A DNA stretch of 33,493 nucleotides from a virus, in IMG/VR virus record IMGVR_UViG_3300042691_038864, positions 1 through 33,493 of that record. The stretch is one strand, 5' to 3'. The notes below the pieces were generated by a model that saw only the letters and a list, made by a program, of their open reading frames with translations, ran no database searches and was not told where the DNA came from. The first letter of the stretch is position 1. Each line of letters opens with the position of its first letter. Made by a program: the position numbers and the translations under genes. This document shows positions 1 to 33,493 of this stretch, piece by piece.

Positions 1-2
1 AA

Positions 3-1862
3 GCCGCTGGTTGCTTGATTGTGGCTAAGAGTACTGGAAGATTTTGTGTAAATCATCGTAGTCAGGGTGTTAATGTTCCTAACACATGGGGCACTTGGGG
101 TGGCGAAATGGACCCAGGTGAAGACGCACGAACAGCAGCCAAGAGAGAAATGGCAGAAGAGACTGAGTATTCGGGTCCAGTGGAAATGATTCCTCTCTAT
201 GTATTCAAAGATCCTGCTAAAGGTTATACCTACTATAACTTTTTGGCAGTGGTTGATGAAGAATTTGAACCTGAACTAAACTGGGAATCACAGGGCTTCC
301 GCTGGGTTGAGTATGGCGATTGGCCTAATCCGCTACATCCAGGTTTGAAAGCCTTGCTGTCAAATCAAGCCAGTCAGGAGCAGATGCTGAAATTCACCAG
401 TAAAACCATTGATGAAGATCAAGTAAATGAAATTTACTATGTACCAAACCCACCCGAAGACTCCTCATCATTGAGCCCCGAAGAAGAGAAAGCAATTTTG
501 GCTCAAATAGATCAGGGAGGTGTTGCTGTTGATGAGTTTGATCTCCCAGGATTCCCTGATCTCACGTTGGCCTATATTATTGGCGATGGCATAAAACGCA
601 ACGTGGTGGCTGTAACCAAAACACGCGAAATTGTATGTATTATTACTCTGTACACGTTTTGGCTCAACAACAAAAGAGCTTTGATAATTTCCGCAATTTG
701 GACCAGTCCACACTACCGGGGAAAAAATCTAGGTGCCAATATCTATACAAAACTATCAACTAAATTCAATGCCATAATAGTCAGCGATGACATTCATTAT
801 CCCGGTGGACGTGCTATCTGGACTAAAAAACTTCCAGAAATGGGAATACACCCAGTACCTGTTTACATTGACATTAACAGTGGCTCTGCTTATGTGAGTA
901 ATGTTGATCCCTACAGTGACCTTAAAGTGAGATTGGCATTCAAGACCGGAACAAAAAATCTACGACGCTACCTGAGTGTGGACCAAGATGACGATGATGA
1001 CGATTTTTCTGAGTCAATGAATCATGGACCAGACTCTGAAGAACCAGTAAATGAAATTTTACAAATGGCTGATAGTGGTCATTCTGATGACTTCATGAGT
1101 CCCAGTGTGGAAAGAATGCTGCGATCAATGCTAAAATATGAACGATTTCAAAATTATGATCTTCCAGGATTCCCCGACATTACAGTAACTTATATCACAC
1201 TTTCTGGTTCTAAACAGCGTCGTGCTGTGGTTTTGGATGATGAAGACGAGTTCGTAGTGAGTATTAGCTTTTCAGAACAAATGCTGAATCATAAAAAAGC
1301 ACTGGTGGCGTCTACAATCTGGACCCATCCGTCTTACCGTGGTAAAAATTTAACTGCTAACATTTATCAAATGTTGTCCAAGGAGTTGGATGTGGTTATA
1401 GTCAGTGACGATACACACTGGCCCGGGGCGGTGGCTATTTGGACTAGAAAATTGCCAGAAATGGGTGAATATGTAGTTCCTTTGTTTATTGATCCCGACA
1501 CTGGCGCCGCTCACGTAAGCGGTGGTGATCCCTACGAGGATCACCGACTTAGATGGGCATTCAAAACTGGTGTTAAAAACCTACAACAGTACTTGAAATC
1601 AACTGATATTGAACACAAACAGGTAACGGAATTCACTATAGATGTGATCGAGGATTTCACTCAGCGTGCCAAACCCGGCAGCAGACCTGGCAGTTTGCGG
1701 CGCAAAGCTGGCAAAGGCAAAGATGAGAAAATCACTGCCAGTGACCTCAAACGTCTAAAGAGCCGTGCTAACCGGATGAAGCAGAGTGACAATGCTGAAA
1801 CTCGCAAGCGAGGCGTTCAACTGGCCAGACAGGTCAGCTGGTACAGAAATTTTCATAAATAG
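3..1862 (+). CDS. Nudix hydrolase fused to two GNAT-like repeats (5' partial)
   Basis: The reading frame is open to the left edge, so the true start lies upstream; the visible frame begins AAGCLIVAK, a typical Nudix strand. A Nudix box follows at about residues 33-56 (GGEMDPGE...REMAEET), with the usual Gly after EE replaced. Nudix enzymes hydrolyse nucleoside diphosphates linked to another group. After an acidic linker come two copies of a domain of about 145 residues (roughly 180-325 and 386-533). Both start DLPGFPD and contain an IWTxPxYRGKNL segment resembling GNAT acetyltransferase motif A, then SDDxHxPG and KLPEMG. An Asp run (DDDDDD) lies between them. The last ~60 residues are basic, with SRPGSLRRKAG. 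The Nudix call is firm; the acetyltransferase call is likely but unproven, and the substrate is unknown. The gene ends in TAG. Confidence 0.8.
   Translation, partial: AAGCLIVAKSTGRFCVNHRSQGVNVPNTWGTWGGEMDPGEDARTAAKREMAEETEYSGPVEMIPLYVFKDPAKGYTYYNFLAVVDEEFEPELNWESQGFRWVEYGDWPNPLHPGLKALLSNQASQEQMLKFTSKTIDEDQVNEIYYVPNPPEDSSSLSPEEEKAILAQIDQGGVAVDEFDLPGFPDLTLAYIIGDGIKRNVVAVTKTREIVCIITLYTFWLNNKRALIISAIWTSPHYRGKNLGANIYTKLSTKFNAIIVSDDIHYPGGRAIWTKKLPEMGIHPVPVYIDINSGSAYVSNVDPYSDLKVRLAFKTGTKNLRRYLSVDQDDDDDDFSESMNHGPDSEEPVNEILQMADSGHSDDFMSPSVERMLRSMLKYERFQNYDLPGFPDITVTYITLSGSKQRRAVVLDDEDEFVVSISFSEQMLNHKKALVASTIWTHPSYRGKNLTANIYQMLSKELDVVIVSDDTHWPGAVAIWTRKLPEMGEYVVPLFIDPDTGAAHVSGGDPYEDHRLRWAFKTGVKNLQQYLKSTDIEHKQVTEFTIDVIEDFTQRAKPGSRPGSLRRKAGKGKDEKITASDLKRLKSRANRMKQSDNAETRKRGVQLARQVSWYRNFHK
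1854..1861 (+). promoter_or_regulatory. Late-promoter-like box CATAAATA
   Basis: The box differs by one base from the T4 late consensus TATAAATA. It lies exactly five bases before the ATG at 1867, which would put a T4-type transcription start on the A of that ATG. No Shine-Dalgarno sequence is present. It overlaps the stop codon of the Nudix/GNAT gene. Confidence 0.5.
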
Positions 1863-1866
1863 TTGT

Positions 1867-3327
1867 ATGCTTATTGAAGAACTGTTAAGGGAAGCATCAC
1901 GCGGTATTTTGTTCAGGAAGCGTGATGATCTATGGCGCAATGAAGATGGTGTGGAAATCAGACTAGAAGAAATCATAAGATTTCCCAAATATGGCCAAGC
2001 TGAGACTGCTGAGCTACTGGACCAGTACAAAAAGACACTGGATAATCTGAAAGATCAAAATGTATCTGATATAACTCAAATCAACGAGTACAAGAACATG
2101 TACCGAGCGTTTGCTATTGCAGTCTTCAATGTCGTTGACAGTGATAAAAAAATTGCATTTGTTAAATGGATTACCAAAATTGATCCAGACTCTTTGGGGC
2201 AGTGGGACAATAACGAACTGGGTGGTTTTATTTTTCAGGGTGGAAGAACTCTCAAAAATCTCAGCGGATTCAAACCCACTAATCTGCTGCCCACGCAGAC
2301 AAAATTTGCCAATCCCAGGGCGATTTTGAATGCACTTAAAACCAATTTACAAAATGCTGATCAGGGCAAACAGATTTATCAGGACCTGGAAACGTTGGTA
2401 AACACAGGCAAATTTGAATTTTCTATACCTGCATCCAAAACAGCAGCAATTCGTGACGATCTGGGCGAGATCATCGGTCCCATTATGTTGTGGATGAACA
2501 AAATACCACAGACTGATGCTGCTAAACGAGCGTTGTTAAAGGGTAAATCCTGGAACAGTTGTAGTATAGAATTTCCCAACATTATGAATGCAGGCCTGGT
2601 TGACAGTTATTTGGTGACCCCAGACGGAGTTCGTATTGGAATCAGCAGCAAAGGCAACAAAGGTGCAACAGCCAGCGTATCCAACATCTATGATGGGATA
2701 GAAACTTTACGGGATCAGAACAGTGATTTACTAAAGAAAGCTCATGTGAAGAAACTGGAAAAATTGATTGATATATTGGTGAAAGAAAAAACACGTGAAT
2801 CCCCTCTGACGTTGGGCATAACCATGGGTTTGATTACCCAAGATCAGGCGCAAGCCATCAGGGATTCCTTTGAGAAAAACAGATTTGAGCGAGACCAACT
2901 GAAAAGAAAACTCAAAGCCAGTAGAAAATTTGATAGTTCTGTTGACCCGCTGAAAGCACAACTGGATTCGGGACCCATGAAATTGGCTTCCGATATACAG
3001 AACAGTGAGTTTTATCAGAATCAAACTGTGGGTTACACTATTGGGTTTCATGCACTGGCCATGGTCGCCAAAGCTGTGGTTGAAAAAATCAATCAGGATC
3101 CGGATTTCAGCAGAGCAGCATTGGACGTGCTCAACAGCTCTCCGCTGATTCAGCTGCACATGTATACGAAATTTCGACCAGACGCCAACAAAACAACAGG
3201 CAAGCTGACTCTGGACAAATGGGAAGTGATTTTCCCCATGGAGTTTACTGGTAAACTGGAAATCAGTTCTGAAAAATCCTACTGGTTCTCAGGACAAAAA
3301 GGCCGAATGACGTTCAAATACAGCTAA
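1867..3327 (+). CDS. Conserved-looking phage protein of unknown function, 486 aa
   Basis: I do not recognise the family. The frame is open further upstream, but the ATG at 1867 is preferred because it follows the previous stop by four bases and sits five bases after a late-promoter-like box. The protein is mixed alpha/beta and highly charged, with no signal peptide or membrane segment. Its most distinctive stretch is near residues 255-295, with DSYLVTPDGVRIGISSKGN followed by KGATASVSNIYDGI. The order of a D, a beta strand and S-S-K-G is reminiscent of restriction-endonuclease-like folds, but I cannot assign a catalytic site. A C-terminal region of about 100 residues looks globular. It probably belongs to the same late cluster as its neighbours. 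Confidence 0.7.
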   Translation: MLIEELLREASRGILFRKRDDLWRNEDGVEIRLEEIIRFPKYGQAETAELLDQYKKTLDNLKDQNVSDITQINEYKNMYRAFAIAVFNVVDSDKKIAFVKWITKIDPDSLGQWDNNELGGFIFQGGRTLKNLSGFKPTNLLPTQTKFANPRAILNALKTNLQNADQGKQIYQDLETLVNTGKFEFSIPASKTAAIRDDLGEIIGPIMLWMNKIPQTDAAKRALLKGKSWNSCSIEFPNIMNAGLVDSYLVTPDGVRIGISSKGNKGATASVSNIYDGIETLRDQNSDLLKKAHVKKLEKLIDILVKEKTRESPLTLGITMGLITQDQAQAIRDSFEKNRFERDQLKRKLKASRKFDSSVDPLKAQLDSGPMKLASDIQNSEFYQNQTVGYTIGFHALAMVAKAVVEKINQDPDFSRAALDVLNSSPLIQLHMYTKFRPDANKTTGKLTLDKWEVIFPMEFTGKLEISSEKSYWFSGQKGRMTFKYS

Positions 3328-3391
3328 ACCGTTGATTTCAAAACAGTTAAAAAATATCGACAACCAGCAAAATGATTGCTAAACTAGTGAT

Positions 3392-4555
3392 ATGAGTAAA
3401 GCACAGCCTGCAAAAAATCGCGGTCTTGTTTATCGTGGCGTTGACGCTAGCATAGTGGGTTCTACGGAGCCCACGTGGCCTACTGCTGAAGATCAATATA
3501 TTTGGACTCCCAATCAGCGCAATTGCGCTTTGGGTGCGGCATTTCGCTGGTACAACATCACTCAGGACGCCAAGCGTGCCAACGAATTTGTGGCTGAATG
3601 GTTGAGCCAAAGCCCTAAACGTGCTGATCTGGCACAGATTGTGCGCAAGCACGGAAATATGTCACCCACTATGGGTTGGTTGTGTCGTTCAGCTCAGATG
3701 GGGTATGTGTTGCGTATTCGGGATCTACGCAAGATTCAGGCAGCACTGACCGAAATGGTGATTGCAAAACGTGCTGAAATGGCTGAACAAGCCAAATCTG
3801 TCGCAGTCGCTCCAGTGAAGAAACGTACAATTCAGGATCATCTTCAGGAAAAGATATACGAATGTGGTGGTGAAATTCAGGGTCATTTTGATGATTTTGT
3901 TGTTGGCGGCTGTCAATCAGAACCCAATCTGCTTCCCATCCTGATTCGGTACAACATTCCACAAGCTCGAGTTCGAGATCTTACTGCGGATCTGGAAAAG
4001 CAGTTGCTTGAGTTTCGTGAAGTACAAAAAGGCGCCGACCCTCAACTAGTTGAAGGATACAGCCAATACGGAAAGCGCCAGATTACTCGCATGGTGGACT
4101 GGTTCTCCAAGGCACTGGAGCAGCTCTTCAGCTACGGGACTATGAAAGCTGCGGCTCGTAAGCCCAAAGCTAGTAAAGGGCAGACTCCGCAAAAGATGGT
4201 GAGCAAGCTCAAGTATTTGGACAAAGATGTGGAGCTCAAGATTCAGAGCATCGACCCCACGCAGATACTCAAAGCCACTGAACTTTGGGTTTACAACGTG
4301 AAGAAGCGCAAGCTGGGTATCTACTTGGCGGACGATTCTCAGGGATCCTTGTACATCAAGGGCAGCAAGATTTTAGGCTACAGCGAAACTCGCAGCATCT
4401 GCAAGACACTGCGCAAGCCCGATGCTCAACTTAAAGAGCTCATGGCAGCAGGTAAACCAGCCAGCAAGAAGTGGTTTGAAGACATCAAAGCAGTGGAAAG
4501 CAAACTCAACGGACGCATCACTGAAGAATTCCTGCTGCTCAAGGCCTACAAATAA
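3392..4555 (+). CDS. Unknown phage protein, 387 aa
   Basis: No family is recognised. The N-terminal third is rich in Trp and aromatic residues (TWPTAEDQYIWTPNQRN). The middle is helical and basic, with a Lys-rich linker near residues 250-270 (RKPKASKGQTPQKM). The C-terminal ~120 residues look like a compact alpha/beta domain (ELWVYNVKKRKLGIYL, then SLYIKGSKILGY). Lys-rich linkers of this kind are common in nucleic-acid-binding proteins, but that is inference. There is no signal peptide or transmembrane segment. The start is the ATG after CTAAACTAGTGAT; no Shine-Dalgarno sequence is visible. The stop lies within the box that precedes the next gene. Confidence 0.7.
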   Translation: MSKAQPAKNRGLVYRGVDASIVGSTEPTWPTAEDQYIWTPNQRNCALGAAFRWYNITQDAKRANEFVAEWLSQSPKRADLAQIVRKHGNMSPTMGWLCRSAQMGYVLRIRDLRKIQAALTEMVIAKRAEMAEQAKSVAVAPVKKRTIQDHLQEKIYECGGEIQGHFDDFVVGGCQSEPNLLPILIRYNIPQARVRDLTADLEKQLLEFREVQKGADPQLVEGYSQYGKRQITRMVDWFSKALEQLFSYGTMKAAARKPKASKGQTPQKMVSKLKYLDKDVELKIQSIDPTQILKATELWVYNVKKRKLGIYLADDSQGSLYIKGSKILGYSETRSICKTLRKPDAQLKELMAAGKPASKKWFEDIKAVESKLNGRITEEFLLLKAYK

Positions 4556-4558
4556 ATA
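4551..4558 (+). promoter_or_regulatory. Late-promoter-like box AATAAATA
   Basis: The box is one base off TATAAATA, with exactly five bases (GCAAC) between it and the ATG at 4564. It overlaps the stop codon of the preceding gene. The following gene has no Shine-Dalgarno sequence. Confidence 0.5.
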
Positions 4559-4563
4559 GCAAC

Positions 4564-4986
4564 ATGAGCACATATCTAATACCTAAATTAGAAGATTTTA
4601 TAACCGATACTAACGGCGGAGGCTGGGCTTACACGACCTCCCTCCCTACGGGAATACACGTTCCCACAACCACATCCACAACCACAACCACATCCACATG
4701 CGCAACCACTAGTTCTTGTAACCCGTATACCAACAATGTTTGGTTTAATGATCCTTGGGGCATGGGTGAACAAGGAGTTATCGAAGTAGCTGACATCAAA
4801 ATAAAGGGTTTAGGCAGCATCAAACAACTCCTGGAAAATCAAAAATTTCTGGCAGTTCCATCAGAACTGGACCTGGGGAATCCCACTATCAAAGATGGTG
4901 TGGTTGGTTGGTACAATGCAATTGAAAATCTCAAGAAATCTCATGAACAGTTAATAATGTTGGCAAAATTAATCCATGAAGAATAA
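4564..4986 (+). CDS. Small protein with Thr-rich repeat linker, 140 aa
   Basis: The family is not recognised. An N-terminal segment of about 33 residues is joined by a Thr/Ser run (roughly residues 34-51) to a C-terminal domain. The C-terminal part ends in a helical stretch (NLKKSHEQLIMLAKLIHEE). The linker is encoded by short tandem repeats of ACAACC/ACATCC type. Two Cys flank the end of the run (STCATTSSC). Linkers like this often separate domains in virion proteins, so a minor structural role is possible but unproven. The gene overlaps the next by 11 bases. The ATG follows a late-promoter-like box directly and lacks a Shine-Dalgarno sequence. Confidence 0.65.
   Translation: MSTYLIPKLEDFITDTNGGGWAYTTSLPTGIHVPTTTSTTTTTSTCATTSSCNPYTNNVWFNDPWGMGEQGVIEVADIKIKGLGSIKQLLENQKFLAVPSELDLGNPTIKDGVVGWYNAIENLKKSHEQLIMLAKLIHEE
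4664..4708 (+). repeat. In-frame hexanucleotide repeat tract (ACAACC/ACATCC)
   Basis: This is a run of imperfect hexamers, each encoding Thr-Thr or Thr-Ser, inside the 140-aa gene. Because the unit is six bases, slippage would change linker length without shifting the frame. Confidence 0.75.
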
Positions 4987-5437
4987 TCTCTATCGCAAAC
5001 TGGATGATGGTACCTTTGAACTGGTATCGATAAATGATGTGGAATTTTCTGGCAATTTATCGCATAATATCCCCGTGGGACACACTCTGATCTCTGTTAA
5101 TAAAAATGGACAGAGTAGAAAATATCATGTGGAACCAGACACTGTGGCGTTGCTGGCTGCTGCTGTGGATCTTAGTACACAGTTGGCTAAACTGTTAGCA
5201 GAAGCAGGGCAGCCCTTGACTCGTAATTATACCCCTGAACAACTGGAGCTTTTTAGTCAGCTCAAGGAAACTGGAGTCAATTCTTCACTGTGGTTTCCCA
5301 GTTATCATGATACTGCTGAACGTTTCATGGAAATACTAATCAAACATGTGGAATCCGTGTATGATTCTACTTGGATTAAAGATACTCGAGAAAAATACCT
5401 ATCAGCTATAACACTGTCATTAGAAAACAACGCATGA
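4976..5437 (+). CDS. Unknown phage protein, 153 aa
   Basis: The start ATG lies inside the end of the preceding gene (11-base overlap), and the stop overlaps the next start (ATGA), so the three genes are likely translationally coupled. The N-terminal ~55 residues look like a small beta domain (TFELVSINDVEFSGN, then HTLISVNKNGQSRKYHVEP). The remainder is helical. There are no membrane segments or recognised motifs, and no function is assigned. Confidence 0.65.
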   Translation: MKNNLYRKLDDGTFELVSINDVEFSGNLSHNIPVGHTLISVNKNGQSRKYHVEPDTVALLAAAVDLSTQLAKLLAEAGQPLTRNYTPEQLELFSQLKETGVNSSLWFPSYHDTAERFMEILIKHVESVYDSTWIKDTREKYLSAITLSLENNA

Positions 5438-5694
5438 TAGATTTCACAAAACAAGATCAAAAGAATCAGATTCGAGAGCGTTTGACAAAATCAGTTCTGG
5501 TTTTAAAGTTTCAACTCAGCAATAAACGCACAGTGAGTTTAACTGGCACTTGTTGCTCCGAGCTGATTCCTTCTCAGGACCCAACCAGTCATGCTGGACC
5601 ACCCAATAATGAATTGCAAGTGGTTTGGGATCTGGAACTTAATCAATGGCGATCATTTCGCTGGGAAAGACTTATTGAGGTAACGGATAAATAA
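5434..5694 (+). CDS. Small WD/WRSFRWER protein, 86 aa, paralogue of the 15721 gene
   Basis: This is a short beta-rich protein whose C-terminus reads VVWDLELNQWRSFRWERLIEV. The same pattern ends the protein encoded at 15721-15972 (VWDTQKSEWRSVRWERVLSW), and the first strands also match (VLVLKFQ against VVCLRYQ), so the two are paralogues. It resembles small SH3-like phage proteins of unknown function, possibly DUF2693-like, but that label is from memory. It is coupled to the upstream gene through ATGA. Confidence 0.65.
   Translation: MIDFTKQDQKNQIRERLTKSVLVLKFQLSNKRTVSLTGTCCSELIPSQDPTSHAGPPNNELQVVWDLELNQWRSFRWERLIEVTDK
5686..5693 (+). promoter_or_regulatory. Late-promoter-like box GATAAATA
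   Basis: The box is one base off TATAAATA and lies seven bases before the IF-1 start codon. It overlaps the stop of the preceding gene. A GAGG sequence is about 20 bases upstream of the ATG, too far to act as its ribosome binding site. Confidence 0.4.
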
Positions 5695-5700
5695 ATTCAG

Positions 5701-5919
5701 ATGTCAAAAGACGATTGTATTAGAATGACCGGCGTAGTGGTGGATGTTCTACCCTCTACAACCTTCCGGGTACAGATTACTGAAGAACACAGTGTATTGG
5801 CGTACATGAGCGGAAAAATGCGCAAAGCCAAAATCAGGATTATCCTGGGAGATACTGTGGATCTGGAAATCAGTCCTTATGATCTCACCAAAGCGAGAAT
5901 TGTTTATAGAGTCAAGTGA
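5701..5919 (+). CDS. infA: Translation initiation factor IF-1
   Basis: The product is 72 residues, the same length as E. coli IF-1, and matches the family along its whole length: MSKDDCIRMTGVV at the start, LPSTTFRVQI, then SGKMRKAKIRIILGD and SPYDLTKARIVYRVK at the end. IF-1 is a single S1/OB-fold protein that binds the 30S A site and works with IF-2 and IF-3 during initiation. The conserved SGKMRK-x-x-IRI and PYDL-x-x-xRI-V-R elements are intact and there is no frameshift, so it appears functional. It is rare for a phage to carry this gene. It lies directly before the SOD gene and has no Shine-Dalgarno sequence of its own. Divergence from bacterial IF-1 is concentrated in the central strand (ITEEHSVLAYM), which argues for long residence in phage rather than very recent capture. 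Confidence 0.93.
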   Translation: MSKDDCIRMTGVVVDVLPSTTFRVQITEEHSVLAYMSGKMRKAKIRIILGDTVDLEISPYDLTKARIVYRVK

Positions 5920-5920
5920 A

Positions 5921-5928
5921 CATAAATA
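5921..5928 (+). promoter_or_regulatory. Late-promoter-like box CATAAATA
   Basis: The box follows the IF-1 stop codon and is six bases before the SOD ATG at 5935. No Shine-Dalgarno sequence lies in between. Confidence 0.5.
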
Positions 5929-5934
5929 CTCTAT

Positions 5935-6483
5935 ATGAAAGAGTACATTAAACTATTCGAAGCAGAGAAGAGACCAGACAAACTCAGTCTGGTCTCTTTG
6001 CCTTATCGCACTGATGAGCTTGAGCCCGTGATGAGTCAGGCCACGGTGGAATATCATTATGGCAAGCTGAGTCGAGGATACGTGGACCGTTATAATGCGG
6101 GCGAGGGCGACCCTGATTTTAACTATGGTGGAGCCATGTTGCACAATCTTTTTTGGCCACAGCTTCGACCACCTGGTGGTGCCAACAAACCCACCGGATT
6201 GATCTTGGACAAAATTAATAAAGAGTTTGGTGACTACGAAAACTTTAAAGAAAAGTTCATTGAAGCAGCAATGGCACTGCAAGGATCTGGTTGGTGTTAT
6301 CTCAGCAGAGCTGGTGATATTCGCACGCTGGCCAATCAGAACTACAACAAATCTATTGTGTTGGCGGTGGATCTTTGGGAACACAGCTGGACCGTTGGAG
6401 AAAACAAGCCAGACAAAGCTCGCTATGTAAAGAACATTTGGCGTATTATTAATTGGGACGTTGTTAATCAAAGATTAAGTTAG
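5935..6483 (+). CDS. Fe/Mn superoxide dismutase
   Basis: This 182-residue protein has the Fe/Mn-SOD pattern: SLPYRTDELEPVMS, then the first metal His in EYHYGKL (H41), the second in MLHNLFW (H70), and Asp and His in the VDLWEHSW signature. All four metal ligands are therefore present, as is the active-site Tyr (GYV, Y49). The two residues after HYGK that are usually HH are LS here, so one second-shell His is lost. The enzyme converts superoxide to peroxide and oxygen. About 18 extra N-terminal residues (MKEYIKLFEAEKRPDK) precede the usual SOD start; this leader style is seen on other T4-like proteins. The N-terminal coding region also contains a strong stem-loop. The gene ends in TAG, which overlaps the ribosome binding site of the next gene. 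Confidence 0.9.
   Translation: MKEYIKLFEAEKRPDKLSLVSLPYRTDELEPVMSQATVEYHYGKLSRGYVDRYNAGEGDPDFNYGGAMLHNLFWPQLRPPGGANKPTGLILDKINKEFGDYENFKEKFIEAAMALQGSGWCYLSRAGDIRTLANQNYNKSIVLAVDLWEHSWTVGENKPDKARYVKNIWRIINWDVVNQRLS
5968..5998 (+). other. Strong stem-loop inside the 5' end of the SOD gene
   Basis: A perfect 12-bp inverted repeat (AAGAGACCAGAC / GTCTGGTCTCTT) encloses a 7-base loop and is followed by a short T run. It looks like an intrinsic terminator but lies inside coding sequence about 30 bases after the start codon. It could attenuate transcription, delay ribosomes, or be a relic of a terminator placed before an older SOD start. Confidence 0.7.
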
Positions 6484-6491
6484 GAGTACGT

Positions 6492-6932
6492 TTGTACGAA
6501 CCTTTTCCTGCACACCATCCATATGGCACTTATGCGTCACTGAAACTGACCACACAAACAGCACAGCAGCTAGCTGACTGGTGTGATCAACAAGGCATAC
6601 CACATGACCCGGCTGAAGAATTCCACTGCACACTTTGTTACAGCAGAACACCTCTGCCACAGGCAGTGGCTATTCAAAAATCTGTGAGTATTAAAGCAAA
6701 AATATCAGAATGGAAAAATCTTGGCGATCATGCCTGTACAGTTTTGATTAATTGTCCAGATGCACATAAAATTTTCAAACTGTTAGAAAAGCACGGTGCT
6801 AGCCATGATTGGCCTGAATATACTCCTCATGTCACTGTGAACAGTACCCAACATCTGAATCCACTACCAACGGTGACTCCAGATTTTGAGTTGGAATTTG
6901 ATCACATCGAGGTTAAACCATTGGAAGTTTAA
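6492..6932 (+). CDS. acb1: 2H phosphoesterase, probable anti-CBASS nuclease Acb1-like
   Basis: The start is TTG, chosen because an AGGAG lies five bases upstream. The 146-residue protein has two His-x-Thr motifs, FHCTLCYS (H45, T47) and YTPHVTV (H113, T115), defining the 2H phosphoesterase fold. From memory, the T4-type Acb1 enzymes have nearly the same length and motif positions, with a Tyr near residue 12, Trp74 and a Glu near residue 140. This protein has Tyr11, Trp74 and Glu140. Acb1 destroys cyclic di- and trinucleotide signals made by bacterial CBASS immunity. The alternative is another 2H enzyme such as an RNA cyclic phosphodiesterase. The fold is near certain; the Acb1 function is a good inference. 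Confidence 0.8.
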   Translation: MYEPFPAHHPYGTYASLKLTTQTAQQLADWCDQQGIPHDPAEEFHCTLCYSRTPLPQAVAIQKSVSIKAKISEWKNLGDHACTVLINCPDAHKIFKLLEKHGASHDWPEYTPHVTVNSTQHLNPLPTVTPDFELEFDHIEVKPLEV

Positions 6933-6941
6933 ACATTTGTT

Positions 6942-6949
6942 GCTAAATA
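6942..6949 (+). promoter_or_regulatory. Late-promoter-like box GCTAAATA
   Basis: The TAAATAC core lies about 20 bases before the ATG at 6969. Here a Shine-Dalgarno-like AAGGG lies between box and start, unlike the leaderless-type genes. Confidence 0.35.
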
Positions 6950-6968
6950 CCCAGTAAGGGTATAACAA

Positions 6969-7220
6969 ATGAGTCAGCAACTGATCAATATTGGTAACGT
7001 AGCAAATGATGGAACTGGTGTTCGCCTTCGCGACGCTTTCAGAATCATAAACGAAAACTTCACAGATTTATATACCACCAATGCTTTATTAATGCCCAGA
7101 ATGACTACCACAGAGCGGGACGCAATGTCACCAATCAATGGTATGATTATATATAATTCCACAGATGATAAATTTCAGGGATATGGTGCTGGTGCTTGGG
7201 GAAATATTGCGTTGACATAA
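6969..7220 (+). CDS. Small virion fibre/baseplate-type protein, 83 aa
   Basis: The N-terminus reads NIGNVANDGTGVRLRDAF followed by RIINENFTDLY, a motif repeated at the start of many T4-like phage fibre and baseplate-associated proteins. The C-terminal half (TTTERDAMSPINGMIIYNS...GAWGNI) is the short beta element typical of tail-fibre segments. The protein is far shorter than a complete fibre, so it may be a connector or an adaptor chain. It is followed by a tiny ORF resembling the end of a fibre chaperone domain, so the two may be parts of a former longer fibre. Confidence 0.7.
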   Translation: MSQQLINIGNVANDGTGVRLRDAFRIINENFTDLYTTNALLMPRMTTTERDAMSPINGMIIYNSTDDKFQGYGAGAWGNIALT

Positions 7221-7266
7221 CAAAAAACACTTTGTAATTGACAAATATCAGTTCAAAAGTTTAAAA

Positions 7267-7365
7267 ATGTCGAGTCAAATCGTAGACGTAGGAATAGCAT
7301 ATCAGAGTTTGATACCATTGCTGGTCAAAGCCATTCAGGAATTAACAGAAAAATTAACCGATTGA
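7267..7365 (+). CDS. 32-residue peptide resembling the C-terminal helix of an S74 fibre chaperone domain
   Basis: The short frame runs ATG to TGA and encodes SLIPLLVKAIQELTEKL near its end. This closely matches the last helix of intramolecular chaperone (peptidase S74) domains, which end in patterns like SKLVPLLVKAIQEL. No other part of that domain is present. It may be a remnant, or a separately translated trimerising helix for the neighbouring fibre proteins. A possible TTGACA lies about 30 bases upstream, but no clear Shine-Dalgarno sequence is seen. Confidence 0.5.
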   Translation: MSSQIVDVGIAYQSLIPLLVKAIQELTEKLTD

Positions 7366-7403
7366 AGAGATAGTGGTGCAGCTAACAAACTGTTCCCATA
7401 AAC

Positions 7404-7411
7404 AATAAATA
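7404..7411 (+). promoter_or_regulatory. Late-promoter-like box AATAAATA
   Basis: The box is one base off TATAAATA, about 40 bases before the giant structural gene, with a leader containing GGAG. It is followed directly by an inverted repeat at 7411-7437 (ACAAATT / AATTTGT around the palindrome ACAATATTGT), which could form a leader hairpin. Confidence 0.4.
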
Positions 7412-7451
7412 CAAATTGACAATATTGTGTAATTTGTATAGGAGAAATTTT

Positions 7452-10400
7452 ATGGCTGCACCTCAATGGATCACTAACGCAGGAAGTTTGGGAATTGCTG
7501 TTGAACTCAAACCCTATGAACTTGAACTGCAAGTATCCACTGGAAACAGTCGCGCAGAATTTCAGATTGTGAGTGGCAGTTTACCGCCTGGATTAATCCT
7601 AACGCCTTCTGGTAACATCAAAGGGTATCCCAGTGGAAAACTCAGCGGAGTTCCCCTGGATGTAAACCAAGAAACAGTGTTTACTTTTGTGGTTCGATGC
7701 ACTAACGATCTGGGAGAACTCAGTGACAGAACTTTTAGTATCACAGTCACTGGCGAGGACCCGCCAGAGCCCAGAACAGCGCCATACTCCAATCGAAATT
7801 TAGGAACATTTGCTGACGGCACTTGGGTAGAAGTTGATGTGACTGCATTGGATCGTGATCCTGGTGACACATTAATATATCGCATGGTGGGTGGACATTT
7901 GCCGTTGGGACTGAACCTGAGTTCCACTGGCAGAATCACTGGGTATGCTGAACCAGTTACTGAACCCAGCGTTACTTATAATTTTGATATAAACATCACT
8001 GATGGCAAAATTCCAGTTATTGCCACCTACAATATCATTATTGTACAAAGTGATCTACTCACCAGCGATACTGTTGAAATATACACCGACAGCAGCTTGA
8101 GTGACAGCAGTATTTCATTTCGGGCACCAGTATTATTGGATCGTGGAACAGCCATAGACACAGTGTTGGATGAAAATTATTTTTACTATAGATTTTCTGC
8201 CAGAGATTTTGACGGTGATGATATTGGATTTGAAATTTTGCCCATTGTTAGAAGACCCACTGTGGTAAGTTCAGTGGTTGATCCGGTTCTGACTCAGGAT
8301 GACGAGATCAGCATAGACGGAAACTCTGTGGTGCTCACTGGAACCAGAGTAGTGGATCTGGCTGCTGACATCAATCGTGCAATCGTGCCTGGTGTTAGTG
8401 CTGAAGTCAATAACGGACGGTTGCTGATTTACACCGAAAACCCCAGTATTGAGTTAATAGAAGTCAGCGGCACACTATTGCAGACTTTGGGAATTTTAAC
8501 TCCGCCAACCATTGAATATACTGCTAGTAGAAACCCTGATGACACTGATAATGATTTGATCACACAGGATCTGAACGAAATTCTTCCGGAAGATTTGGCA
8601 ATCAACACAGACACTGGGTGGCTATACGGTTATCTAAAACCCATTTCTCAGGGTGAAAAAGTCTATAACTTTTGGGTCAGAGTATACAAAAAGAAACACG
8701 AAGCCAGTGAAATCGCCATCCAGACTGACTATGCAACTACTCTGCCGTTTAGTATTGTAAACAATCAAACACAGGCTGTTCTGGATAATCTGGGGCTAGA
8801 TGTTCCTTACACCAATTTTGTTGATAAAACCATTGTGTTTTTTCAACAAGAAAACATGTCAGCGACTTATGATGGTTTAGACGGAACCACTTATACCACA
8901 GATCCCAGTACCGTTGAAGCAGACGGGTGGTTTGATGAGACCAGCACAATTATTCCAGGGTGGACTGAGAGTTCATCTAGTACCAGCAGTTCAATTCAGA
9001 ATAAACGAGCTGGTTTGTGGAAATTTGTGGAATCAGTTACTCCTGGTTATTATGTGCTGGAGTTTGTTCAAGAGATTCAGCAGGGAAGCATTGTGTATGC
9101 TAAGAGATTTACTGGCACCAATGCTGATAGTTATTCTGAGCCCAGTGTGAAAAGATTGTATCAGACCGGAAGCAACTGGGATCCCACTGCTGTGGTACAG
9201 TCCAACAGTGTGATTGATACTATGATTTTGGATAGCGTAGCTGAAATTGTAGCAGGGGCCACAGTAACTGGTAACAACATAGCAGGGGGTACCACTGTAC
9301 TCAGTATCAATAATACATTATCCACTGTGACACTGAGTGCAGCACCCACTGGATCTGGAGTATATGCTGGTGACATACTGACTTTCTCCAGTAACCAAAC
9401 GGTGCCAACATTTACAGAATATCATCTGGTAAACCCATCCAGCACATTGTGGGAAAAGCAGATTACTATAAGCAGCAGCGCCAACTATTTGCTCAACTGG
9501 GTTACTGATACTGATTTGGGTGATATCATGAGCGGTGTTCCTTGTAAATTTCGCGTGGAGGCTGTGAATCAGGGCGGAAGCAAAGTAAAATATCGGTTTG
9601 TGTCAAAAAACTTCAAAACAGTGCTGGGCAATTTCACACAATCTGAATATATCAGACTGGACAGCGTGGATAATTTGGCGCTCAATATGACTGTGAGTGG
9701 AGAAGGCATAGTGGGCTATCCCTTGGTGCTAGAGATCAATGAGTCAAACAGCACAGTGAGACTGAGCTCTGCACAAACCATAAGTAACAATACTACACTG
9801 GGATTTGACGGCACAGATATTCCACGTGGTTTGAGGATTTCTGAAAACGGAGAAATTGAAGGCCGAATCAGTCATCAGCATTTTGTTCTCAATGATAGAA
9901 CTACCTTTGACGTATCCACTGGAGAGACCACTTTTGATAGAACCTATACCGTGAATGTTGTGGCTGAAACATATTTGAATGATCCTATTCAAAGACTCAT
10001 AAGCAGCACCAAAACTTTCACATTCCGTGTTCTGGATTATAAAACACGACCCAGTAGCAACTTTTATCTGGAATTTGCTCTCAACGAGCGTGATCGTAAT
10101 GAAATCTCCAGAGCTATATACAACGACCTGATAATACCAGATGAAAACGTATATCGTCCAGATGATCATTGGTTTGGAAGACAGAACAGATATCGCATGT
10201 TGGTGTGGTATGGATTGGACACTGCCAAAGATGCTGAAGTAATTAGTGCCATAGCTGCATATCATTATAACAAAAGATATGTTTTTCGTGAACTTCAATG
10301 GGCGCAGAGCCTGGATTCAAACGGTAATGTGGAATACGAAATAATCTACATTGACCCAGTGGATAATCTCACTACCAATACTGGAAACACTATAACTGGC

Positions 10401-12065
10401 ACAGTGGATGTTAGAAGCCTAAACATACCGATTACAACTGATACAGCTCTGGATAGCACAGATACCGAACTACTGGATGTGAGTCAGGATAGACTGTTGG
10501 ATCTTTACCCTGCCAGCTTGCCCAACATGCAACGCAGATTTAGAACAGTGTTGACTCCCAACAATCGTAAATTTTTGCCCAGCTGGATGACCAGCAGACA
10601 ACCCAATAATAGATATCTGAATTACGTTCAGGCAGTGCCCCTGGTATATCTCAAACCCGGCACAGGAAAACTGGCCTTGTATAAACTACAGCAGGTACTA
10701 AAAGTCAATACTGTTAGTGCAGTAACTGACCGTTATGCTTGGGACGACGGATTGGCTCTAAACTATGATAAAGATCTGGATCAGTTCAAAGACAATCAAC
10801 CCACTACTTGGGATCAAATAATAATAGATGACAATGTGCCAATTCGTATTGTGGGAGAAGTGGACTTTGCTGTGGATTCACCATTCTGCCAGATCAATGG
10901 AAAACTGATGCGAGATCTACAAATTGCTGGTGTGGTGGATGGTGCTCGTGGCAGCTTACACAACAAGACTTTGGTATTTTACAAACAGGAAAATTTTGCT
11001 GCTTCGGAAATTGAAGAATTCCCCGACTACGATGGTTGGGGAAGACTCAATCCCAGTTTTGATGAAACTGAACTGGTGACTTTGATTGCGTCCACGACTT
11101 CAAACGCCGTTATTACTGTGGATAGCGTGGACAGAATTCGTGAAGGAATGACTGCACAAGGCACTGGCATAATCGGAGCACCAGTAGTAACTGCTGTTGA
11201 TACGGTTCTCAACACTGTTACACTGAGTGTTGTGCAAACACTGGACGTTGGAACGCAGGTCAGTTTTGTGGATCTGTACGGTGACAATTACGAAACCTAT
11301 CGAATAATTCCGGGATACACTGAACTTACCAAAACACAAACAGTTACCGCGGTGGTAACTGGAAATACTGTCGCAAGTCAAACAGTGATATTGGATTCTG
11401 TATATTTGATCACAGTGGGTCAAACAGTGAGTGGTGGTACTATCGCAGGATCGCCCACTGTGACTTCCATAGATGCCGTAACTCGAGCTGTCACACTCAA
11501 TAGTGTACAAACATTAAATGACGGTGATACACTGACATTTACTACACCAGGAGCATACACAGTATGGAGCAGCGTTTCATCTTATACTCAGGGAGACATA
11601 GTGAGGTACAACGGAGCATATTATGTTTGTGTCTACGCACACAGTGCAGAACCTTCATTCCCGGCAGATTATTTTGTGCTTTTGGATACTCCGCAAGATC
11701 AGTATCAGCGAGCTGGTATCTGGAGAATGTTGGAAAATGAGTCAGGCATTATCACTCTGAGGTTTGAACAGCCACTTGGTTACACTGGCGAAACATTTGA
11801 CAGTGTGATTGTGCGCTCTGGTGTTCGTCACGGCGGGCAGGTCGTGAGCTTGGTGGACCCAGTGACACTGGGAGTTGGTTATTCGGTTCCGGGATTTATT
11901 AATCGTGACTCACAGATGAACGCGGCAGATGGCACAGTTTTTGATAACAGAACCACAGAATTCTTTGATCAGAACACAGATACATACCTGGAAACAGATC
12001 AAGGCACTAAATACATTAAGTTCATTCACAGCACTATCATAGATAGAGGAATAGTAGATGTCTAG
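7452..12065 (+). CDS. Giant modular virion protein with Ig-like and repeat domains, 1537 aa
   Basis: The ATG at 7452 is chosen because GGAG lies 7-8 bases upstream. The N-terminal third has putative-Ig (He_PIG-type) modules with SGSLPPGLILTPSGNIKG (about residue 43) and GGHLPLGLNLSSTGRITG (about 155). A ~55-residue module of the form LDSV...G..V.G..I.G.P.V..I......V.LS...T occurs four times, at about 580-646, 730-785, 1218-1273 and 1311-1365. A second module (NKTLVFYKQENF / DKTIVFFQQENM, then an IIPGYT or IIPGWT element and RAGLWK or RAGIWR) occurs twice, near 457 and 1170. Near 1371-1413 is a carbohydrate-binding-like stretch (SSYTQGDIVRYNGAYYVC). Such proteins are large virion components, probably tail-associated host-binding proteins. 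The stop is TAG and overlaps the next start. Confidence 0.85.
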   Translation: MAAPQWITNAGSLGIAVELKPYELELQVSTGNSRAEFQIVSGSLPPGLILTPSGNIKGYPSGKLSGVPLDVNQETVFTFVVRCTNDLGELSDRTFSITVTGEDPPEPRTAPYSNRNLGTFADGTWVEVDVTALDRDPGDTLIYRMVGGHLPLGLNLSSTGRITGYAEPVTEPSVTYNFDINITDGKIPVIATYNIIIVQSDLLTSDTVEIYTDSSLSDSSISFRAPVLLDRGTAIDTVLDENYFYYRFSARDFDGDDIGFEILPIVRRPTVVSSVVDPVLTQDDEISIDGNSVVLTGTRVVDLAADINRAIVPGVSAEVNNGRLLIYTENPSIELIEVSGTLLQTLGILTPPTIEYTASRNPDDTDNDLITQDLNEILPEDLAINTDTGWLYGYLKPISQGEKVYNFWVRVYKKKHEASEIAIQTDYATTLPFSIVNNQTQAVLDNLGLDVPYTNFVDKTIVFFQQENMSATYDGLDGTTYTTDPSTVEADGWFDETSTIIPGWTESSSSTSSSIQNKRAGLWKFVESVTPGYYVLEFVQEIQQGSIVYAKRFTGTNADSYSEPSVKRLYQTGSNWDPTAVVQSNSVIDTMILDSVAEIVAGATVTGNNIAGGTTVLSINNTLSTVTLSAAPTGSGVYAGDILTFSSNQTVPTFTEYHLVNPSSTLWEKQITISSSANYLLNWVTDTDLGDIMSGVPCKFRVEAVNQGGSKVKYRFVSKNFKTVLGNFTQSEYIRLDSVDNLALNMTVSGEGIVGYPLVLEINESNSTVRLSSAQTISNNTTLGFDGTDIPRGLRISENGEIEGRISHQHFVLNDRTTFDVSTGETTFDRTYTVNVVAETYLNDPIQRLISSTKTFTFRVLDYKTRPSSNFYLEFALNERDRNEISRAIYNDLIIPDENVYRPDDHWFGRQNRYRMLVWYGLDTAKDAEVISAIAAYHYNKRYVFRELQWAQSLDSNGNVEYEIIYIDPVDNLTTNTGNTITGTVDVRSLNIPITTDTALDSTDTELLDVSQDRLLDLYPASLPNMQRRFRTVLTPNNRKFLPSWMTSRQPNNRYLNYVQAVPLVYLKPGTGKLALYKLQQVLKVNTVSAVTDRYAWDDGLALNYDKDLDQFKDNQPTTWDQIIIDDNVPIRIVGEVDFAVDSPFCQINGKLMRDLQIAGVVDGARGSLHNKTLVFYKQENFAASEIEEFPDYDGWGRLNPSFDETELVTLIASTTSNAVITVDSVDRIREGMTAQGTGIIGAPVVTAVDTVLNTVTLSVVQTLDVGTQVSFVDLYGDNYETYRIIPGYTELTKTQTVTAVVTGNTVASQTVILDSVYLITVGQTVSGGTIAGSPTVTSIDAVTRAVTLNSVQTLNDGDTLTFTTPGAYTVWSSVSSYTQGDIVRYNGAYYVCVYAHSAEPSFPADYFVLLDTPQDQYQRAGIWRMLENESGIITLRFEQPLGYTGETFDSVIVRSGVRHGGQVVSLVDPVTLGVGYSVPGFINRDSQMNAADGTVFDNRTTEFFDQNTDTYLETDQGTKYIKFIHSTIIDRGIVDV

Positions 12066-13107
12066 TCAAATCACACCCAATAGCATTAATCAGAATTATC
12101 CAGTAGCTGGAGTTGATAACAACAGCCAGGGATTCAGAGATAATTTCACCAGTATCAAGAATAATTTTACAGTAACCGCTCGTGAAATCAATGATCTCAT
12201 GGACAAAGTGGTGGTAAAAGCTCCGTTAACCTACGGCAGTACGCCATCAGCCACCAGCAACAATTTAGCTGATGCAATCCTGGAAGGGGCGGTATTTAAA
12301 GATTGTAGTTTGACCACTGCTACCAACGGTACTGTTAGTGCTGCTGGAGCCCTCACTATTGATTATTCTGATGGTAGTTTTCAGACCGTGACACTGAGTG
12401 GATCTGGTGTGTCCAGCACCCTGGCATTCAGCAACTTACCACCCAGTGGAAAGTACGGCGAACTGAAACTCAGAGTTAATGTAACAAACGTGACTCACAC
12501 CATCACCCTGCCAGCGGCTATCTCATTGTACGATCGAGCTCTGTCCAACTATGATCACACCACCCGTGTGATCACATTCCCCAGCACTGGTTATTATGAT
12601 CTGGTTTTTGATACCGCTGATGCTGGCGGCGCCATTGCTGTACGAGAAGTGGATAGCAAACCCAAACCCATTGTGAAGTATCTGACTGCGAATGCAGTAA
12701 TAACCGGCAATTCATTTGTGGTGGTGGGAAATTCCACAGTGGGCACATTGTCTTTTACTGCTTTGGCTAATAAAGTCTACAAGTTTGAAGCAGCTTTGCC
12801 CATTATTCATTCCAACAGCAGCACAGACACTCATAGTTTGGCAATGAATTTCAGCGCAGGAACCTGTTACTATGTGGTGGAACAACAAGCTGGACCCACT
12901 AGTGCATTCACAGCAAACACAGCAATCACTTCAGACAGCACTGGCAGTACAGTCACAACCAGCAGTACCAGTGCTAAGTTTGCTCGCATTACTGGAACAT
13001 TTACTCATACTGGTAACGTCACAGTGAGCGTGAGTTCCAAAACCAGTGGCAACACTTTTACTGTGATTCAGGGCGCAAGTTTAATAGCAACACAATTGGG
13101 TTACTAA
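12058..13107 (+). CDS. Virion structural / tail fibre-like protein, 349 aa
   Basis: The start overlaps the end of the giant gene by eight bases. The N-terminus (NSINQNYPVAGVDNNSQGF, then RDNFTSIKNNFTVT) is the same fibre-type oligomerisation element seen in simpler form in the 6969 gene. The rest is Ser/Thr/Gly-rich beta sequence (TVTLSGSGVSSTLAFSNL and similar), typical of fibre shafts and adhesin tips. No enzymatic motif is seen. It likely works with the giant protein upstream in the same particle substructure. Confidence 0.75.
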   Translation: MSSQITPNSINQNYPVAGVDNNSQGFRDNFTSIKNNFTVTAREINDLMDKVVVKAPLTYGSTPSATSNNLADAILEGAVFKDCSLTTATNGTVSAAGALTIDYSDGSFQTVTLSGSGVSSTLAFSNLPPSGKYGELKLRVNVTNVTHTITLPAAISLYDRALSNYDHTTRVITFPSTGYYDLVFDTADAGGAIAVREVDSKPKPIVKYLTANAVITGNSFVVVGNSTVGTLSFTALANKVYKFEAALPIIHSNSSTDTHSLAMNFSAGTCYYVVEQQAGPTSAFTANTAITSDSTGSTVTTSSTSAKFARITGTFTHTGNVTVSVSSKTSGNTFTVIQGASLIATQLGY

Positions 13108-13136
13108 TTGAATATTTCTGGGATCTATGTTATGCT
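13108..13136 (+). promoter_or_regulatory. Sigma70-like promoter TTGAAT-N17-TATGCT
   Basis: The -35 is TTGAAT, the spacer 17 bases and the -10 TATGCT. It overlaps the end of the fibre gene and precedes the MazG gene. A late-like box at 13138-13145 follows directly, so the gene may be served in two phases. Confidence 0.55.
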
Positions 13137-13137
13137 A

Positions 13138-13145
13138 AGTAAATA
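13138..13145 (+). promoter_or_regulatory. Late-promoter-like box AGTAAATA
   Basis: A TAAATAC core lies exactly five bases before the ATG at 13151. No Shine-Dalgarno sequence is present. The match is weaker at the first two positions. Confidence 0.4.
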
Positions 13146-13150
13146 CACAT

Positions 13151-13552
13151 ATGAACGTAGATCTCAACGCTTACTCAAAGTTTGTGGATGCCATCACTAG
13201 CAATCCTAGCAAGATTCAGGACCACTTGGACGACGTAATGGCAGTACATGCCAGTAATTTTAATGTTCCTCGTCTGCTCACTGCTGGTATTGGTCTTAGC
13301 AGTGAAACTGGCGAATTCAATGAAATACTAAAGAAAGTGATGTTTCAGGGCAAACCATTTAACCCTGAAACTCATTTTCATCTTATGAGGGAATTAGGAG
13401 ACATCATGTGGTACTGGGTGCAAGCCTGTATTGCATTGGGTCTGGATCCCAATCAGGTAATTGCAGAAAACGTCAACAAACTTCAGTCCAGATATCCCGG
13501 TGGTGAATTTAATGTTTACCATAGTGAAAACCGAAAGACAGGGGACCTTTAA
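13151..13552 (+). CDS. MazG-like nucleotide pyrophosphohydrolase
   Basis: The 133-residue all-alpha protein carries the MazG-type metal-binding pattern: SSETGEFNEILKK (E-x-x-E type) and, about 30 residues later, ELGDIMWYWVQA (E-x-x-D). MazG-family enzymes hydrolyse NTPs or dNTPs to monophosphates. Phage versions are thought to adjust nucleotide or alarmone pools. The length fits a single-domain phage MazG. It is the first gene of a tightly spaced run, with the next start overlapping its stop (TAATG). Confidence 0.87.
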   Translation: MNVDLNAYSKFVDAITSNPSKIQDHLDDVMAVHASNFNVPRLLTAGIGLSSETGEFNEILKKVMFQGKPFNPETHFHLMRELGDIMWYWVQACIALGLDPNQVIAENVNKLQSRYPGGEFNVYHSENRKTGDL

Positions 13553-13776
13553 TGCACCCATTGCTTCAGGATCTCACTACTCTAACTGACCAGGAGTTGC
13601 AGGATCGTATCACCAAAATCAATACAGTATTGCGTGGTAGTGGGAATGGTAGTGTTGTACAGCAGGCTATCATGATCCGTGAGTCATTGACGGCAGAACA
13701 GATTCGACGTAATCAGGCATTGTTGGAAAAACACAGTAAAAATCAAAAGATATCAGATGCAATTGATATCAGTTAG
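13552..13776 (+). CDS. Small helical protein, 74 aa, unknown
   Basis: The start overlaps the MazG stop by one base, indicating coupling. The protein is helical (TLTDQELQDRITKINTVL; SVVQQAIMIRESLTAEQIRR) with no recognised domain. It ends in TAG. The downstream gene is in the same frame nine bases later, so suppression of that TAG would fuse the two. Confidence 0.6.
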   Translation: MHPLLQDLTTLTDQELQDRITKINTVLRGSGNGSVVQQAIMIRESLTAEQIRRNQALLEKHSKNQKISDAIDIS

Positions 13777-13785
13777 GAATCTATC

Positions 13786-14466
13786 ATGAATGTAAAATTG
13801 GACTGGCACAGTGATTTTTTGGGAATCTGTGCCTATGATGACAAAATTTTCCCCAATCATTTTTCAGTAGATTTACACATGGTGACCAAAAGCGAAAATG
13901 CACGTCATCAAAATATTGCGTTCGAACGCATGAAAGTGATTGTGAACGAACTGTTTGCTCACAGTATCTTTGTAAGTCACAACAATCCTCTGATGCAAAA
14001 ACTCACTGATATCTACCCAGAAAAAATGGTGGTGCTTCCGGAGGAAGCCTATGATCAGGTGATTGGCATTGCTCTGTACTGCAAAATCAATGCAGCTCTG
14101 GAAGATGCTATTACCTGTAACAAAGTAAGAATCAGTAGTAAATTTGGTGACCAGGTTTGGTATGAATTTGAAACCGGCGACGCAATGGGTCCTTTTGCCA
14201 AAGGAACCAAATTAAAGGGTCGACGTAAAAATCGAATCCCCTGGTGGCATCGCAGCGATCTTATGACTTTTGATGCAGTGGGTGATATCACTGTAACCAC
14301 TTGGGAGGATCTGGAACTGGGATGGGAGGAAACTGCTGAAACTGAAGAAACTTATGAATTTATTCCAGATCGTGCAGCAGAAGTAATAGATATCAAGAAG
14401 GGTCGGAAATCTCCCAAATTTAATGCTGAAGTTTTCAATGGCGGAAAACAGACTGATGAAGATTAA
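13786..14466 (+). CDS. Unknown phage protein, 226 aa
   Basis: An AGGA lies eight bases before the ATG. The protein has an alpha/beta N-terminal part (MNVKLDWHSDFLGICAYDD) and a basic patch GRRKNRIPWWHRSD near residues 145-160. The tail is acidic and then Lys-rich. I do not recognise the family. It lies between MazG and the DnaE-like gene, so a role in nucleotide metabolism or replication is possible, based on position only. Confidence 0.65.
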   Translation: MNVKLDWHSDFLGICAYDDKIFPNHFSVDLHMVTKSENARHQNIAFERMKVIVNELFAHSIFVSHNNPLMQKLTDIYPEKMVVLPEEAYDQVIGIALYCKINAALEDAITCNKVRISSKFGDQVWYEFETGDAMGPFAKGTKLKGRRKNRIPWWHRSDLMTFDAVGDITVTTWEDLELGWEETAETEETYEFIPDRAAEVIDIKKGRKSPKFNAEVFNGGKQTDED

Positions 14467-14965
14467 TGCGTGTGGCCAAGTGGGTTGGTCTCAGGCTGAA
14501 CTGCTGGATTTAATCCGTACAGATCCCAACAAGGATTTGTCTGGAGTTTTTGTACTGGATCCACTCAAACACAATTTGGGTGTCACTGACACATATAGTG
14601 ATTTAAACATCGTACATGCTTGGTTGGAGACTGCTGATCCCGCTGACATGCACGAAAAAATGCAATCAAACTGGCAGATGCCCACGGAGTTCCAACAACT
14701 GGACATTGCTGAACTTTTGCTCAGTAGGTGCAATGACCAGGCAGAGCTCCAGCGCATGGGGCAGGAACTGCTGCTTTATTTAGATTATGGTCTACTGGAT
14801 CTGTTGAGGTACCTTCATTACATGGTCACAGTGTTTCAACAACACGATATTGTGATGGGAGTAGGACGCGGTAGCAGTGTAGCCAGCTTCGCACTTTACA
14901 AAATAGGAGTACATCAGATCAACAGTTTGTATTGGGATCTGGATATCGCAGAATTTCTTAAATAA
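14456..14965 (+). CDS. DnaE-like fragment (DNA polymerase III alpha, palm-entry segment), 169 aa
   Basis: The start ATG at 14456 overlaps the previous gene by 11 bases. The C-terminal ~50 residues (HDIVMGVGRGSSVASF, then YKIGVHQINSLYWDLDIAEFL) match the bacterial Pol III alpha segment with G-x-GRGS-x-x-x-S, then Y-x-x-x-I-x-x-x-x-P-L-x-x-D-L-x-x-x-x-F-L. That segment lies just before the catalytic Asp residues of the palm. The protein stops there, so no polymerase Asp triad is present and it cannot be a polymerase. The N-terminal part is not recognised. It may be a regulator or mimic of the host replicase. The similarity is clear in the motif; the role is unknown. Confidence 0.72.
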   Translation: MKINACGQVGWSQAELLDLIRTDPNKDLSGVFVLDPLKHNLGVTDTYSDLNIVHAWLETADPADMHEKMQSNWQMPTEFQQLDIAELLLSRCNDQAELQRMGQELLLYLDYGLLDLLRYLHYMVTVFQQHDIVMGVGRGSSVASFALYKIGVHQINSLYWDLDIAEFLK

Positions 14966-14983
14966 AAACACAAAGGAAAAACT

Positions 14984-15271
14984 ATGGCAAACATTGTAAC
15001 AACTTCAAATGGCGTTCCGATTGATATGGAAGCACTCAAATCTAAAAATGAAAAGACTGTGGCTGTGGGAAACATGAGAGTCAATGCTCGTGGTGACGAA
15101 CTCAGCCCCACCACTGGAAAAATTACCAAAACTCGCAATCAAAGAATGACTGAATACTACAAGCTGCATAGCACTGTGCCCAAACCACCAGAAAAAAGTC
15201 GCAAATCCAGTGCTTTGGTGGAAGTCAGTGTGTCTGCAGATGCAAAACCCCCAATTGGAGAAAAAAAGTAA
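14984..15271 (+). CDS. Small conserved phage protein, 95 aa, unknown
   Basis: A Shine-Dalgarno AAAGGA precedes the ATG. The protein begins MANIVTTSNGVPIDMEAL and contains VGNMRVNARGDEL and KTRNQRMTEYYKL; it is hydrophilic and basic. I recall similar small proteins near GroES in T4-like marine phages, but know of no function. It is followed four bases later by the GroES gene. Confidence 0.65.
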   Translation: MANIVTTSNGVPIDMEALKSKNEKTVAVGNMRVNARGDELSPTTGKITKTRNQRMTEYYKLHSTVPKPPEKSRKSSALVEVSVSADAKPPIGEKK

Positions 15272-15274
15272 CTC

Positions 15275-15625
15275 ATGTTTAAGACTCAGGGAAATATCAA
15301 AGCCTTGCACGACCATGTGATTGTGCAGGACATGCATTTTGGTGAAAGAGTCACCCAGGGCGGAATCGTGCTGCTGGGCGACGACGCTCGCAGCAGTGGT
15401 ATCAGACCCCGGTGGGCCAAGGTATACGCGGTGGGCCACGAACAAAAGGACATCACTGTGGGCCAATATGTTTTGATTGAGCATGGACGTTGGACTCGTG
15501 GTGTGGAGCTCACTGAACCTGCGGGTGAAAAGCTGGTGATACGCCGAGTGGAAGTGGATGCAATCTTGGCAGTGAGCGACGAAAATCCAGGATCCGACGA
15601 CACCATTAACGGAAATGCTGCTTAA
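15275..15625 (+). CDS. GroES-like co-chaperonin (gp31-type)
   Basis: The 116-residue protein has the Cpn10 fold pattern: NIKALHDHVIVQ at the start, the mobile-loop region, GGIVLLGDDARSSGIRP, then AKVYAVGHEQ, VGQYVLIEHG and EVDAILAV. T4 gp31 replaces host GroES so that GroEL can fold the major capsid protein, and this protein is likely to do the same. The loop after VTQ is short but ends in the conserved GGIVL. The C-terminal ~15 residues are an acidic extension. The frame is intact. Confidence 0.87.
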   Translation: MFKTQGNIKALHDHVIVQDMHFGERVTQGGIVLLGDDARSSGIRPRWAKVYAVGHEQKDITVGQYVLIEHGRWTRGVELTEPAGEKLVIRRVEVDAILAVSDENPGSDDTINGNAA

Positions 15626-15654
15626 CCAAAATTCAAAAATTTTTAGAAATTTTG

Positions 15655-15683
15655 TTGACGGCAGCCAGGGCAGTTGCTAGACT
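15655..15683 (+). promoter_or_regulatory. Sigma70-like promoter TTGACG-N17-TAGACT
   Basis: This is the first of five promoters of the same design between 15.6 and 17.8 kb. The spacer is 17 bases and the downstream element is TGTAGAGTAG. It precedes the 15721 gene, which has an AAGGA ribosome binding site. Confidence 0.7.
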
Positions 15684-15720
15684 TGTAGAGTAGTTAAAAC
15701 GTCCTTTAAGGAAAAAACAC

Positions 15721-15972
15721 ATGACAAACACTCAAAAGCAGATGGCTCAGACGCGGCTCACGGAAGGCGTGGTTTGCCTGCGGTATCAGAAGGCTGATGG
15801 CACGATTCGTGACATTCACGCCACCCTCCGGGCTGACAAGATGCCGGCTACGGAAGCCACCAAGGCTGCTCGCAGCAATGATCAGATGCAGGCTGTTTGG
15901 GACACCCAGAAGTCCGAATGGCGCAGCGTTCGCTGGGAGCGTGTGCTCAGCTGGTCTAACCTCCAACCTTAA
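15721..15972 (+). CDS. Small WRSVRWER protein, 83 aa, paralogue of the 5434 gene
   Basis: This is a beta-rich small protein with VVCLRYQKADGTIRDIHATL at the start and VWDTQKSEWRSVRWERVLSW at the end. It is the better match to the small phage family with a G-T-x-R core (DUF2693-like by memory). Its paralogue at 5434 sits in a late-type cluster, whereas this copy has an early-type promoter. No function is known. Confidence 0.68.
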   Translation: MTNTQKQMAQTRLTEGVVCLRYQKADGTIRDIHATLRADKMPATEATKAARSNDQMQAVWDTQKSEWRSVRWERVLSWSNLQP

Positions 15973-15979
15973 CCCCAGG

Positions 15980-16019
15980 ATGGTTTGGTTTGCGGACTGG
16001 TTTCCTATAACCAAACCAT
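15980..16019 (+). other. Inverted repeat ATGGTTTGGTT / AACCAAACCAT
   Basis: An 11-bp perfect inverted repeat surrounds an 18-base loop just after the 15721 gene and before the terminator. It could be an RNA stem-loop or an operator. It is not followed by a T run, so it is not itself a terminator. Confidence 0.65.
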
Positions 16020-16041
16020 ACTGGATACAACTGAATAACCA

Positions 16042-16076
16042 CACAAAGGCCGACTTTTAGTCGGCCTTTGTGATTT
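16042..16076 (+). terminator. Intrinsic terminator
   Basis: A 13-bp perfect stem (CACAAAGGCCGAC / GTCGGCCTTTGTG) with loop TTTTA is followed by ATTTTT. It separates the 15721 gene from the next sigma70-like promoter. Confidence 0.9.
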
Positions 16077-16086
16077 TTAAATTTGG

Positions 16087-16115
16087 TTGACAATTTTTAG
16101 CCTGTTTGCTATCAT
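16087..16115 (+). promoter_or_regulatory. Sigma70-like promoter TTGACA-N17-TATCAT
   Basis: This is the best -35 of the set, with a 17-base spacer, preceded by TTTGG and followed by AAAAGAGTA. The start codon of the next gene is only nine bases after the -10, so the leader would be about three bases. Confidence 0.8.
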
Positions 16116-16124
16116 AAAAGAGTA

Positions 16125-16337
16125 ATGGAAAACACAACGCTTCCTCAATTTGACCGTAACAGGCACGGTGGCTTTTATGACCGCGGTGCCGCTGACGCTT
16201 ACTATTGGCGTGAACCCAAACCACATTGGTGGCCTGAGGGCACCTACTGCGGAGAAGAAGTGCTGGTCACTTCGGCAGAAGAAGTGGCTGAGTACATGGC
16301 TGGCTACACCGAGTGTACTGATCGCAAAGAATGGTAA
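16125..16337 (+). CDS. Small aromatic-rich early protein, 70 aa, unknown
   Basis: This short protein is rich in Tyr, Trp and acidic residues (FYDRGAADAYYWREPKPHWW, then EEVAEYMAGY). No membrane segment or known motif is present. The start codon lies nine bases after the -10 of a strong promoter and no Shine-Dalgarno sequence is present, so translation may start from an almost leaderless early mRNA. It resembles many small host-modifying proteins of phages, but its target is unknown. Confidence 0.65.
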   Translation: MENTTLPQFDRNRHGGFYDRGAADAYYWREPKPHWWPEGTYCGEEVLVTSAEEVAEYMAGYTECTDRKEW

Positions 16338-16341
16338 GAAA

Positions 16342-16567
16342 ATGAAAAACAAAATCACCATTCAAAATCGCCCGTCGGTTAAGATCAATGGCCGGTGGTA
16401 CCATACCGCCAAAGCAGCGGCCGAACAATATAGCTGTTATAGTGTTGCTATGTGGAAACGTAGACTTTCGTGCAGTGCCTTCTCCTGATTTTGTGACTGC
16501 TTACTGGCGGCGTCGTGATCGTGTAGAGGAACTTGCTTACAAGGTCTTCAAAAAATATCTGCCCTAA
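16342..16567 (+). pseudogene. Frame-broken small ORF, possible frameshift
   Basis: From the ATG at 16342 the frame encodes VKINGRWYHTAKAAAEQY and stops at TGA 16486-16488. The +1 frame, open from well upstream of that stop, continues with NVDFRAVPSPDFVTAYWRRR and ends AYKVFKKYLP at TAA 16565-16567. Both parts look like real coding sequence and together would give a protein of about 75 residues, so a one-base indel or a programmed shift between about 16430 and 16485 is likely. Alternatively the first 48-residue ORF is a gene and the rest chance. Function is unknown. Confidence 0.5.
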
Positions 16568-16582
16568 AACTTTGCAGTTTGG

Positions 16583-16611
16583 TTGACTAACCCCGCTCAA
16601 CTTGCTGTTCT
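16583..16611 (+). promoter_or_regulatory. Sigma70-like promoter TTGACT-N17-TGTTCT
   Basis: Same design as its neighbours (GGTTGAC, 17-base spacer ending TTGC, then AAAAGAACA). The -10 is weak. The start codon follows it by nine bases. Confidence 0.65.
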
Positions 16612-16620
16612 AAAAGAACA

Positions 16621-17139
16621 ATGAAACAACAACATCAAAACACCGCAGACTACGCCAGCAATTTGCACGCTCAACGCAATTTGTTTTACGACAACCAGCC
16701 CTACTCAGTACACTTGATGGATGTGTACAACGTGTTGCTGCCGCTGTTTGGCGACAACGACGTGATTATGAAGGCTGCTCTTTGCCACGATTTGCTGGAA
16801 GACACCTCTATCACCTACAACGACCTGAAGAACCAAGTGGGCGAAGCCACAGCTGATGTGGTGTACGACGTTACCAACGAACTGGGCAAGAACCGCCGGG
16901 AACGTGCTGAACGCACCTACCCCAAAATTGCAGCCAATCCGTTGGCTGTGATTGTTAAGGTTGCGGACCGCATTGCCAACACTCGCTACAGCCAGAAACA
17001 GGGTAGCAGCATGTACTCTAAGTACTGTGCTGAGTACCCCAAGTTCCGAAATGCTCTTTACAACGCAAATCATATCAACCAGTACCCTGCACTGGGCAAT
17101 CTGTGGGCCATTTTGGACCAGATCAGCCGCCCTGTGTAA
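16621..17139 (+). CDS. HD-domain hydrolase, Mesh1/SpoT-like (probable ppGpp hydrolase)
   Basis: The 172-residue protein consists of one HD domain. Metal-site residues are in order: His31 (YSVHLMDV), His56-Asp57 (CHDLLEDT, with Glu60 and Asp61) and Asp116 with Asn120 (KVADRIANTR). The ED motif and the D-x-x-x-N motif are hallmarks of SpoT/Mesh1 (p)ppGpp 3'-pyrophosphohydrolases rather than generic HD phosphatases, and the length is close to Mesh1. There is no synthetase domain. It would remove the stringent-response alarmone and keep host transcription and translation active. It has its own early-type promoter. Other small nucleotide substrates remain possible. Confidence 0.83.
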   Translation: MKQQHQNTADYASNLHAQRNLFYDNQPYSVHLMDVYNVLLPLFGDNDVIMKAALCHDLLEDTSITYNDLKNQVGEATADVVYDVTNELGKNRRERAERTYPKIAANPLAVIVKVADRIANTRYSQKQGSSMYSKYCAEYPKFRNALYNANHINQYPALGNLWAILDQISRPV

Positions 17140-17162
17140 GTTGTTGAAAACAAAGGATCAAT

Positions 17163-17360
17163 ATGACACCAGTTTGGGTTGTATTTGAAATCTACTCTCC
17201 TCTTTATGAAAATAAAGAGTACAAAAACCTTGACAAAGTGTTTGCTTATCGCGAAAAAGCTGAATTCTACGTTCAGTGCGAACAGGAACGTCATAAACTG
17301 GACGGCCTCAATGGGTACAGTTACGAAATACAAGAAACTGTATTCGACGTTTCTGTATAA
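17163..17360 (+). CDS. Small hypothetical protein, 65 aa
   Basis: AAAGGA lies upstream of the ATG. The protein is short and hydrophilic (VWVVFEIYSPLYENKEYKNL; AYREKAEFYVQCEQERHKL) with no recognised motif. It lies downstream of the HD hydrolase and probably shares its transcript. The sequence TTGAAAACAAAGGA before it recurs in similar form after it. Confidence 0.6.
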   Translation: MTPVWVVFEIYSPLYENKEYKNLDKVFAYREKAEFYVQCEQERHKLDGLNGYSYEIQETVFDVSV

Positions 17361-17397
17361 ACTGTTGAAAACCAAAGGCAATTAAATTTGCATTTGG

Positions 17398-17426
17398 TTG
17401 ACCCAGATTGCCCAAACTGTTATACT
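17398..17426 (+). promoter_or_regulatory. Sigma70-like promoter TTGACC-N17-TATACT
   Basis: It has a 17-base spacer, an upstream TTTGG and a downstream AAAAGAGTAGCAG block identical to that of the next promoter. The leader is about 35 bases and contains AGGAGA. Confidence 0.8.
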
Positions 17427-17466
17427 AAAAGAGTAGCAGTAACACAACACACAGGAGACAGTTTCG

Positions 17467-17679
17467 ATGAAAGATTTCTTAAATCAAGAGCTGGCCATTG
17501 GCGATCATGTTATCTTAATTCAGGACGGATATCGTTCGTACGATGTTGGGGTAATTGAAAAATTTACTCCCAAGCAAATTCGAGTTAAAATTAACAGCTA
17601 TCATTCTAAAATGCAATACCCTGTTCAGCTGGTGAAGATTCTGCCTGAACAGTTGACCTGGTACGTCATCTCCAAATAG
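17467..17679 (+). CDS. Small SH3/KOW-like protein, 70 aa, unknown
   Basis: The pattern LAIGDHVILIQDGYRSYDVG, then IEKFTPKQIRVKI, is that of a small beta-barrel resembling KOW or SH3-like domains found in many tiny phage proteins. No catalytic motif is present. The AGGAGA ribosome binding site is well placed. It ends with tandem stops TAG TAA, which suits a phage with amber suppression. Confidence 0.62.
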   Translation: MKDFLNQELAIGDHVILIQDGYRSYDVGVIEKFTPKQIRVKINSYHSKMQYPVQLVKILPEQLTWYVISK

Positions 17680-17691
17680 TAAACAATTTGG

Positions 17692-17720
17692 TTGCATTTG
17701 CTTGCCCAATTTGCTATACT
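17692..17720 (+). promoter_or_regulatory. Sigma70-like promoter TTGCAT-N17-TATACT
   Basis: This is the fifth copy of the promoter design. The -35 is weaker, but the -10 and AAAAGAGTAGCAG are identical to the copy 294 bases upstream. Confidence 0.75.
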
Positions 17721-17760
17721 AAAAGAGTAGCAGAAAACACACACTACACAAGGAAAACAA

Positions 17761-17988
17761 ATGGCGCGAATTACGACGGAAGTTTGTTATAAAATTTGGG
17801 ACGACGATTCCGGTGACCGTTTTGAAGTTTGCGATGATGCAGACGCTTTGGGTATGACAGATATTCGCTGCGTCGACAGCGATGGAAAAATTTGTAATCG
17901 AATTTCAATTCCTGATAAGTTTCTCCCAGCAATTTTTGCTGCACTGGAAAAGAAGATGATTGAAAAGAAATTGTCCTTGGTTGGTTAA
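17761..17988 (+). CDS. Small acidic protein, 75 aa, unknown
   Basis: AAGGA precedes the ATG. The protein is Asp-rich in its middle (YKIWDDDSGDRFEVCDDADA) and ends in a Lys-rich helix. No family is recognised. It is followed six bases later by rIIA, so the two are probably one operon driven by the promoter at 17692. Confidence 0.6.
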   Translation: MARITTEVCYKIWDDDSGDRFEVCDDADALGMTDIRCVDSDGKICNRISIPDKFLPAIFAALEKKMIEKKLSLVG

Positions 17989-17994
17989 AAACAC

Positions 17995-20142
17995 ATGATT
18001 ATCAACAACACACCTGAAAATAATGCAGTACTCAGCAACGTCGCTCAAGTGAACAATTTTGCTATCAAAGCGACGGCAAAAAGTTTCCAAATTTTAAGCA
18101 GTGGCCTGTATGCGAACAAGATTCGAGCTATCATCCGCGAACTCAGCTGCAATGCAGTTGACAGTCACGTGGCTGCTGGTTGCCCCGACCTTCCTTTTGA
18201 TGTTCACCTGCCCAACGGGTTTGAGCCCTGGTTTAGTATCCGGGATTATGGCGTGGGTTTGAATCACGATCAAGTGACCAATATCTACACCACCTACTTC
18301 GAAAGTACCAAGACCACCAGCAACGAATTTATCGGCGCACTGGGTTTGGGCAGCAAGAGTCCGTTTAGCTACACTGACAACTTCACAGTGACTGCGGTAA
18401 AGGATGGTGTTTGTGGTGTATACACTGCTTTTATTAACGAGCAGGGAGTACCCAGCATCGCGCTGATGAGCAGCATGCAGACTGATGAACCCAATGGCGT
18501 GGAAATCAAGTTCAGCGTAAATGGTCAAGACTTTTCCAAGTTCCGCGACGAAGCAGTAAATGTATACAGTTGGTTTCAGCTGATACCAAAGGTTTACGGC
18601 AACGATCATTTTGCCCAGTATGTGACGGATTACAAAGTAAAATACGTTGAACAAAATTTGATTCCAGGTGTTCACCTTTTTGAAGCTTCAGTGTATCACG
18701 GCGTCGGTCAAGGCGCTTGTTATGCGGTCATGGGAAACATTGCCTATCCGATTCAGATCCCCAATGCACAAGAAAATTTGAAGCATCTGTCCGAGTTATT
18801 GAACTGCAATCTGGTACTTGAATTTAACATCGGGGAACTGGATTTTCAAGCCAGCCGTGAGGGCCTCAGTTACGACGCGAATACTATCAAAAATATTCGC
18901 CAACGACTGGAACAGCTAAACTCAGCACTGTTTGATCGACTGGTTCAGAGTGTTGGGTGTGTGGATAATGTTTGGGAACGATTCGAACTACTACAGGAAA
19001 AGAGTCGACACAAACTATGGCGTTCAGTGATAGTAGAATATCTGACAAGAAATCCTCATCCTGCTTATTCTTGGACACGTGGACTCGTTTCCAAGATCAT
19101 AAAGCTCAGTGAAACCCAGTTGGTTGAATGGAACATCAATTTGTCGTCGTTTCGGTCAGCTGGATACTATAGCACTCTAAACAGGCTGAAAGCCAGCAAT
19201 GAGTATGATTATAATACAAATCAAAACATAAAACGTTGGAACATCGAGATCGACCCTGGACATATGTTTGTGGAAAATGATACCAAAGTTGGAGCCTTAC
19301 AGCGCACTCAGTATCATGCTCGAAAAAACAATATCCGCAATACGTTCTTCGTCCTGGATCCGTTGGATCGTAAGAAACCCATGAACGTTCAAGCGTTCTA
19401 TGATGCAATCTACAATCCACAGGCCAAACAGATCCAGAAAGTCAGTTCGTTGGATCAAGAAGAGCGCAAAGCCAGAGCATCCAATGTGACTATTTTGATG
19501 CTGCAACCACGCAACCACGGCAGCTATTCTGCTCGAAGGGAACTGGTTTGGCAGGCAACTAGTGACTTGGCAAGTTTTGACACCGACGCCAAGTTTTATT
19601 ATATGCCCTTGAGCAACTATGAAGTGATCAGCGATTTCAAAATCTCTGACATCAAGATGCTCTACGACAAAATACAGAAATCTGGGTTGTTTAACACACT
19701 GAATATCTACGGTGTTCGGAAGGCTGATCTCAGCAAGGTTCAGGCTATGCCCAATTGGATCAATCTTGAACAGTTTATGGTTGAGTCTCTCACAACGTTC
19801 GACACCAAGAAGGTTGGGAATTTGTTTAGACAATCCATTGACTGCTACGAAAAACTTTGCTACAATAAACGTGTAGCAGATCAGTTGAGCCCCAACAGTG
19901 CTTATCGTCAATTAAGTGAGAAGCTGAACTTTAAAGATCAAGGCGTGGTTGATGGCAACAGCTTAAACGATTTGTTCCAAATTTTTGGAATTAAGTCGCC
20001 CGTGACAGAGCAGATAAAGTTGATAAAGAAAGAAGCTGCACAAGTGCTCAAACGTTATCCTCTATTGCGTTACGTTCATTACGATTTCCGTATGGACTTC
20101 GAAGCAGTGGTGGAATATATTAACCTCATCGACCAGAAGTAA
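17995..20142 (+). CDS. rIIA: rIIA-like protein with GHKL ATPase domain, 715 aa
   Basis: The N-terminal ~250 residues carry the GHKL (Hsp90/gyrase-type) ATP site: an N-box with Glu-Asn (IIRELSCNAVDSH), then RDYGVGL (G1) and GALGLGSKSPFSYTD (G2). T4 rIIA has the same N-terminal domain, and the length is close to T4 rIIA. rIIA and rIIB are membrane-associated proteins that affect lysis timing and defence against the lambda Rex system; their molecular role is still unclear. The C-terminal ~400 residues are not recognised. The direct neighbour downstream is rIIB, as in T4, which strengthens the call. Confidence 0.85.
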   Translation: MIINNTPENNAVLSNVAQVNNFAIKATAKSFQILSSGLYANKIRAIIRELSCNAVDSHVAAGCPDLPFDVHLPNGFEPWFSIRDYGVGLNHDQVTNIYTTYFESTKTTSNEFIGALGLGSKSPFSYTDNFTVTAVKDGVCGVYTAFINEQGVPSIALMSSMQTDEPNGVEIKFSVNGQDFSKFRDEAVNVYSWFQLIPKVYGNDHFAQYVTDYKVKYVEQNLIPGVHLFEASVYHGVGQGACYAVMGNIAYPIQIPNAQENLKHLSELLNCNLVLEFNIGELDFQASREGLSYDANTIKNIRQRLEQLNSALFDRLVQSVGCVDNVWERFELLQEKSRHKLWRSVIVEYLTRNPHPAYSWTRGLVSKIIKLSETQLVEWNINLSSFRSAGYYSTLNRLKASNEYDYNTNQNIKRWNIEIDPGHMFVENDTKVGALQRTQYHARKNNIRNTFFVLDPLDRKKPMNVQAFYDAIYNPQAKQIQKVSSLDQEERKARASNVTILMLQPRNHGSYSARRELVWQATSDLASFDTDAKFYYMPLSNYEVISDFKISDIKMLYDKIQKSGLFNTLNIYGVRKADLSKVQAMPNWINLEQFMVESLTTFDTKKVGNLFRQSIDCYEKLCYNKRVADQLSPNSAYRQLSEKLNFKDQGVVDGNSLNDLFQIFGIKSPVTEQIKLIKKEAAQVLKRYPLLRYVHYDFRMDFEAVVEYINLIDQK

Positions 20143-20145
20143 ATA
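20138..20145 (+). promoter_or_regulatory. Late-promoter-like box AGTAAATA
   Basis: A TAAATAC core overlaps the rIIA stop codon. The rIIB start lies 18 bases further with an AGGAGA site. The match could be chance in an AT-rich junction. Confidence 0.3.
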
Positions 20146-20163
20146 CACACAACAGGAGATTTT

Positions 20164-20916
20164 ATGTCTTTTCCATATTTGATTCAGGGTTCCAACATTG
20201 TGATTGTGATTGGGACTAATTCACACACGATCAATCGGGCGCATATTGCCTACGATAAGATTGTAGAGGCCATCAAGGCCAACGACTGGCAGCAGGTTCA
20301 GGACCTGGTTGAACCCAAGAAGATCGTGCTCAACTACGGTGCTGGCAATATCAGCATCCAGGGCGACAAGATGTTCTGGAAGGATCAGGAGTTCTACAAT
20401 GTTTTGGCTCTGCGCCTGATCAAGATGTTCCAGGAAGGCTTCCCCATTGAGCCCATGATTAACTTCATGGAGAACCTTATGCAGAACCCCAGCAAGCGAG
20501 CTGTGACTGAGCTGTACGGTTTCCTGGAAAAGGGCCAGCTGCCTATTACTTCCGACGGACACTTCTTGGCTTACAAGAAAGTTCGCGAAGACTACAAGGA
20601 TGTGTACAGCGGTACTTTCGACAACAGCGTGGGCAAGACGGTGGAGATGGAACGCAACCAGGTGGATGACGACAAGGATCACACCTGCAGCACTGGCTTG
20701 CACTTCTGCAGTCAGGATTATCTGAATCACTTTAGTGGCGAACGGGTGATGATCCTCAAGATCAATCCTCGCGATGTGGTTTCGATTCCCGCTGACTACA
20801 GCGACACCAAGGGCCGCTGCTGCCGGTACGAAGTGATTGGCGAGCTGGGCGTGGATCCGGCTGAAGCGTTCACTGCGGCAGTGCAGGAAAATGCCAACAC
20901 TGAGGTGGGGGGCTAA
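20164..20916 (+). CDS. rIIB: rIIB-like protein, 250 aa
   Basis: AGGAGA precedes the ATG. The protein has the rIIB family features: an N-terminal small domain (IVIVIGTNSHTINRAH), a helical middle (NFMENLMQNPSKRAVTELYG) and the conserved C-terminal part LPITSDGHFLAYKKV, then STGLHFCSQDYLNHF and VVSIPADYSDTKGRC. T4 rIIB likewise has the GLHF-type block near its C-terminus. It follows rIIA and shares its unclear role in lysis and superinfection or defence. Codon use is richer in C/G-ending codons than in the neighbouring AT-rich homing gene. A strong hairpin covers its stop codon. Confidence 0.85.
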   Translation: MSFPYLIQGSNIVIVIGTNSHTINRAHIAYDKIVEAIKANDWQQVQDLVEPKKIVLNYGAGNISIQGDKMFWKDQEFYNVLALRLIKMFQEGFPIEPMINFMENLMQNPSKRAVTELYGFLEKGQLPITSDGHFLAYKKVREDYKDVYSGTFDNSVGKTVEMERNQVDDDKDHTCSTGLHFCSQDYLNHFSGERVMILKINPRDVVSIPADYSDTKGRCCRYEVIGELGVDPAEAFTAAVQENANTEVGG

Positions 20917-20927
20917 CCCCACCTCAG
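20900..20927 (+). terminator. Hairpin over the rIIB stop codon, probable terminator
   Basis: A perfect 11-bp stem CTGAGGTGGGG / CCCCACCTCAG encloses the loop GGCTAA, which contains the stop codon. Only a short TT follows, so termination may need Rho or the stem may protect the mRNA end. It directly precedes the tRNA locus. Confidence 0.65.
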
Positions 20928-20931
20928 TTGT

Positions 20932-20953
20932 GCGCCCGAAGCTGAATGGTTGT
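20932..20953 (+). pseudogene. 5' fragment of a disrupted tRNA
   Basis: GCGCCCG followed by AAGCTGAATGGTT reads as a tRNA 5' acceptor strand and half of the D-arm. Its exact acceptor complement CGGGCGC with ACCA is found at 21901-21911. The rest of the D-arm and the 5' anticodon stem are missing, so this tRNA cannot be restored by simple joining. Confidence 0.7.
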
Positions 20954-21027
20954 GCAGGTGTTACATAATGGTAGTGTCGGGTGCTCTAACCACCCAGGAG
21001 GGAGTTCAATTCTCCCCACCTGCACCA
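20954..21027 (+). tRNA. tRNA with CUA anticodon (candidate amber suppressor)
   Basis: The acceptor GCAGGTG pairs with CACCTGC, followed by A73 and an encoded CCA. The D-arm is short (ACA/TGT around TAATGGTAG). The anticodon stem GGGTG/CACCC is perfect and encloses the 7-base loop CTCTAAC, so U33 is correct and the anticodon is CTA at 20986-20988, which reads UAG. The T-arm is GGGAG/CTCCC with loop TTCAATT and the variable loop has four bases. The loop begins CUCUAA, as in classic amber suppressors. The amino acid cannot be read with confidence: G1-C72 and A73 do not fit bacterial glutamine tRNA. It lies between two fragments of another tRNA and overlaps the end of an antisense homing gene. 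Confidence 0.82.
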
Positions 21028-21846
21028 TTTTCCGTCTAATATTAGCATTGGTCTATATCCTGCTTCTTTGTATGCTATAAATTTATCAATCATATTTTTT
21101 GGATCTAGTGTAAAATTAGATTTTATTTCAATAATTAAATTATTAATGGTTATGTCAGGAATTGCAACTCTAATTGTATTAGATTGTGAATCTAAGTATT
21201 TGATTCTTAAACTTTCAGTTTGATAAAATTTTCTTTTATTGTCTAAAATTTGATACATTAGCAATTCGTAAGAGGATCGATAATAGTGATAGTTCCCTGT
21301 CCAATCAATATGTGTTCCACATTTGTATTTTTTGTTTATAGAGTTTGGGGGAACCCCTTTACGAAAGACTCGTTCTTTACCAGCTTCTTTTAAGTTTCTT
21401 CTTTGTATATTAAGTTGCTTTAAAAAAGCAGGCATGTGTCCGTTAGGCAAAGGTATATTGAAAAATTCTTTAATCTCAATTGAGGAACATTTTTCAACTT
21501 GATACATGTGTATTAAGCGTTCTCTTAAATCATTAAGTTGATTTTCTGTATCAGGATAAACACCCAAACTAATGTTAAACCATTTACATAAATTAGTTAC
21601 AAATCTTTGTTTACCTGGCGAATCCCAAAAAGATACGTTAGAGTTCTCTTTAGAAAGTACTCTTCCAGTAATAGGAGAAATAGTTATTTTACAGATTTTT
21701 TTAAAAGATAATTTCAACTTAACTGCTTTTTTAAATTCTTCTGATCTCGGACCTCTGCTATTAGCGCATTTTCTGGAACAAAATACACCATTACTGCTAT
21801 GTAATGTTTGACATTTAGGACAATTTTTTTGATTTAAGTTTTCCAT
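20986..21846 (-). CDS. PD-(D/E)XK homing endonuclease inserted in a tRNA locus, 286 aa
   Basis: The start is placed at ATG GAA AAC, since the longer frame upstream is only antisense tRNA. The N-terminus has a zinc-ribbon-like Cys set (C9, C12, C23, C27: CPKC and FCSRKC). The C-terminal part carries RSSYELLMYQIL, then IPD-x8-EIK (P230, D231, E240, K242), the PD-(D/E)XK nuclease core. I-Ssp6803I, a homing enzyme of a cyanobacterial tRNA intron, has the same fold class. The gene is strikingly AT-rich compared with rIIB, suggesting recent transfer. Its last ~13 codons are antisense to the intact tRNA, and its TAG stop is the complement of that tRNA's CTA anticodon. TATAAATA lies five bases before its ATG. 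Confidence 0.82.
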   Translation of the reverse strand: MENLNQKNCPKCQTLHSSNGVFCSRKCANSRGPRSEEFKKAVKLKLSFKKICKITISPITGRVLSKENSNVSFWDSPGKQRFVTNLCKWFNISLGVYPDTENQLNDLRERLIHMYQVEKCSSIEIKEFFNIPLPNGHMPAFLKQLNIQRRNLKEAGKERVFRKGVPPNSINKKYKCGTHIDWTGNYHYYRSSYELLMYQILDNKRKFYQTESLRIKYLDSQSNTIRVAIPDITINNLIIEIKSNFTLDPKNMIDKFIAYKEAGYRPMLILDGKWCRWGELNSLLGG

Positions 21847-21851
21847 AATAG

Positions 21852-21859
21852 TATTTATA
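21852..21859 (-). promoter_or_regulatory. Perfect T4-type late box TATAAATA (minus strand)
   Basis: This is an exact TATAAATA followed by CTATT and the start ATG of the homing endonuclease gene. With T4-type spacing, the transcript would start on the A of ATG. No Shine-Dalgarno sequence is present. Confidence 0.65.
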
Positions 21860-21866
21860 CCAATTA

Positions 21867-21911
21867 CTCTAAAACCCCGGGACGTGGGTTCGAGTCCCAC
21901 CGGGCGCACCA
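21867..21911 (+). pseudogene. 3' fragment of a disrupted tRNA
   Basis: From CTCTAAA (anticodon loop), then ACCCC, GGGAC, the T-arm GTGGG/CCCAC with loop TTCGAGT, then CGGGCGC and ACCA. The acceptor pairs perfectly with the fragment at 20932. If the loop is read with the standard 5-base stem, its anticodon is also CTA; a shifted reading gives TCT (Arg). CTCTAA is shared with the intact tRNA's anticodon loop at 20984-20989. Confidence 0.72.
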
Positions 21912-21920
21912 ACTATTTTT

Positions 21921-22118
21921 ATGTATGATTTATCAAGCTATCATGGCTGTGTAACTGAATGGAATAAATGGTTCGCATGGTACCCTGTCACTACTATTTC
22001 TAAAAAGCGTGTGTGGTTAGAATGGTGTTATAAACGAACAGTATTTGAATGGTCTTGGGAAGGGTTAAAAATTGATAAATATCAATACGCTAACATTTTT
22101 GATATACTAGGAGAATAA
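21921..22118 (+). CDS. Small Trp-rich protein, 65 aa, member of a local paralogue family
   Basis: This short protein is unusually rich in Trp and Tyr (TEWNKWFAWYPV; WLEWCYKR) and ends KYQYANIFDILGE. The ending resembles EQYATMF in the 22685 protein and ERYATMF in the 22928 protein, so the three are probably distant paralogues. No Shine-Dalgarno sequence precedes it. Its end carries the AGGAGA that serves the next gene. Function is unknown. Confidence 0.6.
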   Translation: MYDLSSYHGCVTEWNKWFAWYPVTTISKKRVWLEWCYKRTVFEWSWEGLKIDKYQYANIFDILGE

Positions 22119-22119
22119 T

Positions 22120-22707
22120 ATGACGTAGATTACCGAACTACTTGCAAATGACCTGATTTTTCATTTCAACAAGAAACATTTAGAAGACCCAACTATCCCA
22201 ATGTGGACCATCAAGGCACGTGGGCGTTCTTATTATGTTAACCACGTCTCTTGCGAAATGCCCTGGAGCACAAAAGAAACACCTGACTCCAATCACACCA
22301 AGGGCAGCATCAAAATTCGCAAATGTGTGTTGCGTATTGATCAAGATAATTGTGCAACAATTACCAAACCTACCTCTAATGACATTGCTCGTCTCAAGTA
22401 TAAAAAACCGCCCATCAGAGTTTTGTATGGCGCCTTGTATGCAGACAGTGTGAATCGAGCCGTTGAAAATCATCAGCTCAAACAGGGCAAGACCCTGCTG
22501 GTTAAAGGCATTTGCGGCAACAACTTTTATATCAGTGAATTCTACAAGGATACGGATATAACGCTGCTGACACTAACTTTACCATCTTATGCCATGCGAA
22601 TTTTGAACCCTTACGAACAATACTATCGTTTGTATGATGAGACCGAAGATGATGAGATTTGGGAGATTGAGGAGTACGAAGACGATGAATCAGACGATGC
22701 CGAGTAA
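22120..22707 (+). CDS. Phage protein of 195 codons with in-frame TAG at codon 3
   Basis: ATG at 22120 has an AGGAG seven bases upstream, but codon 3 is TAG (22126-22128). The frame then stays open for 193 more codons: ITELLANDLIFHFNKKHLED, PTIPMWTIKARGRSYYVNHV, then WSTKETPDSNHTKGSIKIR. The stretch between the TAG and the first internal ATG (22201) looks like genuine coding, and from memory similar N-termini (N-K-x-H-x-x-DPT-x-P-W) occur in related phage proteins. The ATG at 22201 has no ribosome binding site. The gene therefore seems to need TAG suppression, which the nearby CUA tRNA could provide. The C-terminus is very acidic. Function is unknown. Initiation at a non-ATG codon after the TAG, or a mutation, are alternatives. 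Confidence 0.7.
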
Positions 22708-22921
22708 AGTGCCTAATATAAGGCACAAACACCAAATTGTAAAATTTGATGCATACAGTTGGGAAGGCAAGCTGGGTGAAGTTTCTGAATGGTGTTGTGA
22801 AAATTTTGCTGATAAACAATCATGGTGGATAGACTGGCAAGGAATAAGTAGCCGCAAAGAATGGTTCATAAGCACTGATAATGAACAATACGCTACCATG
22901 TTTGCATTGAGATGGAGCTAG
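22685..22921 (+). CDS. Small Trp-rich protein, 78 aa, paralogue of its downstream neighbour
   Basis: The start at 22685 overlaps the previous gene and follows GAGGAG by ten bases; 22697 is an alternative. The core (GEVSEWCCENFADKQSWWID; ISTDNEQYATMFALRW) matches the next ORF (EIVDWC...FDQHEQWLID; ITSNERYATMFVLRW). The gene ends TAG and continues in the same frame with CAG TAG ATG into that paralogue. A short hairpin GTGCCT-AATATA-AGGCAC lies near its start. No known domain. Confidence 0.6.
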   Translation: MNQTMPSKVPNIRHKHQIVKFDAYSWEGKLGEVSEWCCENFADKQSWWIDWQGISSRKEWFISTDNEQYATMFALRWS

Positions 22922-22927
22922 CAGTAG

Positions 22928-23104
22928 ATGCAAAAATATATAATCTCATCCAATAAATCCAACTCAGTAATCGAAATAGTTGATTGGTGTGTGTTAACTT
23001 TTGATCAGCATGAACAATGGCTAATTGATATTGTAAACGGTTGTCCAACACTGATAACCAGTAATGAGCGGTATGCTACTATGTTTGTATTGAGATGGGG
23101 TTGA
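22928..23104 (+). CDS. Small Trp-rich protein, 58 aa, tandem paralogue
   Basis: The frame from ATG 22928 to TGA 23102-23104 encodes a shorter copy of the preceding protein, sharing WC near the start, QWLID and ERYATMFVLRWG at the end. It is in the same frame as the preceding gene, with only TAG CAG TAG between, so amber read-through would give a two-domain fusion. GGAG lies ten bases before its ATG, so independent initiation is also possible. Confidence 0.6.
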   Translation: MQKYIISSNKSNSVIEIVDWCVLTFDQHEQWLIDIVNGCPTLITSNERYATMFVLRWG

Positions 23105-23139
23105 AAATCTAATACAAAAAATCTCAGCAACGCCACTTG

Positions 23140-23145
23140 TATAAT
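23140..23145 (+). promoter_or_regulatory. Possible -10 element TATAAT
   Basis: A perfect TATAAT lies 14 bases before the ATG at 23160. No good -35 is seen 17 bases upstream. If used, the leader would be about eight bases with no Shine-Dalgarno sequence. Confidence 0.45.
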
Positions 23146-23159
23146 ATATAAGATAGAAC

Positions 23160-23387
23160 ATGAATAGCCATCACGATCGCAGCACTTACCTCAAAGAACT
23201 TATATACGAAAGTCCCGATGGTGGCAAAACCATAAGAATAAGGCGTTCTTCGTTTTGGAATAAAAACCAGTACACAGAATTCCAATTGGTAGAATTGTTG
23301 GATATGTTGGTGGATAGTGAGCGAGATCCCTCACTGAAAGAAATGATAAGTCAAGCAGTTGCGTACTGGACTCTTAAACATCGATAA
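23160..23387 (+). CDS. Small hypothetical protein, 75 aa
   Basis: A hydrophilic protein with a basic beta part (GGKTIRIRRSSFWNKNQYTE) and a helical end (QLVELLDMLVDSERDPSLKE). No family is recognised. It immediately precedes the clamp loader gene and may be cotranscribed with it from the TATAAT upstream. Confidence 0.6.
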   Translation: MNSHHDRSTYLKELIYESPDGGKTIRIRRSSFWNKNQYTEFQLVELLDMLVDSERDPSLKEMISQAVAYWTLKHR

Positions 23388-23413
23388 TCAGAAGGAATAT
23401 ATAAAATAAGAAC

Positions 23414-24343
23414 ATGAAAGATCTATGGGTAGAAAAATACCGCCCCAAGACACTTGAGGGGTATGTGTTTGCTGGTGAGCAGCAGAAACTTCAGATTGAA
23501 AATTGGATACAGGATCAACAGATCCCCCATTTGTTGTTTAGCGGAGGACCAGGTACTGGCAAGACCACACTGGCCAGAATATTGATTGGTGCTATAAACA
23601 TACATCCCTATGATATGTTGGAAATCAATGCCAGTGCAATAACTGGTATTGAAAATATCAGAACCAATATCTTGAACTTCGTGAGCACTATGCCCTTTGG
23701 CCCCAGCAAAGTGGTTTTGCTGGAAGAAGCCGATCACTTGAGTCAGCCAGCACAGGCTGGCTTGAGAAACATCATGGAAACTCATGCTGACACGGCTAGA
23801 TTTATTTTGACCTGCAATCTTCCGCACAAAATTTTGCCAGCTATCAAAAGTCGGTGTCAGGGGTTTCATATTGAAAAACTCAACATCACTGGGTTCACTC
23901 AACGCATAGCAGAAATTCTTATCAATGAAAACGTGGAGTTTACTGAACAAACTTTAGATATTCTAGACACTTATGTAAAAGCCACGTTTCCTGATCTTAG
24001 AAAATGCATCAACATTTGTCAAATGAATACCATAAACGGCCAGTTGACGTTGAGCAAAGAAGCTCATACTGGCACTGCGGATTATCGTATCACTGCTACT
24101 GACTTGTTCAAGAGTGGTAAAATTCGTGAAGCTCGTAATCTGATATGCAACAATATATCTGCAGATGATGTTGAGGAACTGATCACCTGGGCTTATCAGA
24201 ACCTGGAATTATGGAGCAAAACACCAGAGGGACAGGATCAGGCTATTTTGATTATACGCAAAGCAGCAGTGAACGCCAGCATGGTTGCTGATCACGAAAT
24301 CAACGTAGCAGCCATGTTCACAGAATTAGGACAAATCAATTAA
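23414..24343 (+). CDS. 44: Sliding clamp loader ATPase subunit (gp44/RFC-like)
   Basis: The 309-residue AAA+ protein begins LWVEKYRPKTLEGYV, the signature opening of RFC small subunits and T4 gp44. It then shows Walker A (GGPGTGKTT), Walker B (KVVLLEEADHL) and the SRC arginine-finger motif (AIKSRCQGF). In T4, gp44 with gp62 loads the gp45 clamp onto DNA for replication and late transcription. The second Walker B acidic residue is E-E-A-D instead of D-E-A-D, as in some phage versions. The C-terminal collar domain is helical. The gene is intact. The partner position downstream is occupied by a protein I cannot identify as gp62. Confidence 0.9.
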   Translation: MKDLWVEKYRPKTLEGYVFAGEQQKLQIENWIQDQQIPHLLFSGGPGTGKTTLARILIGAINIHPYDMLEINASAITGIENIRTNILNFVSTMPFGPSKVVLLEEADHLSQPAQAGLRNIMETHADTARFILTCNLPHKILPAIKSRCQGFHIEKLNITGFTQRIAEILINENVEFTEQTLDILDTYVKATFPDLRKCINICQMNTINGQLTLSKEAHTGTADYRITATDLFKSGKIREARNLICNNISADDVEELITWAYQNLELWSKTPEGQDQAILIIRKAAVNASMVADHEINVAAMFTELGQIN

Positions 24344-24351
24344 GGAAGACT

Positions 24352-24771
24352 ATGTATCTACTAGCAAAATACTACAAGGTTCCTCGGGACCCAAAAAGAA
24401 CCAGCGAAAAGGGCTATATTCTAGACCAAGAAAATTTTCGCTGGGACGAATCGGTAAATTTCGTGATCAAACCCACTGATAAAGACCTCAGGGAAAACAA
24501 CGTGGTGCTGGATATTTTTGGCCAGCAGATGCTGAAATGCAGTGTCGCTGATCGCATTGGCACTGATTTTGACATGGTGTTTGCCTATTTCTATAAGAAC
24601 TATCAAACTTACTTTGATCGTATCTTTGCAGCCGTGGGCATCAAGGCCGTTGACGAACAAGGTAATGAAATTGTACCCGAAACGTCTGGTCCGCTGCCAG
24701 TTGAACATCCACAACAACCAGCAGCGGAACCAAATACCGAGACTATTTCAGATCAAACAGTTTCGCCGTAA
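24352..24771 (+). CDS. Unknown protein downstream of clamp loader, 139 aa
   Basis: AAGGA lies before the ATG. The protein begins with a short beta segment (YLLAKYYKVPRDPKR), has a core with NFVIKPTDKDLRENNVVLDIF, then a helical stretch (DFDMVFAYFYKNYQTYFDRI), and ends in a Pro/Gln-rich tail. By position it could be the clamp-loader small subunit (gp62), but I see no resemblance to T4 gp62 and do not assign it. It converges with phoH, overlapping it tail to tail by 19 bases. Confidence 0.6.
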   Translation: MYLLAKYYKVPRDPKRTSEKGYILDQENFRWDESVNFVIKPTDKDLRENNVVLDIFGQQMLKCSVADRIGTDFDMVFAYFYKNYQTYFDRIFAAVGIKAVDEQGNEIVPETSGPLPVEHPQQPAAEPNTETISDQTVSP

Positions 24772-25478
24772 ATTTTTAAAATTTCAGCAACAGCAGGATG
24801 CCGCTCGATGTGATTGTAATTGAATTCAATTCCGCTCACAAAGCGGCATTTTCCTATCTGAGACACTAGAGTTTTAAAATCCAGCAACCCGTTTTGGGAT
24901 GCTTTGCGATCAGTTTGTGCAAGATCACCAGTGAGTATGATTTTGCTACCTTCACCAATGCGGGTAAGCAACATTTTCATTTGGGCAGGTGTGGCATTTT
25001 GCATCTCGTCAGCTATTACCCAAGCATTCTTGAAAGTTCTACCTCTCATGTATGCCAGAGGTGCTAGCTCAATGGTTTGATTCTGGATCATTTGTTCAAT
25101 TTGGTTCATATCATAACATTCTCTGATGATATCAAACAGTGGTTGAGTCCATGGTGCCATTTTGCTATTGAGGTCACCAGGCAAATAACCATGGCTTTCA
25201 CCCTCTACTCCCACGGCTGGTCTGGTTAATATCAATCGTTTTACTGTGCCATCACGCAAGGCTTGTATGCCAGCCATCATGGCCAAGAGAGTTTTGCCGG
25301 TACCTGCAGGACCCACTGCAAAAACAATATACTTAGTGGGGTCCATGAGCAAGTCCAAATATTCCTCTTGGACAGTGTTTCGAGGTACAATATTAAGGGA
25401 ATTTTTCTGTACTCGATCAAATTGGATCGTGTTGTTGGCATTAGTTGCCGCTTTTTGTTGCTGTCTTTTCTTCGACAT
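24753..25478 (-). CDS. phoH: PhoH-like ATPase
   Basis: The start is the ATG at 25478, six bases after GGAGG. The 241-residue protein has PhoH-family motifs: Walker A (GPAGTGKTLLAM), the family block RPAVGVEGESHGYLPGD, YMRGRTFKNAWVIADEMQN (Walker B region) and ILTGDLAQTD. PhoH proteins are RNA-related ATPases of superfamily 1 helicase type; phage versions are widespread, especially in marine T4-like phages, and their role in infection is unsettled. It is one of only two minus-strand genes in the window and converges on the clamp-loader operon. The basic N-terminus (SKKRQQQK) fits nucleic acid binding. Confidence 0.9.
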   Translation of the reverse strand: MSKKRQQQKAATNANNTIQFDRVQKNSLNIVPRNTVQEEYLDLLMDPTKYIVFAVGPAGTGKTLLAMMAGIQALRDGTVKRLILTRPAVGVEGESHGYLPGDLNSKMAPWTQPLFDIIRECYDMNQIEQMIQNQTIELAPLAYMRGRTFKNAWVIADEMQNATPAQMKMLLTRIGEGSKIILTGDLAQTDRKASQNGLLDFKTLVSQIGKCRFVSGIEFNYNHIERHPAVAEILKIYGETV

Positions 25479-25600
25479 CAAGTCCTCCCTGGATTTAGTG
25501 GATGTCTATGATATTTAAGCGATATGAAAAAATATTCACCACAATGTGTTTTTGCTGAAAATTTTGACTAAGTAAACAGTATGCCTTTTCGTTCAGATAG

Positions 25601-25608
25601 TATAAATA
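25601..25608 (+). promoter_or_regulatory. Perfect T4-type late box TATAAATA
   Basis: An exact TATAAATA in the divergent gap between phoH and the 25627 gene. The expected start near 25614 would leave a short leader with AAGG before the ATG. Confidence 0.7.
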
Positions 25609-25626
25609 AATGGAAGGCAATAAAAG

Positions 25627-26202
25627 ATGGCAACTCAGCTGAAAGAAATTATTGAAAACATAAAACAAGTGAGCATGTCCAGCTCTTCTCTGAATACTCT
25701 ATTGGATTTTGAAAGAGTGCTGGACGAAATGAATCTGTATGCTTTTATGAACTGGAAGACTGGTGAGCTGGTTCAGGGGCCTGAAGTTGGCAAGTATCGT
25801 GTAAAATGCACGTTTATGTGGCCCTATGGTATGATGCCAGACCCAGCTGGTGCTGAACGATTACTGAACTTTGGAGCCCGTGTGCAGTGGTCCAAAGATT
25901 GGTTATTGTACCCCATTGAGGTTAAATCAGCTGATGACTATCGTCCTGGTATTAAAAAACCCCGTATTGCACAAAAGCAGATATGGTTAGTAACCATTGA
26001 TTTACCCAAGAGTTTGATCAAAGACATTGAACGCGGTGTGGCAGATGTACTAAACAGCACAGTGGATCTGGATGACATTGATGCTGCATACGAGAAAGAT
26101 CTGGACAAACAGGGTGTCAACAGCGATCAAGTGGATCAGCAGGTATCAGACGAAATGCAAGGAGCCGCTGGAGAAGAGCAAACTGGAGGTTTGGGATTAT
26201 GA
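25627..26202 (+). CDS. Late phage protein of unknown function, 191 aa
   Basis: The ATG follows a GGAAGG site and a perfect late box. The protein is helical at its N-terminus (KEIIENIKQVSMSSSSLNTL), has an alpha/beta core (GKYRVKCTFMWPYGMMPDP), and ends in an acidic Gln-rich tail. No family is recognised. The promoter and the coupled neighbour suggest a virion or assembly role. Its stop overlaps the next start (ATGA). Confidence 0.7.
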   Translation: MATQLKEIIENIKQVSMSSSSLNTLLDFERVLDEMNLYAFMNWKTGELVQGPEVGKYRVKCTFMWPYGMMPDPAGAERLLNFGARVQWSKDWLLYPIEVKSADDYRPGIKKPRIAQKQIWLVTIDLPKSLIKDIERGVADVLNSTVDLDDIDAAYEKDLDKQGVNSDQVDQQVSDEMQGAAGEEQTGGLGL

Positions 26203-26738
26203 AACATCTAACTGAAAGTTTTGAAGTGGGCGATCTGGAAAATGTTTTGCAAAATTGGATTCATGTGGATGAATACAAAAGCAAAATGAGTCGTGATGAC
26301 AAAAATTGTGTAATCAGCTTCACAGTGGATGACAAAGTTGCTGCAAGTGACCTGGTGGATTTTCTGGAACGTGGTTATGATTTTGTTCTGGATGCTGATA
26401 TCAGTAATAGTGAGATCAGTATCAACCGTTATCTGGTGTTTATGGAACTGGCTAGAAGAACCACAATGTATGAAAAAATACACAAGATACTCAGCGATCT
26501 CAAAGCAGCCAGTGGTATTAATCCCAACCAGTGGAAATTCAAATTTATGAAAGACAAAGAGTACCAGCCTTTCACCAAAGAAAATTTTGATAACATTGTC
26601 CCGCTGAGCCCTAAAGAATATCGTAAACGCTATCAAAAACCCATTGATGATCTTAAAACAGCAGCAGGGTTACCAGTATCCACTGCACCTGTGGAAGACC
26701 AGGATCTCAAGCAATTACAAAATCTAGCTGGTATCTAA
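26199..26738 (+). CDS. Late phage protein of unknown function, 179 aa
   Basis: Coupled to the preceding gene by ATGA. It begins MKHLTESFEVGDLEN, a leader style seen on other T4-like late proteins, including the SOD here. The middle is a regular alpha/beta domain (DLVDFLERGYDFVLDADISN) and the C-terminus is basic and helical (LSPKEYRKRYQKPIDDLK). No catalytic motif is recognised. Probably acts with the 25627 product. Confidence 0.68.
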   Translation: MKHLTESFEVGDLENVLQNWIHVDEYKSKMSRDDKNCVISFTVDDKVAASDLVDFLERGYDFVLDADISNSEISINRYLVFMELARRTTMYEKIHKILSDLKAASGINPNQWKFKFMKDKEYQPFTKENFDNIVPLSPKEYRKRYQKPIDDLKTAAGLPVSTAPVEDQDLKQLQNLAGI

Positions 26739-26749
26739 AAGGATCTCTT

Positions 26750-27244
26750 ATGTTCATGCGAGCAAAATTAATGGCTATTGTGGGTGTTGGACTAGCAGTC
26801 ATGATGCTGGGATTTTGGCTTTATTATCGCAGCAGTCAGAAAAAATTACAAGAACAGGCTGCTGAAATTGCTCGTAAAGAAATAGAAGTAGAGCAGCAAA
26901 AAGCCATACGTGAACAGATAGAAAAAGACATCAAAAAAGCCACTGAGCTCAGAGGCGAAGTAAATCGTGCAATGCAACGAACCCAGCAGAGTATTGATGA
27001 TATGAGAACAAAACTGGGACCCAGAACTGACCCTGCCACTGGTGCAGTAACCACATTAGGAAAAGCTGCGGTAGAAAAAACCGACACCATAGAACGAGCA
27101 GTAAACCGTGGTACGTTGGAACAATTGAGGTGCTTTGAACTATTAACTGGCAGTCCACTATCCGAAGGAGAACGCAATGGCAAAATCACCAATTCACTTT
27201 GTCCTGACCTGCTTGCTCAGCCTAAACCTGTTGCTGCTAAGTAG
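26750..27244 (+). CDS. i-spanin (Rz-like inner-membrane lysis protein)
   Basis: One N-terminal membrane segment (about residues 6-25, IVGVGLAVMMLGFWLYY) is followed by a long charged coiled coil (about 32-95) and a short Cys-containing end (NSLCPDLL). That is the layout of class I i-spanins, which sit in the inner membrane, span the periplasm and pair with an outer-membrane lipoprotein to fuse the membranes at lysis. The start of the lipoprotein gene is nested in its 3' end, the classic Rz/Rz1 arrangement. AAGGA precedes the ATG. Confidence 0.82.
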   Translation: MFMRAKLMAIVGVGLAVMMLGFWLYYRSSQKKLQEQAAEIARKEIEVEQQKAIREQIEKDIKKATELRGEVNRAMQRTQQSIDDMRTKLGPRTDPATGAVTTLGKAAVEKTDTIERAVNRGTLEQLRCFELLTGSPLSEGERNGKITNSLCPDLLAQPKPVAAK

Positions 27245-27767
27245 TTGTTTTAGTCGCAAAGTTCAAGTTCAAGTTGCTCCGGTTGACAGAAAACCCATTG
27301 ATCTGCCTGCTATCCCGCCACTACAACTGGACGGTATGCGGTGGCAAATCGTTACGGAATCCAACTTTCAGGAACAAATGAAAAAAATCAAAGACAGTGG
27401 ATTACAACCAGTATTTTTTGCACTGGATGAAAAAGGTTACGAAGCTCTAAGCATTAACATGACCAAGATACGCGGTTATGTTTCTCAACAAAAATCAGTG
27501 ATTTTCGCATTGAAGAGCTACTATGGGGTTCCGGATAATCCAGAAAGCCTAACTCCTCCTGCCAGTATAATAGCTCAGATGCAGGCTGCACAAACCAATA
27601 CACCAGTCACAAAACCTGCCGAAACGCCTGTGGCCAAACCTGCCGAAACACCCGCATCCGCGCCCACTGCTGCACCACCAGCCAATCCTATTAGCAATAA
27701 CACTCAACCAGCCGCTGGTGCTAAAAAACGGCTGGCTAAACTGATACCACAGTATGTGAAGAAATAA
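27177..27767 (+). CDS. o-spanin-type lipoprotein (Rz1-like)
   Basis: The ATG lies seven bases after AAGGAG, inside the end of the i-spanin gene in another frame (68-base overlap). The first 24 residues form a lipoprotein signal with lipobox LSSC (Cys24). The mature part is larger than a typical Rz1, with a small domain (LDGMRWQIVTESNFQEQM) followed by a Pro/Ala-rich tail containing TKPAETPVAKPAETP repeats that could cross the periplasm. The gene order with a coiled-coil membrane protein supports an o-spanin role. The extra folded domain is unusual. Confidence 0.78.
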   Translation: MAKSPIHFVLTCLLSLNLLLLSSCFSRKVQVQVAPVDRKPIDLPAIPPLQLDGMRWQIVTESNFQEQMKKIKDSGLQPVFFALDEKGYEALSINMTKIRGYVSQQKSVIFALKSYYGVPDNPESLTPPASIIAQMQAAQTNTPVTKPAETPVAKPAETPASAPTAAPPANPISNNTQPAAGAKKRLAKLIPQYVKK

Positions 27768-27793
27768 CACTATACTATTTTGGTCTCAAATGG

Positions 27794-27801
27794 TGTAAAT
27801 A
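27794..27801 (+). promoter_or_regulatory. Late-promoter-like box TGTAAATA
   Basis: It lies 24 bases before the lipase start. An AAAGGAGA ribosome binding site follows, so this would be a conventional leader. TATAAT-like sequence also overlaps here, so the type of promoter is uncertain. Confidence 0.4.
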
Positions 27802-27825
27802 TAATATACCAAAAGGAGATCAAAA

Positions 27826-28614
27826 ATGCCTGGAGTTAAAGACCTTTCCTTTGCTGAACAGAGTTGGTTTTTTGCAGTGTTAAGTGGACTGTGTTATCAA
27901 GCCCCCAAAGAAGCTCGTCCACAATTTAAAAAACTAGGGTACACCAATGTAACTTTCCTGGATCGTAATGGTTCTCAGGGATACATTTTGGAAAATCGCA
28001 CCGAGAACATTGTGGTATGTCGTGGAACAGAAGTATCTGACCCACGTGATGCAATAGCTGACCTCAAAGTCTGGTACGCTAAAGAACCTCGTTTGGGTAT
28101 GGTACATGCAGGATTTCGCCAGAGCGTGGACAATCTTTGGGATGAAGTAAAACATCACATCCTGGAAGATGGTTATAAGCCTGTGTTTTTTGCTGGACAT
28201 AGTCTGGGCGGAGCAATGGCCAGCATCATGGCTGTGCGCATGTTACACGATCCTGAAATGATTAAACCACAAAAACTTTATACCTATGGGGCGCCACGTG
28301 CATTTAGTATGCTGGGCAGTCGTTTGACTTGTGCTGGTATTGAACATCATCGCTGGGTCAATAATATGGACATAGTTCCTCGTAGCCCTGGAGTGCTTAT
28401 GGGATACGGGCATTTTGGTGAAATGCATTACATCAACAGTTGGGGTAACGTGGTACCTAACCATAATGTATTCAACCGAGAATGGGATCGTCTCACTGCT
28501 TGGAAAAGAGCAGCCACTGACGATACGCTGGGATATGTGGACAGTCACAGTATGGTACAGTATGTGGCTGCACTGGAACGATTTAAGAATGGCATAGTAA
28601 TGCCTCAAGGGTAA
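27826..28614 (+). CDS. Class-3 lipase (alpha/beta hydrolase)
   Basis: The 262-residue protein has the class-3 (fungal-type) lipase features: the CRGTE strand near residue 65 (oxyanion region), HAGF, the nucleophile elbow GHSLGGAMA with Ser126, an Asp in VNNMDIVPR and a downstream His (YINSWGN region or DSHSM). No signal peptide is seen, so it would reach its substrate only after membrane disruption or from the cytoplasmic face. It sits between the spanins and the holin-like gene, so membrane lipid breakdown during lysis is an attractive inference. AAAGGAGA precedes the ATG. Confidence 0.87.
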   Translation: MPGVKDLSFAEQSWFFAVLSGLCYQAPKEARPQFKKLGYTNVTFLDRNGSQGYILENRTENIVVCRGTEVSDPRDAIADLKVWYAKEPRLGMVHAGFRQSVDNLWDEVKHHILEDGYKPVFFAGHSLGGAMASIMAVRMLHDPEMIKPQKLYTYGAPRAFSMLGSRLTCAGIEHHRWVNNMDIVPRSPGVLMGYGHFGEMHYINSWGNVVPNHNVFNREWDRLTAWKRAATDDTLGYVDSHSMVQYVAALERFKNGIVMPQG

Positions 28615-28636
28615 AATTCAAACAAGGAGAATTACA

Positions 28637-29251
28637 ATGGGTTTAATTGCTCGACGAGCCGAAAAATACAAGAGCGTGGACGGCTATCTTAAAGAACTCT
28701 GGCGCCCACTTATGGCCTGGAACTATGCTATTATTGTTCTATTTGATTTCATGCTAGGGCCTATTCTGTTAGGAATCTATAGTGTAGCAACTCACCAACC
28801 TTACATACAGTGGCAACCACTAACCATCCAGGGTGGCGGCATGTTTCATATTGCCATGGGTGCTGTGATTGGTGTTAGTGCTTGGAGCCGAGGTCAGGAA
28901 AAAATTTCTGGTACCGACACTGGCGGAATGCCCGAAATGCCTGGTAGTTGGGATACAAACGCAAAAACTGGTCCACTGATTCCACAGTATGTGCCGCCGC
29001 AGAACAATCAGTTTAACACTGGTCAGTTCCCTCAGCCCATACAAAACACACCACCACAGTTTAACCAGATGCCTGCTAACCCTGGCGTAAATCCCGGTTA
29101 CAGTGAACCAGTATATACACCAACGCCGCAACCGGTTGCACAGCCAGCGCCGCAGCCCTATGTACAACCACAAATTAACATCAGTGTGGATACCACTCCA
29201 GACACACCAGTAAAAAGCAAATCTGGATTTCCCAAAGCCAAACGGTTTTAG
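28637..29251 (+). CDS. Holin-like membrane protein with Pro/Gln-rich tail, 204 aa
   Basis: AAGGAGA precedes the ATG. Two membrane segments (about residues 28-50 and 66-84) are followed by GVSAWSRGQEK, a pattern of the 3-TM holin superfamily (W-x-P-L-T, G-G-x-x-H-x-x-x-G). A helical basic N-terminus precedes them. The C-terminal ~115 residues are Pro/Gln/Asn-rich and disordered, unusual for a holin, and end basic. Position in the lysis cassette supports a holin role. The gene ends in TAG. Confidence 0.72.
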   Translation: MGLIARRAEKYKSVDGYLKELWRPLMAWNYAIIVLFDFMLGPILLGIYSVATHQPYIQWQPLTIQGGGMFHIAMGAVIGVSAWSRGQEKISGTDTGGMPEMPGSWDTNAKTGPLIPQYVPPQNNQFNTGQFPQPIQNTPPQFNQMPANPGVNPGYSEPVYTPTPQPVAQPAPQPYVQPQINISVDTTPDTPVKSKSGFPKAKRF

Positions 29252-29313
29252 CGAGAATTTTTCAGCACAGAGTATTCAACAAAATAACTATTCAGAGGAG
29301 CGTATAAACATCA

Positions 29314-29499
29314 ATGACACTACATGAACAAATTGTTTCTGCTTATGAGACTTATGTTGCTGAAACTGAGAAGTTTGAAAGCAAGGGAGTAAAGGCTGCT
29401 GCCGCTCGTGCTCGCAAAGCACTGGGTGACATGGGCAAACTGGCCAAGGCTCGCAGAGCTGAAATTCAGGAAGCCAAGAACGCAGCAGACAACAAGTAA
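29314..29499 (+). CDS. Small basic Hc1-like (histone H1-like) protein, 61 aa
   Basis: This is a Lys/Ala/Arg-rich helical protein. The core KGVKAAAARARKALGDMGKL followed by AKARRAEIQ resembles the chlamydial histone-like Hc1 family and its phage relatives. Such proteins may bind DNA, for example in packaging or nucleoid control. AGGAG lies upstream. The stop is two bases before the DnaJ start. Confidence 0.7.
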   Translation: MTLHEQIVSAYETYVAETEKFESKGVKAAAARARKALGDMGKLAKARRAEIQEAKNAADNK

Positions 29500-29501
29500 A
29501 C

Positions 29502-30287
29502 ATGCCCAATCCATGGACAGTACTGGGGATAGACCAGACTGCTTCAGCAGATGAAATCAAAGCGGCATACAGACGATTGGCAAAGGATCATCATCCCGAC
29601 AAAGGTGGTGATCCTGATCGTTTTATGGAAATACAAAACGCTTATCAGCAGCTGACCAATCCCCAAAAAAATCAAACACATAGTCAGAACTCACATCCTT
29701 TCTCAAATTTCAATGAACAAGATTTCTTTAAAGAAATCTTTGAAAAATTCAGCACACAGGGGTTTGGGTATAGACCTGCGAATCCCAATTTTGAAGCCGC
29801 CATTATGATCACAGTTGCAGAGCATATTCAGGGATGCACTAAAACTATTGAGATCGATGACAACGGAAAAACTCGCACCGTTAATATCACTATTCCGCCT
29901 GGTTCTCAAACTGGAGATGCTGTGAAATACAGTGGCCAGGGTAGTACAATTAACCCCAAACTGCCACCCGGCGATCTTTATGTACGAATCCGTGTTCAGC
30001 CCTATGATAATTTTGAACTTCGTAACGGGGATCTTTATGCAGAAAAAACACTGTCTGTGGTTGATGCCTGGATCGGGTGTTCTGTCGCAGTGCGTGATCC
30101 TTTTGGATCAAATCTGGAAATCCGTGTACCTGATGCTTGCCAACCAGGCACAATATTGAGAGTCAAAGGTCAGGGTGGTTTTAATCGTGTTAGTCGACAG
30201 CGAGGAGACATGATGATAAAAATTCACATTGAGTTACCTAAACTGACAGATGACCAAAAAGAGCAACTAAAGAGTATTTTGAGCTAA
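29502..30287 (+). CDS. DnaJ-type co-chaperone (CbpA-like)
   Basis: An N-terminal J domain (about residues 3-56) has the HPD motif (DHHPDKGG, residues 31-33), which triggers DnaK ATPase. A Gly/Phe-poor linker follows, then the type II C-terminal substrate domains (IPPGSQTGDAVKYSGQG; LPPGDLYVRIRVQ; IRVPDACQPGTILRVKGQGG). There is no Cys-rich zinc-finger region, so it is CbpA-like rather than full DnaJ. It would recruit host DnaK. It lies directly upstream of the ClpA-like gene, suggesting joint action in protein remodelling. Confidence 0.9.
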   Translation: MPNPWTVLGIDQTASADEIKAAYRRLAKDHHPDKGGDPDRFMEIQNAYQQLTNPQKNQTHSQNSHPFSNFNEQDFFKEIFEKFSTQGFGYRPANPNFEAAIMITVAEHIQGCTKTIEIDDNGKTRTVNITIPPGSQTGDAVKYSGQGSTINPKLPPGDLYVRIRVQPYDNFELRNGDLYAEKTLSVVDAWIGCSVAVRDPFGSNLEIRVPDACQPGTILRVKGQGGFNRVSRQRGDMMIKIHIELPKLTDDQKEQLKSILS

Positions 30288-30293
30288 TTTGTT

Positions 30294-30323
30294 TTGACTA
30301 ATGGCACCGACAATTGCTATCAT
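30294..30323 (+). promoter_or_regulatory. Sigma70-like promoter TTGACT-N18-TATCAT
   Basis: The element TTTTGACT, an 18-base spacer ending TTGC and TATCAT repeat the design of the 15.6-17.8 kb promoters. The expected transcription start near 30330 lies after 30314, ruling out the longest ORF start for the next gene. Confidence 0.7.
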
Positions 30324-30343
30324 TAATACTAAAGGAAAATACT

Positions 30344-32611
30344 TTGCTAAAAGATAATCCAGAAATTACACTTGTACTCAGTAAAGCCGTGGAATATGCT
30401 AACGCTCTGAACCATCAATATGTGACTACAGAACATTTGCTTTATAGCATGATCTGTTACCGAAATTTCAAAACGGTACTAAAAGATTTTGGTGTCGATG
30501 TTGATGACCTGGGGTCAGAGCTCAAGACTTATTTGGAGAATCATCGTACTCTAAAATCCAAAACGCCTGATACTACTCCTACTCGCACTGCGTCTTTGGA
30601 GCGAATTTTTAATCGGGCTGCTAGTCAGGCTATGTTTCAGAACCAGGATCAGCTACAGTTGCTGAATCTATACACAGCCATTATGCACGAAACCAGCAGT
30701 TTTTCCTCTTATATTCTACTCAAGTATGGCGTAGAACGAGAAAAATTTGAACCCTTCTGCGCTGAGAGATATCAGCAACACAAACAAAATAAAAGTGGTC
30801 ACGGAGAAATTGATCAGAAACAAGCACTGGAATGTCTGGAAAAATACTGTGTAAATCTCAACGACCAAGCTCGGGACGGGCGTATTGACCCAGTGATTGG
30901 GCGAGAAACTGAAATTTCTGAAATCACCCAGGTACTAGCAAAACGCAACAAGAGCAATGTGCTGTTGGTGGGCGATCCGGGTGTGGGTAAAACTGCATTG
31001 GCTGAAGGTCTGGCACTGAACATTGTGAATGGAGAAGTTCCCAACTACCTCCGAGATTGGACCGTGTGGAATCTGGATATCGGCACTCTGGTGGCAGGCA
31101 GCAAATATCGCGGCGAGTTTGAAGAAAAACTGGTGGAAGTAATAGATAGTCTGAGCTCACTGGGCAAGTGCATTCTGTTTGTGGATGAAGCGCATCAGAT
31201 GAGAGGTGCAGGCGGTGGTGCTGATCGCGGCCCGGACTTTGCTAACATGATCAAGCCGGCCATTAGCAAAGGCAAAATCAAAGTGATCGCCAGCACCACC
31301 TGGGAGGAATTCAGCCAGAGCTTTGAAAAGGATCGTGCTTTGATGCGTCGGTTCTATCGACTGGGAGTGGATGAACCCACGCCAGCTGAAGCCAAGCTGA
31401 TTCTGCGAGGGATCAAGAGCAAGTTTGAAGACTTCCACGGCGGCAAAATTACAGATGAGGCGATTGACGCTGCTGTGGATTTGACCGTACGGTATCAGAC
31501 TGACAAAAAGCTGCCAGATAAGGCCATTGACATGATTGATACAGCCTGTGCCAAACAGAAGGTGCAGGATGCTGGTGGCTGGTGTGTGAACCGTACAGAA
31601 ATCATGCAGGAAATCAGCCGCGCCACTCGTATTCCGATGGACCAGCTGACGCAGACCAAGCGTACTCAGTTGCGTGACATGGATGTTGATATCAAGCAGA
31701 AACTGTATGGTCAGGACAGTGCTGTGGACACGGTTACTGAAAAGATTCTGATCAGCCGCGCAGGCCTCAAAAGTCCCACCAAGCCCATTGGCAGCTTCCT
31801 GTTTGTGGGTCCCACTGGTGTGGGCAAGACTGAGTTGGCCAAGCTGCTAGCAGAAAACTTGCAGATGAAGCTTCACCGTTACGACATGACCGAGTATCAG
31901 GAAAAGCACAGCATCAGCAAGCTGATTGGTGCACCTCCTGGATATGTTGGGCACGATGACGGCAAGATGGGCGGTGGCTTGCTGGTGGGTGATATTGAAA
32001 AAGAACCCAATAGTATTTTGCTGTTTGACGAAGTTGAAAAAGCCCACCCTGACGTGTTGCAGGTTCTGTTACAGATGATGGACGATGGTCTTGTGAGTGG
32101 CAGCAATGGCAAGAAGGCTGATTGTCGTAACTGTTTGATTCTGATGACCAGCAACTTGGGTGCTGCTGACATGGAACGCAACAACATTGGGTTTGGGCAG
32201 GACTTGGCCAAACAGGATGACGGCGCTGCAATCAAGGACTTCTTCAAGCCCGAGTTCCGCAACAGACTGGACGGAATCTGCAAGTTCAACAGTTTGGACT
32301 CAATGAGCTACCGCAAGATTGTGATCAAGTTCGTTAAGGAAATCAATGAGTTACTCAGTGATCGCGGAGTTGAAGTTGTGCCCACAGAATCATTGATTGA
32401 TCACATTATCCAAGTTGGTGTTGATCCCAAGATGGGTGCCCGTCCACTATACCGCAAGATCAATGATTTGATCAAGCTGCCACTCAGCAAGAAGCTGTTG
32501 TTTGATGAAATCCCAACTGGTACTAAACTTTGGTTGGATTGGCAAAACAATCAGCTTCTGATACTGGAGAATAACCCCAATGTGGTCCACACTGACCAAG
32601 CAGTTTCCTAA
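30344..32611 (+). CDS. ClpA-type AAA+ unfoldase
   Basis: The TTG at 30344 is chosen because AAAGGA lies just upstream and the promoter start falls after the earlier candidate. The 755-residue protein has a Clp N domain (NPEITLVLSKAVEYANALNH; VTTEHLLYSMI), a first AAA+ module (Walker A GDPGVGKTALAE; Walker B CILFVDEAHQM), no long ClpB middle domain, and a second AAA+ module (GPTGVGKTELAK; LLFDEVEKAHPD) with a C-terminal D2 small domain (PEFRNRLD; GARPLYRKI). The segment MERNNIGFGQD carries an IGF tripeptide at the place where ClpA has its ClpP-docking IGL loop, so it may feed host ClpP. This is ClpA-like rather than ClpB-like. Substrates are unknown. Confidence 0.9.
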   Translation: MLKDNPEITLVLSKAVEYANALNHQYVTTEHLLYSMICYRNFKTVLKDFGVDVDDLGSELKTYLENHRTLKSKTPDTTPTRTASLERIFNRAASQAMFQNQDQLQLLNLYTAIMHETSSFSSYILLKYGVEREKFEPFCAERYQQHKQNKSGHGEIDQKQALECLEKYCVNLNDQARDGRIDPVIGRETEISEITQVLAKRNKSNVLLVGDPGVGKTALAEGLALNIVNGEVPNYLRDWTVWNLDIGTLVAGSKYRGEFEEKLVEVIDSLSSLGKCILFVDEAHQMRGAGGGADRGPDFANMIKPAISKGKIKVIASTTWEEFSQSFEKDRALMRRFYRLGVDEPTPAEAKLILRGIKSKFEDFHGGKITDEAIDAAVDLTVRYQTDKKLPDKAIDMIDTACAKQKVQDAGGWCVNRTEIMQEISRATRIPMDQLTQTKRTQLRDMDVDIKQKLYGQDSAVDTVTEKILISRAGLKSPTKPIGSFLFVGPTGVGKTELAKLLAENLQMKLHRYDMTEYQEKHSISKLIGAPPGYVGHDDGKMGGGLLVGDIEKEPNSILLFDEVEKAHPDVLQVLLQMMDDGLVSGSNGKKADCRNCLILMTSNLGAADMERNNIGFGQDLAKQDDGAAIKDFFKPEFRNRLDGICKFNSLDSMSYRKIVIKFVKEINELLSDRGVEVVPTESLIDHIIQVGVDPKMGARPLYRKINDLIKLPLSKKLLFDEIPTGTKLWLDWQNNQLLILENNPNVVHTDQAVS

Positions 32612-33314
32612 CTTTCAGATATCAGTGACCAATAAGCATTTTTATAACAATTTGCCAGTGGCCATTGATATCAAAACTCCTTGTATTATTATTCTGTATA
32701 ATACGTTAAAATATAACTATAGATCTTCGAAGTGGGTTTCATCACAGCATCCAGTTGATGCTGTGATGAAATATCGTGGCCAAATGGTCAATGCCGAGGT
32801 GCTTAGGCAACTTTTCCACTGGATTAAAGAAAACAAAGCAATCTGCCGGATCAAACAAATAGACAAACTGACTTTGTTTTTGACCCCAGACCAGGCTGTG
32901 AATTGTTTAACCATGCTGGACGAACTGAAGAAGATCATGACTTTGATGGACGTAAAAGTTCGAGCAGTGGATGATAGTTTGCAGGTTGGTGAAAAAATGC
33001 TTACAAAAAATACAGAATATCAGCATCAGCTGTATTTTAAAAGCACACTGATCCGTCTTGGCGATCTGATGGATTTTGAAAATCAAATGAAAGATTCAAC
33101 AAAATTGTGCAGAACGCTAAAACAACAAATCAATTATGCAAAAAGCGACCCCCATCTCGCAAATACTCATATTTCAGTAAGCTCCAGTAACCATGTTTTG
33201 GTTCGAGACGAACAAACTCTAACCTTTATACATCTAAAATGGCCTGGGTATTTTCATAAACTCTTCAAGGTAGTATCCAAAAATGATTTCAAAACTCAAG
33301 AACAGATTCCCTGA
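32580..33314 (+). CDS. Unknown protein, 244 aa, first of two tandem paralogues
   Basis: The ATG overlaps the ClpA-like gene by 32 bases and has GGAG about 12 bases upstream. The start is supported by ungapped alignment from Met with the next gene (FPNFQISVTNKH against FPDLKISTQKKH). The protein is alpha/beta with a helical middle (LRQLFHWIKENKAICRIK; QAVNCLTMLDELKKIMTLMD). No known motif. AT-rich relative to the ClpA gene. Confidence 0.62.
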   Translation: MWSTLTKQFPNFQISVTNKHFYNNLPVAIDIKTPCIIILYNTLKYNYRSSKWVSSQHPVDAVMKYRGQMVNAEVLRQLFHWIKENKAICRIKQIDKLTLFLTPDQAVNCLTMLDELKKIMTLMDVKVRAVDDSLQVGEKMLTKNTEYQHQLYFKSTLIRLGDLMDFENQMKDSTKLCRTLKQQINYAKSDPHLANTHISVSSSNHVLVRDEQTLTFIHLKWPGYFHKLFKVVSKNDFKTQEQIP

Positions 33315-33493
33315 TCTCAAGATCTCAACTCAGAAAAAACATGTTCACGAAAGATATTCCATATCAATAAAGATAAAATTTAGTTTTGCCCCCAGGCTGG
33401 TTTCTGCGCTGAGGCGTCCCGACGATCTAGACAGTCTGTGGTTCTACAGTTCAACATCAACAGATCAGGCAAACTGGCAACCATCAACATCCT
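33283..33493 (+). CDS. Tandem paralogue of the 32580 gene (3' partial)
   Basis: The frame opens at ATG 33283, overlapping the previous gene by 32 bases (the same overlap as upstream), and stays open to the window edge. It begins MISKLKNRFPDLKISTQKKH and then SISIKIKFSF, matching the N-terminus of the preceding protein. An AAGG lies upstream. The remainder is outside the window. Confidence 0.65.
   Translation, partial: MISKLKNRFPDLKISTQKKHVHERYSISIKIKFSFAPRLVSALRRPDDLDSLWFYSSTSTDQANWQPSTS

Follow-up and report, generated by a model that had tools for sequence, protein, structure and literature searches.

Identity of the CUA tRNA

A phage-borne tRNA with the anticodon CUA raises the question of which UAG codon, if any, it serves. 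The window analysed here spans an entire IMG/VR record (33,493 bp) and, judging from its rIIA, rIIB and clamp loader genes, comes from a large tailed phage. ARAGORN located one tRNA in it, exactly at 20954-21027 (+) and with anticodon cta, and this tRNA (tRNA-B) matched the Rfam model RF00005 over its full length with 53.8 bits (gathering 29; E 1.6e-10) under sensitive filters, scoring over the gathering cut-off as a canonical elongator tRNA; default speed filters dropped it from the same search, and relaxed filters recovered it. The sequence-only reading had described a CUA tRNA with encoded CCA at this position, which both programs confirm, and had named rejection of the fold by a covariance model as refuting, a rejection that did not occur given the RF00005 match.

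Inspected by eye, the structure comprises a fully paired acceptor stem (GCAGGTG/CACCTGC, 7/7), a D-stem ACA/TGT, an anticodon stem with 5/5 pairs (GGGTG/CACCC) closing the 7-base loop CTCTAAC, and a T-arm GGGAG-TTCAATT-CTCCC, followed by discriminator A73 and the encoded CCA; its remaining features are ordinary (GG in the D-loop, a TTC T-loop, two bases at 8-9). Direct reading of the fold thus bears out the earlier statement that the stems pair well around CTCTAAC, and the 5-bp stem together with the 7-base loop fixes the anticodon as CUA, that of a UAG suppressor. The label tRNA-Pyl is what ARAGORN assigns to any CUA anticodon, from the anticodon alone. An exact-match search of IMG/VR with two stretches of tRNA-B found no exact copy.

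A swapped segment around tRNA-B

tRNA-B sits within remnants of a second CUA tRNA (tRNA-A), which the earlier reader had overlooked. The elements of this region are:

20164-20916, + strand: rIIB-like gene bordering the swap on its left side, divergence from 20904 (sister comparison)
20932-20951, + strand: tRNA-A-like 5' fragment, GCGCCCGAAGCTGAATGGTT, beginning GCGCCCG (compared with sister contigs)
20954-21027, + strand: tRNA-B, anticodon CUA at 20986-20988, CCA encoded (ARAGORN, Rfam tRNA model, structure by eye)
20986-21846, - strand: homing-endonuclease-like ORF (Cys-rich N-terminus, PD...EIKS motif, Lak phage similarity)
21867-21911, + strand: 3' remnant of tRNA-A, anticodon loop CTCTAAA through ACCA (sisters match again from 21867 onwards)

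Five sister contigs are ~99.4-99.9% identical to the window on both flanks and differ from it at 20904-21866. At this site they carry another small gene and an intact CUA tRNA, the 3' part of which equals window 21867-21911 (reading ...CTCTAAAACCCCGGG...CGGGCGCACCA), and the window carries instead tRNA-B and the minus-strand endonuclease-like ORF, identity restarting at the anticodon loop of tRNA-A. The ORF matches Lak phage proteins located among tRNA genes at 38-49%; its PD...EIKS motif makes it a candidate PD-(D/E)xK homing endonuclease, a Pfam search and single-sequence structure prediction were uninformative, and a pattern search of IMG/VR found no relatives. Taken together, these sequences suggest homing: the CUA tRNA already at the site would have been cleaved in its anticodon loop, and an unrelated tRNA, likewise with the anticodon CUA, would have arrived with the incoming DNA. 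The swap changed the tRNA sequence yet kept CUA, as expected if this anticodon is needed.

Two further details were recorded here. The endonuclease-like ORF stops at a TAG (window 20986-20988) formed by the strand opposite the CTA anticodon of tRNA-B, and the sisters' gene at the swapped site (L002 6762-7140), absent from the window, begins MPQAEVITQLEPNEIFVFGSNTAGRHGAGAA.

A gene with an in-frame amber codon near its start

A candidate target lies 1.1 kb downstream of tRNA-B:

22109-22113, + strand: Shine-Dalgarno motif AGGAG, placed for ATG 22120 (window sequence and relatives)
22120-22707, + strand: putative amber-gated gene, 195 aa if the TAG is read (307 IMG/VR relatives)
22126-22128, + strand: in-frame TAG at codon 3 (ATG ACG TAG ATT), conserved in relatives

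Behind the Shine-Dalgarno motif the gene starts ATG ACG TAG ATT ACC GAA, with 192 open codons after the TAG, and standard ORF calling places its start at 22201. The codon-3 TAG is present in all sister contigs, and the homologue in a 331-kb relative (L006; 74% in rIIB, about 45% in the amber-gene protein) starts ATG TCG TAG ATT GAA. The conserved core reads FHFNKKHLEDPTIPMW...PWSTKETPD..HTKGSIK. Searches of Pfam and PHROGs matched no known family, fold searches against the PDB gave weak ferredoxin-like/ACT/PII-like matches for residues 93-162 (Z about 7), BFVD yielded a single clear relative, itself an uncharacterised protein from a phage, and a pattern scan of genome contigs found no relative of the core domain; the gene reveals an uncatalogued protein family. 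As a separate observation, window 22634-23104 encodes a tandem pair of small, related proteins, with the C-termini YATMFALRWS and YATMFVLRWG and two in-frame TAGs between them.

Conservation of the early stop

A search of IMG/VR with the protein core alone, the TAG codon being excluded, brought up 307 relatives, and the 80 best were retrieved. The 110 loci collapsed to 68 distinct versions when cores more than 97% alike were merged. All 68 have an early stop in the unit's first gene, namely UAG in the amber gene (59), UAG in an upstream, coupled gene resembling peptidyl-tRNA hydrolase (PTH2-like; 8) or UGA (1), counts that rest on ad hoc scanners applied to IMG/VR contigs that are often fragments, several loci ending near the gene. 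Within the 59 amber genes, where the UAG stands among the first codons, it is codon 3 in 49. An A directly follows the UAG in 56/60 scored versions (L125 of that list was later reassigned), and a Shine-Dalgarno-like motif precedes the ATG in 57/60. AUU is the next codon in 43/60, ATA, ATC, ACT, AAC, GTA, AAG, TCG and AAA occurring in other relatives, and the residues directly after the UAG (I-E-x-A-C-K-D) are conserved.

In eight versions (L081, L082, L084, L085, L106, L120, L125 and Phosso) the gene stands behind a PTH2-like gene with UAG at codon 3-5, and in L079 both the amber gene and the PTH2-like gene contain a UAG. The PTH2-like gene of Agrobacterium phage Atu_ph07 has a UGA in this place (ATG ATT GGC GAA CAC TTT TGA), and the sole suppressor tRNA reported for this phage has the anticodon UCA (PMC6102473); stop type and anticodon thus change together. 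In RHph_I1_18, a core-domain gene with an amber codon adjoins a CUA tRNA.

An all-stop screen of all loci, in which any stop within 7 codons of an ATG had to be followed by a conserved ORF, returned two large clusters, both all-TAG: the amber-gene family (110 entries) and PTH2 (14). The TAA and TGA clusters were small, and in most of them the stop was immediately followed by a start codon or the ORF was antisense. In the L006 genome, the amber gene is the only early-TAG candidate with a strong coding signal.

Reading the inserted amino acid from aligned sense residues was tried and abandoned, since in none of the homologues does a comparable start offer a sense codon, and nothing about its identity follows from the alignment. 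At four loci (L116 3119, L117 5327, L123 5417, L130 4470) the amber-gene start (MA-TAG-IEYS) recurs at the head of a GIY-YIG-endonuclease-like ORF, which suggests homing into the amber gene itself.

Partner tRNAs in the relatives

At least 60 of the 68 versions, including nearly every version with complete flanks, have a CUA tRNA within the stretch retrieved (ARAGORN and simple scanners). It is on the strand of the amber gene in 58 of 59 counted cases, mostly upstream and at a median distance of 0.8 kb, and other anticodon-loop patterns are much rarer than CUA in the same loci. The tRNA of Phosso lies 4.5 kb upstream, that of L149 is far off, and that of L084 is a weak prediction; in L085, L125, L144 and L160, where the gene is close to the contig end, the fetched stretch showed no CUA tRNA. 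Eight other contigs (L097, L107, L114, L115, L122, L126, L131 and L145) at first seemed to lack one as well; this was an ARAGORN artefact, because the program misses or misreads odd T-loops and weak anticodon stems, and a custom scan found the tRNAs. Many CUA tRNAs of the class are missed by ARAGORN or mislabelled (Arg-TCT, Pyl).

Positions 31-39 are unpaired in 37/58 of the CUA tRNAs vs 11/314 of the remaining tRNAs at these loci (Fisher p 2.5e-26, kinship ignored), a weak-stem trend to which tRNA-B, with five full anticodon-stem pairs, is an exception. The pair G1-C72 and A73 are common in the class and the N-termini of the proteins are variable, neither of which points to a synthetase; the sequence-only reading was right to leave the amino acid open on acceptor identity. 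Some related jumbo phages (G011, G015) have a CUA tRNA and no member of the amber-gene family, and phage Summit carries a suppressor tRNA and showed no early-amber gene in our scan, so that not every suppressor tRNA is explained.

PTH2 genes of cultured phages

The same early UAG is hidden in the PTH2 genes of XacN1, RAS14, GAP32, ME3 and Phosso; PTH2 partner genes scored 39.1 and 72.9 bits against PF01981 (cut-off 23), which places them in the family. XacN1 encodes two CUA suppressor tRNAs, for which no target was found beyond annotated amber stops (PMC5852040). The in-frame sequence ATG AAG TAG ACC stands ahead of XacN1 ORF364, a fusion with PTH2 at its end, and is the sole early-TAG candidate with coding signal in that genome; a Met codon lies four codons after the UAG, which makes the XacN1 case ambiguous when taken alone. 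RAS14 has the same start, ATG AAG TAG ACC, and no start codon for the next 22 codons, which include conserved residues. In Acinetobacter phage ME3, PTH2 is preceded by ATG ACT TAG ATT, with a CTA tRNA some 0.45 kb upstream. The start in Cronobacter phage GAP32 reads ATG GCA CAA TAG, and a likely CUA tRNA, recognised by pattern only, lies 3 kb on. For Phosso, the annotated PTH2 start is a Met within the domain, the UAG lying upstream of it. The PTH2 of K64-1 begins at an ordinary ATG, with no gate.

In the mycobacteriophages Myrna, ScoobyDoobyDoo and Phabba (L252, L262, L263), GTG-TAG-GTG stands before PTH2, an ambiguous gate; a CUA tRNA lies within about 0.2 kb after PTH2, annotated as Ser or Arg in two of the records.

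Proposed mechanism

We consider it probable that tRNA-B and gene 22120-22707 form a two-part module, the tRNA being the trans half and the codon-3 UAG the cis half that gates the full protein. Sequence comparison shows in its favour that (i) the codon is conserved, (ii) it has a CUA tRNA as partner, and (iii) UGA is matched by UCA in Atu_ph07, and decoding of the UAG of gene 22120 by the tRNA is very likely on these grounds. From them we infer read-through itself, its timing, the charging of the tRNA and the role of the protein, and the module would be a regulatory switch. Of the roles that the sequence-only reading had associated with phage suppressors, read-through of TAG is strongly favoured, and recoding of the genome and late-gene read-through are not, the target appearing to be one start-proximal codon of one conserved gene.

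According to this model, ribosomes would start at ATG 22120 and RF1 would normally end the peptide after two residues, until the charged phage CUA tRNA competes with RF1 and inserts an amino acid at the UAG to give the full protein. The protein would then be made only after build-up of the suppressor tRNA. Such a gate would be gene-specific, because UAG stays a stop in other genes, and its start-proximal position would be economical, because failure costs only few residues. In other phages the gate would act on a PTH2-type peptidyl-tRNA hydrolase, either coupled or standing alone, and this placement makes it probable that the controlled products act on translation during infection. The wider proposal, that a switch made of a dedicated suppressor tRNA and an early stop in a translation-related gene is widespread in large phages of standard code, with stop and anticodon changing together, and explains orphan suppressors, seems to us reasonably likely.

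Alternative explanations

On the cis side, the main rival is that ATG-x-UAG is a leader minigene, an attenuator, with independent initiation of the protein beyond the UAG, at AUU or a different codon, and the tRNA being incidental. The frequent AUU (43/60) would suit it, as would the Myrna group, where the spacing fits the second GTG, and PTH2 is biochemically tied to short peptidyl-tRNAs. Nonetheless, the codon after the UAG varies and provides no consistent start, the Shine-Dalgarno motif is spaced for the ATG, the residues right after the UAG are conserved, in RAS14 such residues fall within the 22 codons that lack a start, and UGA is paired with UCA in Atu_ph07; we regard separate initiation as quite improbable. 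A further possibility concedes the decoding and denies regulation: the UAG would always be read, the arrangement serving, for example, to deny expression to hosts or rivals that lack the tRNA or to make the tRNA indispensable. Pairing alone needs only co-dependence, regulation being an additional step, but the confinement to one or two translation-related genes, the start-proximal codon and the deep divergence suggest control, although they are not decisive, and constitutive suppression is judged unlikely.

The other two alternatives concern the tRNA. Genome-wide reassignment of TAG (code 15), known from Lak and crAss-like phages, would make the amber gene one of many; a CUA tRNA and an in-frame TAG do exist here, and the endonuclease-like ORF resembles Lak proteins. 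However, TAG ends 4 of the 31 window genes and 15 of the 291 genes of L006, and the long window genes have no internal TAG. TAG is thus still an ordinary stop elsewhere, and on this stop usage we rejected global recoding, whose probability we take to be close to nil. That tRNA-B is mere cargo of a selfish homing-endonuclease cassette, serving no gene, would agree with its position beside the endonuclease-like ORF inside a broken tRNA and with its having no exact relative in IMG/VR; on the contrary, the corresponding position in cassette-free sisters holds an unbroken CUA tRNA, and amber genes in the relatives are accompanied by tRNAs with this anticodon, making pure cargo very improbable. The two-part module remains the preferred reading.

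Relation to known systems

In the autoregulation of RF2 (prfB), an early in-frame UGA is passed by a +1 frameshift. The proposed gate resembles it in that an early stop would control a translation-related gene, and differs in having a tRNA partner and no change of frame. Code-15 phages such as Lak and crAss-like phages reassign a stop codon with the help of a suppressor tRNA (PMC9523058, PMC13037316). As in these, a phage-borne CUA tRNA would decode in-frame UAG in phage genes; unlike in these, UAG here still stops other genes, and the apparent target is one conserved start-proximal codon in one unit. Closer cases are XacN1 (CUA, PMC5852040), Atu_ph07 (UCA, PMC6102473) and Summit (PMC9022506), which combine a suppressor tRNA with an otherwise standard code. 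The authors of the XacN1 and Summit reports searched past annotated stops and found no target (PMC5852040, PMC9022506), and those of Atu_ph07 left the targets open (PMC6102473). A search beyond annotated stops cannot see a start-proximal one, so such targets were invisible to that approach; candidates were found here for XacN1 and Atu_ph07, and none for Summit.

Among open-access papers, we found none that describes stop gates near the start of a gene together with a suppressor tRNA to match. Conserved stops of this kind escape gene finders as well as searches beyond annotated stops, and the present comparison supplies a candidate target for the suppressors of XacN1, GAP32, ME3, RAS14, Phosso and Atu_ph07. 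It also points to regulatory gating by a single stop codon in phages, which, if true, would be a ready-made natural amber switch. tRNAs with a short anticodon stem are reported to read stop codons (PMC13092985); the unpaired 31-39 in most CUA tRNAs of the class is a similarly weakened stem, the anticodon differing from those described there and tRNA-B keeping its five pairs.

Lak phages, in which TAG is recoded, showed no clear TAA gate at PTH2, Lak-B having MNI-TAA-IS upstream. Five Lak genomes (L258, L264-L267) have a tRNA with the anticodon UUA 0.6-0.7 kb upstream of PTH2, which could be an ochre counterpart. A UUA-anticodon tRNA also occurs in RAS14 (L300 2429-2503), in addition to its CUA tRNA.
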